Source: Synechococcales cyanobacterium bin31.maxbin.ball.101
Lineage (GTDB): Bacteria; Cyanobacteriota; Cyanobacteriia; Leptolyngbyales; Leptolyngbyaceae
Direction of reading: 5' to 3'
DNA: 64,000 nucleotides
Assembly: GCA_013298165.1 (NCBI GenBank)
Contig: JAAFJU010000010.1
Span: forward strand, 1 to 64,000
The translations under genes and the position numbers were made by a program. The notes beneath the pieces were generated by a model that had not been told where the DNA came from, made no database searches, and saw only the letters and a list, made by a program, of their open reading frames with translations. Every line of letters starts with the position of its first letter. Position 1 is the stretch's first letter. Positions 1-64,000 of this stretch are shown here, piece by piece.

Positions 1-211
1 CAAGGAATCGCAGTGGACATAGTGATCAGAACCGATAGAAAACCGTGAGATAGAGCAAGATGAAAGGCGATCGCCGAAAAATCAGGCTAGAGTATTCGGG
101 CAAGGCATTCGAACTAGGCATTCGAGTTAGGTATGGTTATAGAATGCCGCGCAGAATGAAAAAACAGACATTAGAGCGTTAAAATTAATTGCCCGACTGA
201 GTGAAGATGCC

Positions 212-970
212 ATGCCCGAAGATCAGAGTTCCACTTCTCCTACTCCTTCCCAGCCGTTCTCATCCCCAGACGATGCGGATGATGACGATCGGGGCTGGCT
301 TGATGATCTTGAACCTGAGCCGATGTTAGAGGGGTCCCCGCGTCAGGGCGTTGATCCTAAAAATCCGATCGTCCTGGTGGAGACGGCTTTTTTGGCCAGT
401 GCAGCGACGTTGATTTGGCTGGTGAACTTTTACTTTCCCATCGGTCCGGTGATGCTGCTATTTCCGATTCCGATCGCGCTGATTTATCTGCGTTGGGGCA
501 ATCGTCCGGCGGGAATGACGGTATTGACCGCGTTTTTACTGATTGGAGTGTTGATGGGTCCTTTGCGATCGGTGCAGTATTTGGTGCCGTACGGGGTTCT
601 GGGGTGGACCTTGGGGGCGCTGTGGCAGCGGCGGGGGCGTTGGCTGATCACACTGCCGATCGGGACGTTGATTGCTAATTTTGGGACGTTTTTTAAGATT
701 GGGTTGGCATCTATTTTGCTGGGGGAGGACCTGTGGCTGTATTTTACGATGCAGGTGATGGGATTGCTGGAGTGGGGGTTGGATAAGTTGAATCTGCTGT
801 GGCAACCGACGCTTTTGGCAGTGCAGGTGGCGACGGTGCTGTTTTTGTTATTTAAGGATTTTATTTATACGGTTTTGGTCCATATTGTGGCTTGGTATTT
901 GTGCGATCGGTTGGGCAATTCGATTCCTGATCCACCGAAGTTGATTCAAGCAATTTTTAATGAAGCCTAA
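212..970 (+). CDS. DUF2232 family membrane protein
   Basis: Multi-pass inner-membrane protein of 252 residues. The first 45 residues are acidic and Pro/Ser rich and probably cytosolic. Hydrophobic segments follow from about residue 52 onward, ending with one near residues 200-230. The pattern matches the cyanobacterial DUF2232 (YybS-like) family, whose biochemical role is not established; resemblance to S-component-like membrane proteins has been noted for this superfamily, but transport is only an inference here. The next gene, cobT, starts 30 bp downstream on the same strand. I know this pairing from other cyanobacteria, and it suggests a joint transcript and possibly a cofactor-related job. 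The ATG at 212 is the first plausible start. Confidence 0.8.
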   Translation: MPEDQSSTSPTPSQPFSSPDDADDDDRGWLDDLEPEPMLEGSPRQGVDPKNPIVLVETAFLASAATLIWLVNFYFPIGPVMLLFPIPIALIYLRWGNRPAGMTVLTAFLLIGVLMGPLRSVQYLVPYGVLGWTLGALWQRRGRWLITLPIGTLIANFGTFFKIGLASILLGEDLWLYFTMQVMGLLEWGLDKLNLLWQPTLLAVQVATVLFLLFKDFIYTVLVHIVAWYLCDRLGNSIPDPPKLIQAIFNEA

Positions 971-1000
971 TGAGTCCTGCCTACCGATGATTTCGATCTT

Positions 1001-2152
1001 ATGATTTCGATTTATACAGAGGTCGATCGCGCCCAGAATTGGATCGATCGCTATCGAGGACGGCTGCCTCATTTTGCCTGTGTTTTGGGGTTCACTGAAA
1101 CGGCGCTAATTGAAGGAATTTCGGCAGCGGGTCAGCATCCTAGCGATCGGTTGTTAACGGCTCATGCGGATGCAGAATTTCTATTGAATGGGATCACTCC
1201 TGACGTGACGTTTCCGTTGCCACCTTTGATTGCAGGCGTGTCACCGACAGTAATCTCAAGGGCGATTGTCCAAACGCTAAAAATTCCTACGTTTTTGATT
1301 AATGCAGGATTGCCGCAGCCTCTCTCCGTTCCGTCACAGGTTTTGTCCACAACCATTGCGCGCTGTGTGAGTACAGGAGATGCGTTGCCGATCGCTGTGG
1401 TGCAAGATTTGTTCGCTCAAGGGCTGGCGATCGGACGGGATTGGTCACGGGCGCATCCGGGAGAGGTGTTGATGATTGGGGAATGTGTGGTGGCGGGGAC
1501 GACGACGGCCTTGGCGGTGTTGATGGGGTTGGGGATCGATGCGGTGGGGCGGGTGAATAGCAGTCATTCCACCTGTAACCATGCTCAAAAGTTGGCGGTG
1601 GTACGGCAGGGGTTGGAGCGATTCAGGACCCGATCAAAGACTCTGGCGAGCCGCCCCCAAACCCCCAATTCTGGGGGCTTTGATTGGATTCAGGGCGTTG
1701 ATCCGGTGTTTCAATTGCTGGCGGCGGTGGGGGATCCGATGCAGCCTGTGGCGGCGGGGATGGCGATCGGGGCGACTGTGCAATCTGGCGTTCTGCTGGC
1801 CGGGGGGACGCAGATGTTGGCGGTCTATGCGATCGCCCAGGCATTAGTCGTTAGTCAAAATCTTGCTTGGGACCCTGATCAGGTGGTGGTGGGGACGACG
1901 CGCTGGGTGGCGGAGGATCCTTCGGGGGATACGGTGGGGTTGGCGAGGGCGATCGGGCGGGTGCCGCTGTTGGGGACGGGGCTGGATTTTAGTACGTCGC
2001 GCTATGAGGGGTTGCGACTGTATGAGCAGGGATTTGTGAAGGAGGGGGTGGGGGCTGGGGGCTGTGGGATCGCGGCGGCGCTGTATCAGGATTGGTCCAA
2101 TCAAAGGTTGGTGGAGACGATCGAGGATTTGTTAGATAAGATGGCTAAATAG
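1001..2152 (+). CDS. cobT: CobT-like nicotinate-nucleotide phosphoribosyltransferase (UPF0284)
   Basis: 383 residues, resembling the cyanobacterial/archaeal CobT-like family (UPF0284). CobT activates the lower-ligand base of cobamides by transferring phosphoribosyl from nicotinate mononucleotide; in cyanobacteria that make pseudocobalamin the base may be adenine. Recognisable blocks are the N-terminal LGFTETALIEGISAAGQHP, the central GECVVAGTTTALAVLMGLG, SSHSTCNHAQKL and AVGDPMQPVAAGMAIGA. Oddity: between the conserved NHAQKL block and AVGDPMQ block the protein carries a Ser/Pro/Gly-rich stretch with SRPQTPNSGGFDW, encoded by a palindromic C/G-rich repeat at 1651-1681 that occurs elsewhere in this window. 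I read that as an in-frame repeat insertion in a surface loop. Likely cotranscribed with the membrane protein upstream. Confidence 0.87.
   Translation: MISIYTEVDRAQNWIDRYRGRLPHFACVLGFTETALIEGISAAGQHPSDRLLTAHADAEFLLNGITPDVTFPLPPLIAGVSPTVISRAIVQTLKIPTFLINAGLPQPLSVPSQVLSTTIARCVSTGDALPIAVVQDLFAQGLAIGRDWSRAHPGEVLMIGECVVAGTTTALAVLMGLGIDAVGRVNSSHSTCNHAQKLAVVRQGLERFRTRSKTLASRPQTPNSGGFDWIQGVDPVFQLLAAVGDPMQPVAAGMAIGATVQSGVLLAGGTQMLAVYAIAQALVVSQNLAWDPDQVVVGTTRWVAEDPSGDTVGLARAIGRVPLLGTGLDFSTSRYEGLRLYEQGFVKEGVGAGGCGIAAALYQDWSNQRLVETIEDLLDKMAK
1651..1681. repeat. Palindromic C/G repeat, in frame inside cobT
   Basis: The stretch reads CCGCCCCCAAACCCCCAATT then CTGGGGGCTTT. Its core, CCCCCAATTCTGGGGG, is a hairpin. 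Near-identical cores occur at 35437-35468 and twice at 36019-36093. Here it is translated as part of CobT without breaking the frame. Confidence 0.75.
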
Positions 2153-2229
2153 ACATGCGAAAACGACTGCTGGAAAGAGATCCCAGAGTCGATCGCGCGG
2201 ATAGTGAGTTTCGAGGATGAGGTCGAGAC

Positions 2230-2619
2230 CTAGGAACTGCGCCGAGAGAGCAGTTGCTCTTCAAGGGCTGCAATGCGGTTGTAGGCCGCTGTCAGTTGTG
2301 CGGTGAGGCGCTGAATTTGCAACTCTGGAGACAGAACTCGATCGCTCTTCGTGGCAAACATCTCGCCGCCATTGGTATCAATGAGGATATCTTTGTGACT
2401 GGATAGCTCGTCGAGAATATGGTGGTGAGAATAGGAACTTTCGTAGCCTGTGAGATTAGTCCCTTCGTTGCTGTGGGAAAGCGGACGACCATTCGAAGCG
2501 CCCGCCATGGTGGTCGCCACGAGGTGCGTTAGATCTTCGAGTCCCCGAGTAAGGGAGTCTAATTTCCGGGTGAGTCCAGAAATTTCAGTTTGCATAGTTT
2601 CCATTTGGATCGCCCCCAT
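2230..2619 (-). CDS. Hypothetical coiled-coil protein
   Basis: 129 residues with no family that I recognise. The N-terminal 40 residues (METMQTEISGLTRKLDSLTR onward) and the C-terminal 30 (LQIQRLTAQLTAAYNRIAALEEQL) have leucine heptad spacing typical of short coiled coils. The middle is polar and His/Ser/Gly rich. No signal peptide or membrane segment is seen. The start could be the ATG at 2619 or, equally well, the internal ATG at 2604. It stands alone between cobT and the lyase gene, converging on cobT. Its codon use looks like that of its neighbours. Probably a real small protein, function unknown. Confidence 0.6.
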   Translation of the reverse strand: MGAIQMETMQTEISGLTRKLDSLTRGLEDLTHLVATTMAGASNGRPLSHSNEGTNLTGYESSYSHHHILDELSSHKDILIDTNGGEMFATKSDRVLSPELQIQRLTAQLTAAYNRIAALEEQLLSRRSS

Positions 2620-2853
2620 AAAAGTTTAGGTTGAGTGCGGTTGTGTCTATGGTATTGACAAAATATGATAAATCCCCATGAGATACGGAATCATTTAACC
2701 TTTGACCCAGAATTCCCCGATTAAAGTTACATTCGGAGGGGAGAAATCGGGGGCTATGAGATCGATTGAGATTTTACAAGTCTTTCTTCCTTTTGTTTTA
2801 CGATCGGTTTTGATACGAGATTTTGCGGTTGAATTCTTGGGTGGGATTTTCTT

Positions 2854-3465
2854 ATGTTGACGTTTCAGGACTTTTTTCAGGCTTGTGATGGGACTTGGAG
2901 TACGGAGCGCACCTACCACTATTACGATCAGGGCGAAATTGAGCGCTCCCATACCGATTTCACGGCGACGACTCTAGAAGGGGCGGTTAAGTCGAATCTC
3001 TTGATGGCGGTGATGCCGGAGGGGGTGACGGCTGAGGCGGTGTCGTCGTCTCCTGGCTTTGCGATTCGCTTTGATACGGTGTCGGAGACGGGGGCGACGG
3101 TGGGGATGAGTTTGCAGGCGTTGTTTGTGCCGGAGCAGTTTGTGGTGGGTGCGAAGACGGTGCAGGATATTCCACCACCGATGGCGGCGCAGGTGGCACC
3201 TCAGGAGGAACTGGTGCGGGGCTTTTATTTACGAAATGAGGGCTATTCGGAGAAGGGGGCGATCGCGGGACGGTTTACCTATTTGCCGACGCGGCAGACG
3301 TTGGAGATGACGACGGTGTATAGCCAGTCAGTGGCGGTGGATCAGATGCGGTTTATCGATGCGAATACGCGGTTGCGGACGATCGTGACCTACCGTCGCC
3401 CGGAGGGGAATGTGACGCCGACGGAGATTAGTCTTGTCGGATTTGGCCTGGAGCGTAGACAATAG
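2854..3465 (+). CDS. Phycobiliprotein lyase, CpcS/CpeS-like
   Basis: 203 residues resembling the CpcS/CpeS lipocalin-fold lyases that attach phycobilins to cysteines of phycobiliproteins. Family signs are the N-terminal FFQACDGTWSTERTYHY, the beta-strand pattern EIERSHTDF, YLRNEGYSEKGAIAGRF and the C-terminal strand NTRLRTIVTYRRPEG ending in VGFGLERR. The protein is slightly longer than classic CpcS and belongs to the divergent cyanobacterial branch whose bilin and target are not predictable from sequence. No phycobiliprotein genes lie nearby, which is normal for this branch. The 29-bp gap to the downstream solute-binding protein permits cotranscription, although the functions look unrelated. 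Confidence 0.8.
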   Translation: MLTFQDFFQACDGTWSTERTYHYYDQGEIERSHTDFTATTLEGAVKSNLLMAVMPEGVTAEAVSSSPGFAIRFDTVSETGATVGMSLQALFVPEQFVVGAKTVQDIPPPMAAQVAPQEELVRGFYLRNEGYSEKGAIAGRFTYLPTRQTLEMTTVYSQSVAVDQMRFIDANTRLRTIVTYRRPEGNVTPTEISLVGFGLERRQ

Positions 3466-3494
3466 GACGACTGATTTCTTAAGCTTCTTACCCC

Positions 3495-4709
3495 ATGGAT
3501 CGTCGATCGTTTCTCAAAAATAGTCTCAAAGCCTCTACGGCGTTGATGGTGTCGCCTGCGATGGCGCTGTCGATGACGGGCTGTCAGGCGCAGGGTGAGA
3601 CGCTGCTGCGGCTGATGGCGCTGCGGGGGACGGTGCCGTTTCAGTTGCCGAAGCAGTTTCAGCAGAGTGCTTCGGGGCGATCGGTGGACTTTAAGCAAGT
3701 GCGGCAGTTGCGAGAGCTGTTTGGGCTGCTTCAGCAGTGGAAACGACAGACGACGGGGGAGGTGAAGACGCCGAAGGGGTTGCTGCCTTGGCCTGTGCCG
3801 CTGGTGGGGACGCCTGCGGAGGCGACGGTGCCGGATCTGGTGACGATCGGGGATTTTTGGTTGACGCTGGCGATTCGGCAGAAGTTGCTGGAGCCGATGA
3901 AGGTGGAGACGATTCCAACATGGCAGCGGTTGGATCCGAAGCTTAAGGCGTTGCTGATGCGGAACGATCGGGGGGAGTTGGCGACGGAGGGTCAGGTCTG
4001 GGGGATGCCCTATCGGATCAACAGTACGGTTTTGCTTTATCGCAAGGATATTTTTGCCGATCGACAGTTGCCGCTTCCGACGGATTGGGCTGATCTGTGG
4101 CGATCGGATTTGAAGGGGCGGATTTCGCTGCTGGATCAGCCGCGTGAGGTGATTGGGTTAACGCTGAAAATGTTGGGCAAGTCCTACAACACGGAGGATT
4201 TGGCTTCTGTGCCGGAGCTTCAGGCTAAGTTGGCGGAGTTGCACCACAATGCAAAATTTTATTCTTCGACCAATTATCTTCAGCCGTTGACGTTGGATCA
4301 GATTTGGGTGGCGATGGCGAGTTCGACGGATGCGTTGATGATGATGCGGCGCAATCCGAAGTTGGCGGCGGTGTTTCCGAGGAGCGGGACGGCGTTGAAT
4401 GCGGATCTATGGGTGCAGCCTGCGTTGCCGGAGAAGGAGGAGCGGTCCGAGGCGGTGATGGGTAGCATCGCGGCTTGGTGTGAGTATGGTCTGGCGATCG
4501 ATCGGGCGGCGGGGCTGTCTCTGTTGATGCAGGGGAGGTCGCCGATGCTGTCTCAGGTGACTGTGGATGGACTGGTGGACGAGTTACGAAAAAATGAGGT
4601 CTTGATGCCTGGGGACGATCGGCTTCAGAAGAGTGAGTATCTTTTGCCACAGCTTGGGAAGACGGTGGATCAGTGGCGATCGGTGTGGGAGACGATGAGG
4701 AATGATTAG
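3495..4709 (+). CDS. Tat-exported extracellular solute-binding lipoprotein
   Basis: 404 residues. The N-terminus MDRRSFLK is a twin-arginine signal, followed by a hydrophobic stretch and a lipobox-like SMTGC with Cys at about residue 30. This suggests a folded protein exported by Tat and lipid-anchored on the periplasmic side. The body has the layout of family-1 solute-binding proteins of the polyamine/iron type: WGMPYRINSTVLLYRKDIF, a hinge, and WAMASSTDALMMMRRNP-like segments. No permease or ATPase gene is adjacent, so substrate and partner are unknown. Many cyanobacteria have this orphan binding protein. A tandem repeat with terminator-like inverted pairing lies just downstream. Confidence 0.78.
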   Translation: MDRRSFLKNSLKASTALMVSPAMALSMTGCQAQGETLLRLMALRGTVPFQLPKQFQQSASGRSVDFKQVRQLRELFGLLQQWKRQTTGEVKTPKGLLPWPVPLVGTPAEATVPDLVTIGDFWLTLAIRQKLLEPMKVETIPTWQRLDPKLKALLMRNDRGELATEGQVWGMPYRINSTVLLYRKDIFADRQLPLPTDWADLWRSDLKGRISLLDQPREVIGLTLKMLGKSYNTEDLASVPELQAKLAELHHNAKFYSSTNYLQPLTLDQIWVAMASSTDALMMMRRNPKLAAVFPRSGTALNADLWVQPALPEKEERSEAVMGSIAAWCEYGLAIDRAAGLSLLMQGRSPMLSQVTVDGLVDELRKNEVLMPGDDRLQKSEYLLPQLGKTVDQWRSVWETMRND

Positions 4710-4732
4710 GGGGTCGGTTGATTTATCCGGGC

Positions 4733-4811
4733 TTCGACTCCGCTCAGCCCTCTACTGTTCGACTCCGCTCAGCCCTCTACTGTTGTTGGGAGAGATCTGA
4801 GCGGAGTTGAG
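4733..4811. repeat. Tandem 25-bp repeat plus inverted partial copy
   Basis: Two perfect tandem copies of a 25-bp unit beginning TTCGACTCCGCTCAGCCCTC occupy 4733-4757 and 4758-4782. The inverted segment CTGAGCGGAGTTGA at 4798-4811 can pair with either copy. The element lies between two convergent genes and could fold as a bidirectional terminator. A related fragment (CTTCGACTCCGCTCAGTCCT) is at 53368-53387. Confidence 0.85.
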
Positions 4812-4826
4812 GAAGGATGGCTTGGG

Positions 4827-5252
4827 TTATTCTTCGAGCCAAGCTTTGATGCGATCTAGGCTCTTCCAGTCGGGTTTGCGAGTCAGTCCGTCTTGGATGT
4901 TGGAGAGGACTTCTTCGCGCAGTTCTTCAGAGACCATGATGATCTGTTGAGTGATTTCGACGTGGGAGCGGACGCCTTTTTTGCCGGAGTCGAGCATGGC
5001 CAAGGCAAGGTTGAGTCGCGCTTGGGGGTCTTGGGGGTTGAGTTTTACGGCTTTTTGAGCGGTGGTGAGGGCGAGGGCGGGTTTGTCGGCTAGGAGGTAG
5101 AGCCAGGAGAGGCAAGTCCAGGCGGCGCTGACGGTGCGGGACCGATCGCAGACTTCTTTAAAGACGGGGATGAGGGTGTCGATGGATTCGCCTGCTTTGT
5201 AGCGCTCTAGGCCCTGATCAAAGAGGTCTTCAACAGTTTGCGTCGTGGTCAT
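4827..5252 (-). CDS. TPR-containing protein upstream partner of ferredoxin
   Basis: About 141 residues from the ATG at 5252, chosen because GAGAGA lies at a suitable distance upstream; a longer start at 5270 is possible. The middle carries TPR helices: AWTCLSWLYLLADKPALALTTAQKAVKLNP followed by ARLNLALAMLDSG. The C-terminus is a helical KPDWKSLDRIKAWLEE. TPRs are protein-docking scaffolds. It lies about 90 bp downstream of the ferredoxin on the same strand, so the two may be cotranscribed and may interact; that is an inference from order only. Confidence 0.75.
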   Translation of the reverse strand: MTTTQTVEDLFDQGLERYKAGESIDTLIPVFKEVCDRSRTVSAAWTCLSWLYLLADKPALALTTAQKAVKLNPQDPQARLNLALAMLDSGKKGVRSHVEITQQIIMVSEELREEVLSNIQDGLTRKPDWKSLDRIKAWLEE

Positions 5253-5345
5253 GGTAGTAATCTCTCTCACGCGAGTCGATCGGTCGTGTAAATCTTACCA
5301 GCCTGATGGATTCGCGTGAAAGTTTGGACCGTTGGGATTTGATCG

Positions 5346-5831
5346 TTAGTTGCCGGAGGAGGAGTTGAAGTAGCCGTTGAAGTTAAGGTTTTCGGTTTGG
5401 GAGATGGTGTTGAGGGTCGATCGGGTGATCAGTTTTCCGGCTTCGACGAGGACTTTACCTGTAATCGGGTGCAGGAGGTCCTGCTCGGCCCGTCGTCCAA
5501 TCAAGTCTTCGATGTCTTTGAGGGAGTTGATGTACATCCCAGGTGGGAGTTCTACGACGACGCCATCGTCTAGGACGCGGGCTTGACAGGCGAGACGCGA
5601 GTTTTGCTGGCAGGAGGTGATGACTTCGAGGGTGCGTTGCTCTCGGCGGTTCATGGCGGAGAGGTTGTTCATGCCGTCTTTGACGTAGATGTGGCAGGTG
5701 GCGCACATGCCGCGTCCGCCGCATTCTCGGAGGACATCGAGGTCTTTGTTGAGCAAGACGGAGAGGAGGTTGCCGTTGGTCTCTACGGAGGTGTCTTGAG
5801 CGATCGGCTCTAGTCGAACAGTTTTTGCCAT
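5346..5831 (-). CDS. 2Fe-2S ferredoxin with C-terminal extension
   Basis: 161 residues. A plant/adrenodoxin-like 2Fe-2S domain fills residues 1-95. Cluster ligands are probably Cys37, Cys43, Cys46 (C-x5-C-x2-C, in ECGGRGMCATCHIY) and Cys82 (RLACQAR). Cys74 is an additional cysteine. The C-x5-C spacing is the adrenodoxin-like one rather than the C-x4-C of PetF, so this is unlikely to be the main photosynthetic ferredoxin. Residues 100-161 form an extra tail with no motif I recognise. It is an electron carrier, probably cytosolic; the partner is unknown. The TPR gene follows on the same strand. Confidence 0.87.
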   Translation of the reverse strand: MAKTVRLEPIAQDTSVETNGNLLSVLLNKDLDVLRECGGRGMCATCHIYVKDGMNNLSAMNRREQRTLEVITSCQQNSRLACQARVLDDGVVVELPPGMYINSLKDIEDLIGRRAEQDLLHPITGKVLVEAGKLITRSTLNTISQTENLNFNGYFNSSSGN

Positions 5832-5868
5832 GGTGAGGGTCCTGGGGGTGTGAGGTTGTGAGGGGTCT

Positions 5869-6750
5869 TTATATTCCCTTAAGAATTGTGGCTTCTTCGA
5901 TAGTTAGCCCCGCTTGCTGGGCGGTTGTATCAAAATCTCGAATTATTTTTGAACATTGACTGCGGAAGTTTTGGGTCCATTGTCGGAGAGCGGTGAGTTG
6001 CTGGGGGTTGAGGGTGGTGAGCTTGGTGCTGGTGAGGTGGCCTTTGGGGCTGATGTCGATGGGGGGAAGGTCTGGGAGGTCGGGGCGCGATCGTTTGATT
6101 TGGCTGGTGGTGATGGTGCTGCCGAGGGTCTGGGCGGCGATCGTGGTGAGGTGGTTGAAGGCGTTGAGGTAGTCCTGGAGGGTGAGGGCTGATGAGGCGG
6201 CGGGCTGGGAGGGCGCAGAGGGGACGGAGGGCGCGGGATGCGCGGCCCTTGCGGAGGAGGGGAGGGCTGGGGAGGGCTGGGGACTATGGCGGGCGGAGGC
6301 CCAGGTTTCTAGGAGGGGGATGCTGATTTTTAGGTGGGCTTGGACGGTTTGGCAGAAGGTGCGGAGGTCTTGGGAGTTGTTGCGCCATTGGATGGTGCAG
6401 TGGGTGAGGACGGCGACGGTGAAGCCGTAACCCATACGGCAGACGTAGAGGCGGTAGGTGCCAAAGAAGAATTCGAGCTGCTGGACTTCGGGGGCGAGGC
6501 TGCGAAGGATGGGGGTGACGTTGGCGAGGAAGGTTTTGGGTTGGTGAATCTGAAGCTGGGGGTCGGCGGAGTAAAGGCGGGGGATGGTGCTGCCGTCAAT
6601 TAAGGCGATGCCTGCAATTCCTGGTACAGTCAGGAAATCATGAATAACAGTGTCGGGGAGTTGAGGGGTCGCAATGGGCCTCCGATCGCTTTCAGGATGC
6701 GCCTTCGGCGAGGTTTCTTGGAGGTTGTTTTGGGGGGCTGAGTCGATCAT
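5869..6750 (-). CDS. Conserved hypothetical protein, possible roadblock-like N-domain
   Basis: 293 residues in three parts. Residues 30-150 form a compact alpha/beta region (FLTVPGIAGIALIDGSTIPRL, then FFFGTYRLYVCRMGYGFTVAVL), whose strand pattern resembles roadblock/LC7-type small-GTPase regulators; the match is weak. Residues 160-190 are a low-complexity Pro/Ala/Ser linker. Residues 190-293 are helical and end with FDTTAQQAGLTIEEATILKGI. No signal peptide or membrane segment is present. It ends about 35 bp before the ferredoxin start on the same strand, so it may head a three-gene unit with the ferredoxin and TPR genes. Function unknown. Confidence 0.6.
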   Translation of the reverse strand: MIDSAPQNNLQETSPKAHPESDRRPIATPQLPDTVIHDFLTVPGIAGIALIDGSTIPRLYSADPQLQIHQPKTFLANVTPILRSLAPEVQQLEFFFGTYRLYVCRMGYGFTVAVLTHCTIQWRNNSQDLRTFCQTVQAHLKISIPLLETWASARHSPQPSPALPSSARAAHPAPSVPSAPSQPAASSALTLQDYLNAFNHLTTIAAQTLGSTITTSQIKRSRPDLPDLPPIDISPKGHLTSTKLTTLNPQQLTALRQWTQNFRSQCSKIIRDFDTTAQQAGLTIEEATILKGI

Positions 6751-6924
6751 TTTTTAACTCGCTGAGGTCGCTGGGGTCGTTACGTTTTGTTACGTTGTGG
6801 TCTTCTGGATTCGTGACTCTCGTATGAATCAGAGGCTGGGATTTTGTTGAGTCAGTTTTTGAGTCTTGGGGCTTTTTGATTCTGATGGTTTGTTTCTCTC
6901 GTCACGTTGTATGTGTCACGTCCT

Positions 6925-7881
6925 ATGTCTGATCTTCCTTTTACGCTGGACCAGCTTCGTATTTTGAAGGCGATCGCCGCTGAGGGTAGTTTTAAGCGGG
7001 CGGCGGATAGTCTGTATGTGTCGCAGCCTGCGGTGAGTCTTCAGGTGCAGAATTTGGAGCGGCAGTTGGATGTGCCGTTGTTCGATCGGGGTGGGCGACG
7101 GGCGCAGTTGACGGAGGCGGGGCATTTGCTTCTGGCGTATGGGGAGAAGATTTTGACGTTGTGTCAGGAGACTTGTCGGGCGATCGAGGATTTGCAAAAT
7201 CTTCAGGGTGGGTCTTTGATTGTGGGGGCGAGTCAGACGACGGGGACGTATTTGTTGCCGAGGATGATTGGGTTGTTTCGGCAGAAGTATCCGGATGTGG
7301 CGGTGCAGTTGCATGTGCATTCGACGCGCCGGACAGCTTGGAGTGTGGCCAATGGGCAGATTGATTTGGCGATTATTGGGGGTGAGTTGCCTCCGGAGTT
7401 GCAGGATTCCTTAGATATGATTCCCTATGCTGAGGATGAACTCGCATTGATTTTGCCGCCGGGGCATCCGTTGGTGCGGCAGGGGACGATTCAGAAGGAG
7501 GATTTGTATCGGCTTCAGTTTATTGCGTTGGATTCGCAGTCTACGATTCGGAAGGTGATTGATCAGGTGTTGGCGCGCTGTGGGATTGAGCCACGTCGGT
7601 TGAAGGTGGATATGGAGTTGAATTCGATCGAGGCGATTAAGACGGCGGTGCAGTCGGGGCTGGGGGTGGCATTTTTGTCGGTGAGTGCGATCGAGAAGGA
7701 GTTGCAGGCGCAGATTTTGCATCGTGCGCCGATCGATGGGGTGGAGATTAAGCGGATGCTGTCGGTGATTATTAATCCGAATCGCTATCGATCGAAGGCG
7801 GCGGATGCGTTTTGTAAGGAGATTTTGCCGCAGTTTACGTCGTTGGATGTAAGCTTCGATCGGGTTGGAAAGGGGGATTAG
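6925..7881 (+). CDS. rbcR: LysR-type regulator RbcR of RuBisCO genes
   Basis: 318 residues from the ATG at 6925. The N-terminal winged helix, [20 protein letters not shown] then [20 protein letters not shown], is almost the textbook RbcR/CbbR sequence. The effector domain follows (residues 90-300) with [20 protein letters not shown] and [17 protein letters not shown]. RbcR activates rbcLXS and other carbon-fixation genes in cyanobacteria and red plastids, sensing Calvin-cycle metabolites. The start at 6925 gives the conserved [12 protein letters not shown]; the in-frame ATG at 6907 is less likely. It is divergent from the hypothetical gene upstream, and the shared gap contains repeated GTTACGTT/GTCACGTT-like words that could be operator half sites. 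Confidence 0.92.
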
Positions 7882-7893
7882 AGAGGAGAAGAG

Positions 7894-7912
7894 GGGCGCG
7901 GGAGGCGCGCCC
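7894..7912. repeat. GC-rich hairpin after rbcR
   Basis: GGGCGCG and CGCGCCC form a 7-bp stem around a 5-base loop, in the 50-bp gap between convergent genes. It may act as a terminator or be a dispersed palindromic repeat. Confidence 0.6.
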
Positions 7913-7932
7913 GTACGATTTTGGGGAGGGGG

Positions 7933-9705
7933 TTAGCGATCGCGAATTTGCTTGGCGCGGGTTTGGTCGGTGAGGGATCCGGCTAGGTCGTTTAGGTTTT
8001 TGCGGGCGATCGATCGGCCTTCTAGGGCTTCTAGCATTTCGGGATCGGCTTCTAGGGTTTGGGTAAAGGATTCGGCGGCGGATTTCCATTGCTGTTGTTT
8101 GAGCAGGATTTGGCCGCGTCCGAGATTGGCGGAGGCTAAGGTGGGGTCGGTGGTTAAGGCGCGATCGAAGTCTTTTAGGGCTGGTTCGATGTTGTCGTTT
8201 TCTTGATGGGCGGATGCTCGTGCGGAATAAGCAAGCGAAAACTCTGGATTGAGGCGAATGGCTTCTGAGAAGTCTTCGATCGCTGCTTTGAAATTGTTTT
8301 GTTTGATGTGGGCTAAGCCTCGGCTGTAGTAGGCGGGGGCATAGTTTCGATCGAGGGCGATCGCTTGGGTGAAGAGGTCGATCGTGACTTGAGGTTGCTG
8401 TGTCGCAATTGGAATCCTAAGACCTTGTTTTAATGCCGCTTCGATCGAGGCTTTTTCATCCCCTATCCAAGTCCAAGAAGGAGGTGAAGGAGGAGGCAAT
8501 GCTTCAGACGTAGAGAATATGAGGATTTCTGTATCGCGAGGCGCTTCAAATTCAACAATTTTTTGCTCAGTGATTTGTGCGAGTTGAGAATCAGCGCGAG
8601 CTGCAGAAATATCACCAAAGACCATAAATGTTCCACACCGTTCTCTATAGATCTCAGGAGGAATAAACTTTGACGATCTCAAAGCTAAAGCACCTGAACG
8701 ATAGGATTCGATTAAAGCTTGATAATCTGCGATCGCAGATTTCTTGTTTTTCTGAATGGCATAGATTCTGGCTCTGGTCAGGCGAAGATCGACTTCCATT
8801 GGGAAAGTTGTAGGAATATATACCGTCGAATCAAATGGGTTATAGCTCACCACTTCAATGTTTGGGATTTTGGATGGGGTTGAAAATTTTGGCAGCCATT
8901 TTTCAACTCGCTGTCGGAATTCATCACTTCCTTTAAAGTTCTTAGGCAATGCAATGGCTTGATTGAATTGGTCAATAACCTTGTCCCATTTGTTCAATTC
9001 AGCATAAACACTAGCTTGAAGAATATAAAAATAGAGTGATTCCTTTGGTTCGGTTATTTGTAATTTATTATAAATTTCAACAACTTTATCCCATTCCTTC
9101 ATTTGAGAATAAATTTGTGCTTGTGCCATTAACACTTCTGTTGTGCGTTTTGGATCAAGCTGTCGAAGCCGATCGTAATCTGCAAGTGCAGCAGCATAGG
9201 ACTTACGATTGGTGTTTTGTCTTGCCCGCCAAGCATAGGCATAGGCAAAATCAGGGGCTAGGGCGATCGATCGATTTAACCGAGCTACTCCTTTACCCGA
9301 TTTGTCAGATCTAGAGAATCCCATGGATTCATCATAAAATTCTATGGGTGTCACGGCTGGCTTAGGTTGAGAAAAGTCCTCTGGCCGTCGAGGTAAAGGG
9401 TCTCCAGACGAAGAAAATCTCTGTATGTCGGGTGGCGGTGGATTAAGTCTCTCCATATCTCCATACATGGTTTTGTATGAATTCATGGCTTCTTGTACCT
9501 TACCAGCCGCACCTCCCATCTTACCAGCCGCTTCTCCTGCCTTGTCTGTCTCGTCACGAGTTTTTGAAATCTGATTACGTTTTGTTTGCAATGATGCTTT
9601 ACAGATTCGATCGCTTAATGACTGTTCTGCACGGGCGGGCGCGACGATCGTATAAATCCCAAGAAGTACTCCAAGTGACACATGACTACAAGCGCGAATC
9701 ATCAT
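7933..9705 (-). CDS. Secreted TPR-repeat protein
   Basis: About 590 residues from the double ATG at 9705. The N-terminus is a signal peptide ending in VAPARA. Two TPR arrays follow, one around residues 120-280 (LNRSIALAPDFAYAYAWRAR, ALADYDRLRQLDP, VVEIYNKLQI) and one around 440-590 (AIALDRNYAPAYYSRGLAHI, AIRLNPEFSLAYSARASAHQ, RALTTDPTLASANLGRGQIL). They are separated by a less repetitive region. It is a periplasmic or outer-surface scaffold with no catalytic motif. The gene is divergent from the small gene at 9904. Base composition of its 5' half is more AT-rich than its 3' half. Interaction partners cannot be predicted. Confidence 0.82.
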   Translation of the reverse strand: MMIRACSHVSLGVLLGIYTIVAPARAEQSLSDRICKASLQTKRNQISKTRDETDKAGEAAGKMGGAAGKVQEAMNSYKTMYGDMERLNPPPPDIQRFSSSGDPLPRRPEDFSQPKPAVTPIEFYDESMGFSRSDKSGKGVARLNRSIALAPDFAYAYAWRARQNTNRKSYAAALADYDRLRQLDPKRTTEVLMAQAQIYSQMKEWDKVVEIYNKLQITEPKESLYFYILQASVYAELNKWDKVIDQFNQAIALPKNFKGSDEFRQRVEKWLPKFSTPSKIPNIEVVSYNPFDSTVYIPTTFPMEVDLRLTRARIYAIQKNKKSAIADYQALIESYRSGALALRSSKFIPPEIYRERCGTFMVFGDISAARADSQLAQITEQKIVEFEAPRDTEILIFSTSEALPPPSPPSWTWIGDEKASIEAALKQGLRIPIATQQPQVTIDLFTQAIALDRNYAPAYYSRGLAHIKQNNFKAAIEDFSEAIRLNPEFSLAYSARASAHQENDNIEPALKDFDRALTTDPTLASANLGRGQILLKQQQWKSAAESFTQTLEADPEMLEALEGRSIARKNLNDLAGSLTDQTRAKQIRDR

Positions 9706-9903
9706 GAATTTTCCCCGTGAAAAAGCTTCAAACAACTGAGTATTACGTAAAATACTATCAGGTCTGGAATCGAGATTTAGTTCAGAATTTACGTTGTTTT
9801 CACTGCGATCGGATTATTTTAAGATAGGCTCGATCGATTCCAGCAAAAAATATGTAGGGTTTGATAAACTGAATATAGAATCCACTGTACAGGGATGATT
9901 TAT

Positions 9904-10119
9904 ATGACTCTGATGCTAGATTTACCGCCTGAGTTGGAGCAGTATCTTTTGCAGTCCTCGGAAGAGCGTGGAATCACGATGGAAGCACTGACTTTACAGG
10001 TTTTGACGAGCATGATGGATGGTCAAAAGCAGTCACTCATTAAGGCTGGGACGGTTTGTGAGGTTTGGTCGCCTTATGAGGCATTTGAGGCGGCTGATAC
10101 GATGTTAAAAGCTCTTTGA
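9904..10119 (+). CDS. Small antitoxin-like protein
   Basis: 71 residues from the ATG at 9904, preceded by AGGG at good spacing; an ATG at 9895 is too close to that site. The sequence begins MTLMLDLPPELEQYL and continues EERGITMEALTLQVL, the shape of ribbon-helix-helix antitoxin-like proteins (one strand then two helices). No toxin ORF follows directly: after its stop there is a gap before the convergent zeta-toxin partner. It is therefore an orphan, or an unrelated small regulator. Function unproven. Confidence 0.6.
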   Translation: MTLMLDLPPELEQYLLQSSEERGITMEALTLQVLTSMMDGQKQSLIKAGTVCEVWSPYEAFEAADTMLKAL

Positions 10120-10225
10120 GTAACAACGTTTCATTGATTTTGGGATAGGTTAACTTTTTCTTGGAGTTTGATGTGTGTTTCTATCGATCGCAATTAGTCT
10201 TTGATGTTCGTCCTCGATCGCAAGA

Positions 10226-10408
10226 CTAAAAGGTCCGATCGTCCTGCAACGGCTTAATTTCTTCCGGCGCTAGAATCACCACTTGATTGTCTCGCATGAT
10301 CGCGATCGATTGACCTAAGCGACGATGACGTTCGATCGCTTGAGCGACAGCTTCTTGAATACCTGGCAAGAGAAATTGAGATAAGGGTTGTGCCGTTTTC
10401 TCTGTCAT
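10226..10408 (-). CDS. Small partner protein of zeta-type toxin
   Basis: 60 residues. The centre, IERHRRLGQSIAIMRDNQVV followed by ILAPEEI, is a motif I have seen in small genes linked to zeta-family kinases. Its start codon overlaps the stop of the kinase gene by one base (TAATG at 10408), a strong sign of translational coupling. A role as antidote or regulator of the kinase is inferred from this linkage. Unlike classical epsilon-zeta operons, the small gene comes second, and it does not resemble epsilon. Confidence 0.75.
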   Translation of the reverse strand: MTEKTAQPLSQFLLPGIQEAVAQAIERHRRLGQSIAIMRDNQVVILAPEEIKPLQDDRTF

Positions 10409-10977
10409 TACAGATCACCTTGAATGAACGCCCACTTTCCTGAATCATAAACGATCGGCGACTGATTATCTCCAGACTCAGCGATCGGTTGAGACGGCTG
10501 TGTTGAATTGTCGAAAATAGCCCATCGATCTGCGATCGGTAAATACAGGTCTACTAAATTTCTGCGTCCCCGATCGTACCGTCGCCGAATGGTTTCTTTA
10601 GGAATCGAATGGCCACCACTAGCTACGCGCAAGGCGACTCGTTGAATGGCTAATTCTGGACTTTGAAGCCAAAAGTACAACAGTGTCACCTGATATCCGC
10701 GTTGTTTACAATCTCGGAGAAACGGCGCAAACGATCGGGCGGCTAAGGTAGTCTCAAAGGCAAAGTCAACGCCTGATGCCCGTAAATCTTGCATCCGTTC
10801 CAACATCATTCGGCCTGCCATTACTGCGACAGAATCGGGATTTAGCGGGGATAGCCCTGCCGCGATCGCATCAGCATTGACAAACTCTTGGCAGTTGAGG
10901 AGCGCAGGCAAAATCGCTAGGGATGCGGTCGTTTTCCCTGCGCCGTTACACCCTCCAATGACAAAGACGTTTGGCAT
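10408..10977 (-). CDS. Zeta-toxin family P-loop kinase
   Basis: About 189 residues from the ATG at 10977; an in-frame start at 11055 would add an unconserved leader. Walker A is GGCNGAGKTT at residues 8-17. NADAIAAGLSP, FAFETTLAARSF, the lid arginines in IRRRYDRGRRNLVDLYLPIAD and WAIFDNS are the hallmarks of the zeta-like family (COG4185). Characterised zeta toxins phosphorylate UDP-N-acetylglucosamine and block wall synthesis; the target of this branch is not established. It is followed with a one-base overlap by the small partner gene. The two genes form a plausible toxin-antitoxin or signalling pair. Confidence 0.87.
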   Translation of the reverse strand: MPNVFVIGGCNGAGKTTASLAILPALLNCQEFVNADAIAAGLSPLNPDSVAVMAGRMMLERMQDLRASGVDFAFETTLAARSFAPFLRDCKQRGYQVTLLYFWLQSPELAIQRVALRVASGGHSIPKETIRRRYDRGRRNLVDLYLPIADRWAIFDNSTQPSQPIAESGDNQSPIVYDSGKWAFIQGDL

Positions 10978-11077
10978 CAAAATTTCTTCATCACATCTCA
11001 AGTTGAAACCATTGTAATCGATCGCCCTCAACTCCGTAGAAACGTTAGAATACAACTATTCTCCATTCGCCAAGATT

Positions 11078-12367
11078 ATGACTTCTGCCCCAACGCTCAA
11101 TCCTACTGTCCTCAAGGCGATCGATCGGCTCAACTACCGGGCGACCATTGGTGATGTGGCGGCGCAGTCGGGGTTGGAGATTGCGATTGCGGAGCAAGGG
11201 GTGCTGGAACTGGCGACGGAGACGGGGGCGACGATGCAGGTGACGGAGTCTGGAGATATTGCTTATATTTTTCCCTCTAGTTACCGATCGATTTTGCAAA
11301 ATAAGTATTGGAAAGTGGCGCTTCAGGCTTGGTGGGATGGAATTGCTGGAACGTTGATGTTTGTGGTCCGGTTTGGGTTTGGGTTGACGTTGTTTTTGAT
11401 GTTGGGGGTGATGGTGCTGGTGACGATCGCGATGTCGAGGGCAGGGATGAGTGGGAATGGGGAGTCGCAGGGAGATGGCGGTGGTGGCTATGGTGGTCGT
11501 TATGGCGGTGGTGGATATAGTCCTTGGTCGATGGGGTTCTGGTCGTTTGATTTTGGCAGCTTTTTGGGGTGGGGAGACCGATCGCCCGATCGGAAACCAG
11601 GTTCGTTTCCTGAGGCGATTTTTTCCTTTGTGTTCGGGGATGGGAATCCAAATCGCAATTTAGAGGAACGTCGGTGGCAGTCGATCGGTAATGTGATCTA
11701 CAACGCGAAGGGATCCGTCGTGGCGGAACAGGTGATGCCGTATTTGGATACGCTGGGGGGGAGTTTCGATCGGGATTATGAGCAGTTTATGATTCCAGTG
11801 ATGTGTCGGTTTAATGGGAGTCCTGAGGTGACGGAAGAGGGTCAGATTTTATATCGTTTTCCAGATTTGCAAAAGACGCTGGGGGAAGTGAGTACGGCGG
11901 AGGCGGAAGAGTATTTACAAGAAAAGCCTTGGCGGTTGAGTAATGCGGATGGGACCTATTTGGTTTGGGCGTTTTTGTTGGGGTTGATTTTATTGGTGAT
12001 GGGGTTGTTTTTTGCGGGACTGTTGCCGAAGTCGATCGCGGCTCCTGGAATTCTCTACAAGGCAGCGATCGCAAGTACGGCTTATAGTGCGTTTTATTTA
12101 GGGTTTCCGTTGGTGCGTTGGGTGTTGATGTGGGGCAAGAATGATCAGATTGCCAGCCGAAACCGCGATCGGGCCGCCTTTGCACGTCAATTGCGAACCC
12201 CGGACGAAACCCTTGCCCTTAAGCTGTCTCAAGCGAAAGCCTTTGCTTCTCAAACGCGGGTCGATCGCGAACAGATGGCTTGTACGACCGATCGGGATCT
12301 ATTGGATCAAAACATTGAACAGCGCGATCGGCTTGATGCAGAGTGGCAAAAGAAATTGCAGGGGTGA
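11078..12367 (+). CDS. Conserved cyanobacterial/plastid membrane protein
   Basis: 429 residues. An N-terminal winged-helix-like region (residues 8-70: LKAIDRLNYRATIGDVAAQS then GLEIAIAEQGVLELATETGA) is followed by a membrane segment near residues 92-115. Next is a glycine/tyrosine-rich loop (about residues 130-150), then a second winged-helix-like repeat (residues 200-275: GNVIYNAKGSVVAEQVMPYL...RFPDLQKTL). Two more membrane segments lie near 295-350. The C-terminus is charged and helical. I recall homologues across cyanobacteria and in plant chloroplasts, loosely annotated as iron-sulfur related, but I see no cluster-binding cysteines. Function unknown. The start lies 100 bp from the divergent toxin gene. 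Confidence 0.75.
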   Translation: MTSAPTLNPTVLKAIDRLNYRATIGDVAAQSGLEIAIAEQGVLELATETGATMQVTESGDIAYIFPSSYRSILQNKYWKVALQAWWDGIAGTLMFVVRFGFGLTLFLMLGVMVLVTIAMSRAGMSGNGESQGDGGGGYGGRYGGGGYSPWSMGFWSFDFGSFLGWGDRSPDRKPGSFPEAIFSFVFGDGNPNRNLEERRWQSIGNVIYNAKGSVVAEQVMPYLDTLGGSFDRDYEQFMIPVMCRFNGSPEVTEEGQILYRFPDLQKTLGEVSTAEAEEYLQEKPWRLSNADGTYLVWAFLLGLILLVMGLFFAGLLPKSIAAPGILYKAAIASTAYSAFYLGFPLVRWVLMWGKNDQIASRNRDRAAFARQLRTPDETLALKLSQAKAFASQTRVDREQMACTTDRDLLDQNIEQRDRLDAEWQKKLQG

Positions 12368-12382
12368 TGATGCTTTAAAGCG

Positions 12383-15300
12383 TTAGTTTTTCCATTCACC
12401 TTGTAGTGTGAAGGCTGCCCAGAAGTAGGGTGATGAACCTTCGTTCCAGAGTTTGAGTTGTGATTCTCTGAGTGATGCGGCATGACTTTTTTGGGATTGC
12501 CAGAGGGATTTGTAAAATTGTTGCATGAGTCTAGCTGTAGCGCTGTCGTCCACTTGCCACAATGTCGTCGAAACCCTCAGTGCGCCTGCGTACATCAGTC
12601 CTCGGGTCATGCCGACTAAGCCTTCGCCAGGAACGTCGTCGCCGAGTCCGGTTTCGCAGGCGCTGAGGACGATCAGTTCACTCGGGAGATTGAGGTTAAA
12701 CAATTCGGGGAGACGCAGGTAGGCTTTTCGATTTCGGCCTTGCTGATCAAAACTGGAGAGGACGATGCTTGAAAATGCAGGTTTTTCACCGTCGAAGAAG
12801 CCGTGGGTGGCGAGGTGGATGTAGCGGTATTGGCTGAGTTTTGGAGAGGTGATCCAGTCGTAGTTGGCATCGAAGCCAAAGGCAGCGGTACGATCGTTGA
12901 CATTTGGAACGAGGCTGAGGATGCCGTTGGCTTCGTCAGCGGTGCCTGGAAGTCGGGAATAATCTAGATTTCGTCCCGTGCGACCGCTGCGTTTGATGCG
13001 ATTTGTGATGATAGTGTCGATCTGATCACGGTTTTCTAAGCCGCTAAGGTTGGGCGATTTTACAAGTCGATCGTCGTTTTGGTTGAAGATGGGGTCCGCG
13101 AGAATGGCGATCGTTTTGGGACCGCGCGTTTTTTGGGCGACGGTGCTGCGAAGAATGCCGATCGTACTGGCGCTGGGGAGATTGGTGATTTCATGTTGGG
13201 TCAGGAGGGGGCTGTAGGTCTTGCTGTTGGGGAGAGTGAGGGCGGCAAAGGGGACTTTGTGTAGGATGCCGTCGGGGATGATGACGAGCCTTTTTTGGCT
13301 GAGAAGGGACGCGGCGGGAGTGAGGATCTGTTGGGTGAGGATCTGAGCGGATTGGGTGGGAATGTCTTTGGCAAGGATGTCTTGGAGGAACTCATTGGCA
13401 TTTTTTTCAATGTCGCCGCGTTTAGGGAGGACATAAGTTTTTAAATCGGTTTTGGAGACGACCCAGAGATAGCTTTGGCGATCGCCGAGGCTGTATTGCA
13501 GCATGAGGGTGTCGGGATCGAGCTGTTGTTGAAGTTGGGCGAGTTTTGCGGTTTTTGGATATTGGAGGTTGGCGTAGTCGGGGCTGGCGGCACGAATGGT
13601 GTTTTTGAGATCGTCCCGATCGGCATAGAGTTTGGCGATTTCTTGATTGAGGGCTTGAATCTTGCTGGTGGCGTTGGGTTGGTTGGACAGTTGGATGAGT
13701 TGCAGTTCTTTGCTGTCGAGGGCTTGGTTGAGGGCTTTTTCTTTGGCGAGAAGTTCTGGGGAGAGTTTGGCGGTGAGATTGATTTTGGATTGGAAAAGGA
13801 GTTCGAGAAGGACGCGGGCGCGGCTTTGGTCTACGGTTTCAAGGGCGGTGGCGTCATAGCCTTGGGTGGGCTGCTGTTGATGCAGTTGCATCAGGATCTC
13901 GATTTTGATTTGGTAGTAGGATTGAACAGATTTGAAATAGGAGGTTTTTAGTGCGTCATTGTTGAGTTCACTGCGCAGAGATTCGATTAGGTCGATTGCG
14001 GTATTAATGTTCTGTAAGGCGAGCTTGAGATTGCTTTGGGCAACATGGCTAGTTGCTATATTGCTGAATGTGACCACCTGTCCACTGCGATTGCTCACAG
14101 CTTGCCAAATGGGTAGTGCTTGGCTATAGAACTCTAATGCTTTTGATGGGTTGCCGAGATTAGAATAAACAGGACCAATATTATGCAATAGGGTCGCTTC
14201 CATCGTTTTATTCCCGATCGATCGGACAATCGGTAAGGCTTGATTATAAATGTCTAACGCTTTTTGGTTTTGACCTAGATCAGAATAAAGACGGCCAATA
14301 TTATTGAGTGTTGTCGCTTCGATGGATTTGTTCTCTGCATTACGATTTTTTATGGATTGTAAGATTGAAAGAGACGTTTGATAAAACTCCAATGCTTTTT
14401 GATTGTTGTCGGACTTAGCATAAATAAGGCCGATGTTGCTTGAGGTTGTGGCCTCGCCCATGCGATCGTTAACTTCTCGGCGAATGATTAAGGCTTGGCT
14501 GTAGAGTTCTAATGCCTTTGCATTTTCCCCTAATTCATAGTAAGTGACGCCCATACTATTCAATGTAAGCGCTTCACCGGATCGATCATTTATAGTCTTG
14601 CGAATGGATAATGATTGGTTATAGTACTCTAGTGCTTTTTGCTTTTCTCCCACGTCAGAATAGGTGCTACCTATATTATTCAGTACGGTCGCTTCACCAA
14701 ATCTGTTGCCTAAGGCTCGATGAATCAGTAAGGCTTGATTGAATAACTCCAATGATTTTTGTTTTTCGCCTAATCTGTCGTACGTATAGCCAATACTATT
14801 CAAAATACTTGCTTCGTTAGACCGATCTCCGAGTGATTTTACAATCTGTAAGGCTTGTTGATGAAGTGCTAATGCTTTTTTAGCCTCGCCTAAGTCGGCG
14901 TAGAGGAGTCCAAGACGTCTCAATGTTATCGCTTCACCCGTTCTATCGTTTGTGGCTTGTCGAATGGGTAATGCTTGATTGTAGTATTCCAATGCTTTTT
15001 GGGTATCGCCTAAATCAGCATAGATTGATCCAAGTTGGTCCAATGTTAACCCTTCACCCTTACGATCGCCGATCGATCGAAATAAAGGCAGGGCTTGATC
15101 ATAGAAGGTTAATGCTTTTTGCTTCTCTGCTAAATCTGCATGGACGCGCCCTAAAAGGACTAGTGTATATGCCTGCCTCATTTGATTTTTGCTCTGTTCA
15201 CTTAACCTGAGCGATTTCTGAAATGCCCCGATCGCCTGTCGTAGAGATGCAGTGTCTTTCTTGTTAAACAGTGCCAGTCCTTCATCAAATGCCTGATCTG

Positions 15301-15424
15301 CTTGGTCTGGGGCTTGAGCGACTAAGGCCGGAACTGGCAGGGTCATTCCCGGTAATGCTCCACCGATCGCAATCCCCAAATTCACAAGTACTGTGAGTCC
15401 TAGTTTTTGATATTGATTGAGCAT
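12383..15424 (-). CDS. TPR-CHAT caspase-like protein
   Basis: 1013 residues. An N-terminal hydrophobic segment (residues 8-35) may be a signal peptide or anchor. About ten TPR units of roughly 40 residues follow (residues 40-480), each with an ALEYYNQALPI-like helix. Then come a coiled segment and a C-terminal CHAT domain (about 690-1010). The cysteine-protease dyad is present: His874 in IHLATHGFF and Cys923 in IVLSACETGLG. CHAT domains are clan CD peptidases related to caspases and separase; TPR-CHAT proteins are the best-known protease type paired with Cas7-11, but no CRISPR genes are here. It is divergent from the STAND-like TPR gene with a gap of about 130 bp. Substrate unknown. Confidence 0.9.
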   Translation of the reverse strand: MLNQYQKLGLTVLVNLGIAIGGALPGMTLPVPALVAQAPDQADQAFDEGLALFNKKDTASLRQAIGAFQKSLRLSEQSKNQMRQAYTLVLLGRVHADLAEKQKALTFYDQALPLFRSIGDRKGEGLTLDQLGSIYADLGDTQKALEYYNQALPIRQATNDRTGEAITLRRLGLLYADLGEAKKALALHQQALQIVKSLGDRSNEASILNSIGYTYDRLGEKQKSLELFNQALLIHRALGNRFGEATVLNNIGSTYSDVGEKQKALEYYNQSLSIRKTINDRSGEALTLNSMGVTYYELGENAKALELYSQALIIRREVNDRMGEATTSSNIGLIYAKSDNNQKALEFYQTSLSILQSIKNRNAENKSIEATTLNNIGRLYSDLGQNQKALDIYNQALPIVRSIGNKTMEATLLHNIGPVYSNLGNPSKALEFYSQALPIWQAVSNRSGQVVTFSNIATSHVAQSNLKLALQNINTAIDLIESLRSELNNDALKTSYFKSVQSYYQIKIEILMQLHQQQPTQGYDATALETVDQSRARVLLELLFQSKINLTAKLSPELLAKEKALNQALDSKELQLIQLSNQPNATSKIQALNQEIAKLYADRDDLKNTIRAASPDYANLQYPKTAKLAQLQQQLDPDTLMLQYSLGDRQSYLWVVSKTDLKTYVLPKRGDIEKNANEFLQDILAKDIPTQSAQILTQQILTPAASLLSQKRLVIIPDGILHKVPFAALTLPNSKTYSPLLTQHEITNLPSASTIGILRSTVAQKTRGPKTIAILADPIFNQNDDRLVKSPNLSGLENRDQIDTIITNRIKRSGRTGRNLDYSRLPGTADEANGILSLVPNVNDRTAAFGFDANYDWITSPKLSQYRYIHLATHGFFDGEKPAFSSIVLSSFDQQGRNRKAYLRLPELFNLNLPSELIVLSACETGLGDDVPGEGLVGMTRGLMYAGALRVSTTLWQVDDSATARLMQQFYKSLWQSQKSHAASLRESQLKLWNEGSSPYFWAAFTLQGEWKN

Positions 15425-15557
15425 GATGAACCGTTTATCTAGAAATTAGGTCTATAGTTCCCACAATCTTTATGAAAGCGATTCCGTAAATAATCTGTTT
15501 AATGTTGGAATTGATCTGGACGCTGATATGATTGATGTCGTCTTTGAGGGAGGGGCT

Positions 15558-16685
15558 ATGACCAATGCGAGTCAGGTAGAAAAGTTACTCCGATCGATCG
15601 AGTCAGGGCTAGGGAAATCCAATCTTTTTGTGGTGGTTTGCGACGATCCGAAGCTGCGGGAGTCGGTGATCCAATCCTATGAGGAGGCGTTGCAGGCCGT
15701 GTCTTCTTTGGAGGTGGATTGTTGTCGATCGGCGATCGATCTGATTCATCCTAATTTGAAAGATACGTTGTCAATCTTACTTAATACTCAATCGTCATCC
15801 CAATTTCAACGAGTTGCGACGATCGTGGGTGTTGATGAGCTGTTAACGTTGCGATTGGACGGAGAGGTGTCTCCTCAAGACCAGTTTTTCGCTTCGGTGA
15901 AGTGGTTGAAATGGCCTATGGTGGGGCTGGAGATGCCGATCGTGCTGTGGGTCTCTTCTGAGGTGGCAGCGGGTCTGGCACAGGAGGCGCAGGACTTTTG
16001 GAGTGGACGATCGGGGGTGTTTGAGTTTAAACCGTCACCGATAGCTGCGGTTGAGCAGGAGCTAAGGCAAACGATTGAAGACTGTGAGCGATCGTTGCGC
16101 TTGGTGGCCTGGTCTGAGACGCTTGAGTTTGCGGGGCGGTTGCGGGAGCTGGCGACCTTTTATGAGGCGATGGAGTGGGGAGAGAAGGCCGTGCCGCTCT
16201 ACGAGCGAGTGTTGGCGATGTATGGGTCGGCGTTGGGCGATCGGCATCCTGATACGGTGCAGGTGGCGGAACTATTGGCGGAATGGTATGAGTTGACGGG
16301 ACGCTATGGGTTGGCGTTGCCATTGTATGTGCAGAGTGTGGAGATGGCTCGATCGGTTCCGGGAGGCGGGGAGTTAGCGTTGGCGACTGCGCTGAATCGA
16401 TTGGCTTATTTGCATCGTCTAATGGGAGATTTAACGTTGGCTTTGCCGTTGTATCAAGAGGCACTGAGCCTTCGCCGATCGGTCTTGGGGGATGATGATG
16501 AGGTGACGGCGACCAGTGCGAACAATTTAGCGGGCTGTCATTTGGCGATGGGGAACTATGCGTTGGCGTTGCCGCTCTATGAGGAGGCTCTGGTGGTGTT
16601 TGATGTGGTGTTGGGGCGATTGCATTCGAGGACTCAGGTGGTGCGACGGAATTTGCTCGTGCTGCGATCGAGACTTGAGCGTTGA
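15558..16685 (+). CDS. TPR protein with STAND-like N-terminal domain lacking a P-loop
   Basis: 375 residues from the ATG at 15558, preceded by GAGGGAGGGG; an upstream in-frame start at 15528 lacks a good site. Residues 1-160 look like an NTPase-type fold (LFVVVCDDPKLRESVIQSYE, the hydrophobic strand VATIVGVDELLTLRL, MPIVLWVSSEVAAGL, ending DFWSGRSGVFEF) but no GxxxxGK[ST] is present, so ATP binding is doubtful. Residues 200-370 are TPRs of the kinesin-light-chain type (AVPLYERVLAMYGSALGDRH, ALPLYQEALSLRRSVLGDDD). This architecture is common in filamentous cyanobacteria. It is divergent from the TPR-CHAT gene, and a sensor/adaptor role for that protease is only an inference from position. Confidence 0.8.
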   Translation: MTNASQVEKLLRSIESGLGKSNLFVVVCDDPKLRESVIQSYEEALQAVSSLEVDCCRSAIDLIHPNLKDTLSILLNTQSSSQFQRVATIVGVDELLTLRLDGEVSPQDQFFASVKWLKWPMVGLEMPIVLWVSSEVAAGLAQEAQDFWSGRSGVFEFKPSPIAAVEQELRQTIEDCERSLRLVAWSETLEFAGRLRELATFYEAMEWGEKAVPLYERVLAMYGSALGDRHPDTVQVAELLAEWYELTGRYGLALPLYVQSVEMARSVPGGGELALATALNRLAYLHRLMGDLTLALPLYQEALSLRRSVLGDDDEVTATSANNLAGCHLAMGNYALALPLYEEALVVFDVVLGRLHSRTQVVRRNLLVLRSRLER

Positions 16686-16835
16686 GAATTATGAATTGAG
16701 AGTTGAATGTGGGACGATCGGCATCCGGTCATAAAATCAATCCAACCGATCGGCCTATTGATTTCCTTTTCGTTGTGTTTAGGGTTCGGCAAGCCAAACC
16801 CCTACAGTCTCTGGAACCAAGATGCGTAGGGGCAT

Positions 16836-16848
16836 GGCACGCCGTGCC
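16836..16848. repeat. Short palindromic repeat (GGCACGCCGTGCC)
   Basis: A perfect 6-bp stem with one central base lies inside the wider word GTAGGGGCATGGCACGCCG. This is typical of the small dispersed palindromes seen in cyanobacterial intergenic DNA. A variant (GGGCACG...CGTGCCC) is at 28048-28066. Confidence 0.6.
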
Positions 16849-16871
16849 CTCAACACAACCCGATGATTCAA

Positions 16872-18284
16872 TTAGTCGTCATTGTCATCATCATCGAATC
16901 GAGAATTTCCAGGAGAACAACCTTCCCAACCATTACCACGACCGTTATTGCATTTTAACTTTCGCTTTTTCCCCTTACCATAATCATCATTGCGCACAAT
17001 CAACGTCCCTTCATGAATCCGAATTTGTTGGCTGATTTGGTAGGTGCTGCTGCTGTTGTAGACGAGATTAATGGTCTGGGAAATCTGTCCCGGCAGTGCA
17101 ATCAACGTGCGGCTCAGTTGTGAACTAAACGCGGAGAAACTGCGATTGACCAAGCGGCTGCTACCCGATCGGAATGAATAGGGATGAATGCAGTTGGATT
17201 GAGGACGGGGTAAGCCTGCCACTTCAAAGCTTCGTAGATCGAGGTTTGAGGTTTGTTGGAAAAAGGTCACAGTGGATTGGCTATAGCGATTACTGCGATT
17301 GACAGCCGTGAAGTAGTCATAGACAGTGGTATTACGATCGAGAGAGAAATCACCATTGCGATCGGCCCCGTAAATGGTGCGGACAATACCGGAATTCAGG
17401 TTGCGATCGAGGACTAATGAAACCGTCGTATGCTCCGACAACATCTCAAATTCACTGTACCCAATGAACTGATTTTGCTGAGAGAAGAGCCGTACCACCA
17501 CCCGATCGCCTGCCCGAATGCCTTTCACAAATTTCGCTTTGCTGCGATCGTTCAGACTGTAGCGATAGTCGCCGAGATGTTGCTCAGACTCATAGCCTTG
17601 ATCGCGACGGGATTTCAGAGAGAGTCGGGCAATCACCTGCCGATCGCTTTGCACCGATTGCAAAATACTGAGATTAAAACCGCGTTTTTCTTGATAGTCG
17701 CTTTGCGTGGTCTGTTGAGTGGTCTGCTGCTGATAGGAAATCAGTTGTGTCGTTTGGGTTTGGGCGATCGATTGGAACTGCTGGACTTGCTCATACTGCA
17801 CCCGCTGATCTCGCAGACTATCCTGGGCATCGTAACGCAGCATTGCAACGGCTTTTAACTCGACTGTTGAAAGGTCTGACACGTTCAATTGACGCTTAAT
17901 CGACTCACAGTCCACGACCTCCGCCGCCAAGACCGATCGGCCCGACGTATTTTGCAAAAGTCTTGCGCCTTGACTCGTATAAACTGTCACCCATTCACTG
18001 CCTTGGCGAGCCTGAATTTGATAGACGGCGTTGGCGTAGGTGGTTAGGGGTTTATCCTGGACATCAAGCTGAAGCACCAATTGATTAGAGGCTGTGAGAC
18101 GAGCAATTTGAAGCTGACCCAGCCAATTTTGTTGTATAGAAGCAGAGGCTTGGACAGGCGAAGTTAGGATAGCAGGCAGGACTTGGGGCGTCACGACAGC
18201 CGTTAATGTCAGGGCCACGATCGCCGCCCGTTTTGCAAAATCTGTGGATGCCGAGTGCATTAAACCAAAGGAACGAATTTTCAT
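16872..18284 (-). CDS. Secreted hypothetical protein with basic/acidic tail
   Basis: About 470 residues from the ATG at 18284 (MKIRSFGLMHS...). Residues 15-45 form a signal peptide ending near PVQASAS. The mature part is rich in Gln, Ser and Arg with beta-like segments; residues 170-200 are a Gln/Thr tract (TQTTQLISYQQQTTQQTTQ). The C-terminus has a basic patch (YGKGKKRKLKC) followed by a short acidic tail DDDDNDD. GADRNGDFSLDRN is a Ca-binding-like Asp/Asn loop. No family recognised. It stands alone. A 12-bp palindrome, ATACTTAAGTAT, lies upstream at 18343-18354. It may be an envelope or matrix protein. Confidence 0.7.
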   Translation of the reverse strand: MKIRSFGLMHSASTDFAKRAAIVALTLTAVVTPQVLPAILTSPVQASASIQQNWLGQLQIARLTASNQLVLQLDVQDKPLTTYANAVYQIQARQGSEWVTVYTSQGARLLQNTSGRSVLAAEVVDCESIKRQLNVSDLSTVELKAVAMLRYDAQDSLRDQRVQYEQVQQFQSIAQTQTTQLISYQQQTTQQTTQSDYQEKRGFNLSILQSVQSDRQVIARLSLKSRRDQGYESEQHLGDYRYSLNDRSKAKFVKGIRAGDRVVVRLFSQQNQFIGYSEFEMLSEHTTVSLVLDRNLNSGIVRTIYGADRNGDFSLDRNTTVYDYFTAVNRSNRYSQSTVTFFQQTSNLDLRSFEVAGLPRPQSNCIHPYSFRSGSSRLVNRSFSAFSSQLSRTLIALPGQISQTINLVYNSSSTYQISQQIRIHEGTLIVRNDDYGKGKKRKLKCNNGRGNGWEGCSPGNSRFDDDDNDD

Positions 18285-18342
18285 AGAACTCCAGAGATCA
18301 GGTGAATCGATCATCAATAAAACCCTGCAAGGATGACTATCA

Positions 18343-18354
18343 ATACTTAAGTAT
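18343..18354. promoter_or_regulatory. 12-bp palindrome upstream of secreted protein gene
   Basis: ATACTTAAGTAT is a perfect palindrome, flanked on both sides by CAA/TATCAA words, in the 5' region of the minus-strand secreted-protein gene. It may be an operator. No regulator is identified. Confidence 0.35.
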
Positions 18355-18496
18355 CAATTCCTTGTTTGAGTGCTATTCGATGCATCGCTGAGTCCTATGA
18401 CCGGGAAGACATTCAAAAGTTCCGGATGGAGGGTCCGTCTAAGGGAATAGATTTAGTCTGCGAAATACCGAGACGTTGTAATCCCATATTAGTAAT

Positions 18497-18871
18497 TTAC
18501 GTAAAATACTGTTTCGTAAGTTCCAAGAACTCCTCTGTACGACGCATTTGAAGATTAGCATCATCCTGAGACAATCGAATTTCAGTACTATAATCTCCAT
18601 CTGTTCTCGCCTTTGCCGCATCAATTAAGTAACGATGAAACAGGCTGGGAACATCACCAGATTTTACAAATTCTCTTCCAAAGGCAGAAATCACAGCAGC
18701 ATGACTAGAAAATGAAAGATCTCTACTCAGCAGAAAGATCTGAGCTAAATAAAACATCGAATAGTACGATCGAGAGACTGAAAAATCATAGAGTTGGTTA
18801 TCGGCCAGAAGCTTTGCAGCCTGCAAACTTTCTTCTGCCTTCGTCAACAGAAATAGCTGCTCTGTCATCAT
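18497..18871 (-). CDS. HEPN domain protein of an MNT/HEPN pair
   Basis: 124 residues, all helical. The HEPN signature lies at residues 31-50 (SVSRSYYSMFYLAQIFLLSR) and the tail at LRMRRTEEFLEL-like spacing. HEPN proteins of this type either act as RNases or bind nucleotide in a complex with MNT partners. In RNase-active members an R-x4-6-H motif is catalytic; here Arg34 is present but the expected histidine is Tyr41, so RNase activity is doubtful. The start overlaps the stop of the upstream MNT gene by four bases (ATGA), indicating translational coupling. The pair could be a toxin-antitoxin module with an altered toxin, or a non-toxic variant. Confidence 0.82.
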   Translation of the reverse strand: MMTEQLFLLTKAEESLQAAKLLADNQLYDFSVSRSYYSMFYLAQIFLLSRDLSFSSHAAVISAFGREFVKSGDVPSLFHRYLIDAAKARTDGDYSTEIRLSQDDANLQMRRTEEFLELTKQYFT

Positions 18872-19191
18872 GCCGCAATCCCTTCCCGACGAACATTCAA
18901 CAATAAAGGCGTCTCACGAGTTTGGAAAACATCGTCAGGGATCACTACGCAGGAAATCAACACATCATACTCCAGGCAGAGGTCTGCAACGAATTGACTC
19001 ATTCGATCGTAGGCCGCAGATGTATTTTCAATGCCCTCTAGAACAACCATGACATCAATGTCAGAATCAGACAGAGCTTCATTCCGAGCCTGCGATCCAA
19101 ACAAAATCAACTGTTTGAATTGATCGCCATAGGATTGCTCTATCAATTGTCGCAACTGCGCCAAAATCAAAGCAAGAGAAGGATGTTGCAT
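18868..19191 (-). CDS. MNT-type minimal nucleotidyltransferase
   Basis: 107 residues. The nucleotidyltransferase core is LILFGSQARNEALSDSDIDV at residues 28-47: Gly32-Ser33 bind the triphosphate and Asp44/Asp46 coordinate metal. A third acidic residue is available in YDVLISCVV. MNT partners of HEPN toxins can AMPylate the toxin and silence it, which is established for MntA/HepT; here it is an inference. It is the first gene of a two-gene unit with the HEPN gene, overlapping by four bases. The order (MNT first) is common. Confidence 0.87.
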   Translation of the reverse strand: MQHPSLALILAQLRQLIEQSYGDQFKQLILFGSQARNEALSDSDIDVMVVLEGIENTSAAYDRMSQFVADLCLEYDVLISCVVIPDDVFQTRETPLLLNVRREGIAA

Positions 19192-19239
19192 AAAAACTCT
19201 CGACGAATTCTTGCGTTTTAAGCATACTCGAATTATAGA

Positions 19240-20232
19240 TCATCCAATCGATCGTGGGAATGGCCGATCGCGATCGTGCGCCGCTAGCAACCGCGAGACG
19301 TTCGGGGTTGAGGGAATGATGCCACCGGGGTTCAGCGGAAAGAGATTGCCGTAGTAGTCGCGTTTTACGTCTTCGAGACGGCAGGTATCAGCAATGCCAG
19401 GGATTTGATAAAGGTCTCTTAAATATCCACCTAAATTGGGATAGTCAGAAATCCGTTGACGATCGCATTTAAACAAACTGTAATACACTACATCAAACCG
19501 GAACAATGTCGTAAACAATCGCACATCTACTAAAGTCAAACGATCGCCGCAGACGTAGCGGCTTTGTTCTAAAACAACTTCAAGCTCATCCAGTAAAGCA
19601 AATAATTCACCACAGGCTTGATCGTAAGCCCCCTGAGTCTGAGCAAACCCACAGCGATAAACACCATTATTGATGCCGTGATAAATCCGATCGTTCCAGT
19701 CATCAATGCTGGGTTTCAACTCTTCAGGATAGAAGTCCCGATCGGGATACGCGGCAAACTGATTAAACGCCGAATTCAATATTTCAATAATATCGCCGCT
19801 TTCATTGTTCACAATAGTCTTCGTCTTTTTGTCCCAAAGAATCGGCACCGTCGATCGGCCATCATACCCACTGCGCGCCAATTGATAGAGTTCGGGCACG
19901 GTTTTACAGGACTCCGACGACGTTTCCAGTAGCCAAATGCCTTGGTCATTCGACGGAATCGCCACTGCCACCGCGATCGTCGATTCTAATCCCTTCAATG
20001 CCCGCATCACCAACGTGCGATGTGCCCAAGGACAGCCGTAGCCGACGTAAAGAACATAGCGATCGGCTTCGGCAATGTAGGGTTCAGCGCCGATCATATT
20101 TCTAAATTGACTTTCGGGCCGTTGATAGGCTCCCGATCGATCGCCTGGAGCAAGGCTTTGCATCATGGTTTTCCACATTGTGGTCCAGATGAACTTAGCC
20201 GATTGAATCAGTAGCTTAGGAGGCAGAGCCAT
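19240..20232 (-). CDS. Glutathionyl-hydroquinone reductase-type glutathione transferase
   Basis: About 330 residues from the ATG at 20232. The thioredoxin-fold domain contains the catalytic cysteine in YVGYGCPWAHRTLVMRAL, and VPILWDKKTKTIVNNESGDI closes the glutathione site. The C-terminal helical domain has the GDRLTLVDVRLFTTLFRFD block and RDLYQIPGIADT. These are features of the xi-class/ECM4-YqjG family, which reduces glutathionyl-hydroquinones. The protein is cytosolic. The chosen start overlaps the end of the upstream DUF2301 gene by 17 bp, so coupling is possible; longer in-frame starts extend further into that gene and look less likely. Confidence 0.88.
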   Translation of the reverse strand: MALPPKLLIQSAKFIWTTMWKTMMQSLAPGDRSGAYQRPESQFRNMIGAEPYIAEADRYVLYVGYGCPWAHRTLVMRALKGLESTIAVAVAIPSNDQGIWLLETSSESCKTVPELYQLARSGYDGRSTVPILWDKKTKTIVNNESGDIIEILNSAFNQFAAYPDRDFYPEELKPSIDDWNDRIYHGINNGVYRCGFAQTQGAYDQACGELFALLDELEVVLEQSRYVCGDRLTLVDVRLFTTLFRFDVVYYSLFKCDRQRISDYPNLGGYLRDLYQIPGIADTCRLEDVKRDYYGNLFPLNPGGIIPSTPNVSRLLAAHDRDRPFPRSIG

Positions 20233-20887
20233 TGGCTTCACGCTCCAAATATTCAAATACAGATTTATCACCAATGTCATCGGGAATGTTTTGAACGCAT
20301 TTTCGCACTGCAAAAATCAAGAAAAACACCGCCCAAGCCGTCAATAAGACCTTCTCAAAATCAACAGGCAACCAGCTAAACATATGGCCCAATAACAACG
20401 TCGGAACGATCGCCAGCAGCAGCTTAGTCTCCAATCGATTGAAACAAAAGGCTTCCTTAAAAAAGATCCCATTCAGCGCCACAAAGGTAAACCCTAGACC
20501 GAAAATGCTCAGCGGATGGGATGCCACATACAGCGCCAAGGATTGGTTTTGCCTAAAGGCGATCGTCCCCAAGACCACCGCCACCAAACTCCCGATCGCC
20601 CAAAAAATCTGCAGCGCCCGGTGTAGTGGTTTCATATAAATATGGATCATCCACAACGCCACCCCCAATGCACCCGAGAACAGCGCATAGAGGACCGTAA
20701 TCAACGCAAAAGGAATCGTCTCGGGGACAATCATCAACCCCGTCCCGATCGCACAACAAACCGCCGCCCCTAAAAGCGCAGCACGGTAGAGTTTTACGCC
20801 ATTGCGATCGTCCGTCGTGATGGAAAATTCGCCAAATTGTCCTTGATAAACGGGATTTGATGCTTCGAGATTGAGGGAATTGCTCAT
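20216..20887 (-). CDS. DUF2301 family membrane protein
   Basis: About 223 residues from the ATG at 20887 (MSNSLNLEAS). An N-terminal conserved box (VYQGQFGEFSITTDDRNGVK then LYRAALLGAA) precedes around six membrane segments between residues 35 and 205. The C-terminus is charged (VFEYLEREANGSAS). This is the conserved cyanobacterial DUF2301 family, of unknown function, probably in thylakoid or plasma membrane. Its 3' end overlaps the glutathione-transferase start, so the two genes form a likely operon. A longer start at 20977 would add a polar leader without conservation. Confidence 0.82.
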   Translation of the reverse strand: MSNSLNLEASNPVYQGQFGEFSITTDDRNGVKLYRAALLGAAVCCAIGTGLMIVPETIPFALITVLYALFSGALGVALWMIHIYMKPLHRALQIFWAIGSLVAVVLGTIAFRQNQSLALYVASHPLSIFGLGFTFVALNGIFFKEAFCFNRLETKLLLAIVPTLLLGHMFSWLPVDFEKVLLTAWAVFFLIFAVRKCVQNIPDDIGDKSVFEYLEREANGSAS

Positions 20888-21072
20888 GGTTATACAACGA
20901 TCGAGGTTCTTTGATGGTAGTTGATTTTGAGCCATTGAGCTTTGCATCGATCGCCCGGACTGATCCAAACCGCCCAAAAATCTCCCAGCCGACAGTCCAA
21001 AACCCGCCTAAAATTTGTTAGTCTTGAAGAGCAACGATCGCTTTAGGTCAACTGGACAGCAGGGTTTTGAGG

Positions 21073-22605
21073 ATGATGGATCGATCGCAGGCATATCGAA
21101 TCTTGGGCATCAGCAAGCCCCAAATTTCGATGGAGGAGATCAAAGACGCCTACCGCCAACTCGCAAGACAATGGCATCCTGACCGATTTAGTGATGCGAT
21201 TGAAAAAGCCAAAGCCGAAGAACGCTTCAAACAAATCAACGGAGCCTACGACTACCTCAAAGCCCATCCGCCATCCCCCTCAAGCACCCCAAAGCCATCC
21301 CCCAGTCGCCCCGCCTCAAAAGAAACCAACACGATCAAAAGCACCCCCGGCGAACTCTACGAAGAAGCGGCAGCCCTGGGAAAACTAGGCCAATATGAAG
21401 CCGCGATCGAACTCCTTGGACTCGCCATTAAACTCAGTCCGCGTTACGCAAAAGCCTATCGATATCGAGGCTTTATCCGATCGGTTTTGGGATTTGAAAT
21501 GAGTGCCGAAGCGGACCTGCGACGAGCCAAAGCGATCGAAGACGGCATCCAAGAACCCGCCAAAACCAATAGTTCCTACAACCCTCGCAACAAAGTCACA
21601 CCCGATCCGCCACCCTCAAAACAGCCCACCGCCCCCAACCCCAACGCCGAACCCAAATCCATTCGACTCCCTTCTGTGGTTCCTGTTACGACTAATCTCC
21701 CGTCCTGGACCAAACTCGCATCACTGTCAACACCCCAGGCTCAATGCGTCACCTTCGCCAAAGATCACAACACAATTGTCACAGGCGATCGATCGGGAAA
21801 AATCTCACTGTGGAGTCTAAAAACAAAACAGCAATATGTTCAACTCGATCGTCACGATAAAGCCATTACTCAATTGCATCTGAGTAGCGACGGTCAAATT
21901 TTAGTGAGTGCTTCGCGGGATGGTCAAGTCCATCTTTGGCATCTGTCAAGCGCAACGCTAATGAAAACGTTAAAACATGACTCAGGTGCGGTTTTTGCGG
22001 TGTGGATGTCGAGCGATCGGCGCTATGTGATCACAGGCGGAGAGGACCGAACCTTGCGCATCTGGCAAGCCAAAGATGGACAACTGATTCAAAGCTTTGC
22101 CCAGCAGGCCAGTTCACTGTGGGCGATCGCAGGTAATGCGACGGGCACGACCTTTTTCACCAGCTTAACTAAGGGAGAAATCCAAGCCTGGAACATCCTT
22201 GGAAAACAACGGCGCGTCGAAGCGGGAAAGACCGAATCTTCTCTGCAATATCCTGGCAGTGCGATCGGCTGTTTAAGAGATCCCGCCGTGATCATTTGTG
22301 GCAATGTAACGGGTGTCATTCGCGTCTGGAATGAAGATACTTGGAATAGCGAAAGAACACCCAGATACACCCTGGCCGCCCATGAAGGTATGGTGAGAGC
22401 GATCGTTCCCCATCCCCAAGGACTCCAGTTTGCCACGGCGGGAGAGGATGGCATGGTGCGGGTTTGGACGGGATCTGAGGGGAGGCTGGTGACGGCTTTG
22501 GCGGGGCATCAGGGTCCTGTTTTGGATCTCGCTTGGAATCGCAAAGGGGATGTGCTGGCGAGTTTAGGGGCGGACGGTCAAGTGAAGCTGTGGCAAGCGG
22601 GGTAA
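21073..22605 (+). CDS. J-domain/TPR/WD40 fusion protein
   Basis: About 510 residues starting at the ATG at 21073 or 21076, after a GAGG ribosome site. Residues 1-60 form a J-domain with the HPD motif (YRQLARQWHPDRF), so it can stimulate Hsp70. A Pro/Ser linker follows, then a TPR-like pair (AIELLGLAIKLSPRYAKAYR), a second proline-rich linker, and a C-terminal WD40 propeller (residues 210-510) of about seven blades (KISLWSLKTKQ, QVHLWHLSSATL, TLRIWQAKDG, VRVWTGSEG, VKLWQAG). The propeller gives substrate binding. A chaperone adaptor for DnaK is the likely role. Domain combinations of this type are typical of cyanobacteria. Confidence 0.9.
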   Translation: MMDRSQAYRILGISKPQISMEEIKDAYRQLARQWHPDRFSDAIEKAKAEERFKQINGAYDYLKAHPPSPSSTPKPSPSRPASKETNTIKSTPGELYEEAAALGKLGQYEAAIELLGLAIKLSPRYAKAYRYRGFIRSVLGFEMSAEADLRRAKAIEDGIQEPAKTNSSYNPRNKVTPDPPPSKQPTAPNPNAEPKSIRLPSVVPVTTNLPSWTKLASLSTPQAQCVTFAKDHNTIVTGDRSGKISLWSLKTKQQYVQLDRHDKAITQLHLSSDGQILVSASRDGQVHLWHLSSATLMKTLKHDSGAVFAVWMSSDRRYVITGGEDRTLRIWQAKDGQLIQSFAQQASSLWAIAGNATGTTFFTSLTKGEIQAWNILGKQRRVEAGKTESSLQYPGSAIGCLRDPAVIICGNVTGVIRVWNEDTWNSERTPRYTLAAHEGMVRAIVPHPQGLQFATAGEDGMVRVWTGSEGRLVTALAGHQGPVLDLAWNRKGDVLASLGADGQVKLWQAG

Positions 22606-22732
22606 TCAGCAGGTTAACCCAGCAGGAAGGCCAATTTATAAAACCTATCGATCGTCAGAGGGGAATGGGGGTAGAATTTGTTAGATTTGAACCATTAAGA
22701 CTAGCGACGGCGATCGTAGTAGATGATTTTGC

Positions 22733-23782
22733 ATGGCTCCTAAAAGACCGCGTTTAACCTCCCGGCGCGATCGCAATCGCAACCAAACTGCCGCTGCATC
22801 TGCATTGGTTTTACGACTCGTCGCCCTATCGAGTTTGTTTTTAATGGCATTGACCTTCGGATTGCCGAAAGGGGGATGGTTTCCTGAAAAAAGTGAAGAG
22901 GATACGGAAGTCTGGGCGCAGTTAGACGATGACACGCACCTGAATTCTGCACCCGGTTTAGACTTCGGGTTCAACGATCGTCCCCCCTCCAAATCCGCCC
23001 CCTATGCAAAACCCGTCAGAATGGTTTCGAGGACTATTTCAGGCATCCCGATCTACATCGCCGCGATCGACTTGAGCGATCCAGAGACCTTCATCAGCGT
23101 CGGTCTCGCCAATCAAGCCACCCAAGCCAACAGTGCCCGATCGAGCCGAGGCGACGAAGCCTTTGTTAATTTCGTCCGCCGCCATCAAGCTGCCATCACC
23201 ATGAGCGGCACATTTTTCAGTATGGATGCGCAAAAGCGGGTCATGGGAAATCTAGTGTCAGGCGGCGAATTTTTAAAATATAGTCCCTGGGAAAACTACG
23301 GCACGACCCTCGGTGTCAAAAGCGGCAATCAATTGGAAATGATCACCGCCCGCACCGACGGCAAACCCAAATGGCAAAAGCATTGGTTTTCCTTAACCGC
23401 TGGCCCGAGGCTCTTACGTCAAGGCAAACTCTCCATCCAACCCAAACGCGAAGGATTTGCCGATCCCTCCGTCATGGGCAGCGCCGTCCGCAGTGCGATC
23501 GGCTTCCTCCCCAACCGTAAAAAGATCCTCCACGTTACCTTCACCCGTCCCGTCTCCCTGCGCAAAGAAGCCGAAATTATGCAGGCTCTCGGTTGCTGGG
23601 AAGCCATGAACCTCGACGGCGGTACGTCCCTCGCCCTCGCTAAAGGCAACCGCATTTTGCGTGGCGCACGGCGAAATTTAACCAATGTAATTACAATCTA
23701 TGACGTAAAACATCCAGCGCCCCAGGATTTACGCTTGTCTTGGCGAGCATTTCAAAATACCGATCGGATGGCAAGCCGCTAA
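22733..23782 (+). CDS. Phosphodiester glycosidase (NAGPA/DUF2233) family protein
   Basis: 349 residues. A basic N-terminus (MAPKRPRLTSRRDRNRN) precedes one membrane segment (residues 24-46), suggesting a membrane-anchored or secreted protein. The domain starts around residue 95 (ISGIPIYIAAIDLSDPETFI) and contains AAITMSGTFFSMDAQKRVMG, LRQGKLSIQP and the conserved tail EAMNLDGGTSLALA. This resembles the uncovering-enzyme family, which removes GlcNAc from phosphodiesters; in bacteria the substrates are envelope or exopolysaccharide-linked. The last codons (FQNTDRMASR) lie in a 40-bp sequence repeated downstream at 24568, so the gene's 3' end has been duplicated. Confidence 0.85.
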   Translation: MAPKRPRLTSRRDRNRNQTAAASALVLRLVALSSLFLMALTFGLPKGGWFPEKSEEDTEVWAQLDDDTHLNSAPGLDFGFNDRPPSKSAPYAKPVRMVSRTISGIPIYIAAIDLSDPETFISVGLANQATQANSARSSRGDEAFVNFVRRHQAAITMSGTFFSMDAQKRVMGNLVSGGEFLKYSPWENYGTTLGVKSGNQLEMITARTDGKPKWQKHWFSLTAGPRLLRQGKLSIQPKREGFADPSVMGSAVRSAIGFLPNRKKILHVTFTRPVSLRKEAEIMQALGCWEAMNLDGGTSLALAKGNRILRGARRNLTNVITIYDVKHPAPQDLRLSWRAFQNTDRMASR

Positions 23783-23791
23783 ACCGAAACC
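23752..23791 (+). repeat. 40-bp direct repeat, left copy
   Basis: This 40-bp stretch, starting TCAAAATACCGATCGGATGG, recurs at 24568-24607 with one mismatch. This copy includes the last codons and stop of the phosphodiester glycosidase. The two copies bracket a minus-strand nuclease-like gene. Confidence 0.9.
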
Positions 23792-23838
23792 AGATGAAAT
23801 TCGATTAAAGACTCCAGAGGATTGGGACTCCGCATTGA

Positions 23839-24492
23839 TTAAGCAGACGCTTGGGCTAGGTTTGCTTGGCTGAGTTGGAAGACGTGTTTTAACCAGCCAA
23901 GGAGGGTTTCGAGATCGGTGAGGGCGTAGAGTTCTGTTTCGTAGACTTTGTTATCGATCGCTAATTTGTAAAAGGCCCAAGCATTGCCGTTAGAAACAAT
24001 CCCAAGAATGTCGATCGATCGTCCAACCTGCTGATTTTCCCACTGGCACGCCTGCATTTCAACCAGACATTGCGCGAGTCCTTGCTCAAAATCATCTTTT
24101 TTAGCTTCTACAATACAGAGATAAGGGGTTTCTAGATAGCCTTTATTTTCAGCAATTAAATAGTCAGCGACCCCTGTTGTTGTTTCGGTTTCTAAACTAG
24201 CTCCTTTCCAGATTTTAATATCATCTAGTCCCTCCAATGCCTCTTCACAAACAGCATCAATGACTAGTTTTTTAGCATCTTCACAGGTTTTTAGATCAAA
24301 GTGACGTTGGAGACGAGCCATCCGTTCTTTAAAAAATTCACTGGCAGGTGATGCCGGAATAGGTGCGACCCAAGGCAACAATTTTTTAATATTGAGCTGT
24401 TGATAAGCTTCCCTTGTATTGAAACTAGAGAAGTTCTTTTTCTTAGGCTGAGACTTTTTATCAACCTTATCGACTTCTTTATCTTTTTTCAT
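23839..24492 (-). CDS. Putative PD-(D/E)XK nuclease-fold protein
   Basis: 217 residues. A Lys-rich leader (MKKDKEVDKVDKKSQPKKKN) is followed by an alpha/beta domain. A candidate PD-(D/E)XK core is DYLIAENKGYLETPYLCIVE followed by AKKDDFEQGLAQCLVEMQAC: Asp of TGVADY, then Glu-x-Lys in VEAKKD, then a glutamine-rich helix. This is the arrangement found in HsdR N-terminal and Uma-like endonuclease domains. The C-terminal region (YKLAIDNKVYETELYALTDL) is shared by a cyanobacterial hypothetical family. The gene is more AT-rich than the genes on either side and is bracketed by 40-bp direct repeats, which fits insertion as a unit. Nuclease activity is inferred. Confidence 0.7.
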   Translation of the reverse strand: MKKDKEVDKVDKKSQPKKKNFSSFNTREAYQQLNIKKLLPWVAPIPASPASEFFKERMARLQRHFDLKTCEDAKKLVIDAVCEEALEGLDDIKIWKGASLETETTTGVADYLIAENKGYLETPYLCIVEAKKDDFEQGLAQCLVEMQACQWENQQVGRSIDILGIVSNGNAWAFYKLAIDNKVYETELYALTDLETLLGWLKHVFQLSQANLAQASA

Positions 24493-24567
24493 AGAACACG
24501 TCCCTACCCATACGACCTTTTGTATATTTTATCAGTTCAATCGTCCCACGCTTCCACTGTCTAGAAC

Positions 24568-24607
24568 TCAAAATACCGATCGGATGGCAGGCCGCTAAAC
24601 CGAAACC
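24568..24607 (+). repeat. 40-bp direct repeat, right copy
   Basis: 39 of 40 bases match the left copy at 23752-23791; the difference is A to G at position 23. It lies upstream of the Uma2 gene and does not code for anything here, being a displaced copy of the glycosidase 3' end. Confidence 0.9.
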
Positions 24608-24657
24608 GCCCAATCACGTTAGAATAAACCTAACATTCAACCTAGGAGCAGAGCGTG

Positions 24658-25398
24658 ATGCTGTCCTCTGAATTGGAACAACGCCTCCCAACCAGCTTAG
24701 AACTTCCTGACTCGGACGGAATGCCTGTGGACAACGAAGATCAGAATTTTCTGCCGAATCTTTTGCTATTTTTGTTGGCCTACCTGTGGGACGATCGAGA
24801 TGATTGGTATTTTGGAGTCGATATGGGGATTTACCATACGACGGGGGGCAATCCTAGAGTCCCAGTGGTGCCCGATGCCTTTCTAAGTGTGGGAGTGGAG
24901 CGACGCAAGGGTGGGAAATCCCGGCTGAGCTATGTGACTTGGGAAGAAAATGGAATTGTGCCCATGCTGGTAATCGAAATGGTGTCCCATACGCCCTGTG
25001 GGGAGTATGAGGAAAAAATGGAGATCTACACCAAATTAGGGGTGCTTTACTATGTGATTTACAATCCCGAATTCTGGAAGCGCGATGGACATTTGCCATT
25101 TGAAGTTTACAAACTCATCAATGGTGTTTATCGATTGCAAATTGGGGAGTCTTTTTGGATGCCGGAGATTGGTTTAGGGCTGGGCCGTTGCTTAATTCCC
25201 AACGATCGGCATGAGCGTGAAATGCTGACTTGGTACGACCAAAATAATCAACGTCATCAAAGTGCGGCCGAAGTTGAACAACATCGGACGGCAATGGAAC
25301 GACTCAGAGCTGATGAAGCACAGCTAAGAGCTGATGAAGCGCAGCTAAGAGCCGATCGGTTAGCTCAAAGGCTCCGCGAACTTGGCGAAGACGTTTAA
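24658..25398 (+). CDS. Uma2 family (DUF820) putative endonuclease
   Basis: About 246 residues from the ATG at 24658 (a GTG precedes it). Core motifs of Uma2 proteins are present: VPVVPDAFLSVGV (the Asp), VTWEENGIVPMLVIEMVSHT (Glu), YTKLGVLYYVIYNPEF and a GLGLGRCL strand. The domain has a PD-(D/E)XK-like fold, and catalytic activity in cyanobacterial paralogues is not established. The tail carries a 7-residue tandem repeat RADEAQL that appears twice, then RADRLAQRL, forming a coiled coil. Many cyanobacteria carry dozens of paralogues. A second member is at 27131. Confidence 0.87.
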   Translation: MLSSELEQRLPTSLELPDSDGMPVDNEDQNFLPNLLLFLLAYLWDDRDDWYFGVDMGIYHTTGGNPRVPVVPDAFLSVGVERRKGGKSRLSYVTWEENGIVPMLVIEMVSHTPCGEYEEKMEIYTKLGVLYYVIYNPEFWKRDGHLPFEVYKLINGVYRLQIGESFWMPEIGLGLGRCLIPNDRHEREMLTWYDQNNQRHQSAAEVEQHRTAMERLRADEAQLRADEAQLRADRLAQRLRELGEDV

Positions 25399-25433
25399 AA
25401 GCCAGTCTTGAGAGTGACTAAAACCGCTTTCAG

Positions 25434-25789
25434 CTATAGCCCGAGTTCATCACGTTTCTTGCGAGATAGACCGGATGCAACGATGCGGTGAGAGTCCGTA
25501 ATACACTGTCGGAGATCCTCGTCACTCAGTCCAGGATGATCATGGCGTTGAATCCATTTCATGCCTCTTGACGCTAAATAGGGGGCTGGGCGAAGTCCTG
25601 GCATCTCCCGCAATACCTCATAGTCCAACGCTGAAGTCTTGAAGGTAATCCCCGGTAATGCATGATCCTGACCACTACAAAGCGCAAACATTTTATCCCC
25701 CACTTTCCAAACATCCGAACCCTGCCACTGCACCACATGGCTGGTGGCTCGAAACCGCTACAGAACTGGTTAAACTCATCTCGGGTCAT
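25434..25789 (-). pseudogene. MmcQ/YjbR family gene broken by a one-base frameshift
   Basis: Two overlapping frames add up to one MmcQ/YjbR-like protein of about 118 residues. The first frame starts at 25789 with MTRDEFNQFCSG. The second resumes with FRATSHVVQWQGSDVWKVGD and runs to the stop at 25434 (KKRDELGL). Joining the frames requires one extra base near 25753-25757 (in AGCGGTTTCGAG on the minus strand), which restores the family pattern FCxxLPATTHVVQW exactly. The frame offset between 25789 and 25736 is 53 bases, one short of 18 codons. It is either a true inactivating deletion or a sequencing error. The family is a small DNA-binding-like fold of uncertain role. Confidence 0.85.
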
Positions 25790-25844
25790 CCTTGCTGCCT
25801 CGCTGCAAAACTTGTCTAATCCTTTAGTTGAGATAGACTCTCGA

Positions 25845-26348
25845 TTAGGACAGATGATCTAAAATCATCTTTACAATATCATGCGGTAATAATTCAATAT
25901 CAATGTCGATCGCATCTCGGGGTTCTTCCAGCGTATTGAATTGACTATCGAGCAATGCAGACGGCATGAAATGATTCCGCTGCTGCATTCGATGGAGAAT
26001 CAATTCTTTCGAGCCTTTGAGATAAACAAACATGATGGTCTTTGGGGAGTCCTCCCCCAACAACCGATCGCGATAGCTCTGCTTTAATGCAGAACAAGCC
26101 AGAACGTAGCAAATAGGACGACTGCGATGTAGAACAATCTGTTCGCGCAAACTATCTAACCAAGGCCAACGATCGCTGTCAGTTAACGGGATTCCATTGG
26201 CCATCTTTTCGATGTTGGCAGGCGGATGAAAATGGTCTGCATCCGCAAAGACGCCTCCCAGAGCCTGGGCCAGCAATTCGCCAATGAAGGATTTACCACA
26301 GCCCGAAACGCCCATCACTACAATCGTTTTAGGACTCATAATCGTCAT
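25845..26348 (-). CDS. gntK: Gluconokinase
   Basis: 167 residues. Walker A is GVSGCGKSFIGELLAQ; then come FADADHFHPPANIEKMANGI (substrate binding), LTDSDRWPWLDSL, YVLACSALKQSYRDRL and the tail DIVKMILDHL. These are the signature blocks of the GntK/IdnK family, which phosphorylates D-gluconate to 6-phosphogluconate for the pentose phosphate pathway. The start overlaps, as ATGA, the stop of a 35-codon reading frame that looks like the C-terminus of an aminotransferase-type protein, so gntK seems to have lost an upstream operon partner. Confidence 0.92.
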   Translation of the reverse strand: MTIMSPKTIVVMGVSGCGKSFIGELLAQALGGVFADADHFHPPANIEKMANGIPLTDSDRWPWLDSLREQIVLHRSRPICYVLACSALKQSYRDRLLGEDSPKTIMFVYLKGSKELILHRMQQRNHFMPSALLDSQFNTLEEPRDAIDIDIELLPHDIVKMILDHLS

Positions 26349-26452
26349 AGGATATCCCTCTCACAAATTGTAGCCAACCGTCGAATCCCTTCTGCGATCG
26401 TCGCCTCATCCAATTCACTATGGCCTGAAATGAACCCCGATCGCTTGAGCAT
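26345..26452 (-). pseudogene. Relict C-terminus of a PLP aminotransferase-like protein
   Basis: A 35-codon frame reads MLKRSGFISGHSELDEATIA followed by EGIRRLATICERDIL. The pattern of a small Gly/His turn, then an acidic stretch, then EGIRRL, is what fold-type I aminotransferases and MocR-like regulators have at their C-termini. Its stop is coupled to the gntK start by ATGA. Its first codons overlap, in a different frame, the end of the transglutaminase gene. I infer that an upstream deletion fused the two genes, with a breakpoint near 26440-26455. A short genuine peptide is the alternative. Confidence 0.45.
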
Positions 26453-27026
26453 TCTCTAACGAACAGTCCGGTAAATTTTCGAGCAGTTCATCCCACAGCA
26501 GATGACGTTGCAAGGCTTCAATCACAACATTCAACGGTTCTGCAAAAATAACTGGGAAGTCTGTTTCTTCCTCAAACTGAAGTTTAAAGGCTAACTGCTC
26601 GATCGGTGGTGTGAACTGGGCATCGACACCCGTTCGATTGCCCCTTGCATCCATCCGATACCAGCCGATCTCCGGCAAATACACCGCATTCAATCCATGC
26701 AAACAATAGGGCGCACCCGTATCATCAATACTCAACCGCTGGTAGCAAAGCCCTGCGGGAAGTCCATTTGCCCTCAGCAATGCGGCAAGTAGGTGGCTTT
26801 TGGCATAGCAGTAGCCCGTTCTATGGCGCAACACATCTGATGCTCGACAGGTGACGGGATTCATTTGGTAATCGTAGCTATGACGAATTTCATCCCGCAC
26901 CCATTCAAAGCACGATCGGGCAATCGCGATCGAATCGGGTTGATTCAACGCCAAGATGTTGGCACGTTCCACGATCGCTGGATTCTGCCAGTCAATCATC
27001 TCGCTCGTTTGCAGGTAGATATCCAT
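26418..27026 (-). CDS. Transglutaminase-like cysteine protease family protein
   Basis: 202 residues. The catalytic triad of the transglutaminase core is visible: Cys in RTGYCYAKSHLLAALLRANG, His in YCLHGLNAVYL and Asp in GWYRMDARGNR. The family works as proteases or amide-modifying enzymes; substrate unknown. No signal peptide, so likely cytosolic. The C-terminus (LLENLPD then SLENAQAIGVHFRP) overlaps the aminotransferase relict in another frame. The last dozen residues may therefore be an artefact of a deletion joint rather than native sequence. Confidence 0.85.
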   Translation of the reverse strand: MDIYLQTSEMIDWQNPAIVERANILALNQPDSIAIARSCFEWVRDEIRHSYDYQMNPVTCRASDVLRHRTGYCYAKSHLLAALLRANGLPAGLCYQRLSIDDTGAPYCLHGLNAVYLPEIGWYRMDARGNRTGVDAQFTPPIEQLAFKLQFEEETDFPVIFAEPLNVVIEALQRHLLWDELLENLPDCSLENAQAIGVHFRP

Positions 27027-27130
27027 TCCGATTCCTAGTGATACCAGGGTCTAATTTTAAACCGATCGCAGCTCGATCGCGATAAACTATAAAAAAGCTT
27101 TTGACGTTTAGTGACGTTTAGGTTCCCCTC

Positions 27131-28033
27131 ATGCTCCAAACGCAACACCCCAGACCGCCTTCCGAGACCATGCCCACGATGTACGACTTGCCTAGCGAAG
27201 ATCCCGAGGAGTCTGGTTTGCCCGACGAATTTCATGACTTTCAGCCCAAACTTCTGCGGGAAACCTGCAAACCTCCCACCTATCCGCCCAATCGAGTCTT
27301 CATCGGCGCAGACATAAATCTCTACTACGACGGACAGCATCCAAAATGGTACAAACGGCCCGATTGGTTTGTGGCGCTCGGGGTTTCGGTCAAAACCCAG
27401 CAGTCAGATTTGCGCTGGAGTTACGTCGTGTGGCAGGAGTCAGTGAGTCCCTTTTTGGTCGTGGAACTCCTATCTCCCGGAACTGAAGATGATGATCTCG
27501 GGCGATCGGTTCGAGAAATTGACAAGCCTCCAACCAAGTGGGAAGTTTACGAACGTATTTTGCGGGTGCCGTTTTATGTGGTGTACGACCGCTATCAGAA
27601 TCACCTGCGCGTTTTTGCCCTGCAAGGGGGGCGATATCAGTCCATGGATTTAGCAACGCTAGGTCAACGTATTTGGTTTGAGGAATTAGGCTTAGGATTG
27701 GGAGTGTGGCAAGGAACGCACAACCAAGCAGAAGGCCGATGGCTACGGTGGTACGATGCACAGGGCAACTGGATTTCATCAGAAGTAGAAGCCCGACAGA
27801 TCGCCGAAGCTGCCCGTCAAACCGCTGAAGCTGCCCGGACATCCGCTGAAGCTGAGGCTGAGACCGAACGATCGGCTCGTCAATCTGCTGAAGCTGCCCG
27901 CCAAACCGCCGAAGCTGAGGCTGAGACCGAACGATCGGCCCGCCGTGCCGCCATTCCTAAATTAAAAAGCTTAGGACTCACCCCAGCCCAAATCGCCGAA
28001 GCCCTCGGCCTATCGATCGCCGAAACTGATTAG
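27131..28033 (+). CDS. Uma2 family protein with Ala-rich coiled-coil tail
   Basis: 300 residues. The Uma2 core lies at residues 50-215: FIGADINLYYDG, RPDWFVALGV (Asp), SYVVWQESVSPFLVVELLSP (Glu), YERILRVPFYVVYDR and LGLGLGVWQG. Residues 220-275 are a low-complexity coiled coil made of AEAARQTAEAARTSAEAEAE-like units repeated twice with TERSAR. The last 25 residues (IPKLKSLGLTPAQIAEALGL) are a helix-turn-helix-like tail also found on Rpn-family proteins. Paralogue of 24658-25398 but clearly divergent. Nuclease activity is inferred from the fold only. Confidence 0.85.
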   Translation: MLQTQHPRPPSETMPTMYDLPSEDPEESGLPDEFHDFQPKLLRETCKPPTYPPNRVFIGADINLYYDGQHPKWYKRPDWFVALGVSVKTQQSDLRWSYVVWQESVSPFLVVELLSPGTEDDDLGRSVREIDKPPTKWEVYERILRVPFYVVYDRYQNHLRVFALQGGRYQSMDLATLGQRIWFEELGLGLGVWQGTHNQAEGRWLRWYDAQGNWISSEVEARQIAEAARQTAEAARTSAEAEAETERSARQSAEAARQTAEAEAETERSARRAAIPKLKSLGLTPAQIAEALGLSIAETD

Positions 28034-28047
28034 CCCAAAGCCTGTAC

Positions 28048-28066
28048 GGGCACGCTTCCCGTGCCC
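28048..28066. repeat. GTACGGGCACG-type hairpin
   Basis: GGGCACG and CGTGCCC form a 7-bp stem with a 5-base loop between convergent genes. It may terminate transcription or be a dispersed repeat related to 16836-16848. Confidence 0.6.
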
Positions 28067-28104
28067 CACCCAACCAATAATCCCCAGACTTCTCTTTTCT
28101 TCTA

Positions 28105-28638
28105 CTACTCCGGATAACTCTCCAAACTCAACGTCTCATATTTCAACAGAGCTTTCGTCGCCCGCCGAATCATCGCCTCACTCCCCTTCACCACAACCAA
28201 AAACTGGCCCTGATCTAACCGTTGACGATAGGTCATACTGCGCTTCCCTGTCAGCACCACCATCAACCCATCACTCGCAAACACACTTCCCATCGCTCCC
28301 CCGATCGCCCCCAACGTCCCCCCAATCAACACATTTCCCACATCCCCCGCCCAGGGAAAGGTATTCAATCCCGTCACTAAATTGAACCCCATCCCCCCCA
28401 AAAAACCAAACGGTGTCAACCAAGTCGCCGTCCAACGCAACCGATTCCACGTCTTCTGAATCGGGTCCGGCAACTTGTACTCTTCCAACGACTGAAACCC
28501 AGCCCCCAACAACGCCGTCGATCGATCGGGAATATCCTCACGCCGCAGCGACACCATCGCCTCCTCCGCCTGAATCCGATCGGCGATCGCCGCCACCAAA
28601 TAGTTTGTGGTGTAATTAACCGTATAGTTCGTTGTCAT
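28105..28638 (-). CDS. Conserved hypothetical membrane protein
   Basis: 177 residues. The N-terminal part (LVAAIADRIQAEEAMVSLRR then EDIPDRSTALLG) resembles ferredoxin-like domains that open general-stress proteins. Two hydrophobic glycine-rich segments follow at residues 72-92 and 96-125 (VLIGGTLGAIGGAMGSVFAS). The C-terminus (QGQFLVVVKGSEAMIRRATK) looks like a second half of the same soluble fold. A related layout is known from cyanobacterial proteins of unknown function. The start at the ATG at 28638 is the only sensible one. Confidence 0.72.
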   Translation of the reverse strand: MTTNYTVNYTTNYLVAAIADRIQAEEAMVSLRREDIPDRSTALLGAGFQSLEEYKLPDPIQKTWNRLRWTATWLTPFGFLGGMGFNLVTGLNTFPWAGDVGNVLIGGTLGAIGGAMGSVFASDGLMVVLTGKRSMTYRQRLDQGQFLVVVKGSEAMIRRATKALLKYETLSLESYPE

Positions 28639-28731
28639 AGGTGCTGCGTTCAGTAAATTTAGGACTCTAAAAGCTTGTCCCCATCATAAGATGATGAAGT
28701 ACGTTCCGAATAATCCTCAGGCCAAAATCTC

Positions 28732-29511
28732 ATGCTACCGCGCGAAGAACTGCTCAAAGGCGTTGAATACCGAGAGACGATCGCCCAAGTCATCGATCGC
28801 GCCGAACAAGCTCTAAAAACCTGGGAAATCGTCTGCACCGACTTCCTCTCCCCTCCCGAATGGGCCGAGGCTGAGCGCGTCTTCGCCCGCCTCAACGACC
28901 TACAACTCCTTCCTTTCGGCGGCTACCCCCAAGCCGAACGCAAACGCATCGCCATCGCCCGCAGCGAAATCCCCCTCGACGAAACCCAAGTTGAGCTGAC
29001 CGCCCTCGACATCTCCGGTAACTTTCTCTTCGACTCCGCCACCCACCGTGACTTCCTCGGCGCACTGCTAGGGAACGGACTCGTGCGCGATAAAGTCGGC
29101 GATGTCCTCGTCCTCGGAGAACGGGGTGCCCAGGCGATCGTCGTCCCAGAACTGGTCGAATTCCTCGAACTCAACTTCAACCAAGTCCGATCGGTCCCCG
29201 TCAAAACCCGCCGCATCCCTCTAGACGAACTCAAAGTCCGCGAACCCAAGAAAAAAGAACTGACCAGCACCGAAGCCTCCATGCGCCTCGACGCGATCGC
29301 CTCCGCCGGATTTGGCATGTCTCGCAGCAAAATGGTGGATCTCATCAACAGCGGCGATGTCCGCGTCAACTGGCGAGAAATTAGCTCCACCAGCCATGCC
29401 CTCAAAAGCGGCGATCTGATTGCCATCCGAGGTAAAGGCCGCATCGAAATCGGAGAGGTCATGGTCACGAAAAAAGACCGATATCGCATCCAAATGACTC
29501 GTTTTGTTTAA
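28732..29511 (+). CDS. Photosystem II S4 domain protein
   Basis: 259 residues. An N-terminal region (RDETIAQVIDRAEQAL-like and PEWAEAERVFARLND) and the central AERKRIAIARSEIPLDETQV precede a C-terminal S4 RNA-binding domain (residues 183-245: MRLDAIASAGFGMSRSKMVD, SGDVRVNWREISSTSHALKS, GDLIAIRGKGRIEIGEV). The family is the YlmH-related PSII S4 protein of cyanobacteria and plastids, thought to bind RNA; a direct photosystem role is not firmly shown. It is divergent from the hypothetical membrane protein gene. Confidence 0.9.
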   Translation: MLPREELLKGVEYRETIAQVIDRAEQALKTWEIVCTDFLSPPEWAEAERVFARLNDLQLLPFGGYPQAERKRIAIARSEIPLDETQVELTALDISGNFLFDSATHRDFLGALLGNGLVRDKVGDVLVLGERGAQAIVVPELVEFLELNFNQVRSVPVKTRRIPLDELKVREPKKKELTSTEASMRLDAIASAGFGMSRSKMVDLINSGDVRVNWREISSTSHALKSGDLIAIRGKGRIEIGEVMVTKKDRYRIQMTRFV

Positions 29512-29668
29512 AATTCAGTAACCTTTGCGAATAATAAAATACACATCCGCCCATCGTTTCTCTGACAAAATGGGGATATCTAAAGAACGAAAGCCCCAGC
29601 GAATCTAAGTGCATTATTGGGTTCGACATTGGGTTCGACGTAGGTTCGATCTTGTGTTGACAATCACC

Positions 29669-32140
29669 ATGACCGACTCATTTCTCCCGACACAACTGAA
29701 AAATCGCTTACCCAAACGCCTCCGATCGACGCTGACCATCCTGCGAGACAATCGCAGTATCAGACCCTTGATCGTCTTATCTCTTCTGGGTCTGTTTACG
29801 CTGCCGCTCGGGATTTTAGTTCGACAGCTAGTCAGCGAAATTGACAGTAAAATTAACGTTGGTATCCGCGAGCGTCAAGGACTCGCCTACAGTCAACCCC
29901 TGATTCGGCTCCTCGATAGTCTCCTCGAATATCGAGACATGAGCCACCAAATGCCCAAAGTCAAACCCATCTACGTATTTTGGAAACAACAGGAAATCTA
30001 TCGCCAATTTCAACAGGTACAGGCCCAAGACGATCGGCTAAACTCAATTCTAACTACGAACGATCGGCACCAAAAAATCCTGCAAGACTGGCAACTCGTC
30101 CTCCAAGCCACAGAAAACCGAAACCTTACTAGAGCCGAACTCTACACCTTAAACAGCAGCGTCATCGACAACACCCAAAACCAGATCACCCATGTCGGAG
30201 ACATGTCAGAACTGATCCTTGATAGCAACTTAGATACCTACTATCTATCGGACATGCTCATCCACCTGCTCCCCACCACCGCCAAAAAAATTGCCACAGC
30301 CCGAGACCTTCATCTCGATCGCCTTAACAAAACCATCGATCGCCGATCGTCCTTCAATGAAGTCTCCTCGCAACTTCAATATTTAAAACTGGGACTAGAA
30401 GAAATGGAAAATCTTCTGCAGCGCAATCGCAGAACGATCATGAACTCGAACCCCACCTTAGAACTCCCCAACAACCGTTTTTTAAGCCTCAACAATCGAC
30501 TCGCAAAATTTAGAGACAGCCTCTCTGACATGCAAGTTCAACAAAGCTTAAATTCAGAATCAAGTCCAGCAACCGAGCCAACAGCCGATCCAAAATTTTT
30601 GGCGAACAAGGTCAGAGAGAAGGCCGATGAGGCTTTGAGAGAGACCTTCTTACTCTATGAATACTTACTCCCCATTACCGATCAGCTCCTCCAAGAACGG
30701 ATTATCCATCGCCAGCAACAACGTCAAAATGCCATCCTGTTTACCAGCTTAGTGCTATTTATCATTATTGCAATTTATGGGTTTTTAGCGCGGAGTTGGC
30801 AACTGCGCCACGAAGCAGAACAACGTTTGAAATTACAATACCAAACCACCCAAATTGCCGCCGAAGCCACCGATATCCCCATCGCGCTTTCCAATATTCT
30901 CCAAGTCCTCTGCCAAAACCAAGGCTGGCAACTCGGGGAAATCTGGCAACTTGAAGCTCCTTCTTCTCTAGAAGCCGAATGGACCGTTCAATGTAGCAAT
31001 CAATGGCAAGATCCAAAATTAGTCCAAACCGTTTCTCAAATCGCCACGATCGATCAATGGAAACAAAGTCAACAAACGCTACATATCCAAAAAAATGTGG
31101 GCTTTATCGGCAGAGCATGGCACCACCGAACCATTGAATGGCTCACCCTACCGGATCAAAGTATCCACCTCTGGGGTCGCACAGGTCTTGCCAGTCAATT
31201 TCAGTTTCAGAGCGCCGTTGCCATTCCCATTTTACAGGGCGATATCTGTCTCGGCATCATTGCACTCTTTTCCCAATCACAGCTTGCTGCCAGTCAGGAT
31301 AATAATGCGATTTTTTCCACCTTAGGGCGACATCTAGGCGAGTTTCTCCATCGTCAGAAAACCGCGATCGAACTCGTCCATGCCAAGGACCAGGCCGAAG
31401 CCAGTAGCCGATCGAAAAGTCAATTCCTCGCCAACATGAGCCATGAATTGCGCACCCCACTCAATGCCATCATCGGCTATAGCGAACTGCTTCAGGAAGA
31501 CGCCGAAATAGAAGGCCGCACCGATATGATCTCCGACTTGAGCAAAGTCAAAAATGCAGGTCGCCACCTCTTAGGATTGATTAACGATATTTTAGACCTT
31601 TCAAAAATTGAAGCAGGACGCATGGAGCTGTACCTCGAACAGTTTGAAGTCCGATCGCTGCTCACCTTAGTCGTCCCCACGATCGAACCCCTCCTGAACA
31701 AAAATAGCAATCATCTCGAAGTCCATTGCGCCGCTAGCGTCGGCACTATGTACGCAGATGTCACAAAAGTACGCCAAGTTTTAGTCAATCTCCTCAGCAA
31801 CGCCACCAAATTCACCCACAATGGCATTATCAAACTCACCATTTCCGTCATCCCCTGGGAAGACAGCACGAGCCTACGCGGCGTTGAATTTCAAATCGAA
31901 GACTCCGGCATTGGCATCGCCCCGGAACACCTCCAAAAACTCTTCCAAAACTTCACCCAGGCCGACGCCTCCACCACCCGAGAATACGGTGGCACAGGAT
32001 TAGGACTCGCCATCAGTCAGCAGTTCTGTCAAATGATGGGGGGTCACATTCTTGTCACAAGCGAACTCGGTCAGGGTTCGATTTTCACAATTCGGCTACC
32101 TCTTAATGTTCAGGACCTCAAGAATGCGCATAACCCCTGA
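29669..32140 (+). CDS. Membrane sensor histidine kinase with GAF domain
   Basis: About 823 residues from the ATG at 29669; an earlier in-frame start at 29609 would add an unconserved leader. Transmembrane segment 1 is at about 32-51 and segment 2 at about 354-376, enclosing a large helical periplasmic sensor. A GAF-like domain follows (about 390-568). The HisKA domain has phosphoacceptor His592 in [20 protein letters not shown], and the HATPase has [11 protein letters not shown] and [15 protein letters not shown]. No receiver is fused, so the single-domain receiver 160 bp downstream is a natural partner. The HisKA/HATPase is very close in sequence to that of the hybrid kinase at 32688, implying duplication. 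The stimulus is unknown. Confidence 0.93.
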
Positions 32141-32221
32141 GACAAATCTCATTCATCCGGGAAAGCTTTGTACAATAGGAGCGGTCTTGACCATCCTAAT
32201 TTGACAATTAGCGCCCCTTTG

Positions 32222-32250
32222 AATTCACATTTTGTTAATTCACATTTTGT
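32222..32250 (+). promoter_or_regulatory. Paired 14-bp direct repeat upstream of receiver gene
   Basis: AATTCACATTTTGT occurs twice, at 32222-32235 and 32237-32250, 15 bases apart start to start, about 50 bp upstream of the receiver start. The spacing of roughly one and a half helical turns could be a tandem regulator-binding site. Function inferred. Confidence 0.45.
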
Positions 32251-32297
32251 GGAACTAAGTGAGCTTGAAACGATCGGACTATTCTCCCCATCTTCCT

Positions 32298-32669
32298 ATG
32301 CCTAAAGTTCTCCTAGTTGAAGACAATGAAATCAATCGTGACATGCTCTGTCGTCGGTTAATCCGGCGTGGATTTGAAATCATGATCGCTGTGGATGGTG
32401 CAGAAGGCATCAAAATGGCGCAATCTAGCCAACCCGACTTAATTCTCATGGACATGAGTTTACCGATTGTCGATGGCTGGGAGGCCACCCGACAGATCAA
32501 AGCCTTGCCCATGACTCAGCATATTCCCATCATTGCCCTCACCGCCCATGCCATGTCTGGCGATCGCGATCGCTGTATAGAAGCAGGCTGCGATGAATAC
32601 GATACCAAGCCCATTGAATTTGCTCGACTTCTCAACAAGATTGAAGTGCTCTTAGAACCCATAACCTAA
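32298..32669 (+). CDS. Single-domain response regulator (CheY-like)
   Basis: About 123 residues from the ATG at 32298 (MPKVLLVEDNEINRD). It is a complete receiver: acidic pair ED in the first loop, phosphoacceptor Asp52 in LILMDMSLPIVDG, Thr in IIALTAHAM and Lys in EYDTKPIEF. No output domain is present, so it signals by phosphotransfer or protein interaction. It lies between two kinases on the same strand and ends 18 bp before the hybrid kinase, so all three are likely cotranscribed. Confidence 0.92.
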   Translation: MPKVLLVEDNEINRDMLCRRLIRRGFEIMIAVDGAEGIKMAQSSQPDLILMDMSLPIVDGWEATRQIKALPMTQHIPIIALTAHAMSGDRDRCIEAGCDEYDTKPIEFARLLNKIEVLLEPIT

Positions 32670-32687
32670 TTTTTCAGGTTTTCATCG

Positions 32688-34097
32688 ATGGACAGCGCGA
32701 ATAAGACTCATTTACAACAGATCATTCAACAGACCCAAACGATCGTCCAAGCCATCACCAGTGGTCAACCGTGGGACCACTGCCTGTCACCGATTTCAGA
32801 TCATTCTGCTGATTCTGACATCCTCCAGTTACAGGATTCACTCCAAGCCCTTCTACAGACCGTTGTTGAGCAAAACCGCAGGCACCTCAAAGCCTCTCAA
32901 GAGCTTCAGGAAGCAAAGGACTTGGCGGAGGCTGGGAGTCGAGCCAAGAGCCAATTTTTGGCGAATATGAGTCATGAGTTACGCACCCCCATGAATGCCA
33001 TTCTGGGCTATAGCGAAATGCTCATGGAAGATGCTCTAGAAGCTTCTAATTTAAGCTGGCACCGAGATCTAAGTCGGATTAATACGTCGGGACAACATTT
33101 GCTGGGACTGATTAATGACATTTTAGATCTCTCCAAAATTGAAGCCGGAAAAATGGAACTGTATTTAGAGCAGTTTGATTTGCAGGAGATGATTGATGAA
33201 GTGGTTATGACCATTCAACCCTTACTGAACAAACAGGGCAATCAACTCACCGTCCACCGAGATCCCGCACTCACCACCGTCTTTGCCGATCTCACCAAAG
33301 TCCGGCAAATTCTGTTTAATCTATTGAGCAATGCCACCAAATTTACCGATCGGGGCACTATTCTTCTCACCCTAGAACAGGAAGCACAGACGCAAAGTCT
33401 CTGCATTCGCCTTACAGATACGGGGACAGGGATGACGCCTGAGCAAATGGAAAATCTATTTGAGGCGTTCTCCCAGGCAGATTCCACAACGCATCGCCGC
33501 TATGGTGGAACGGGTCTGGGATTAGCAATTACCCGTTATTTCTGCGAGATGATGGGGGGTTCGATTAGTGTCACCAGTCAACCCGGCCAAGGCACGACCT
33601 TTACGGTCTATCTGCCGTCAGAAGTTCGCGAAACACCCTTGCCAGAACTGATCACCTTCGATCGACTGGCCTTACCGAAAACCTTTAAAGAGGGCGAAAT
33701 ACCTTGCAAAGTCTTGGTGATCGATGATGACCCTACGTTTCAGGAATTGATGCAACGATTTCTATCTCAAGAAGGATTTGAAATCATTAGTGCCAGTAAT
33801 GCAACTGAGGCAATTCAATTGGCCAAAGAAATTTCGCCCGATGTCATTACCTTAGATGTCATGATGCCGCAGCAGGATGGCTGGTCGGTCTTGATGCAGC
33901 TTAAGTCCGATCCGATTTTGTCAGAGATTCCGGTCTTAATGTTGACGATGGTGGACAATAAAGGCATGGGATACGCCCTCGGTGCGGCGGACTGTTTTAT
34001 GAAACCGCTGAACCGCAAACAAATCTCAGAAGCCGTTCGGAAGTACTGTCGCACCCATCGCAGTGACTCTATGAATGTCCCTGTAGCCGCACTTTAA
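32688..34097 (+). CDS. Hybrid histidine kinase with C-terminal receiver
   Basis: 469 residues, no membrane segment. A short helical leader (residues 1-80) precedes HisKA with His96 ([20 protein letters not shown]), HATPase ([30 protein letters not shown]) and a receiver at 345-465 with Asp390 in [13 protein letters not shown] and the lysine in FMKPLNRK. The protein is cytosolic and may be recruited by the membrane kinase upstream. Its HisKA-HATPase block repeats almost the same words as that kinase ([36 protein letters not shown]). Confidence 0.93.
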
Positions 34098-34180
34098 ACT
34101 CAGCCTAGTCTAGCTAGAATAAACCGTTTCAAAGGCACAATCTAGGCTATCCTACGAGGACCTATGTTATTTCGATCGCA

Positions 34181-34774
34181 ATGGTCCCGTTCATCGCTCG
34201 CATCTTTAATCCCCTCCTCAGCCCCTTATTTGCATTCACAATTTTGATTGCAATGATTCCGGTTTCGATTCAAGAAACGGAGGGCATGAAAGTGATCCAT
34301 TGGCTGATTGCCTGTGCTTTTTCCAGTGGGCTAATTTTTCTATACGTCGTTTATCTCAAATACAAACGAGCCATTCACACCACGGAATTAGTAGAACGGG
34401 AACATCGAATTAATCCCTTGACCTTTGCCGTTTTAAGCTATGCAGTGGGATATGTTTTTCTCACAGCCTCCAATGCGCCTGCGATCGTTCGAGCGTTGAT
34501 GTTGTGCTATGTGACCAATTCAATTTTGGTATTGATTATCACGAGACGCTGGAAGATTAGTTTGCATACAACGGCATTGGGTAATGCGATCATGGCTTTG
34601 GTTTATCATGTGGGTTGGCTGATGATTCCAGCGTTTGGGTTGATTGTGATCGTCGCCGCAGGACGGGTACAAACTCAAAAGCAGGATTTGCTACAAGTCG
34701 GTGCAGGCGCATTGCTGGGCACGGCGATGACGGGATTACAGTTTTATTTCTTTGGTTTGAAATCAGGATTCTAA
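34181..34774 (+). CDS. PAP2-like membrane protein
   Basis: 197 residues with about six membrane segments. The layout resembles membrane PAP2 (type 2 phosphatidic acid phosphatase) proteins: RRWKISLHTTALGNAI corresponds to the SxHxx motif, and the last motif is GRVQTQKQDLLQVGAGALLG, where active members have R-x5-H. Here the expected histidine appears as Gln (QKQDLLQV), so phosphatase activity may be lost or altered. The stop overlaps that of the convergent glycosyltransferase by 4 bases (CTAA). It might have been part of lipid-carrier recycling. Confidence 0.68.
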   Translation: MVPFIARIFNPLLSPLFAFTILIAMIPVSIQETEGMKVIHWLIACAFSSGLIFLYVVYLKYKRAIHTTELVEREHRINPLTFAVLSYAVGYVFLTASNAPAIVRALMLCYVTNSILVLIITRRWKISLHTTALGNAIMALVYHVGWLMIPAFGLIVIVAAGRVQTQKQDLLQVGAGALLGTAMTGLQFYFFGLKSGF

Positions 34775-36117
34775 TTCAGCACCCGTAACCGATAGACAGT
34801 GCCATAAAAGTCTGCTGGGCCGCCATTGTGGATATGAATAAACACCAGAAAGCAAATGCTCAAAACCAATTGCGCGCTACAAATTGCAATCAACGATCGC
34901 AAGCGTCCCCGCTCCAAAACCGCAACCCAAATATGCACAAACGGATACAGCACAATCAAATAATGACCCGGAACTCTGACTCGGGCAAAAAGCAATAAAA
35001 TTGGCATGATGACGCCACCTGCCCAGAGATAAGGGCCGATTTCCGTTCCGGGAGGCTTCGCTAACGAGTTTGGATCACTGATCAAATCGCGGGTTTTGCT
35101 CCGGGATTTCCACCAGCGCACTAGAGCGGCGATCGCACTCACGGCGAGAAACAACAATGCAGCAGCAGCAATAAACGTAGGATAGCCAAACAATCGGGGT
35201 TCAGCTAAAAACGATCGCCAAAATTCCGGTCCCAAATCATATTCTAAATTTAATCCCCAAGCCGACAGCAACCAATGCAATGGAAAATTCGGTGTCAAAA
35301 TCTCAGCCCAACTCGGCCTTGCGATCGTCGCCGCTGTCCCGCCAATTTGTTGAATCCAGGGAATCATCGGGAGAAGACCGATCGTCGTTCCTAAGGCCCA
35401 AAACAGCCAATTGGTTGGTGATTTGCTCACCTTTTGGCCCCCTAACCCCCAATTTTTGGGGGACATGAGGGTGATTAAGACTAGGGAGGCTTGCCAGAAA
35501 AATCCACTCATATGAATTTGGCCCAGCAATGTTCCGATCAATCCCCAGACAAACGCGCCCGATCGCAAATGACGAAACCAATGGCCTGCAAATACAAAGA
35601 AACCAACAAATGGCAAAATATCTTGCGCCCACAGTGCTCTTGAAAAATGGATCGCTAACGGATTCACACTAATCATCGCCATGCCCCACAGCCAAACCGA
35701 TCGTTCAGCTTTAGGAACGCAGCGCAGGATGAAGAGAATGAATAGACCGATCGCCGCAATATTAGAACCCTGAACCCAGCGCACCATATGAATCGGATCA
35801 GGCGAAACCCAGGCCATGACTATAAAACACCAAATACTCAAACCCGGATTCAAAAATCCCGCACCATTTCCCATTCCCAACCAAGGCCAAGGCTGTTTAC
35901 CCGAAACAACATCCCGCGCCACCTCATACATCCAAATCTCATCCGCCTTCCATTTCATATCGTCCGCCCACACCAGCCGCAGCAGACATCCTAATACCAC
36001 AAACCCAAAAATCCACCACCGCCCCCCAGCCCCCAATTTTTGGGGAGCAAGATAAGATTTCATGTCCCCCCAGAATTGGGGGTTAGGGGGCGGATCGCCC
36101 GGATTGATTTCACGCAT
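34771..36117 (-). CDS. Multi-pass membrane glycosyltransferase (PMT/GT39-like)
   Basis: 448 residues with around ten membrane segments. The acidic first loop (WADDMKWKADEIWMYEVARD) and the later ALWAQDILPFVGFF resemble the dolichol- or undecaprenyl-phosphate sugar glycosyltransferase fold (GT-C, ArnT/PMT-like). The N-terminus (MREINPGD, then PPPNPQFWGD and APQKLGAGGRW) is encoded by a paired palindromic repeat at 36019-36093. LMSPKNWGLGGQKVSK is encoded by another copy at 35437-35468, and SLAKPPGTEIGP by a third repeat type at 35038-35068. All keep the frame. The start at 36117 is upstream of the repeat; 36063 is an alternative. It is convergent with the PAP2-like gene and follows glcE closely. 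Confidence 0.8.
   Translation of the reverse strand: MREINPGDPPPNPQFWGDMKSYLAPQKLGAGGRWWIFGFVVLGCLLRLVWADDMKWKADEIWMYEVARDVVSGKQPWPWLGMGNGAGFLNPGLSIWCFIVMAWVSPDPIHMVRWVQGSNIAAIGLFILFILRCVPKAERSVWLWGMAMISVNPLAIHFSRALWAQDILPFVGFFVFAGHWFRHLRSGAFVWGLIGTLLGQIHMSGFFWQASLVLITLMSPKNWGLGGQKVSKSPTNWLFWALGTTIGLLPMIPWIQQIGGTAATIARPSWAEILTPNFPLHWLLSAWGLNLEYDLGPEFWRSFLAEPRLFGYPTFIAAAALLFLAVSAIAALVRWWKSRSKTRDLISDPNSLAKPPGTEIGPYLWAGGVIMPILLLFARVRVPGHYLIVLYPFVHIWVAVLERGRLRSLIAICSAQLVLSICFLVFIHIHNGGPADFYGTVYRLRVLN
35038..35068. repeat. REP-like fragment inside glycosyltransferase gene
   Basis: This 31-bp segment, read on the minus strand, starts CTCGTTAGCGAAGCCTCCCG and ends GAACGGAAATC. It matches the CTCGTTGGCATCGCCTCCCG start of the repeat at 57090 at about 26 of 31 positions. 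It encodes a Pro/Gly-rich loop of the protein. Confidence 0.7.
35437..35468. repeat. Palindromic C/G repeat inside glycosyltransferase gene
   Basis: GGCCCCCTAACCCCCAATTT followed by TTGGGGGACATGA; the core CCCCCAATTTTTGGGGG is a hairpin. It is translated on the minus strand as SPKNWGLGGQ. Related to 1651-1681 and 36019-36093. Confidence 0.8.
36019..36093. repeat. Paired inverted palindromic element at a gene start
   Basis: The left arm begins CCGCCCCCCAGCCCCCAATT (36019-36047) and the right arm, read in reverse complement, begins CCGCCCCCTAACCCCCAATT (36064-36093). Two hairpin units therefore face each other around a 16-bp spacer, like a miniature inverted-repeat element. It codes for residues of the glycosyltransferase N-terminus. 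Confidence 0.8.
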
Positions 36118-36125
36118 TGTTAGTT

Positions 36126-37463
36126 TTAAACAACCTCCATTCGTCCCGGATTCAAACGATTTAACGGGTCAAACTGTTGGCGAATCGATCGCATCCACAG
36201 CCCACCATTCCCACGAAATCCCCAAGGCTCAAAACATTGTTTGATCTCTGAACTGGCATTCAATAGCGTCAAAAAACCACCTTTGCTTTCACAATCCGAT
36301 CGCACCTGTTTTAAGCCTGTGACCAAATCAGCCTGGTTATCGAGATCAACTCGTAGTTGTCCCAATCCACCCTGCACATGAAACCTCGCGATCGACCCTG
36401 GAAACAGCGTTTGAATCTTCGTCAACATCGCAATGGTTTCTGTCGATCGCACCGCCAATTTACATAGGCTAGAAGTAGGTCCAAACCCTTGGGTCATCTG
36501 CATTCCCAACTGTCGCCACAATTCCCGATCGGCGGTTTGGATGCTAGGCACAAGCTGTAAGGTTTTGCCTAATTGAATCACGCGATCGCATTGCTCTTGA
36601 ACACTTTCCGTCAATCCTTGAATTTGAATCAGCAATCCCAGATTGGAAGCAGAACCCAAACCTAGAGACTCGATCGTCCCCGCCGAGATCAAATCCAATG
36701 CCGTTGGCGTTAGTCCCGAATTGAGAATGCTTTGAATTGCAGTTTGCAGCTTATCTGAATCCCCGGAAAGAAACAGCGTTTGGGAGGATTCTTGGTTGGG
36801 ATACAGTCGCAGCGTCACTTGGGTCAAAATGCCCAACGTTCCATAGGACCCCGTCAACAATTTCATCAGATCATACCCGGCCACATTCTTCACCACCCGC
36901 CCACCCGCCTTGACGAGTTCACCATCCGATCGGACAAATTCAATCCCCAAGACCATATCCCGCACACTGTTATAGCGATGTCGCAACGCCCCCGAATCCC
37001 CCGTCGCGACAATCCCACCGATCGTAGAGCGATCGTCATAGCTCGGATCAATCGCACAAAACTGGCCCGATCGCTGCACCACCGCCTGCAACTCCGCAAA
37101 CTTCATCCCCGCCTGCGCCGTCACCGTCAGATCGCCTGCCGCATGGTCAATCAATTGATTCAGCCGCGCCATCGAAATCAAAACTAACGGCAACTCTGTA
37201 TTCACAGGCGCACCCCAAGCCAGCTTACTGCCACTCCCGACGGGCATGATCGCACAACCCTCGGCCTGACAACGCGCCACTACTGCCGAAAGCTGTGCCA
37301 TAGAATCCGGTTCAATCATCGCAATCGGCGGCTGAAGCGCAATGGTTTGGCCTGCAAAATCTTGAGCAAAATCTTGAGCAAGAGCAGCCGATTGGTCCCA
37401 GGGAATCACCTTTGCGATCGTTGCTAATGCGTCAAGAATTCGAGAGTCAAGAATTCGATCCAT
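36126..37463 (-). CDS. glcE: Glycolate oxidase/dehydrogenase FAD-binding subunit GlcE
   Basis: 445 residues. The FAD-binding PCMH-type domain fills residues 30-220: AIMPVGSGSKLAWGAP, LTVTAQAGMKFAELQAVVQR, STIGGIVATGDSGALRHRYN and LVKAGGRVVKNVAGYDLMKL. The C-terminal half is the GlcE-specific substrate domain with LLNASSEIKQCFEPWG and FDPLNRLNPGRMEV at the end. In cyanobacteria glycolate dehydrogenase oxidises photorespiratory glycolate. No glcD or glcF is adjacent. The start at 37463 (MDRILDSRIL) fits the family. The gene precedes the glycosyltransferase by only 8 bp, although a functional link is unlikely. Confidence 0.88.
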   Translation of the reverse strand: MDRILDSRILDALATIAKVIPWDQSAALAQDFAQDFAGQTIALQPPIAMIEPDSMAQLSAVVARCQAEGCAIMPVGSGSKLAWGAPVNTELPLVLISMARLNQLIDHAAGDLTVTAQAGMKFAELQAVVQRSGQFCAIDPSYDDRSTIGGIVATGDSGALRHRYNSVRDMVLGIEFVRSDGELVKAGGRVVKNVAGYDLMKLLTGSYGTLGILTQVTLRLYPNQESSQTLFLSGDSDKLQTAIQSILNSGLTPTALDLISAGTIESLGLGSASNLGLLIQIQGLTESVQEQCDRVIQLGKTLQLVPSIQTADRELWRQLGMQMTQGFGPTSSLCKLAVRSTETIAMLTKIQTLFPGSIARFHVQGGLGQLRVDLDNQADLVTGLKQVRSDCESKGGFLTLLNASSEIKQCFEPWGFRGNGGLWMRSIRQQFDPLNRLNPGRMEVV

Positions 37464-37624
37464 ACCGCACCACCCAAAAATCTGCTGAAAGGTCTGCTCA
37501 AAAATCTAGCCTCACTACTTTACCGTTCCAAGGAGCCAATCAATGGGAAAACTTGGTGGAGATTTAATCCTTGGTTTAACTCTTGGTTTGACCTGCTGAA
37601 TTCAGCCCCGCATCTACATCCACC

Positions 37625-39403
37625 ATGTATCCAGATCCTCATCCCCAACCCGACACCTCGCCCCCATGGGCCACCATCCCCAAAGCAGAACCCAAAGCAG
37701 AACTCGATCTCGCCACTCAAGTCGATCGCCTTCAAATTCAACTGCAACAAGAAATCCAGTACCGCCAACAACTTGAATCCAGCCTCAAGGAAAGCCAAAT
37801 CTGTCTGCGACTGCTCAGCAGCATCTCCAAAAGCATGGCCGCAGGGCTGAGCGTCGAAGAAATCATCACCGCCACGATCGCCCATATGGGGCATTACTTC
37901 ACCGATCGACGCATCAGCTACGCCGTCCTCGACCAAGGAAAGCTCACCGCCCTCAAATCCGTCCAGCCGGACAGCCCCGAATTTCAACGCCCTAACTTGC
38001 AAGTCCCATTGAGTGAAACGCCCGAATGCTGGCGACTGCTTCATCGACGACAGCCCTTGATGATTCATGACATTTTTCAAGAGCCACTCTTTAGCCCGAT
38101 CGCCCAGACCATGGCGCAGTCCAACGTCCGATCGCTCCTAATCATCCCCCTCCAACAACCCACCCAAAACCTCGGCGTCCTCTGCTTCGACTTGCCCCAA
38201 GCCCATCCTTGGAGTGCCTACGAAATCGCCACCCTCGCCGAAATCGTAGACTACCTAGGCATCGTCATCCAGGAAGCCGTCGCCCAAAAAGAACGACAAC
38301 GCGCCCAGGATCAGTTGCGGCTCTTGGAATCGGTCGTCGTCCATGCCAATGACGCCGTCTTAATCACCGTTCCAGACATCGACCAGCCTAAAATTATCTA
38401 TGCCAATGCCGCCTTTACCCAGATGACCGGGTACTCCCTAGTCGAAGTGCTCGATCGCACCCCCCGACTGCTCCAAGGACCCAAGAGCGATCGGCTTAAA
38501 CTCGACCAAATCCGTCAAAACCTCGCAAGAGGCATTCCCGTCCAAGTCGAACTGATCAACTACCGTAAAGACGGATCCGAATACTGGGTGGAACTCAACA
38601 TCGTTCCGCTCTTTTCGGCAGAGGGCAATCTTAAGCATTTTGTGTCCATTCAGCGAGATATCACAGGTCGCAAGCAGGCCGAAGCTCGGATTTATAACTC
38701 CCTTCAGGAAAAAGAAGTCCTGCTCAAGGAAATCCACCACCGCGTCAAAAACAACCTACAGGTCGTCTCCAGTTTGCTCAAGCTGCAAGTCGGGCACCTT
38801 AAACAGGTCGGGCACTTTCAAAAAGGTGGACCGCTTAAAGACGATCGCACGATCGCCGCACTCAAGGATAGCCAATATCGCGTTCGAGCCATGGCCCTCG
38901 TCCACGAAAAACTCTACCAAGGTGCAGACCTCGCCCGAACCGACTTCGCCAGCTATGCCAAAAACCTGGCCCAGGACTTACTGCGAGCCTATGGCGATCG
39001 GGCGAAACATGTCCAAGTGACGACGGACGTGAAGGAGATTCAGCTCAGCCTAGATAGTGCAATTCCCTGTGGTTTAATCATCAACGAACTCGTCTCCAAT
39101 GCCCTGAAATATGCGTTTCCAGACATTCGACCTGACATTACAGACACCATCGAAATTCAACTCTACCTAGATGAAGATGGCCAATACGTTCTCACCGTTC
39201 AAGATAACGGTACAGGTTTCGACGCACCTCTAGACTTCCAGGCCGCCACCACCTTAGGACTTCAACTCGTCTGGAGTCTTACCCAGCAACTTCAAGGCAC
39301 AATTTTCTACCAAACCGATTTAAAATCAGGATCGGCCTTTAGAATCATCTTCTACGATCGTCCCTCCACCCCACCCCAAAGCGCCCCCGAGCAAAACCTC
39401 TAA
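37625..39403 (+). CDS. GAF-PAS histidine kinase of the HisKA_2 type
   Basis: 592 residues, soluble. A coiled leader precedes a GAF domain (about 55-220: IPLQQPTQNLGVLCFDL). A PAS domain at 230-355 is LOV-like in wording: MTGYSLVEVLDRTPRLLQGP and YRKDGSEYWVELNIVPLFSA. The photoactive GRNCRFLQ cysteine is replaced (DRTPRLLQ), so a flavin-adduct photosensor is unlikely. HisKA_2 carries H371/H372 in EIHHRVKNNLQVVSSLLKLQ, and HATPase has GLIINELVSNALKYAFPD. Such kinases usually act through separate receivers. The receiver-kinase and regulator that follow (39453 and 40728) are plausible partners. Confidence 0.92.
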   Translation: MYPDPHPQPDTSPPWATIPKAEPKAELDLATQVDRLQIQLQQEIQYRQQLESSLKESQICLRLLSSISKSMAAGLSVEEIITATIAHMGHYFTDRRISYAVLDQGKLTALKSVQPDSPEFQRPNLQVPLSETPECWRLLHRRQPLMIHDIFQEPLFSPIAQTMAQSNVRSLLIIPLQQPTQNLGVLCFDLPQAHPWSAYEIATLAEIVDYLGIVIQEAVAQKERQRAQDQLRLLESVVVHANDAVLITVPDIDQPKIIYANAAFTQMTGYSLVEVLDRTPRLLQGPKSDRLKLDQIRQNLARGIPVQVELINYRKDGSEYWVELNIVPLFSAEGNLKHFVSIQRDITGRKQAEARIYNSLQEKEVLLKEIHHRVKNNLQVVSSLLKLQVGHLKQVGHFQKGGPLKDDRTIAALKDSQYRVRAMALVHEKLYQGADLARTDFASYAKNLAQDLLRAYGDRAKHVQVTTDVKEIQLSLDSAIPCGLIINELVSNALKYAFPDIRPDITDTIEIQLYLDEDGQYVLTVQDNGTGFDAPLDFQAATTLGLQLVWSLTQQLQGTIFYQTDLKSGSAFRIIFYDRPSTPPQSAPEQNL

Positions 39404-39452
39404 ATTCCCTAGTCTCACTTTTCACCTCTAAATTCTCACAGGCAAATCTAAA

Positions 39453-40580
39453 ATGCTACAGTCCAGAATCCTAATTGTTGAAGATGAAAGCATCATCGCC
39501 CTGGATATCAAGACCAGCCTCTTAGATGCCGGATATGAGGTAGTCGCGATCGCCGTCTCTGGGGAAGATGCGATCGCCTTCGCCGCAGAATATGAACCCG
39601 ATTTGATTTTGATGGATATTCGGCTCCGGGGCGCAATGGACGGCATTGAAGCGGCCAGCGAAATTGTCAAACTCTGCCGCGCACCGATTATTTTTCTGAC
39701 GGCCCATGCGGATAAGTACACCCTCGATCGGGCTAAGCTCACGGGACCCTTTGGCTATTTGATCAAGCCCTTTGAGGATCACAATCTCATTACCACGATC
39801 GAAATTGCCCTGGCCCGCGCCCAAGCCGAAGCCGCTGTGCGGGAGTCCCTACGGCAGCAACAGACCTTTAATGAGGTTCGATCGCGCTTCTTAGCGGTGG
39901 TTTCCCATGAATTTCGCAATCCTCTCAACTCCATCTTGTTTTCCAGCGAACTGCTAGAGCGCTATGGAAACGCCATAGAACCCGATCGACGAGACCTCTA
40001 TTTCCGGCGAATTCATGGGGCCGTCCATCGGATGAATCAACTTCTGGATGATGTCTTGATCATGGGTGAAGCAGATGCAGGCAAGCTGGACTACAAGCCT
40101 GCTGCAATGGATCTAAAACAGTTTTGCCAGGAGTTACTGTCTGAAATCCAGCCGGAAGAAACGCCAATTTGTCCGGTGGAATTTACTTATCAGATCGTGG
40201 GGATGTCCACCTCAGATATGCATCCCAGCCTCGATCGGAAGTTGCTCAATCACATCCTAGGCAATCTCTTATCCAATGCCGTGAAATATTCCACACCGGG
40301 AAAGCCTGTGTTGTTTCAGGTGAGGGTCAGTGAACAGGAGATTTTGTTCAAAATTCAAGACCAAGGCATTGGCATCCCTGAGGCAGATTTGGCTTTATTG
40401 TTCAGTGATTTTCATCGAGCCAGTAATGTCAAAGCGATTCCGGGGACTGGGTTAGGATTGTCCATCGTCAAGCAATGTGTCGAAATCCATGGCGGAACAG
40501 TTGAAGTAGACAGCATTGAAAACCAAGGCAGTACCTTTAGGGTTAAGTTACCGATTCAAAGCATCCCCGCTTATGCATAA
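39453..40580 (+). CDS. Receiver-histidine kinase (response regulator/kinase fusion)
   Basis: 375 residues. The N-terminal receiver has Asp55 in LILMDIRLRGAMDG and Lys in GYLIKPFED. A linker helix leads to HisKA with His152 in AVVSHEFRNPLNSILFSSEL and a HATPase (DQGIGIPEADLALLF, GTGLGLSIVKQCVEIHGG). The receiver placed before the kinase suggests a switch in which phosphorylation controls kinase output. It follows the GAF-PAS kinase by 49 bp on the same strand, supporting a phosphorelay between the two. No DNA-binding domain. Confidence 0.93.
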   Translation: MLQSRILIVEDESIIALDIKTSLLDAGYEVVAIAVSGEDAIAFAAEYEPDLILMDIRLRGAMDGIEAASEIVKLCRAPIIFLTAHADKYTLDRAKLTGPFGYLIKPFEDHNLITTIEIALARAQAEAAVRESLRQQQTFNEVRSRFLAVVSHEFRNPLNSILFSSELLERYGNAIEPDRRDLYFRRIHGAVHRMNQLLDDVLIMGEADAGKLDYKPAAMDLKQFCQELLSEIQPEETPICPVEFTYQIVGMSTSDMHPSLDRKLLNHILGNLLSNAVKYSTPGKPVLFQVRVSEQEILFKIQDQGIGIPEADLALLFSDFHRASNVKAIPGTGLGLSIVKQCVEIHGGTVEVDSIENQGSTFRVKLPIQSIPAYA

Positions 40581-40727
40581 ATTTGCGCGTGATGCGTTGA
40601 GTTTGATGGACGTTTTGGGCATTCTAGGCTTCACGGGATGAAGGGTTGGCTGTGACCATTTTTAGGGCAGTCTAACGCTTTAGGACGATCGAGTTCTGAA
40701 CTGATAGTTGTGTGTAGATTGCGCCTT

Positions 40728-41423
40728 ATGAAGACCATTCTGATTATCGAAGATGAATTAACCGTTCGGGAATCTCTGATCGATCTGCTAGAGATTGAGG
40801 GGTTTAGGCCGATCGCAGCGGAGAATGGGAAAGTGGGGCTGCGACTGGCGCAAGAGCACAATCCAGATTTGGTTCTATGTGATATTTCAATGCCTGAGAT
40901 GGATGGGTTTGGCGTGTTGCAGAGCCTGAGAGAACATCCGGACACGGGTGCGATGCCGTTTATTTTCCTTACGGCGCGCACGACGAAGATTGAGTTTCGG
41001 CGGGGAATGGAATTAGGGGCGGATGACTATCTGTTTAAGCCGTTTACGGTGGACGAATTACTGAGCGCTATTTCCGCAAGGCTGAACAAGCAAGCTGCGA
41101 TGATTCAGCAGTTTAGTTCGCCTATGGCAGCGGTGCCGACGCTACCGACGATCGCGAGTCAAGATGGTCTCCTCAATTACTTTTACCAAGAATTACGCAA
41201 TCCGCTGTCTACTCTCAACCTCATCCTCTACTGGCTCAAACAAAACGATACGCCATCGATGCAGGAACTCATTGCTCAGCAGGACTACACCAGAGAGCTG
41301 TCCGTTTTGCAGCAAGTCTATCAATTAAATGAACAGCTTGCGCCTGAAGCTTTAGAGTTACTAAAAACTTGCCAACTCGATCGGTTGAACCATGAAGCTC
41401 TGACTTCAGTGGCACTGATCTAG
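40728..41423 (+). CDS. Response regulator with degenerate kinase-like tail
   Basis: About 231 residues from the ATG at 40728 (MKTILIIEDELTVRESL). The receiver is complete: Asp52 in LVLCDISMPEMDG, Thr in FIFLTARTT and Lys in DYLFKPFTVDEL. Residues 145-180 (GLLNYFYQELRNPLSTLNLI) resemble the HisKA helix, but the phosphoacceptor histidine is Gln154 (YQELRNPL instead of SHELRNPL) and no ATPase domain follows. It may dimerise with, or titrate, the kinases encoded upstream. It is the last gene of the signalling group. Confidence 0.9.
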   Translation: MKTILIIEDELTVRESLIDLLEIEGFRPIAAENGKVGLRLAQEHNPDLVLCDISMPEMDGFGVLQSLREHPDTGAMPFIFLTARTTKIEFRRGMELGADDYLFKPFTVDELLSAISARLNKQAAMIQQFSSPMAAVPTLPTIASQDGLLNYFYQELRNPLSTLNLILYWLKQNDTPSMQELIAQQDYTRELSVLQQVYQLNEQLAPEALELLKTCQLDRLNHEALTSVALI

Positions 41424-41449
41424 ACTGATCTAGATGGATTTAGATGAAT

Positions 41450-42151
41450 TTAGCTCCCCTGCACCCAACGGATGAATTGATTCACCCAAGGGGTCAGGAC
41501 TGTTTTGTACTGAGCGGCAAAGGCTCCACTCAAAATTCCCATCAAATGCGCTTCCCAGGAAATACGATCGTCAGGCCCTGGAACAACGCCCCATAGGGAT
41601 CGTCCTGCATTCCAAAATGCGTAACTGACAGGATTCGCGGTTTTGCCCCAATTTTGATTATGGTCAAAGATCCGGCTCCCAAAAAGGAAGGTAAAGGCCA
41701 ACCAAACTAAGATCGCCGCACTTGGCAGGTCCTTCTCTAGGGCAGCATTCGTAATAATGAATCCTAAATAGCCAAAAGTAATACCACTGGCTCCACAGCC
41801 TCTACCTCTCCCAATCAACCACACACCCAAACCACTGAGGATGGCCGTTACAATTGTCACCATCCAAAGTTGGGTCGGATCACGGAGAACAATTATCCCC
41901 CCGAATAAAAGAACTGCCAGACTGTTACCCACTAGATGATCCCAATCGGCATGAAAAAGACCACTCAGAAAGGGATAGTAGAATAACCCTCCAAAGGTTC
42001 TGGTCTTCTGTATGACCATGTATAGAAGAGCATGATTTAGACAGCCGATATCCACGATCGCGATCGCCCACAGCACCCCAATGAACTCCAGCAGTAACTT
42101 GGCTTGGGAAAACCAAGTCTCAGCAGGTGCTTCCAGAAATCCTTGCCCCAT
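41450..42151 (-). CDS. Rhomboid family intramembrane serine protease
   Basis: About 233 residues from the ATG at 42151 (MGQGFLEAPA). Six or so membrane segments. Signature blocks: FHADWDHLVGNSLAVLLFGG (His and Asn of the rhomboid second helix), GCGASGITFGYLGF with the catalytic Ser in GASG, and SWEAHLMGILSGAF with the catalytic His. Rhomboids cleave membrane-anchored substrates within the bilayer; substrate unknown. The gene stands alone on the minus strand, convergent with the signalling group. Confidence 0.88.
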   Translation of the reverse strand: MGQGFLEAPAETWFSQAKLLLEFIGVLWAIAIVDIGCLNHALLYMVIQKTRTFGGLFYYPFLSGLFHADWDHLVGNSLAVLLFGGIIVLRDPTQLWMVTIVTAILSGLGVWLIGRGRGCGASGITFGYLGFIITNAALEKDLPSAAILVWLAFTFLFGSRIFDHNQNWGKTANPVSYAFWNAGRSLWGVVPGPDDRISWEAHLMGILSGAFAAQYKTVLTPWVNQFIRWVQGS

Positions 42152-42235
42152 GATGCACAACACAAACTTAACAATGCCTAAAATCTTAGACGAATTAGTT
42201 TATGTCAGAAAGATTGTTCTAGTGACTGGGGGAGA

Positions 42236-42733
42236 TTAGCTGGCTCCGTAGCGACTGCGATGGATGAGTTCCGAGGGGCTGATATTCGAGACCATATCCC
42301 GGAAGGCGCGACGCTCGGCTTCATCGGCATCCCGATCGACGGGAATCGAGGCATCGGCCACGACTTCCTCCATGACCCAAATGGGGCAATTAGAGCGCAG
42401 AGCGATGGCGATCGCATCACTGGGTCTCGCGTCAATTTCTCGGATACTTTCACCCTGTCGCACAATCAAAAGCGCATAGAAGGTGTTGTCTTTCAGAGAA
42501 TGAATCACGACTTTTTCTAACACCATATTCCAAGCGTCAAGGGTATTGACGAGGAGATCGTGGGTATTGGGTCGGGGGGGGACAAGCTGGTGCAGGACAC
42601 TACCGATCGCTTTGGCTTGGTCTTCGCCAATGTAAATCGGAAGCGCTCGACGGCCCGTGCCATCTTTCAAAAGGACGATCGGACTGCGGGTGGCCGCGTC
42701 CATTGCAATTCCCGTAACTCGCATCTCAATCAT
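42236..42733 (-). CDS. Bifunctional nuclease family protein (DUF151)
   Basis: 165 residues from the ATG at 42733 (MIEMRVTGIAMD). The BFN/DUF151 domain is clear: SPIVLLKDGTGRRALPIYIG, LVNTLDAWNMVLEKVVIHSL, RQGESIREIDARPSDAIAIA and LRSNCPIWV. The tail has AERRAFRDMVSNISPSELIH. Plant homologues degrade DNA and RNA in vitro. A longer in-frame start (42883) adds 50 unconserved residues. The gene is divergent from ribE, an order I recall from other cyanobacteria. Confidence 0.9.
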   Translation of the reverse strand: MIEMRVTGIAMDAATRSPIVLLKDGTGRRALPIYIGEDQAKAIGSVLHQLVPPRPNTHDLLVNTLDAWNMVLEKVVIHSLKDNTFYALLIVRQGESIREIDARPSDAIAIALRSNCPIWVMEEVVADASIPVDRDADEAERRAFRDMVSNISPSELIHRSRYGAS

Positions 42734-43088
42734 AGAGGTTGCCTGAAGAATACTCGTTACCAACGAAGCGTAGCGAACGTGAACAAAACGATTAACTGTT
42801 CTATTTTCAGGGACAACTCCCCTGATGCACAACCGATCTACGCATTTTTGCTGATAACACTCAGCAATAGGGGTAAACGTCATGGTCAGAACCCGAGGAA
42901 TCCCTGATGTTAATCCTAAAGGAATTCAATCCCAGGTTGTTGTTTTTTTGAGAGATCTTCGCCGTTTCATCAAATTCATCAAATTCCTGCAAACTTTCAC
43001 CAATCTATCTCTTCAGCAGCTTGGTTCACTTGGGGGAATACTTGGTATGTTGAGGGGCAAGGGCTTGTGAATGGAGAAGGAGATCAGC
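42734..43088. other. Intergenic region between bifunctional nuclease and ribE
   Basis: 355 bp between two divergent starts. I see no convincing small gene, no riboswitch-like fold and no repeat. It contains GGAGAAGGAGA just upstream of the ribE ATG at 43089, a strong ribosome site, and presumably promoters for both genes. Confidence 0.5.
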
Positions 43089-43778
43089 ATGTTTACAGGA
43101 TTAGTTGAGGCGATCGGAACATTACAGGTGTTGGATCCGGAGCATGTGGAGATTGGGGGATTGGCGAGTCATAGTTCTGTGCTGAAGGATTTGGAGATTG
43201 GGGATAGTGTGGCGGTGGATGGGGTTTGTTTGACGGTGGAGGAGATCTACCCGATGGGATTTGTGGCGGGGATTTCGCCAGAGACGCTGAAGTTGACGAC
43301 GTTGGGGTATGGACGGAGCGATCGCCGGGTGAATTTGGAGACGTCGCTGCGGGTGGGGAGTAAGCTGGGCGGGCATTTTGTGACGGGGCATGTGGATGGG
43401 CTGGGGGAGTTGGAGTCGGCGGTGGCGACGGCCACGTCTTGGGAGATGCGGTTTCGCAGTGGGAGTCAGGCGGTGTCTAACTATGTGTTGCGGAAGGGGA
43501 GTGTGGCGATTAATGGAATTAGTTTGACGATCGCGGATTGTGATGCCGAGGGGAGTTGGTTTACGGTGGCAGTGATTCCTCACACCTATGAGATGACGAA
43601 TCTGAGTCAGCTTGAGCCGGGGAGTCCGGTGAATTTGGAGGGGGATATTTTGGGGAAATATGTGGAGAAGTTTTTGTTGTCGCCGCGATCGGCGGGTTCT
43701 CCCCATGAAAAGGCGCGTCCAAGCTACGGTATGGAACCGATTACGGCGGATTTTATGGCAGAGAATGGTTATTTCTAA
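43089..43778 (+). CDS. ribE: Riboflavin synthase alpha chain
   Basis: 229 residues from the ATG at 43089, which gives the invariant MFTGLVEAIG start and follows a GGAGAAGGAGA ribosome site. Two homologous lumazine-binding halves are seen: residues 1-95 (IGDSVAVDGVCLTVEEI, LGGHFVTGHVDGLG) and 96-200 (LRKGSVAINGISLTIADCDA, GDILGKYVEKFL). It makes riboflavin from two 6,7-dimethyl-8-ribityllumazine molecules. The C-terminal tail (GMEPITADFMAENGYF) is typical of cyanobacterial RibE. Its 3' end overlaps the convergent menH gene by 26 bp. Confidence 0.94.
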   Translation: MFTGLVEAIGTLQVLDPEHVEIGGLASHSSVLKDLEIGDSVAVDGVCLTVEEIYPMGFVAGISPETLKLTTLGYGRSDRRVNLETSLRVGSKLGGHFVTGHVDGLGELESAVATATSWEMRFRSGSQAVSNYVLRKGSVAINGISLTIADCDAEGSWFTVAVIPHTYEMTNLSQLEPGSPVNLEGDILGKYVEKFLLSPRSAGSPHEKARPSYGMEPITADFMAENGYF

Positions 43779-44517
43779 GATTTGTTTGAAGGAGTTGGAG
43801 AATTGAGTTGGGGGCTTCGATGTGGATGTTGTGGCCTGCATTGGGAATTAGGTGAAGCTGGGCGGTGGGGCAGAGACTCCGGATTTTTTGGTTGATGGCG
43901 CAGAATTTGGGGTCTTGGGTGCCGACGATGAGGTGGAGGGGGAGTTTGGTGTGGGGGAGTTCGGGCCAGAGGGAGGGTTGGACTCCGGTGCCCATGTGGC
44001 GGAGCGATCGGGCGAGTTCGGCGGGATTGTTTTGGTGGCGGCGCTGGAGAAGGTCGGGGAAGCTGGGGTGGGTTTTGAGCGATCGGAAGAGTTCGGCTCT
44101 GTACCAGCGATCGAGGAAGGCGGGAAAATCGGTTTCGAGCTGTTGGGCTAGGGTTTCGTCTTGTTGGCGGCGGGCAAGTTGGTCGGTGGGAGTTTCAAGT
44201 CCGGGGGAGGTGGATTCTAGGAAGGCGGAGGTGAAGCGATCGGGCCAGCGCAGGGCAAGGTAGAGGGCGAGGCGTCCGCCCATGGAATAGCCGTAGAGGT
44301 GGATGGGCGCGGGAATCGATTGGATGGCGGTTAGGACAAGTTCGGCTGCGTTGTGGAAGGTGTAGTGGTCGATCGGACGATTGATGTTTTGGCCGTGGCC
44401 AGGGAGATCGAGGGCGAGAGGGTTGTAGTGGTTCGGGAGGTTCGAAATTAGGGCGTCGAAATCGTGGTGGCTGCCGAGGAAGCCGTGGAGGAAGACGATC
44501 GTGGGACGGGCGGGCAT
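43753..44517 (-). CDS. menH: 2-succinyl-6-hydroxy-2,4-cyclohexadiene-1-carboxylate synthase
   Basis: 254 residues, an alpha/beta hydrolase. IVFLHGFLGSHHDFDALI forms the oxyanion region, LYGYSMGGRLALYLAL holds the nucleophile Ser, GTQDPKF the Asp and NAGHNIHIE the His. SPGLETPTDQLARRQQDETL is the MenH-specific wording. It acts in phylloquinone synthesis after MenD. It overlaps ribE tail to tail by 26 bp. The promoter side is followed by a large repeat element at 44564. Confidence 0.88.
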   Translation of the reverse strand: MPARPTIVFLHGFLGSHHDFDALISNLPNHYNPLALDLPGHGQNINRPIDHYTFHNAAELVLTAIQSIPAPIHLYGYSMGGRLALYLALRWPDRFTSAFLESTSPGLETPTDQLARRQQDETLAQQLETDFPAFLDRWYRAELFRSLKTHPSFPDLLQRRHQNNPAELARSLRHMGTGVQPSLWPELPHTKLPLHLIVGTQDPKFCAINQKIRSLCPTAQLHLIPNAGHNIHIEAPNSILQLLQTNLRNNHSLP

Positions 44518-44563
44518 TTGAAGAATGGGATTTTGGGAATGGCGAGTTTGCCTATAAACACCC

Positions 44564-44688
44564 GATCCCCCTAGCCCCCTTGAAAAGGGGGAACCGGAGT
44601 TAGGAAAAAGGGGGAACCGGGTTTAATTCAAAGTCCCCTTTTTAAGGGGGATTTAGGGGGATTCCCGTTCCGGGAGGCGATGCCAACG
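44564..44688. repeat. Dispersed ~125-bp G/C hairpin repeat, copy 1
   Basis: GATCCCCCTAGCCCCCTTGA at the left, stems of CCCCTT/AAGGGG, and at the right GGGGGATTTAGGGGGATTCC followed by CGTTCCGGGAGGCGATGCCA. Read in reverse, the right end is the same as the left end of copy 2 (57092) including CCTCCCGGAACGGGAAT. Lies between menH and the GH57 gene. Confidence 0.85.
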
Positions 44689-44732
44689 GGCGTTTTGGCA
44701 CCCACGCAACGAATTTCAAAACCATCCAACCA

Positions 44733-46943
44733 TTAAGGAATCGTCACCGGAATTAACGCATTTTCAGGGAAATATTGTCGATAACGACCACCATCGGACA
44801 TCACCGCCACAACCCGAAGCTGGGAATCCGGTTCCATTTGCAAGTCCGCCCAAGGAATGCTGACTTCTAAACAGTTATCCAGCGCCACGGACGATCGGCT
44901 GGCCCGAGAATGCCATTTCCAATGTTCGCCTGCTTCTTGGAACCACACGGTCTTCGTCAAGAGGTTAATCCCCAAGTGATGACGGAAGTGATAGTTCAAG
45001 GGCGCTTCGTCGGGGAGATCGACCAGCGGCAATGGACTGTTGAACGTGGAATGATTTTCGTAGTACCAGAGCAGATTCAATTCCGGCGGGCAGTCGATGC
45101 CAGGTTTGATCCCCGCTTGGAAATCGAGGCGGAGATAGAGGTTTTGGTGATCGTAGCCGTACCAGAGACGCTGGACGGCGCTGCTTTGGTGCATGGTGCC
45201 GCGTGCGCCGCCGACTTCAAAGCGTCCTGCGCGATCCCAGTCCTGTTCGTCCCCGCGTCCGTCAATGACTGGATGAATGAAGCCTTCAGGGGCACGATCG
45301 CCCTTGGCCGCATGAATTTCGACGGGACGACGGATTTCGTCAGGGACAGGCTCGTTGAGGCATTGATAGACGGCGATGAGATGTTCGCGGAAGAGTTGGT
45401 CGAAGATGGCATCGTGATTCGACGAGTGCCCTTCACCGAACCACCAGAACCAGTCAGAGCCTTCTGCCGCATCCATGGCTTCCCAGACTTCGGGGTTGGA
45501 TTCTTCCGTGGCTTCGGGGTGACGGGCGAGGGTGTCACGGGCGGCAGTGAGCATATCCCAAGCGCGGTTTTTGGTGGGATCGCCGATCCAGGTGGTGAAA
45601 CTGCCATCGACCCAGGAGCCACTGTGCAGTTGTTCCGAGGGAATTTCTGCAGTGGTGGGGAATTTGTCGAGGTATTCGGAGACGGTTACGAGTTTGATGT
45701 GGGGGGTTTCGTTGAGGATGCTGTAGAGCTGGGTGAGGAAGGGGATGCCGTCTTGGGGGTAGAATTCCCAGCAGTTTTCACCATCGAGGGCGATCGTCAC
45801 TAGATGCGGTTCGTCGGAGTTTTGGAACTTACGGGCGATCGCTTCGAGATGGCCGATCAGATCGGTGGCCGCTTTTTGGGCGTCCATGCCGCTGTAGGTG
45901 AAGCCGATCAGGTCGGAGAGACGGTGATCGCGGAAGACGATGGAGAGATCGCCGTTGTCCGTGGCGAGGCGGTAAGGACGGTAGAGCATGTCCGGTTCTT
46001 GGACGGTGCCGCGTTCGTCCCGATGGAAGAAGTGTTTTAGGGTCCAGCCGAGGACGGCTTCATCGGAGCAAATCCAGCGAATGCCTTCCTTGGCGATGTA
46101 GGGGAGGACGGCGGGGCTGACGGATTGTTCGGATGGCCAGAGTCCACGCAGGGGAACGCCGAAGCGTTCTTCGTACATTTCGCGGGCTTTGCGAAGGTGA
46201 CGGGTGATGTCGTCAGGATAGCGGAAGCGTTGTTTTGGCAGGCCCATTTGGGGGACCGCGACTCTGCCGGAGTCGGTGTCGGCCAGGAGGGGCATGATGG
46301 GGTGGGTGTAGGGCGTCGTGGTGACTTCAAGTTGACCGCTTTCCTGCATGGCGCGGTGTTTTGGGATGATTTGGCTAAGGATTTCGCGGTGTTTTGCGAT
46401 GATACGTTGCCGATCGCCCAAGGTAAAGTCTTGGCCTTTGTCGAGCCAAGCGCGGATTTCGGGGTCATCCCAGAAGAGGGGATCGATCCAGGTGAGGTTA
46501 TGCCAGGTGAGGAGATCGCCGTAGTCGCGATCGGTCCAGTTATCGAAGCACCAGCGACGGCCATTGGTTTGGCGTTGGTTGTAGAGTTCGCTGTAGCGCC
46601 GATGGGGGTCGATCATCGTGCGGTGATGGGCATCGAAGAAGTGTTCGATGATGAATTCTTTGGTTTCGGGAAGCAGTTGGTCGATCGGTGTGAGAGTGGC
46701 CTTGAGGTAAGGATCCATGGCCTTGCCTTCGACGTAGTCTTCGATTTGCATCATCAGTGAAGGGACGAGGTTCACGGTTTGATGGAGGTTTGGATATCGT
46801 TCGAGAAGGAGGATGAGGTCGAGATAGTCCTTGGTGCCATGCAATCGAACCCACGGCAAGCGATATTCACCGTCAGCTACACGACTTTTGTAGAGCGGTT
46901 GATGCTGGTGCCAGATAAACGCGACGTGGAGAGGATGTGTCAT
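44733..46943 (-). CDS. Glycoside hydrolase family 57 protein
   Basis: 736 residues. The N-terminal (beta/alpha)7 barrel has the GH57 openings HVAFIWHQHQPLYKSR, PLRGLWPSEQSVSPAVLPYI (a conserved region with a Glu) and VTIALDGENCWEFYPQDGIP, which holds the acid/base Asp. A helical domain with WEAMDAAEGSDWFWWFGEGH follows. The C-terminal domain (about 575-736: VIDGRGDEQDWDRAGRFEVG) looks like a CBM9-like beta sandwich. GH57 enzymes act on alpha-glucans, as amylases, glucanotransferases or branching enzymes; the exact activity is not predictable. Probably cytosolic, in glycogen metabolism. The start ATG at 46943 gives the standard MTHPLHVAFIWHQHQP. Confidence 0.9.
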   Translation of the reverse strand: MTHPLHVAFIWHQHQPLYKSRVADGEYRLPWVRLHGTKDYLDLILLLERYPNLHQTVNLVPSLMMQIEDYVEGKAMDPYLKATLTPIDQLLPETKEFIIEHFFDAHHRTMIDPHRRYSELYNQRQTNGRRWCFDNWTDRDYGDLLTWHNLTWIDPLFWDDPEIRAWLDKGQDFTLGDRQRIIAKHREILSQIIPKHRAMQESGQLEVTTTPYTHPIMPLLADTDSGRVAVPQMGLPKQRFRYPDDITRHLRKAREMYEERFGVPLRGLWPSEQSVSPAVLPYIAKEGIRWICSDEAVLGWTLKHFFHRDERGTVQEPDMLYRPYRLATDNGDLSIVFRDHRLSDLIGFTYSGMDAQKAATDLIGHLEAIARKFQNSDEPHLVTIALDGENCWEFYPQDGIPFLTQLYSILNETPHIKLVTVSEYLDKFPTTAEIPSEQLHSGSWVDGSFTTWIGDPTKNRAWDMLTAARDTLARHPEATEESNPEVWEAMDAAEGSDWFWWFGEGHSSNHDAIFDQLFREHLIAVYQCLNEPVPDEIRRPVEIHAAKGDRAPEGFIHPVIDGRGDEQDWDRAGRFEVGGARGTMHQSSAVQRLWYGYDHQNLYLRLDFQAGIKPGIDCPPELNLLWYYENHSTFNSPLPLVDLPDEAPLNYHFRHHLGINLLTKTVWFQEAGEHWKWHSRASRSSVALDNCLEVSIPWADLQMEPDSQLRVVAVMSDGGRYRQYFPENALIPVTIP

Positions 46944-47330
46944 GGATTAGGACGAGTAAAGGGTGAAAACAAGCAGTAAAGCTCTTAGTCTTAGGTAAAG
47001 CTCTTAGACATTATGAAAACAATAAGGGAGTTTGGGTCCATTTCTTAAGGGTGACTTCTGTATTGAGAAGCCGACAAACCGGGGATCACAGGGGGATCGT
47101 AGAAATCACACCGATTATCAAATTAGATCCGGGTTGGCCCTCACCCCAGCCCTCTCCCAAGTTTGGGAGAGGGAGCCAGAAAATAAAAATAAAATCCAAA
47201 AATCTAAGCAAGAGGCGTTCTCGCTTATGCAGGGGGTCCGGGGGAGACATATGTCACCCGGTTGGGGGCGCGGGGGCCAAGCCCCCGAAACAACTGCGCA
47301 GCAGTACCAAGATCTTCGCAAAACACCCGC
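46944..47330. repeat. Repeat-filled intergenic region
   Basis: 387 bp without a gene. It contains two copies of GTAAAGCTCTTAG near 46977 and 46996, a perfect 11-bp stem CCCTCTCCCAA/TTGGGAGAGGG at 47150-47173 inside the widespread CCCTCACCCCAGCCCTCTCC repeat, and a 7-bp stem CGGGGGC/GCCCCCG at 47271-47287. It sits between the GH57 gene start and the convergent-side end of the cation transporter. Confidence 0.75.
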
Positions 47331-48002
47331 CTAACGCCCAATAAACAACCGCCGCCCACTCTGCACCACCAACGGCACCGCCACAACCATCATCAAAAAC
47401 GCGATCGCCAACCCCACCGCACAATCCGCCCACATCCAATGCATAACCGCCACCGCAATCGCCGCCCCAATCACCCCCAACGACCCCAAAAAATCCCCCA
47501 AAACATGTAAAAAAGCCCCCTTCAAATTGAGATCCGTCTGAGACCCCGAATGCAGCAGCGCAATATTAACCCCATTAACAAAAAGCCCCACGATCGCCGT
47601 CACCAGCATCGGCACCGCCTCCACATCCCCATGATGCCAATGCAAAACCGCCTCCAAACCCACCCAAACAGCAGTCCCCACCAACCCCAAACTATTAATA
47701 AAAGCCGCCCAAGTCTCCGAATTCGGCTGTTCCGACTCCAGCAGCAACGAATGTGACCCAATCCACCCCGACTTCAGCGCCGGACGTGCCCTCATCGTCG
47801 CCCACAACGCCAACGCCAACGCCGCACTATCGGCCACCAAATGTCCAGCCTCCGCCACCAACGCCACACTATGACTGTGCCACCCCATCAACGCCTCGAT
47901 CGCCGCAAAGCCTAAAATGAGTGCGATCGCCCAACTGAGTTGGCGTTGTTTTTGTTGAGGCTGAAAACTAAGAAGCGTGAGTTGAGACGAAAAGTGCTGC
48001 AT
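47331..48002 (-). CDS. Cation diffusion facilitator-like transporter, short
   Basis: 223 residues with six membrane segments. HSVALVAEAGHLVADSAALA and LKGAFLHVLGDFLGSLGVIG carry the HxxxD metal-site pairs of the CDF (Zn/Co/Cd efflux) family. The protein ends soon after the sixth segment (VVQSGRRLFIGR), so the C-terminal cytosolic metallochaperone-like domain of about 80 residues found in most CDF proteins is missing. This is either a natural short member or a truncation, since its 3' end abuts a repeat-filled region. The N-terminus is a short polar leader (MQHFSSQLTLLSFQPQQKQR). Confidence 0.82.
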   Translation of the reverse strand: MQHFSSQLTLLSFQPQQKQRQLSWAIALILGFAAIEALMGWHSHSVALVAEAGHLVADSAALALALWATMRARPALKSGWIGSHSLLLESEQPNSETWAAFINSLGLVGTAVWVGLEAVLHWHHGDVEAVPMLVTAIVGLFVNGVNIALLHSGSQTDLNLKGAFLHVLGDFLGSLGVIGAAIAVAVMHWMWADCAVGLAIAFLMMVVAVPLVVQSGRRLFIGR

Positions 48003-48117
48003 AGAACGTACTAAAGGAGCTTCGAGAAACCTTTCTCTATTGAATCTAGATTTAAGCTTAAAAGTTCCCCGATCGGCCCACTTTCTTCAACCTTGCCTCA
48101 ACCTTGGACCCAAATCA

Positions 48118-48555
48118 CTACCATTTTTTGTAGGGCAAAAACTTCCCATTCATGGTCACCTTCACCCGATCGCCCTTCGGATCCTCCACCTTCTCAATAT
48201 CTAAGGTGAAATCGATCGCACTCATAATCCCATCCCCAAACTTCTCCTGCACCACATCCTTCATCGGAAACCCATAGACCTGCATGATCTCATAAAACCG
48301 ATAAATAAACGGATCCGTCGGCACCACAGGCCCAACCCCCTTCACCGGATAAGCCACCAACTCCAGCGCCATAAGAGGAGCTAAATCCAACGCCGCCACC
48401 AACTTCTCCGCCTGCTCCGGCGACGCACTCGCCTGCTGATAAAACAACGCCGCCACCCAAACTTCGCTTTGACCCAGCAGCTCCCCCAACTGCTCAAAGC
48501 TCAAGCCTTTCTCTTTCTTCGCCGCCAGCAGTGCTTTAGTTAATTCAGACAACAT
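48118..48555 (-). CDS. cynS: Cyanate hydratase
   Basis: 145 residues from the ATG at 48555 ([10 protein letters not shown]); an ATG at 48564 is also possible. The N-terminal helix-turn-helix-like region and the catalytic C-terminus ([37 protein letters not shown]) are typical; the Arg and Glu in YRFYEI and the Ser in IMSAID form the decamer active site. It converts cyanate and bicarbonate to ammonia and CO2. No cyanate transporter genes are adjacent. The end LPYKKW is canonical. Confidence 0.94.
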
Positions 48556-48687
48556 CGCGCCCATTCCTCGGAACTAGAATTTAATCTAGTTGTAGAAGAA
48601 CAGACGCGATCGAACCGTCACAACAGATACAGATAGCAGATCCGGTTGATGAACCGGATTTGGTTTGCTCACTCTAATTTGCTCGCC

Positions 48688-49428
48688 CTAGACAGACGTC
48701 ATCTCATTTTTCGCGTCTTCCGCAGGAGACTCAGATGTAGACGCTTGAGACTCAGCTTTCGCCGCCAACTTAGCCGCCTTTTCCTGCTCTCTCTGGTCCC
48801 GCTTCTTCCGGTCCGCCGCCAAAATGTCCGCCATGACATTCTGAGCCGCCACCATCTTCTCAAGATTGCTGCGGTATAGCTCCAAATCCTTCTGAACCTT
48901 GTCCGCCGACAGATTCAACGCACCCGAAACCGTCGCAAGCGCCGCGTTCAGTGCATCCTTATCCTTCAGCTTCTCCGCATCCACCTTCTCCAGCAACGTG
49001 TAAACCCCAATGGCAAACAAACGGCTGTACTTAAACTTCGGATTAGAAGCCACCGCCGCCATCGCACTTTGTAACGCCCCACTTGCATCGCCACCCACAA
49101 GCCCATCCCAGGTCAAACCCGAAGCAGAAGCAATGAGATCATCCGCATCCTTACGAAATGCAGCCCCATCACATTCCACAGACTTGCACAATGCACTAAA
49201 AATCGAGTCCCGATCGGCATCCGGACGATAGCCATTCATAAAACGATCGTAGGCAGAAACCACACCCAGACTGTAAATCGGACTATAGGCATAGTCCGCA
49301 TTCACCATCAGCAAATGCATCTCAACCATCAACTCATCAACAACCCGACGGTAAATTGAGTTAATCGGACGGGTGTGAAGGCTGTAAAAAGTGCGTTTTG
49401 AATCGGAGATGGTGCGATTATTAGTCAC
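48688..49428 (-). CDS. thf1: Thylakoid biogenesis protein Thf1/Psb29
   Basis: 246 residues. The sequence opens TISDSKRTFYSLHTRPINSI with YRRVVDELMVEMHLL, followed by YSPIYSLGVVSAYDRFMNGY, the standard Thf1 signature. The C-terminal half is a long charged coiled coil (ADRKKRDQREQEKAAKLAAK). It is needed for photosystem II assembly or repair and for thylakoid formation. The tail is a little longer and more Ser/Ala rich than usual. Monocistronic, with a spaced cyanase gene downstream. Confidence 0.93.
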   Translation of the reverse strand: MTNNRTISDSKRTFYSLHTRPINSIYRRVVDELMVEMHLLMVNADYAYSPIYSLGVVSAYDRFMNGYRPDADRDSIFSALCKSVECDGAAFRKDADDLIASASGLTWDGLVGGDASGALQSAMAAVASNPKFKYSRLFAIGVYTLLEKVDAEKLKDKDALNAALATVSGALNLSADKVQKDLELYRSNLEKMVAAQNVMADILAADRKKRDQREQEKAAKLAAKAESQASTSESPAEDAKNEMTSV

Positions 49429-49559
49429 GGGTGGCGCTCTGTAAAGGTTAGTTCATTTTTCATAATGATACATTACTTAACGGTCGATCCCCAAAATGGA
49501 TGATCCCCACTTGACAGTCCAGAAAATTTAGGGGGTATTAAACCCCCAGCTTCAATAGC

Positions 49560-50030
49560 TCAGCTTAAGTGGCTCATACATTCCAACAACATGCGCTGAT
49601 TTTCCACGGAGTGCGGTTGAAGGGCCAAGGCTTGACGGAACGCCTGACTCGCCTGACGATACTCGGACAGCTTCAGATAGCACAGCCCCATCCCATGGAG
49701 TGCCCCAAAATGAAAGGGATTTAGGGCGATCGTTTGTTGGCAGTCGGCGATCGCCTTACGGTAGCGATCCTGCATGAAGTACACCACGGCCCGTCGATTC
49801 CAAGCTTCGGCAAAGTCCGGCATCGATCGAATCACCTGCGACAGCACAGATTCCGCTTCATCTAAAGCACCTTGGTTTTGCAAGACCTGCGATCGTTGCA
49901 GCATCTGCAGCCCCATCTTTCCCTTCTGTTCAAACCAGCGCCGCCACAGCTCCTGCGTAGCCGCATCCCGCGTCTCACCATCCTCGCTTTTAAGATTTTG
50001 CAACAAAGAATTTAGGGGGATAGTATCCAT
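49560..50030 (-). CDS. TPR protein
   Basis: 156 residues. The N-terminus (LLQNLKSEDGETRDAATQEL then WRRWFEQKGKMGLQMLQRSQ) is helical. TPR units follow at residues 45-150: ALDEAESVLSQVIRSMPDFA, AWNRRAVVYFMQDRYRKAIA, CQQTIALNPFHFGALHGMGL and YRQASQAFRQALALQPHSVE. A small three-to-four-TPR scaffold, probably cytosolic; homologues are widespread in cyanobacteria with unknown partners. Confidence 0.83.
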   Translation of the reverse strand: MDTIPLNSLLQNLKSEDGETRDAATQELWRRWFEQKGKMGLQMLQRSQVLQNQGALDEAESVLSQVIRSMPDFAEAWNRRAVVYFMQDRYRKAIADCQQTIALNPFHFGALHGMGLCYLKLSEYRQASQAFRQALALQPHSVENQRMLLECMSHLS

Positions 50031-50610
50031 GAGTTATCCGATAGTGTGAGCCTGTAAATTTGGCAGGTGAACTTTTGGCGAGTGAAGCTTTGGCGAGTAA
50101 AACTTTGGCAACGTGAAATGCTTCAAATCCTAGAAATGAGTCGATTTCAAGATTTAAGCGCAGAAAAATAGAAAAAATAACCTTTTCTCATTGTAGAAAG
50201 TTCATCAATTTTTGGGAACATGAGTTTAGGGATAAAATCAAGCCTGAGACGAATTTTCGCATTTTTCTCTAACAAAAAGTCAGAGAATCCTCGCAATCCA
50301 CCCCTCAACCCACAGAATACGTCACATCAACCCGCGCTCACGGGATACGTGTTTACTCGGAGTCAGCAGAGATTTTCTGTTAGATTAGGCACCTGTATCA
50401 CCCGATCGAGTGACCCACCCATTCCAAAGGGGTGATAAAAAGTAGGAGCTTGAGGATTTTTTCGGAATCCGTAGAAGGGAGGTGGTAGGTAGCAATATCC
50501 AAATGGCACTGATAGGATATTGCAGTCGAAGGTTCAACCGAAGATTTGGGATTGATAGATCAGGGCTAGTGGGGGTCAGTTAATCTGGTTTTTAGCGACG
50601 AGGTGCATTT
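50031..50610. other. Long intergenic region with tandem and inverted repeats
   Basis: 580 bp. At 50059-50110 an imperfect tandem of about 17 bp is seen, built on TTTGGCGAGTGAA and TTTGGCGAGTAAAAC. At 50492-50523 the inverted pair GCAATATCC...GGATATTGC (9-bp arms, 14-base loop) lies about 90 bp upstream of the next gene and may be an operator. A 71-codon frame at 50220-50435 has no homology I recognise and an unremarkable composition, so I leave it out as a gene. Confidence 0.45.
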
Positions 50611-51273
50611 ATGGGCGTCAACTCTTCAACTCAATCTTTCGAACGAACTATCCATCCAATTAACGTAGGTCAAAATACCGTGGAACTGAATCGAGAACAG
50701 GCCGAGAAGGATTTGCTAAATTTATTGCTTCCAACGGACCAAGTGAATCTCCAGTTCGATGAATCCGGTGAGTGGAAGGTTCAAGCATTGGATAGTGCAA
50801 AGGCGAAGATTCCCTATCCATTGGATCCAACGATCGCCGATGATTGGTTTGGGGGAATGTCGGTCAATTTGCTGGAGGGTTTCAGTGATGCGGAAGTGCT
50901 GGACCGATCGGATCGATTTTTTAGCGGTTTGGGACAGCTTTGGGCGGATGACTTGGCGACGGTGTTGATGCGCAAGTTCGTGACCGTTCCCCAGACTGTT
51001 CTGAAGGCGATCGCGCTCAAGGCTGAAAAGATGTCTACCGCATCAGGCGAACTCGCGGATCAACTGATTACTTGTGTGCAAGAAGCGCTCCCGAGTTGGG
51101 CTGAAGATGACTTGCGGGTTTTTGCCCGTCCCTATGCCTATGCGATGCGCGGTGAAGAGGAGAAAGTAGAACCTTCCAGTAAGGACTGGGCGGGTCTGTC
51201 TGAAATCGAACAAGCCAAACTCACATTAGAGATTGCAAAATATGCGATCGACCATGCTCAAACTGATTCCTAG
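50611..51273 (+). CDS. Conserved hypothetical protein
   Basis: 220 residues, soluble, with no recognised domain. The N-terminal half has short beta stretches (TVELNREQAEKDLLNLLLPT, VNLQFDESGEWKVQALD), then helices (DWFGGMSVNLLEGFSDAEVL, QLWADDLATVLMRKF, LADQLITCVQEALPSWAEDD). The C-terminus (LSEIEQAKLTLEIAKYAIDH) is helical. The start ATG at 50611 follows a GACGAGGTG-like region. The secreted caspase-fold gene is 120 bp downstream on the same strand, so cotranscription is possible. Function unknown. Confidence 0.7.
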   Translation: MGVNSSTQSFERTIHPINVGQNTVELNREQAEKDLLNLLLPTDQVNLQFDESGEWKVQALDSAKAKIPYPLDPTIADDWFGGMSVNLLEGFSDAEVLDRSDRFFSGLGQLWADDLATVLMRKFVTVPQTVLKAIALKAEKMSTASGELADQLITCVQEALPSWAEDDLRVFARPYAYAMRGEEEKVEPSSKDWAGLSEIEQAKLTLEIAKYAIDHAQTDS

Positions 51274-51285
51274 CGTTGAGTCCTA

Positions 51286-51327
51286 GAGATTCAGTGAGAT
51301 TCAGTGAGATTCATTCACAGAGATTCT
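51286..51327 (+). repeat. Short tandem AGATTCAGTG repeat
   Basis: The decamer AGATTCAGTG is repeated directly, with degenerate further copies (AGATTCATTC, AGATTCTGAC), between the hypothetical gene and the caspase-fold gene. It looks like slippage-prone sequence. Confidence 0.6.
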
Positions 51328-51393
51328 GACAGGATTTAAAGCTACCGTTTTGATCTGATTTGGGACGATCTGGGAAGATCTAGGAGAGCAATT

Positions 51394-52641
51394 ATGAGCC
51401 GATCGCACGATGGTTTGAAGGCATTACGTTGGCTGTTGCCTGGACCGATCGTATTCTCCTTAATGAGCTGCGCTTTGGCCAAACTCCCCGCCCAGATTCA
51501 GGCTCAAAAACCGGATTTGAAGCCTAGTTCGAAACCGGGCTTGACGACCAAAACAGCCCCGAGTTTTATGGTGTTCGGTGGGGGTGGTGCGCCGTCTTAT
51601 AACGAGATTGCGATCGAAAAGAATGTTTTTTACTTTCAACGAACGCTCAAGGCATTAGGCAAAACCCCAGAGTCCACGAGCATTTGGTTCGCGAATGGGA
51701 TTGATGGTCGCAAGACGGTGCGCTATATGGATGGCGATCGGGAACGCTTTAAGGCTCCGACGGTGGATCCGATGGAAGGTCCGGCGACGATCGCGAATTT
51801 AAATTTGGCCTTGAGTGCGGCAGCGGAGAATGCGAAGCCGTTGTTTTTTTATTTCACGGGTCATGGCTTTCATAATCTGAAGAACGAAAATGATAATGCG
51901 ATGATTATGTGGAATGAGGATCTGATGACAGTCCAGAATTTCACTCGTCAGCTCGATCGGATGCCGCCGAAGAAGCCGTTTGTGACGGTGATGGTGCAGT
52001 GCTATTCGGGGAGTTTTGCGAATTTAATTTACCAAGGCGGAAATCCTAGAAAAGGGGTGGCGTTGCACGATCGCTGTGGATTTTTCGCGACGGTGAAGTC
52101 GTTGCCCTCGGTGGGTTGTACGCCGGAGGTGAATGAGGCGGATTATCAGGACTATAGTTCGAGCTTTTTTGCGGGGTTGAGTGGGGTGAGTCGGACGGGG
52201 CAAAAGGTGGCTTCGGCGGATTATGACCGGGATGGTCGGGTGTCCTTCCGGGAGGCTCATGCCTTTGCGAAAATTGATGAAAAAGCGTCAGATTTACCGA
52301 TTTCGACCCTTGAGGCTTGGTTACAGGAGGGGTTGACGAGTCGCGATCGGAGCATGATCTTAACGATGCCGATCGCGGAGATTTTGAACGATGCGCGACC
52401 GGAGCAAGTAAAGGTGGTGACGGTGTTGGCGGAGTTGCTGGGGTATGACTTGAAGCGATCGAATCGGGAGAATCGGACGAGTCGGAAGCCGAAGGGAGAT
52501 GAGTTGAAGCAGACCTATAGTGAGCGGTTGGCGATGGAATTGTTGAATATTCAGGCAGAGAAGCGGGTCAGGGCAAAGGGAAAGGCGGAGGCGTTGGCGG
52601 TTTTGGAGCGGTTGTTGGGATGTGAAGGGCGATCAATTTGA
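51394..52641 (+). CDS. Secreted caspase-fold cysteine peptidase with EF-hand loop
   Basis: 415 residues. Residues 10-35 (RWLLPGPIVFSLMSCALA) form a signal peptide with a lipobox-like LMSC. A clan CD caspase/legumain-type core follows: strand SFMVFGGGGAPSYNE, catalytic His157 in FFYFTGHGFHN and catalytic Cys203 in TVMVQCYSGSFANLIY. Residues 276-287, DYDRDGRVSFRE, match the 12-residue EF-hand calcium loop (Asp276, 278, 280, Glu287), placed inside the peptidase domain's later part. The C-terminal region is basic and helical (RKPKGDELKQTY, KRVRAKGKAEALAVLERLLG). The protein may be a calcium-responsive envelope peptidase. Substrate and activation are unknown. Confidence 0.82.
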   Translation: MSRSHDGLKALRWLLPGPIVFSLMSCALAKLPAQIQAQKPDLKPSSKPGLTTKTAPSFMVFGGGGAPSYNEIAIEKNVFYFQRTLKALGKTPESTSIWFANGIDGRKTVRYMDGDRERFKAPTVDPMEGPATIANLNLALSAAAENAKPLFFYFTGHGFHNLKNENDNAMIMWNEDLMTVQNFTRQLDRMPPKKPFVTVMVQCYSGSFANLIYQGGNPRKGVALHDRCGFFATVKSLPSVGCTPEVNEADYQDYSSSFFAGLSGVSRTGQKVASADYDRDGRVSFREAHAFAKIDEKASDLPISTLEAWLQEGLTSRDRSMILTMPIAEILNDARPEQVKVVTVLAELLGYDLKRSNRENRTSRKPKGDELKQTYSERLAMELLNIQAEKRVRAKGKAEALAVLERLLGCEGRSI

Positions 52642-52720
52642 CATAATTTTGGCAGGGAATGTGGCAGAATGTTAAGCGTTATTCATCTTTTCTCATCCCC
52701 AAAAGCTGGCGGCCTTCACT

Positions 52721-53314
52721 ATGAAATTTCAGTTCAATCTCAAGGCATCGAGTCTAAAAATCAGAACGTTGCTGGTGAGCCTTTTTGCAGTGATGGCGTT
52801 GACGCTTCAAGGGTGTTCGGCTGGCGTACTGGGTGGCTTGAATGGCTACACGGATAGTCTCGATGGCTATAAGTTCCTCTACCCCACAGGCTGGACGCAG
52901 GTGAAAAACCTCAGCGAAAACAGCGGCCTCGATGTGCTGTTCCACGACATTATTGAGCAGACTGAGAATATTAGTGTGGTGATTAATCCGACCCCCGGAA
53001 AACGATCGCTCCCTGAACTCGGCACTCCCACCGAAGTGGGCTACCGTTTGGGTAAGAGCGCGATCGCACCTGAAGGCTCGGGCCGTGATGCTGAGTTGGT
53101 CAGTGCTGAAGCAGGGCAAGTGGGCGATCGGATTTATTATCTGCTGGAGTATGCAGTGAAGTTGAGCAATGGGATCCAGCGTCACAATGTTTCTAGTGCC
53201 GTGGTTTATCGTGGCAATCTCTATACGCTGAATGCTTCGACGCCTGAAGAGCGATGGGAGAAAATGAAGGATATTTTGATCCAGTCGGTGAAGTCGTTTA
53301 CTGTGGATGGTTAG
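52721..53314 (+). CDS. PsbP-like photosystem II lipoprotein (CyanoP)
   Basis: 197 residues. The signal peptide ends in the lipobox LTLQGC (Cys at about residue 32), so it is lipid-anchored to the lumenal thylakoid side. The PsbP fold follows: YTDSLDGYKFLYPTGWTQV, ISVVINPTPGKRSLPELG, RDAELVSAEAGQVGDRIYYL, VVYRGNLYTLNASTPEERW and SVKSFTVDG. CyanoP assists photosystem II assembly. The start at 52721 (MKFQFNLKAS) fits the family. A hairpin at 53423-53443 lies between it and maf. Confidence 0.92.
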   Translation: MKFQFNLKASSLKIRTLLVSLFAVMALTLQGCSAGVLGGLNGYTDSLDGYKFLYPTGWTQVKNLSENSGLDVLFHDIIEQTENISVVINPTPGKRSLPELGTPTEVGYRLGKSAIAPEGSGRDAELVSAEAGQVGDRIYYLLEYAVKLSNGIQRHNVSSAVVYRGNLYTLNASTPEERWEKMKDILIQSVKSFTVDG

Positions 53315-53367
53315 TTTGGTGAAATTCCGGACTTTGCTGACGCAACGCTCCGCGAACGACTCCGGAC

Positions 53368-53389
53368 TTCGACTCCGCTCAGTCCTCGA
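53368..53389 (+). repeat. CTTCGACTCCGCTCAG repeat fragment
   Basis: CTTCGACTCCGCTCAGTCCT CG resembles the unit at 4733-4782 and is preceded by CGCTCCGCGAACG, a common cyanobacterial short repeat. Confidence 0.6.
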
Positions 53390-53422
53390 TTTAGGGTTTT
53401 GAGATAGGAGAAGGTTGTTTAG

Positions 53423-53446
53423 AAACCCCCAGTTTGGGGGTTTTGT
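53423..53446 (+). terminator. Hairpin terminator between psbP-like gene and maf
   Basis: AAACCCCCA and TGGGGGTTT form a 9-bp stem with a 3-base loop, followed by a short T run. It fits an intrinsic terminator, or a unit of the C/G palindrome family. Confidence 0.55.
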
Positions 53447-53466
53447 GGTTAAAGGAGAAGGGAGTT

Positions 53467-54126
53467 ATGGCGAAATCATTTGTTCTGGCGTCGGCGTCTC
53501 CGGCGCGGCGGCGGTTGTTGCAGTTGGCGGGAATTGAGCCGTTTGTGTTTCCGAGTGCGTTTGACGAAGATTCGATCGTGCTTAAGGATCCCGCTGCATT
53601 GGTCGAAAAGCTCGCAGTCAGTAAACTACAGGCCAGTCTAGAAGCCCTTTGGCAACAAAAAGGCAGTGCGCCCGGTGGATTCTTTTCTACTTCGCCGGGA
53701 TTGATTTTGGGCTGTGATTCCGTGCTGTCGATGCAGGGAGAGATTTTTGGCAAACCGGATTCGGCTCAAGAGGCGATCGATCGGTGGAAGGCCATGCGGG
53801 GTCAAGTCGGCGAACTCTTTACAGGTCATGCGCTGTCCGATGGTTTTACTCAAAATGGAAAACTGTCGCCTCAAAACTTGGTGATTCGTCATCGCGTCAC
53901 CAAAGTATTTTTTGCCTCGGTGAGCGATCGGGAAATTGAAGACTACGTCGCAACTGGAGAACCGATGAATTGTGCGGGCTGTTTTGCCATTGAAGGTCGG
54001 GGAAGTGTCTTTGTCGATCGCATTGAAGGCTGTCACACCAATGTGATTGGACTTTGTATGCCGTTGCTGCGAGAAATGATGATTGATGTCGGCTATTCGG
54101 TGACGGAATTTTGGCGGGATACATGA
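53467..54126 (+). CDS. maf: Maf family nucleotide pyrophosphatase
   Basis: 219 residues from the ATG at 53467 (MAKSFVLASASPARRRLLQL), preceded by AAAGGAGAAGGGAG. The family's opening SASPARRRLL, the central GLILGCDSVL, LFTGHAL and EDYVATGEPMNCAGCFAIEG are present. Maf proteins hydrolyse non-canonical or house-cleaning nucleoside triphosphates. The stop overlaps the start of the next gene (ATGA), indicating coupling. Confidence 0.92.
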   Translation: MAKSFVLASASPARRRLLQLAGIEPFVFPSAFDEDSIVLKDPAALVEKLAVSKLQASLEALWQQKGSAPGGFFSTSPGLILGCDSVLSMQGEIFGKPDSAQEAIDRWKAMRGQVGELFTGHALSDGFTQNGKLSPQNLVIRHRVTKVFFASVSDREIEDYVATGEPMNCAGCFAIEGRGSVFVDRIEGCHTNVIGLCMPLLREMMIDVGYSVTEFWRDT

Positions 54127-54689
54127 ATTATTTGGCCCATCTTTACCTCTGTGATGGAACCCCTGAAGCACTCCTGGGCAGTGTTTTAGGGGATTTTCGT
54201 AAAGGGTTAGTCATGGAAAATTTATCCCCAGAAATCATCGCAGCCATTCACCAACATCAGGAGATTGATTGTTTTACCGATACTCACAGTGTGGTTCGGA
54301 GTGCTAAACAGTACATTGCGATCGATCGTCGTCGCTATGCTGGAATCTTGTTGGATATTTTTTACGATTACTATCTCTCAAAACATTGGTCGCAGTATTC
54401 ATCCACCCCATTAAGAACCTTTATCGATCGGTTTTATTCAGTCTTAAACTCTAATCTAGAACAATTACCCGCTCGTCTCGCCACCGCAGCGCCCTACATG
54501 ATTCGTCAGGATTGGTTGGGCTGTTACGGCGATTTGGAGGGCATCGCGCTGACCCTGCGACGGGTTTCTCAACGTTTAAAACGAGTCAATCCCTTGGCAG
54601 CAGGCATTGAGGATTTGATTCAAAACGATCGAGAACTCGAACGATCGTTCCACGACTTTTTTCCGCTATTAGTAGAGCGATTTAAATAG
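54123..54689 (+). CDS. ACP phosphodiesterase-like protein (AcpH/DUF479)
   Basis: 188 residues from the ATG at 54123. MNYLAHLYLCDGTPEALLGS followed by VLGDFRKG is the AcpH/DUF479 signature. IHQHQEIDCFTDTHSVVRSA and DIFYDYYLSKHWSQY carry the metal-binding His/Asp residues of the HD-like fold. E. coli AcpH removes the phosphopantetheine arm from acyl carrier protein. ATGA overlap with maf at the start and tail-to-tail overlap with trpF by 21 bp. Confidence 0.88.
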   Translation: MNYLAHLYLCDGTPEALLGSVLGDFRKGLVMENLSPEIIAAIHQHQEIDCFTDTHSVVRSAKQYIAIDRRRYAGILLDIFYDYYLSKHWSQYSSTPLRTFIDRFYSVLNSNLEQLPARLATAAPYMIRQDWLGCYGDLEGIALTLRRVSQRLKRVNPLAAGIEDLIQNDRELERSFHDFFPLLVERFK

Positions 54690-55313
54690 CTGCGCCACTT
54701 TACCCAGATCTTTATTACCGGGACTGACTTCAACCCCACTCGACAAGTCAATCCCCTGGGGTGAAATCGTCGCCAACGCCTGAGCCACATTGTCCGGCGT
54801 CAATCCCCCCGCCAATAACCACGGACGATCGCATTGAAACTGCTCCAACGATCGCCAGTCCAACGTCAACCCCGTCCCACCGCCCATCGTCGGATGATAA
54901 GCATCCAGCAATAACCAATCCACGACAGGTTCATAGGATTTAGTGAACAGGAGCGTCTCCTCTGACTTCACCCGAAAGGCTTTAATCAATTCAATATTAG
55001 GTAAATTGGCATCCATTAACGCCGATCGCAACGCCTGACAATACTCGACAGGTTCCGCACCATGAAGCTGAACACTGGTCAATCCCGAGGCTTGCACCGT
55101 GGCCACGATCGTCTCAATTGCCGCATCCATGAAGACTCCCACCCGATCGCATTCCTCGGGCAAAACCAACGAGCAAGCCTTAATCTGCTCCGGCGTGACA
55201 TAGCGAGGTGAGGCTTGAACGCAAATAAATCCAATGGAATTCGCACCTAAGGCCGCGATCGCCTTGGCCTGCTCCGGCTGCATAATGCCACAAATCTTGA
55301 CTCGTAATCCCAT
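54669..55313 (-). CDS. trpF: Phosphoribosylanthranilate isomerase
   Basis: 214 residues, a (beta/alpha)8 barrel. VKICGIMQPEQAKAIAALGA carries the catalytic Cys, VGVFMDAAIETIV, VQLHGAEPVEYCQAL, DWLLLDAYHPTMGGGTGLTL contains the catalytic Asp, and WLLAGGLTPDNVAQAL and GIDLSSGVEVSPGNKDLGKV form the phosphate site. It performs the third step in tryptophan synthesis. A single-gene unit, as usual for scattered trp genes in cyanobacteria. The 3' end overlaps the AcpH-like gene. Confidence 0.94.
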   Translation of the reverse strand: MGLRVKICGIMQPEQAKAIAALGANSIGFICVQASPRYVTPEQIKACSLVLPEECDRVGVFMDAAIETIVATVQASGLTSVQLHGAEPVEYCQALRSALMDANLPNIELIKAFRVKSEETLLFTKSYEPVVDWLLLDAYHPTMGGGTGLTLDWRSLEQFQCDRPWLLAGGLTPDNVAQALATISPQGIDLSSGVEVSPGNKDLGKVAQLFKSLY

Positions 55314-55761
55314 GATCGTCCTCTAATTTGTCATCTTTTTTTAGCATTTCTCAGGAGCCAACGATCGCGATGGCATTAAGTTCGGGCCGCGATCGGGCCA
55401 TGATTGGAGAGTGAATCGAGGCATCTTGTAACCGAGTTGAGACGTTCCGTCGTTAAAGTTAATAGGTTTGTAAACTCTTCCGACGTTCCTGAAGGATCAG
55501 TTTCAGTTCATCCATAATTGGGACAGCAAAGTCGATTCACACACCATTCAACGACTCAAGATTGGCGTATCACTAGGGTATCCAGCTTGGGTCAGAGACT
55601 AGAATCATTTTGCATTGAAGTGTTGTCATGGTTCTGGTTGGTGGGGTTTCCCGTCAGCCAGTTTTTATGTGAAGGGTTTACACTGAGGCATGGGATTACG
55701 CTCACACGGTTGATCCGATCGTTGCTCCAATCCTTGCACCCTCACCTATTCAAAACGTACT
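55314..55761. other. Intergenic region before the site-2 protease gene
   Basis: 448 bp between divergent starts of trpF and the protease. A 92-codon frame at 55518-55796 overlaps the protease start in another phase and shows no recognisable protein features, so I treat it as chance. No tRNA or repeat seen. Confidence 0.45.
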
Positions 55762-57078
55762 ATGCAAAGCGGCTGGCGAATTGGCACTCTTTTTAATATT
55801 CCTCTGTTTATCGACCCCTCGTGGTTCTTTATCGTCGCCTTCCTGACCTACCAGAATGGGTCCATCTGGCAACAGCGATACGCCACTTGGACACCGACCA
55901 TGGCCTATGGGGCTGGGCTGGTGATGGCGCTGCTGCTGTTTGCGTCGGTGTTGCTGCATGAATTGGGACATAGTTTAGTGGCGAAGTCGAAGGGCATTGA
56001 TGTCACCTCGATTCGATTGTTTTTATTCGGTGGGGTGGCTTCTATTGAGAAGGAACCACAGAAGCCGGGAGAGATGTTCCAAGTAGCGATCGCAGGCCCA
56101 TTAGTCAGTCTGTCTCTCTGGTTGATTTGTTCAGCGTTGGTATTGTTTACGCCGATTACGAGTCCGATCGCCCTAGTGATTTTGAGCAGCATTGCCTCGC
56201 TGAACTTAACGTTGACGCTATTTAACCTCATCCCAGGCTTGCCTCTCGATGGTGGACAGATGTTGAAGGCATTGGTCTGGAAACAGAGCGGTGACTATTT
56301 AACGGGTGCCCATTGGGCGGCGCGATCGGGTCTGTGGCTCGGTTGGATCATTTCGATCGTCGGTTTCGCTGATGTATTAGGCTTGACGGCATTGCTGGGA
56401 CTGCCAGAAGTGATTGGCTTCTGGGGCGTCTTGATTGGCTGGTTCATGCGTCAAAACGCGGTGAACGCCGATCGGCTCACCGATGTGCAAGCGGCACTCC
56501 TGAGTTTGGATGCACAGTCGGTCATGACCCGCGACTATCGCGTGCTGGACGGACACCAAACCCTGCGTCAATTTGCAGAAGAAATGGTGTTAAAGCAAGA
56601 CGACACGACCACCTACTTTGTCGCATCAGATGGCCGCTACCGGGGTCTCATCACCATGGACATGCTGCAAACCACCGAACGCAGTCTGTGGGATAGCACG
56701 CAACTCGAAGCGATCGCCCAGCCCTTACAGTCAATTTCTCACGTAACAGAGAAAATGCCCTTACCTGAGGTGATTCAGCAAATGGATCGGGGTCAGGACG
56801 ATCGGATTACCGTCCTGACGCCAGCAGGTGCCGTTGCAGGTGTGATCGATCGGGGTGACATCACCCGCGCCGTCGGCGAAAAACTTGGCTTCAGCATTTC
56901 CCCTGCCTTACTGAAACAGATTAAGTCCTCGGGCGATTATCCGCCTGGACTCCAACTGGGTCGCATTGCAGAATCGGTCCTAGAGTTTCAAGGTAAGAAT
57001 GCGATCGTCCCTGACCTTGCTTCTGAAACTGTGATTGAAGCCGCCGAAACTGAAATCAAAGAGAAAGAGTCGGTCTAG
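55762..57078 (+). CDS. Site-2 protease (M50) with CBS domains
   Basis: 438 residues. Membrane segments surround the zinc site: His66, Glu67 and His70 in VLLHELGHSLVAKSKGI, and Asp163 in GLPLDGGQMLKALVW. FLFGGVASIEKEP and AIAGPLVSLSL are further family blocks. Residues 250-375 hold a pair of CBS domains (MTRDYRVLDGHQTLRQFAEE, LITMDMLQT, VAGVIDRGDITRAVGEKLG), which bind adenine nucleotides and may gate proteolysis. The last 60 residues are variable. Probably involved in membrane stress signalling. Confidence 0.92.
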   Translation: MQSGWRIGTLFNIPLFIDPSWFFIVAFLTYQNGSIWQQRYATWTPTMAYGAGLVMALLLFASVLLHELGHSLVAKSKGIDVTSIRLFLFGGVASIEKEPQKPGEMFQVAIAGPLVSLSLWLICSALVLFTPITSPIALVILSSIASLNLTLTLFNLIPGLPLDGGQMLKALVWKQSGDYLTGAHWAARSGLWLGWIISIVGFADVLGLTALLGLPEVIGFWGVLIGWFMRQNAVNADRLTDVQAALLSLDAQSVMTRDYRVLDGHQTLRQFAEEMVLKQDDTTTYFVASDGRYRGLITMDMLQTTERSLWDSTQLEAIAQPLQSISHVTEKMPLPEVIQQMDRGQDDRITVLTPAGAVAGVIDRGDITRAVGEKLGFSISPALLKQIKSSGDYPPGLQLGRIAESVLEFQGKNAIVPDLASETVIEAAETEIKEKESV

Positions 57079-57091
57079 CGATTCTAGGCTC

Positions 57092-57219
57092 GTTGGCATC
57101 GCCTCCCGGAACGGGAATCCTCCTAAATCCCCCCTTCTCAAGGGGGACTAAGAAAAAGAACTAGTCACTTCAACTTTCTCTTTCTCCGGTTCCCCCTTTC
57201 CAAGGGGGTTAGGGGGATC
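57092..57219. repeat. Dispersed ~128-bp G/C hairpin repeat, copy 2
   Basis: Starts GTTGGCATCGCCTCCCGGAA CGGGAATCC, continues CTCCTAAATCCCCCCTTCTC, and ends CCCCCTTTCCAAGGGGGTTA GGGGGATCG. Copies at 44564 (inverted) and 59111 share the ends; the middle differs. Between the protease and the convergent dam gene. Confidence 0.88.
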
Positions 57220-57224
57220 GAGTA

Positions 57225-58082
57225 CTAATAAGAAGTCACCAAAACCTCAGTAATCTTGCCCCGTTTCGCCGCCTGAGAATTAATAAATCGCGATGCCGAA
57301 ATGGTGTGGATATTAAAATCCGAATAGAGATCCCGAATAAACTCACAATCCGAGTTCGACAGCATCACCTGAACACCCCGATCGCGCAATTTCGCAAAGG
57401 TATCCCTCAATCGAATCTGGTCATTCTCAGTAAACGAATAACGGTTATAAGACGTGAAACTACTGGTCGAACTCAAGGGCTGGTAAGGCGGATCGAAATA
57501 GACAAAATCATTGGACGATCGTGCCCGCCGCAACACATCTTCAAAGCCCACAGGCTCAATGCGCGAAGACTTTAACTGGACCGAACAAGCTCTCAAAAGC
57601 TGGGGATCATAGATACTGGGATTCTTGTAGCGACCCATCGGCACATTAAAACTGCCCTTAGAATTCTCCCGATACAGCCCGTTAAAGCAAGTCTTGTTGA
57701 GATACAAAATCCGCGTCGCCCGCTCCACATTATTGCCGACCCAGAACCACTCACTGCTATCTTCAATGCGCGATCGGACCTCGTAGTAATGGGATTCCCC
57801 ATGCTGTAAATAATGCTGATGCAGCCCCGTAATCACCTCTTCGACCTGATCCCGGATGCAACGATAGACATTAATAATTTCCAAATTAATGTCTGACAAA
57901 AAGCTCTTCTTAGGCCGCAGATGAAAAAAGACCGCACCCCCACCCAAAAATGGTTCGTAATAGTTGCGGTAATTCGTCGGAAAAAGCGCTTCGTACTGCG
58001 AAAGTAATTGACTTTTTCCGCCCGCCCACTTGAGAAAGGGTCGGGGAACGATCGCATCAGTGGGTCGAACTTGGGTCAGCAT
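57225..58082 (-). CDS. dam: DNA adenine methyltransferase, Dam/D12 class
   Basis: 285 residues. FLKWAGGKSQLLSQYEALFP is the S-adenosylmethionine motif, YEPFLGGGAVFFHLRPKK follows, and the catalytic DPPY is in FVYFDPPYQPLSS. NKTCFNGLYRENSKGSFNVP and VQVMLSNSDCEFIRDLY complete the alpha-class Dam pattern. This class usually methylates adenine in GATC. The HIP1 octamer GCGATCGC, which is extremely common here, contains GATC, so this enzyme may methylate most HIP1 sites. No cognate nuclease gene is adjacent, so it looks like an orphan methylase. Confidence 0.92.
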   Translation of the reverse strand: MLTQVRPTDAIVPRPFLKWAGGKSQLLSQYEALFPTNYRNYYEPFLGGGAVFFHLRPKKSFLSDINLEIINVYRCIRDQVEEVITGLHQHYLQHGESHYYEVRSRIEDSSEWFWVGNNVERATRILYLNKTCFNGLYRENSKGSFNVPMGRYKNPSIYDPQLLRACSVQLKSSRIEPVGFEDVLRRARSSNDFVYFDPPYQPLSSTSSFTSYNRYSFTENDQIRLRDTFAKLRDRGVQVMLSNSDCEFIRDLYSDFNIHTISASRFINSQAAKRGKITEVLVTSY

Positions 58083-58129
58083 TGGCTTATGATATAGGGG
58101 AATTAAAGGGCTAGAACGAATTAATTACC

Positions 58130-58339
58130 ATGGGCGATCTTTGGAATACGGTTTCAAAATATCCACGTTTTTTGGCAGGGGTCATGTTGGGCGTGATCCT
58201 AAACGGATTTTCGCCGTTGATGCCGCTCTTTAAGCGACCAGTGACTGCGATCGCTCTCACGGCAATGTTGATTGCCCTTCTTTCCTTTTTTGTCTTCACA
58301 TTGAAGGCCATGCTGGGAATTGAGGCGACGGAGCTTTAA
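58130..58339 (+). CDS. ycf33: Ycf33 (DUF751) membrane protein
   Basis: 69 residues with two hydrophobic segments, residues 12-30 (RFLAGVMLGVILNGF) and 40-60 (AIALTAMLIALLSFFVFTL). The family Ycf33/DUF751 is kept in cyanobacteria and algal plastids; its function is unknown. The gene order ycf33, then rbfA, is one I recall from other cyanobacteria. Starts 48 bp from the divergent dam start. Confidence 0.9.
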   Translation: MGDLWNTVSKYPRFLAGVMLGVILNGFSPLMPLFKRPVTAIALTAMLIALLSFFVFTLKAMLGIEATEL

Positions 58340-58410
58340 GACGATCGGCTTTGAAACGATCGGACCAGTAGCTGAAGCTTGAGAATTTTTATCTCAACTT
58401 TAACTATTCC

Positions 58411-58442
58411 CTAGATCAGGTGATCTAGATCATCCGATCTAG
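58411..58442. promoter_or_regulatory. 32-bp near-palindrome with four GATC sites
   Basis: The sequence CTAGATCAGGTGATCTAGAT CATCCGATCTAG equals its reverse complement at 28 of 32 positions. GATC occurs at 58414, 58422, 58428 and 58436. It lies in the gap between ycf33 and rbfA, about 330 bp from the dam start. A methylation-sensitive operator is a possible reading. Confidence 0.7.
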
Positions 58443-58586
58443 CTTACCCTATGGTCGATCTCAGTTCAAGGGTTATCAATTTATTTTTTTCTGAAAACCT
58501 GGACAGCGGTTTATCGCATTGAATCCAGGGATTTCGCGGTTTTGTGGACTTGTTTGTGGACTTGTGATTTTTGGGGGCTTGGTGAG

Positions 58587-59099
58587 ATGGCAACAGATCG
58601 GCGTGTGGCAAGGGTTGCAGAATTGATGCGGCGGGAAGCGAGCCAGCTTCTGATGAATGGGATTAAGGACGATCGGGTTGGGACAGGCATGGTCAGCGTC
58701 ACAGATGTGGTGGTGTCTGGGGACCTGCAACATGCCAAGATTTTTGTCAGTATCTATGGATCCGATGAAGATCGGGCCACGACCATGGAGGGCTTGAACT
58801 CGGCCACGCGGTTTGTGCGGAGTCAGCTTGGGCAGCGAATGGGCCTACGTCGGACGCCAGAGGTGGTATTCGTGGAGGATATTTCTCTAGCCCGTGGGAC
58901 GGAGATGCTGACCTTGATCAACCGTCTGACGGAAGATCGCAAGCAGTCCGGAGTCGAAACTTGGCTGGACGAGCAAGCCGCCCGCGATCGGGAACTCGCG
59001 CTTGAGGAGGAGGATTTTGAGGATGAAGACGACGAAGATGAGGAGGACGACTTGGGTGATTTGGGTGATTTAGCGCCAAGCCCGAAACCTGCTGTTTGA
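58587..59099 (+). CDS. rbfA: Ribosome-binding factor A with acidic tail
   Basis: 170 residues from the ATG at 58587 ([20 protein letters not shown]). The KH-like fold is evident: [40 protein letters not shown] and [15 protein letters not shown]. RbfA matures the 30S subunit, particularly in the cold. Oddity: after residue 130 comes a very acidic tail ([19 protein letters not shown]) then [15 protein letters not shown], longer than in most RbfA proteins. A repeat element at 59111 lies between it and the GH3 gene. Confidence 0.92.
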
Positions 59100-59110
59100 A
59101 GCCGAAGAGC

Positions 59111-59224
59111 GATCCCCCTAAATCCCCCTTGGTAAGGGGGACTTTGAGCCAAGGCTTTCTGATATGAGCCTTGATTCGATCAATATTTTCCGATTCCCCC
59201 TTTACAAGGGGGTTAGGGGGATCG
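59111..59224. repeat. Dispersed ~114-bp G/C hairpin repeat, copy 3
   Basis: GATCCCCCTAAATCCCCCTT GGTAAGGGGGAC at the left and ATTCCCCCTTTACAAGGGGG TTAGGGGGATCG at the right; the terminal 12 bases are inverted repeats of each other. It lacks the CCTCCCGGAACGGG extension seen in copies 1 and 2. Confidence 0.88.
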
Positions 59225-59258
59225 AGCCTGATTTACGTTTAGCAAAACAAAAATCAAC

Positions 59259-60890
59259 ATGTTTCCTCCTCTCTCCTCCTTAACGATCGCCCAATTGATC
59301 GCCCAGATGATCGTCGTGCGAACGACGGGATTTCTCTTCGATCAGCAGTTGCAGTATCCCGCCTGGGAAGCTGATAGTGCAAAACTGCGGCATCTAGTGG
59401 AGACGGTTGGAGTGGGTGGCGTGATTTTTTTAGGGGCGAGTGCGGCGGAGATGGCGCTGAAGACTGCTCAGCTTCAGGCTTGGGCGAGTATTCCCCTGTT
59501 GCTCTGTGCGGATGTGGAAGAAGGCGTGGGGCAACGGTTTTCGGGGGCAACGATGTTTCCACCGCCCATGGCCTTAAGTGCGATCGCCGCTAAAAACTTG
59601 GATCTGGCCGCGAATCTGGCTCGCAATATGGGAGAAGTGATTGCCCAAGAAGCGCGGGCGATCGGACTCAACTGGATCCTCGCACCGATCGTGGACGTGA
59701 ATAATAATCCCAACAATCCCGTCATTAACGTTCGGGCCTTCGGCGAAGATCCCCGCACGGTGATGGCTCTGACGGAGGCATTTATTCAGGGCGCTGAGTC
59801 CCACGCGGTCCTGACCTGTGCAAAACATTTTCCCGGTCATGGCGATACGGATTTGGATTCCCATTTGGAATTGCCGCTGATTGCCCATGATGTGGCGCGA
59901 CTAGAAGCGATCGAATTTCCGCCGTTTCAAGCGGCGATCGACGCAGGCGTATCTTCTGTCATGACGGCACATCTAGACGTTCCGGCGTTAGATGACCAAA
60001 ATATTACGACCTTTTCGCCAGCGGTGAATCACGACTGGCTGCGCGATCGCTGGGGGTTTGACGGGCTGGTGGTGACGGATGCCTTGGTCATGGGAGCGAT
60101 TGTCGATCGGTTTGGCGATCGGGAAGTGGCCGTGAAAGCCGTAGAAGCTGGGGCCGATGTTTTGATGATGCCTGTGGATGCGATCAATGCGATCGAGGCG
60201 GTAACAGAAGCCGTGGCGTCTGGGAGATTGACTCGCGATCGATTAGAGCAGTCCGTCACCCGCATCTGGACGGCCAAACAGCGAATCACCCAAGCCATGC
60301 CCTCTGTCACCCAAACACAACTGACCGAAACGATCGCCCTACCTCAGTTTGAACAATGCTCTGCAGAAATTCTGCGGGCATCCATGACCCTGCACCATCC
60401 CGAACGATCGCGCCTCACCGAAGAGAAATGGCAATCCCATCGTCACTCCTTGGTCTTGGTCGATGATCTATTAAACTCGCCGTTTTTAAGCCGTACTTCA
60501 CCTGCGATCGTTCAAGTTAAAGCGCAGGGCTACGGGGTTCAAGTGGTGGAATCCAGTACCGACTTATTCTTGAGTTCGAGTTGGCGATCGACCTTGTTGC
60601 AGATTTTTGTGCGGGGCAATCCGCTGCGGGGGACGGGAAAATATGTCGATCGGATTGGTCAGTGGTTGGAGTTTTTAATTCGCACCGATCAACTGCAAGG
60701 CGTGATTCTCTACGGCAGTCCTTATGTGGCGGCGAAACTATTGCCGATCTTGCCGGAAGATGTGCCTTCTATTTTTACCTACGGTCAAGGCGTTCAAGCC
60801 CAGACGATCGCCCTTGAAGCCCTGTTCCAACAGGCTCGGACTGCGACGAAGAGTGGTTTGTTAACTGGAAAAGATGGAATGTTTGCGTAG
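59259..60890 (+). CDS. Glycoside hydrolase family 3 protein (NagZ-like)
   Basis: 543 residues. The GH3 barrel has GVIFLGASAAEMALKTAQLQ, LLLCADVEEGVGQRFSGATM, NWILAPIVDVNNNPNNPVIN, the family signature CAKHFPGHGDTDLDSHLELP and the nucleophile Asp in GLVVTDALVMGAI. A second domain (residues 380-543) is of the C-terminal GH3 type. The KHFPGHGDTDLDSH wording is that of beta-N-acetylglucosaminidases (NagZ, peptidoglycan recycling), including the flexible loop Asp-His. No signal peptide, so cytosolic. Follows rbfA, as I recall from other cyanobacteria. Confidence 0.9.
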   Translation: MFPPLSSLTIAQLIAQMIVVRTTGFLFDQQLQYPAWEADSAKLRHLVETVGVGGVIFLGASAAEMALKTAQLQAWASIPLLLCADVEEGVGQRFSGATMFPPPMALSAIAAKNLDLAANLARNMGEVIAQEARAIGLNWILAPIVDVNNNPNNPVINVRAFGEDPRTVMALTEAFIQGAESHAVLTCAKHFPGHGDTDLDSHLELPLIAHDVARLEAIEFPPFQAAIDAGVSSVMTAHLDVPALDDQNITTFSPAVNHDWLRDRWGFDGLVVTDALVMGAIVDRFGDREVAVKAVEAGADVLMMPVDAINAIEAVTEAVASGRLTRDRLEQSVTRIWTAKQRITQAMPSVTQTQLTETIALPQFEQCSAEILRASMTLHHPERSRLTEEKWQSHRHSLVLVDDLLNSPFLSRTSPAIVQVKAQGYGVQVVESSTDLFLSSSWRSTLLQIFVRGNPLRGTGKYVDRIGQWLEFLIRTDQLQGVILYGSPYVAAKLLPILPEDVPSIFTYGQGVQAQTIALEALFQQARTATKSGLLTGKDGMFA

Positions 60891-60943
60891 AGAACTGAGG
60901 TGTTTCTTCGGGAGTACAATAGTATTCCTGACTTATAGGTGCC

Positions 60944-61831
60944 ATGTCCAATCCTCAACCCCCAAACGCTGACGAATCGATCGGCCATGATCAGCTCTTC
61001 AAAGAATTGATCTCCACTTGTTTTATGGAGTTTTTAGAGCTATTTCTACCAGAATTTGCCGCAACGATAGACCCGACATCCATCAAATTCTTGCAACAAG
61101 AACTCTTTGTCGATTTGGTGGAAGGTGAAGAGAAAATCGTGGACTTGTTAGCTGAGGTGAAGCTGTTGGGGGAAGATGCCACCATCTTGATCCACATCGA
61201 GCCGCAGTCCACCAGCCAAACAGTATTCCCTCAACGGCTCTTTTTCTATTTCGCCCGCCTTCACCAAAAGCACTTGAAGCGAATTTATCCGATCGCCCTC
61301 TTCTCCTACGACAAACCTAAAAAAGTGGCTGAGGATAGCTACAAAGTCGAGTTCCCACACCTCAAAGTTTTGGAGTTCAACTTCACCGCCATTCAACTAA
61401 ATCAACTGGACTGGCGGGACTATCTCGATCGCCAAAACCCAGTAGCCGCCGCGTTAATGGCCAAGATGAAGATTGCGAAGAATGATCGGCCTAAGGTCAA
61501 AGCTGAGTGCTTGAGATTACTCGTCACCTTAAAATTGGATCCAGCAAAATCTCGATTGATCTCAAAGTTTGTAGATAGCTATCTCCGCTTGGACCTCAAG
61601 GAGGAAATCAAATTTCAGGCTGAAATCGATACAATGGGCATGACCCAAAAGGAGGCTATTATGCAAACCATGACAAGTTGGGAAGAGAAAGGCATGGAGA
61701 AAGGCATCGTGCAGGAGAGACAGACGATCGCGCTCAATCTGCTGCGCGAGAATATTCCTTTGGAAACAGTTGCTAGGACTACTGGACTTTCGATCGCTCA
61801 AGTCCAACAACTACAATCTGAAATCCAGTAG
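60944..61831 (+). CDS. Rpn family (PD-(D/E)XK) nuclease-like protein
   Basis: 295 residues. The core is HDQLFKELISTCFMEFLELF then DLVEGEEKIVDLLAEVKLLG and ILIHIEPQSTSQTVFPQRLF: Asp in IVDLLAEV, and Glu-x-Lys or the equivalent IEPQS, matching the recombination-promoting nuclease/transposase-like family. FYFARLHQKHLKRIYPIALF follows. The C-terminal tail (LLRENIPLETVARTTGLSIA QVQQL) is a helix-turn-helix-like motif resembling that of the Uma2 protein at 27131. Such genes are multi-copy in cyanobacteria. Activity not established. Confidence 0.87.
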   Translation: MSNPQPPNADESIGHDQLFKELISTCFMEFLELFLPEFAATIDPTSIKFLQQELFVDLVEGEEKIVDLLAEVKLLGEDATILIHIEPQSTSQTVFPQRLFFYFARLHQKHLKRIYPIALFSYDKPKKVAEDSYKVEFPHLKVLEFNFTAIQLNQLDWRDYLDRQNPVAAALMAKMKIAKNDRPKVKAECLRLLVTLKLDPAKSRLISKFVDSYLRLDLKEEIKFQAEIDTMGMTQKEAIMQTMTSWEEKGMEKGIVQERQTIALNLLRENIPLETVARTTGLSIAQVQQLQSEIQ

Positions 61832-61852
61832 TGTCACTATAAATAGCCAAAT

Positions 61853-61889
61853 AGCCAAAGCCCTGCAAGATTTTTGCAGGGCTTTGGCT
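61853..61889. terminator. Perfect 16-bp hairpin, bidirectional terminator
   Basis: AGCCAAAGCCCTGCAA, a 5-base loop GATTT, then TTGCAGGGCTTTGGCT gives a perfect stem of 16 bp. It lies between the convergent Rpn gene and comB, where it can stop transcription in both directions. Confidence 0.85.
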
Positions 61890-61908
61890 ACGTTTAAACT
61901 CATGTCGC

Positions 61909-62646
61909 CTAAGCTCGTGCCACCAAAACACTCTTTTCCCGCTGAATCGGCAAACAACTCACCGAATCCAACGTCGCGCAGTAGGCCATGTCTTCCTGAC
62001 AATTGAGCTTCAGCAAGCGCTGCCCATGACTGGCATGATTCAATAATCCCGGTAAATCATCGGCCCAAGTCCGGTACAGCGACACTGCGCCGATCGTCTC
62101 ATCATTCCCCGCAATCTCTCCCAAACTCAAATTCAACTTGTCCGCCAACAAATGAGCGATCGCCCCCGCACAGACGGTATCTTCTAAGGCATAGGTGCCT
62201 TCCCAACCCGCACCGACGATCCACACCGTTTCGGGCATGGTTTCGAGTAAATATTGCACCACTTGATGGCGATTAATCAGGGCCGCCCCAAGAACCGTTT
62301 TAGACTCTTCGACCCGCTGAAAGGCTCGGGTCCCATTGGTTGTACTGACGAATAACCGCTTGCCACCCATGCGCTCAGCACTGCAATCCAAGGGCGAATT
62401 GCCAAAATCAAACCCTTCTACCATACTGCCACCCCGCTCTCCAGCGCGGATCCGTTTAGTGGGATCCCAGCTTTCGCTGACCGCCATCAACCGATCGAGA
62501 TCGCTAAAGACCTGAACGGCTTCAGCCCCGACGCTCAGTGCCGTTACCATCGTCGTCGTGGCACGTAAAACGTCGATCACGATCGAACAGTCAGCCTTGT
62601 TAAGGGCAGGCGTTTCTTCAGGCGTATGATAGACAAATAGCTTCAT
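61909..62646 (-). CDS. comB: 2-phosphosulfolactate phosphatase family protein (ComB)
   Basis: 245 residues. [80 protein letters not shown] and [20 protein letters not shown] are the conserved blocks of ComB. In methanogens ComB hydrolyses 2-phosphosulfolactate for coenzyme M; cyanobacteria lack that pathway, so the native substrate here is unclear. Widespread in cyanobacteria. Stands alone. Confidence 0.9.
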
Positions 62647-62763
62647 GGTGTCGGTAAAACTTGGGTGCTGCGAGAGAGTAGTGCCTCTGGAAATTAAGGC
62701 GTAACTAGCTTCTCAGAATAGTCGATATCCGTAACGCCTGATTAACCTTTTATCCATACCTTT

Positions 62764-63333
62764 CTATCGGTTAGGAACAATCCATTCTTTCTCTGTACAA
62801 ATATAACTTAAGGGCTGGTCCCAAGTTTCGGGGACAAAATTTTCCATAATGCTCAAGTTAAACGTAATCCCGATCGTCCGAACCCTTTGCCACTCAGGTT
62901 TTGCTAGGAGCCGATCGTAAAATCCACCGCCATAGCCCAGGCGATACCCTTGCCGATCGCAGCCCACACAGGGCACCAGCATCCAGTCCACCTCTTCGGC
63001 CTGTAATGTCGGCGTAGTCGCGGGTGGTTCCAAAATCCCAAAAGCTCCGGATACCAAGGGTTCTCCCGGTTGCCAAGGGTGCCACTTCAGCGTCGATTCC
63101 GCTTCGCAACGTGGAAACCCAAACCGCAAATCCAATCCTGTTACATCCGTCCAAAGCCGGGTTAGATCCGGTTCTTGGCGAATACTAAAGTACGCCAATA
63201 TCGTCTGACCCGATTTAAAGCAAGACTGATCCAAAAGGCACGCCGTAATTTTTTGGCTGTGACGGTTCCAGTCTGAGCTTGTCAGTTGTTGTCGAGTTTG
63301 GAGGAGTTGTTTACGCAGCGCTTTTTTATCCAT
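62764..63333 (-). CDS. 5-formyltetrahydrofolate cyclo-ligase
   Basis: About 189 residues from the ATG at 63333 (MDKKALRKQLLQTRQQL); an ATG at 63354 is possible. ILAYFSIRQEPDLTRLW, FPRCEAESTLKWHPW, GAFGILEPPAT and the signature WMLVPCVGCDRQGYRLGYGG GFYDRLL are diagnostic. It makes 5,10-methenyl-THF from 5-formyl-THF using ATP. Slightly divergent from the M20 gene downstream of its start. Confidence 0.92.
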   Translation of the reverse strand: MDKKALRKQLLQTRQQLTSSDWNRHSQKITACLLDQSCFKSGQTILAYFSIRQEPDLTRLWTDVTGLDLRFGFPRCEAESTLKWHPWQPGEPLVSGAFGILEPPATTPTLQAEEVDWMLVPCVGCDRQGYRLGYGGGFYDRLLAKPEWQRVRTIGITFNLSIMENFVPETWDQPLSYICTEKEWIVPNR

Positions 63334-63398
63334 GGATTCAGGGTCATGCGGCACTAGCCAGTTTAATGTTGATTGATTGTTTGTGAATTCATCCAGCT

Positions 63399-64000
63399 AT
63401 GCCTGATCCTGAACTGTCTTGCGATCAACGCGATTCTCAGCGTAATTCTCAGCGTTGCGCCAACCTTTGCGCCCAAATTCCCGAAATCGTCGATCGTCTC
63501 TCGCAACGTCTGATCGCCTTTCGCCGCCAACTTCACGCCAATCCTGAACTCAGCGGGAAAGAAACCCAAACCGCGATCGCCGTTCAAGATATTTTGAACA
63601 GCGCTGGAATTAAAGTGCGATCGGCGGGTCGTCAGGGATTGCTGGCCCATCTGCCAGGATGCCGATCGCCACGATTGGCATTGCGATCGGACATGGATGC
63701 CTTACCCATTCAAGAAGGCACCGATCACGGATTCAAGTCTCAAAACCCTGGCATCATGCACGCCTGCGGTCATGACATCCACACCACTGTGGGCGTGGGT
63801 ACGGCCCTGGTTTTAGCCGAATTAGCTGGGCTTGAAACAGGACTGCATTCAGAATTACAAGACATTCGCTTCATTTTCCAATCTGCCGAGGAAATTGCCC
63901 AAGGAGCCTATTGGATGGTCGAGGACGGGGCTATGGAAGGGATTGAGTCCATTTTGTCGCTGCATGTCTTTCCGAGTATTCCGGTGGGGCAGGTGGGCAT
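63399..64000 (+). CDS. M20 family amidohydrolase, N-terminal part (runs off window)
   Basis: An open frame starts with the ATG at 63399 (MPDPELSCDQRD) and continues past the window end. The first 35 residues are polar and variable. Then IAFRRQLHANPELSGKETQT, the metal motif LRSDMDALPIQ, the signature MHACGHDIHTTVGVG and FIFQSAEEIAQGA with its catalytic Glu are seen. These mark zinc amidohydrolases of the M20 family, such as IAA-amino-acid hydrolases, hippurate hydrolases or N-acetyl-diaminopimelate deacetylase-like enzymes. The specific substrate cannot be told. The C-terminal half lies outside. Confidence 0.9.
   Translation, partial: MPDPELSCDQRDSQRNSQRCANLCAQIPEIVDRLSQRLIAFRRQLHANPELSGKETQTAIAVQDILNSAGIKVRSAGRQGLLAHLPGCRSPRLALRSDMDALPIQEGTDHGFKSQNPGIMHACGHDIHTTVGVGTALVLAELAGLETGLHSELQDIRFIFQSAEEIAQGAYWMVEDGAMEGIESILSLHVFPSIPVGQVG

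Follow-up and report, generated by a model that had tools for sequence, protein, structure and literature searches.

A complete gene in the 64,000-nucleotide stretch of DNA analyzed here, which we refer to as the window, encodes a 415-amino-acid protein that raises the question of whether a caspase-type peptidase outside the cytosol depends on calcium and, if so, in what way. The preliminary description of this DNA had proposed a secreted, possibly calcium-gated peptidase with an embedded EF-hand. The account that we consider, as a whole, probable on balance is that of an exported clan CD cysteine peptidase that lies outside Pfam families C14 and C13 and would hold Ca2+ constitutively at a site within the second half of its domain. 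The features of the gene and its product are collected in Table 1.

Table 1. Features of the gene for the 415-amino-acid protein, with positions in the window
Feature	Position	Strand	Basis
Complete gene, predicted exported clan CD (caspase/legumain-fold) protein, 415 amino acids	51394..52641	+	Open reading frame, homologs, predicted fold
Predicted N-terminal export signal, residues 1-26, with lipobox-like LMSC at its end (Cys26)	51394..51471	+	Family-wide hydrophobic N-terminus
Predicted caspase/hemoglobinase-fold core, about residues 57-300	51562..52293	+	AlphaFold2 pLDDT 95, pTM 0.94; Foldseek matches to legumain, metacaspase, caspase
His157 of catalytic type, in TGHG, immediately following strand 150-156	51862..51864	+	32/33 family members; predicted secondary structure
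Cys203 of catalytic type, in QCYSG, immediately following strand 196-201	52000..52002	+	50/50 aligned sequences
Cys228, probable disulfide partner	52075..52077	+	Exported family 33/33; canonical C14 rows 0/17
Cys242, probable disulfide partner	52117..52119	+	Exported family 33/33; canonical C14 rows 0/17
Putative EF-type calcium loop DYDRDGRVSFRE, residues 276-287, then helix 285-295	52219..52254	+	Asp276 and Glu287 50/50; Asp280 and Gly281 at least 90%
Helical domain at the C-terminus (residues 305-412) that includes the conserved Cys410	52306..52629	+	Predicted secondary structure; Cys410 32/32

The two residues previously picked out as a catalytic dyad are indeed at the positions given for them, His157 within a TGHG that starts at residue 155 and Cys203 within a QCYSG that starts at residue 202, and the loop DYDRDGRVSFRE starts at residue 276. 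Structure prediction and a family search yielded a confident caspase-like model and a family of 33 members. The alignment has 50 rows, the 33 family members and 17 canonical C14 rows, with identities down to 17%, and a position in its first sequence plus 51 gives the residue number in the protein. With these 50 rows, AlphaFold2 modeled residues 52 to 415 with a pLDDT of 95.1 and a pTM of 0.94, and His157 and Cys203 were predicted to lie at the ends of adjacent core strands, as in clan CD. This confident model was obtained with an alignment that contained canonical C14 segments; an earlier AlphaFold model from close relatives alone, with neither the C14 rows nor the divergent relatives, was poor across residues 203 to 302 and had a pLDDT below 50 for residues 226 to 302. 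When solved structures were searched with Foldseek, prolegumain and legumain ranked first (E values of 2.9e-7 to 1e-5), followed by Arabidopsis metacaspase 9 (E value of 6e-6), a GPI transamidase subunit, MALT1, and caspases, with probabilities of about 1.0, and by GSU0716 from Geobacter; the TM-scores were modest (TMq of about 0.3 to 0.44). Among predicted viral structures, a search returned caspase-domain proteins, mostly from giant viruses. Sequence searches of the solved structures by phmmer and by profile gave nothing above chance for the 415-amino-acid protein, and a search with alignment A2 gave weak matches only, with GSU0716 at an E value of 0.017. The model and the Foldseek matches place the dyad as expected for the caspase-type clan CD fold that had been suggested, and we regard this predicted fold as almost certain.

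That the protein is an ordinary orthocaspase was nevertheless not supported. It scored 16.6 bits against Pfam C14 (PF00656), where the cut-off is 21.4, and it was not among the C14 proteins of its own genome, of which four others were found. The gene itself is under purifying selection, with a core dN of 0.16 and a dS of 3.8 (saturated) against the nearest relative, L018. In DxC-type bacterial C14 proteins, an Asp precedes the catalytic Cys by two residues, and its role in the S1 pocket and in basic specificity is established. That Asp is absent from all 33 family members; the residue is Val201 in our protein and Val, Ala, Ser, Thr, Asn, or Gly across the family, so that, from the known role of the Asp, Arg/Lys specificity is unlikely. 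The S1 pocket would lack the Asp of the basic-specific bacterial caspase homologs, and the P1 preference should therefore differ from Arg/Lys. Orthocaspases (MEROPS C14, for example, MaOC1 of Microcystis) have been described as basic-specific, as lacking a p10, and as Ca2+-independent (PMC5756287, PMC8283722). They share with the 415-amino-acid protein the caspase fold and the GHG and C[HYF]SG motifs, and some of them carry an identically placed loop of this EF type within the C14 domain, whereas our protein falls below the C14 cut-off, is predicted to be exported, and has two extra invariant Cys residues, no Asp at Cys-2, and a C-terminal helical domain.

Pfam C13 (PF01650) does not accommodate the protein either, at 13.3 bits against a cut-off of 22.8, and L013, at 26.7 bits, was the only singly scored family member above that cut-off. 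Legumain, the C13 asparaginyl endopeptidase, is the best fold match and resembles our protein in export, which is predicted here, and in having a C-terminal helical part after the catalytic domain; it differs in the Glu of its EAC motif, which is absent from Cys-2 here, and we know of no EF-type Ca2+ loop in legumain. Legumains and a GPI transamidase subunit being among the best fold matches, and some members matching C13 better than C14, the protein might instead be no hydrolase but an enzyme of the legumain/GPI8 type that catalyzes transpeptidation or transamidation of exported proteins. We consider this highly unlikely: fold similarity does not tell hydrolases from ligases, and no genetic context, partner, or sorting-signal proteins were found that point to such a reaction. 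In the peptidase that we favor, the C-terminal helical domain, for which Pfam gave no match, may be a regulatory or prodomain-like module. Its conserved CE (Cys410-Glu411, window 52621 to 52626) is present in all family members that reach that far, Cys410 being found in each of the 32 long enough to show the residue. Cys410 is without a consistent partner across the family and without an obvious one in our protein. Pairing with an N-terminal Cys was rejected as a general rule, given that the 415-amino-acid protein, L018, and the myxobacterial orthologs do not have that Cys.

The proposal that the protein is secreted was supported by its export-type N-terminus, a hydrophobic stretch that recurs throughout the family except in L119, where the start is misassigned, and we hold export of the 415-amino-acid protein to be very likely on this sequence evidence. 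A lipoprotein signal as a trait of the family was not supported. The LMSC at residues 23 to 26 is lipobox-like, if weak (Met at -2 is unusual), and a lipobox-like Cys also occurs in L018, L009 (IIGC), L021 (LTSC), L026, L023, and most of the myxobacterial orthologs, but many cyanobacterial members have none. Predicted export is thus a family trait, and lipidation is not. Predicted TAT-type signals have already been noted for cyanobacterial pseudo-orthocaspases (PMC6426788), and export of a cyanobacterial caspase homolog therefore has a precedent. The occurrence of Cys228 and Cys242 in every exported member and in none of the canonical rows fits a disulfide in an oxidizing compartment. With the exported family, two distant phyla would each have an extracytosolic protease of caspase fold whose specificity pocket is altered, and given that place and that pocket it is not an obvious cell-death caspase.

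The full EF-hand loop that had been read at residues 276 to 287 stood in part. There is a conserved 12-residue EF-type loop, with Asp at position 1, Asp or Asn at positions 3 and 5, Gly at position 6, and Glu at position 12. In the PROSITE EF-hand pattern, the Glu must in addition be followed by a hydrophobic residue. Position 13 is Ala288 in our protein, which thus does not match the full pattern, although several canonical C14 proteins do. Nor is a paired EF-hand or a compact helix-loop-helix predicted: the loop is single, with an exit helix (residues 285 to 295) that adjoins it and an entering helix (residues 254 to 263) that lies 12 residues away. When the protein sequence was shuffled, 0.3% of the shuffles contained a 12-residue EF-type loop and 0.07% the tighter form D.[DN].[DN]G. 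Conservation is the more telling sign. Invariant in all 33 family members were Cys203, Cys228, Cys242, Asp276, and Glu287; over all 50 aligned rows the only invariant residues were Gly158, Cys203, Gly206, Asp276, and Glu287. His157 was found in 32 of the 33 members and is lost solely in L118. The conservation that had been expected of a calcium site is present, with Asp276 and Glu287 invariant, position 3 always Asp or Asn, and Asp280 at position 5 and Gly at position 6 each kept in 30 of 33 members; the few that vary at positions 5 and 6 include L008 (DERV), L009 (NGKV), and L026 (SGQI). That variation, the single loop, and the nonhydrophobic position 13 would suit a mere conserved turn, with hydrogen bonds from the Asp/Gly/Glu pattern holding the p10-like half and no important metal. 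Such a turn is quite improbable in our judgment, as no variation was seen across the 50 sequences at positions 1 and 12, which hold the essential EF ligands, and only Asp or Asn occurs at position 3, which is the pattern expected of ligands. We consider binding of Ca2+ by the loop likely.

Bound Ca2+ could act as a switch or as a fixed part of the structure. In a calcium-gated peptidase, the loop would be empty at low Ca2+, its closing would switch the dyad on, and envelope Ca2+ would control proteolysis. The near invariance of both loop and dyad is in keeping with gating, but comparison of the EF residues with the dyad for co-variation gave no signal; both are essentially invariant, so that the test has almost no variation to use, and L118 lost its His yet kept its loop. 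The extracytoplasmic space is usually not Ca2+-poor, which also counts against gating. Metacaspases (types I and II) offer a parallel, sharing the fold and having Ca2+ dependence as a hallmark, and control of their catalysis has been attributed, as a proposal, to a low-affinity site in the p10 half (PMC5756287). The Ca2+ site that is known in metacaspases, however, has a different location, in the p20, at an Asp seven residues after the Cys (TbMCA D220, PMC9622860). The corresponding residue here is Asn210, with Asn in 23 of 25 close members, and our protein further differs from metacaspases in having no S1 Asp and in carrying its EF-type loop in the second half of the domain. We regard gating as unlikely, and Ca2+, if bound, more probably serves the structure than acts as a gate. 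With such a structural, constitutively held Ca2+, the protein would leave the cytosol by the Sec route, some members becoming anchored by a lipid, and its core would fold around a Cys228-Cys242 disulfide after export. Ca2+ from the Ca2+-richer extracytoplasmic space would then fill loop 276-287 and rigidify the second (p10-like) half of the domain, serving as a cofactor that leaves the enzyme competent only outside the cytosol and not as a switching signal, and His157 and Cys203 would cut peptide bonds, the putative activity.

The combination of export and an EF-hand had been singled out as unusual, and in this the preliminary description was not borne out, as the same loop occurs in canonical C14 proteins with no apparent export signal, such as L042, and predicted export and the loop occur together in L145 and L149. 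The cyanobacterial L042, which has no apparent signal peptide, carries the loop ADTDNDGNISVDELHEYA at the corresponding place, its segment SIYTRYLVEGIKIGAADTDNDGNISVDELHEYASKKV aligning with SSFFAGLSG...VASADYDRDGRVSFREAHAFAK of the 415-amino-acid protein. Its C14 match (91.7 bits) spans residues 3 to 225, and the L042 loop, at about residues 199 to 217, is therefore inside the Pfam domain. The myxobacterial lipoprotein-like C14 proteins (L145, L149, L154) combine an apparent lipoprotein N-terminus, a C14 domain, and a DRNGDGAVTATE loop; they are only about 20% identical to our protein and differ from it in scoring above the C14 cut-off (L145, L147), in having no Cys228/Cys242 pair, and in having no matching C-terminal domain. 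The wider C14 group to which they belong in Myxococcota (L145, L147-L154), some with an apparent lipoprotein N-terminus, has a motif like DRNGDGAVTATEAHDYARR, with Ala at Cys-2, so the basic-specific Asp is likewise absent there. In a census of canonical C14 proteins, an EF-type loop followed the Cys in 5 of 20 from cyanobacteria and 8 of 25 from myxobacteria, about 13 of 45 in total, at 55 to 96 and mostly 65 to 72 residues after the Cys, a fraction that is approximate because the census was rough and automatic and some Cys assignments are doubtful. When strict loop motifs were sought anywhere in the open reading frames of the census, 8 of 10 fell within 50 to 110 residues after the Cys. No loop was present in any of the four canonical C14 proteins that the query's own genome encodes.

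The loop is thus no peculiarity of the exported family; it recurs at the corresponding position in many ordinary bacterial relatives of caspases. In literature mainly outside subscription journals, we found no description of an embedded loop in bacterial caspase homologs; the only mention of an EF-hand in prokaryotic homologs was as an additional motif in seven archaeal proteins (PMC6426788). The loop is an apparently undescribed recurrent site in bacterial caspase homologs and a better lead than calcium gating. Tentatively, and with more doubt than confidence, we suggest that the loop about 65 to 77 residues after the Cys may be a widespread undescribed Ca2+ site of these homologs, a prokaryotic counterpart of the low-affinity site proposed for the metacaspase p10, and that many orthocaspases called Ca2+-independent may depend on calcium, in the cytosol and at the envelope. 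If this is true, a large share of the orthocaspases so classified would be calcium-dependent. With invariant Ca2+-ligand positions in about one-fourth of the bacterial C14 homologs examined, the generalization of Ca2+ independence is directly testable.

The exported family is small. A search with the single protein gave 11 clear relatives in 244 cyanobacterial genomes, the query's own included. In a species-level collection it gave 13 loci, of which one lies in an Archangium metagenome-assembled genome (MAG) whose contig also has a long open reading frame that we take to encode a LodA-type oxidase. A profile search found full-length relatives scattered over 12 of 386 cyanobacterial genomes, full-scoring orthologs in 11 of 193 genomes of Myxococcota, and eight further divergent relatives in Myxococcota at 23 to 26% identity. 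In the tree, the myxobacterial orthologs cluster together with 85/98 support, either within the cyanobacterial orthologs or next to them. By these searches, this is a small, predicted exported family that is common to cyanobacteria and, unexpectedly, Myxococcota. Its distribution is patchy, with decay in places. One of the 12 cyanobacterial genomes, G215, has a broken ortholog with stop codons in the gene (L015, L017), and another broken ortholog, from a low-coverage MAG, is frameshifted (L030:4000-5189). An ortholog in Alkalinema CAN_BIN05 (L025:1-213) has lost its N-terminal half, and the remainder is preceded by a transposase-like frame, presumably of the IS256 type. The divergent L118 (G400), in which GFG replaces GHG and the Cys and calcium loop are kept, is a probable pseudo-enzyme. 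L118-L125, from Myxococcota, form a divergent subfamily whose C-terminal domain has an additional insertion that looks helical; an RWP motif and an ACE motif at the terminus also mark this subfamily.

Comparison of gene neighborhoods revealed no conserved neighbor that points to a substrate, and no neighbor was common to four or more loci. The neighboring genes include those for PsbP-like and thylakoid formation proteins, which, together with the abundance of the HIP1 octamer, mark the genome as cyanobacterial, and local gene order is kept only in the nearest relative, L018. As that gene order is shared with L018 only, the idea that the protease gene works in an operon with the PsbP-like gene downstream was set aside. 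Upstream, a 220-amino-acid open reading frame (window 50611 to 51273) with no Pfam match likewise adjoins the protease gene only in L018, and it diverges at about the same rate as the protease. A scan for intrinsic terminators found none, and a search for relatives on plasmids or phages was also negative. PADLOC gave no match for the 415-amino-acid protein; 11 relatives matched a caspase model there, but only weakly, at E values no better than 1.7e-4. The HIP1 octamer GCGATCGC occurs in 37 copies in the whole window, against 1.5 expected.
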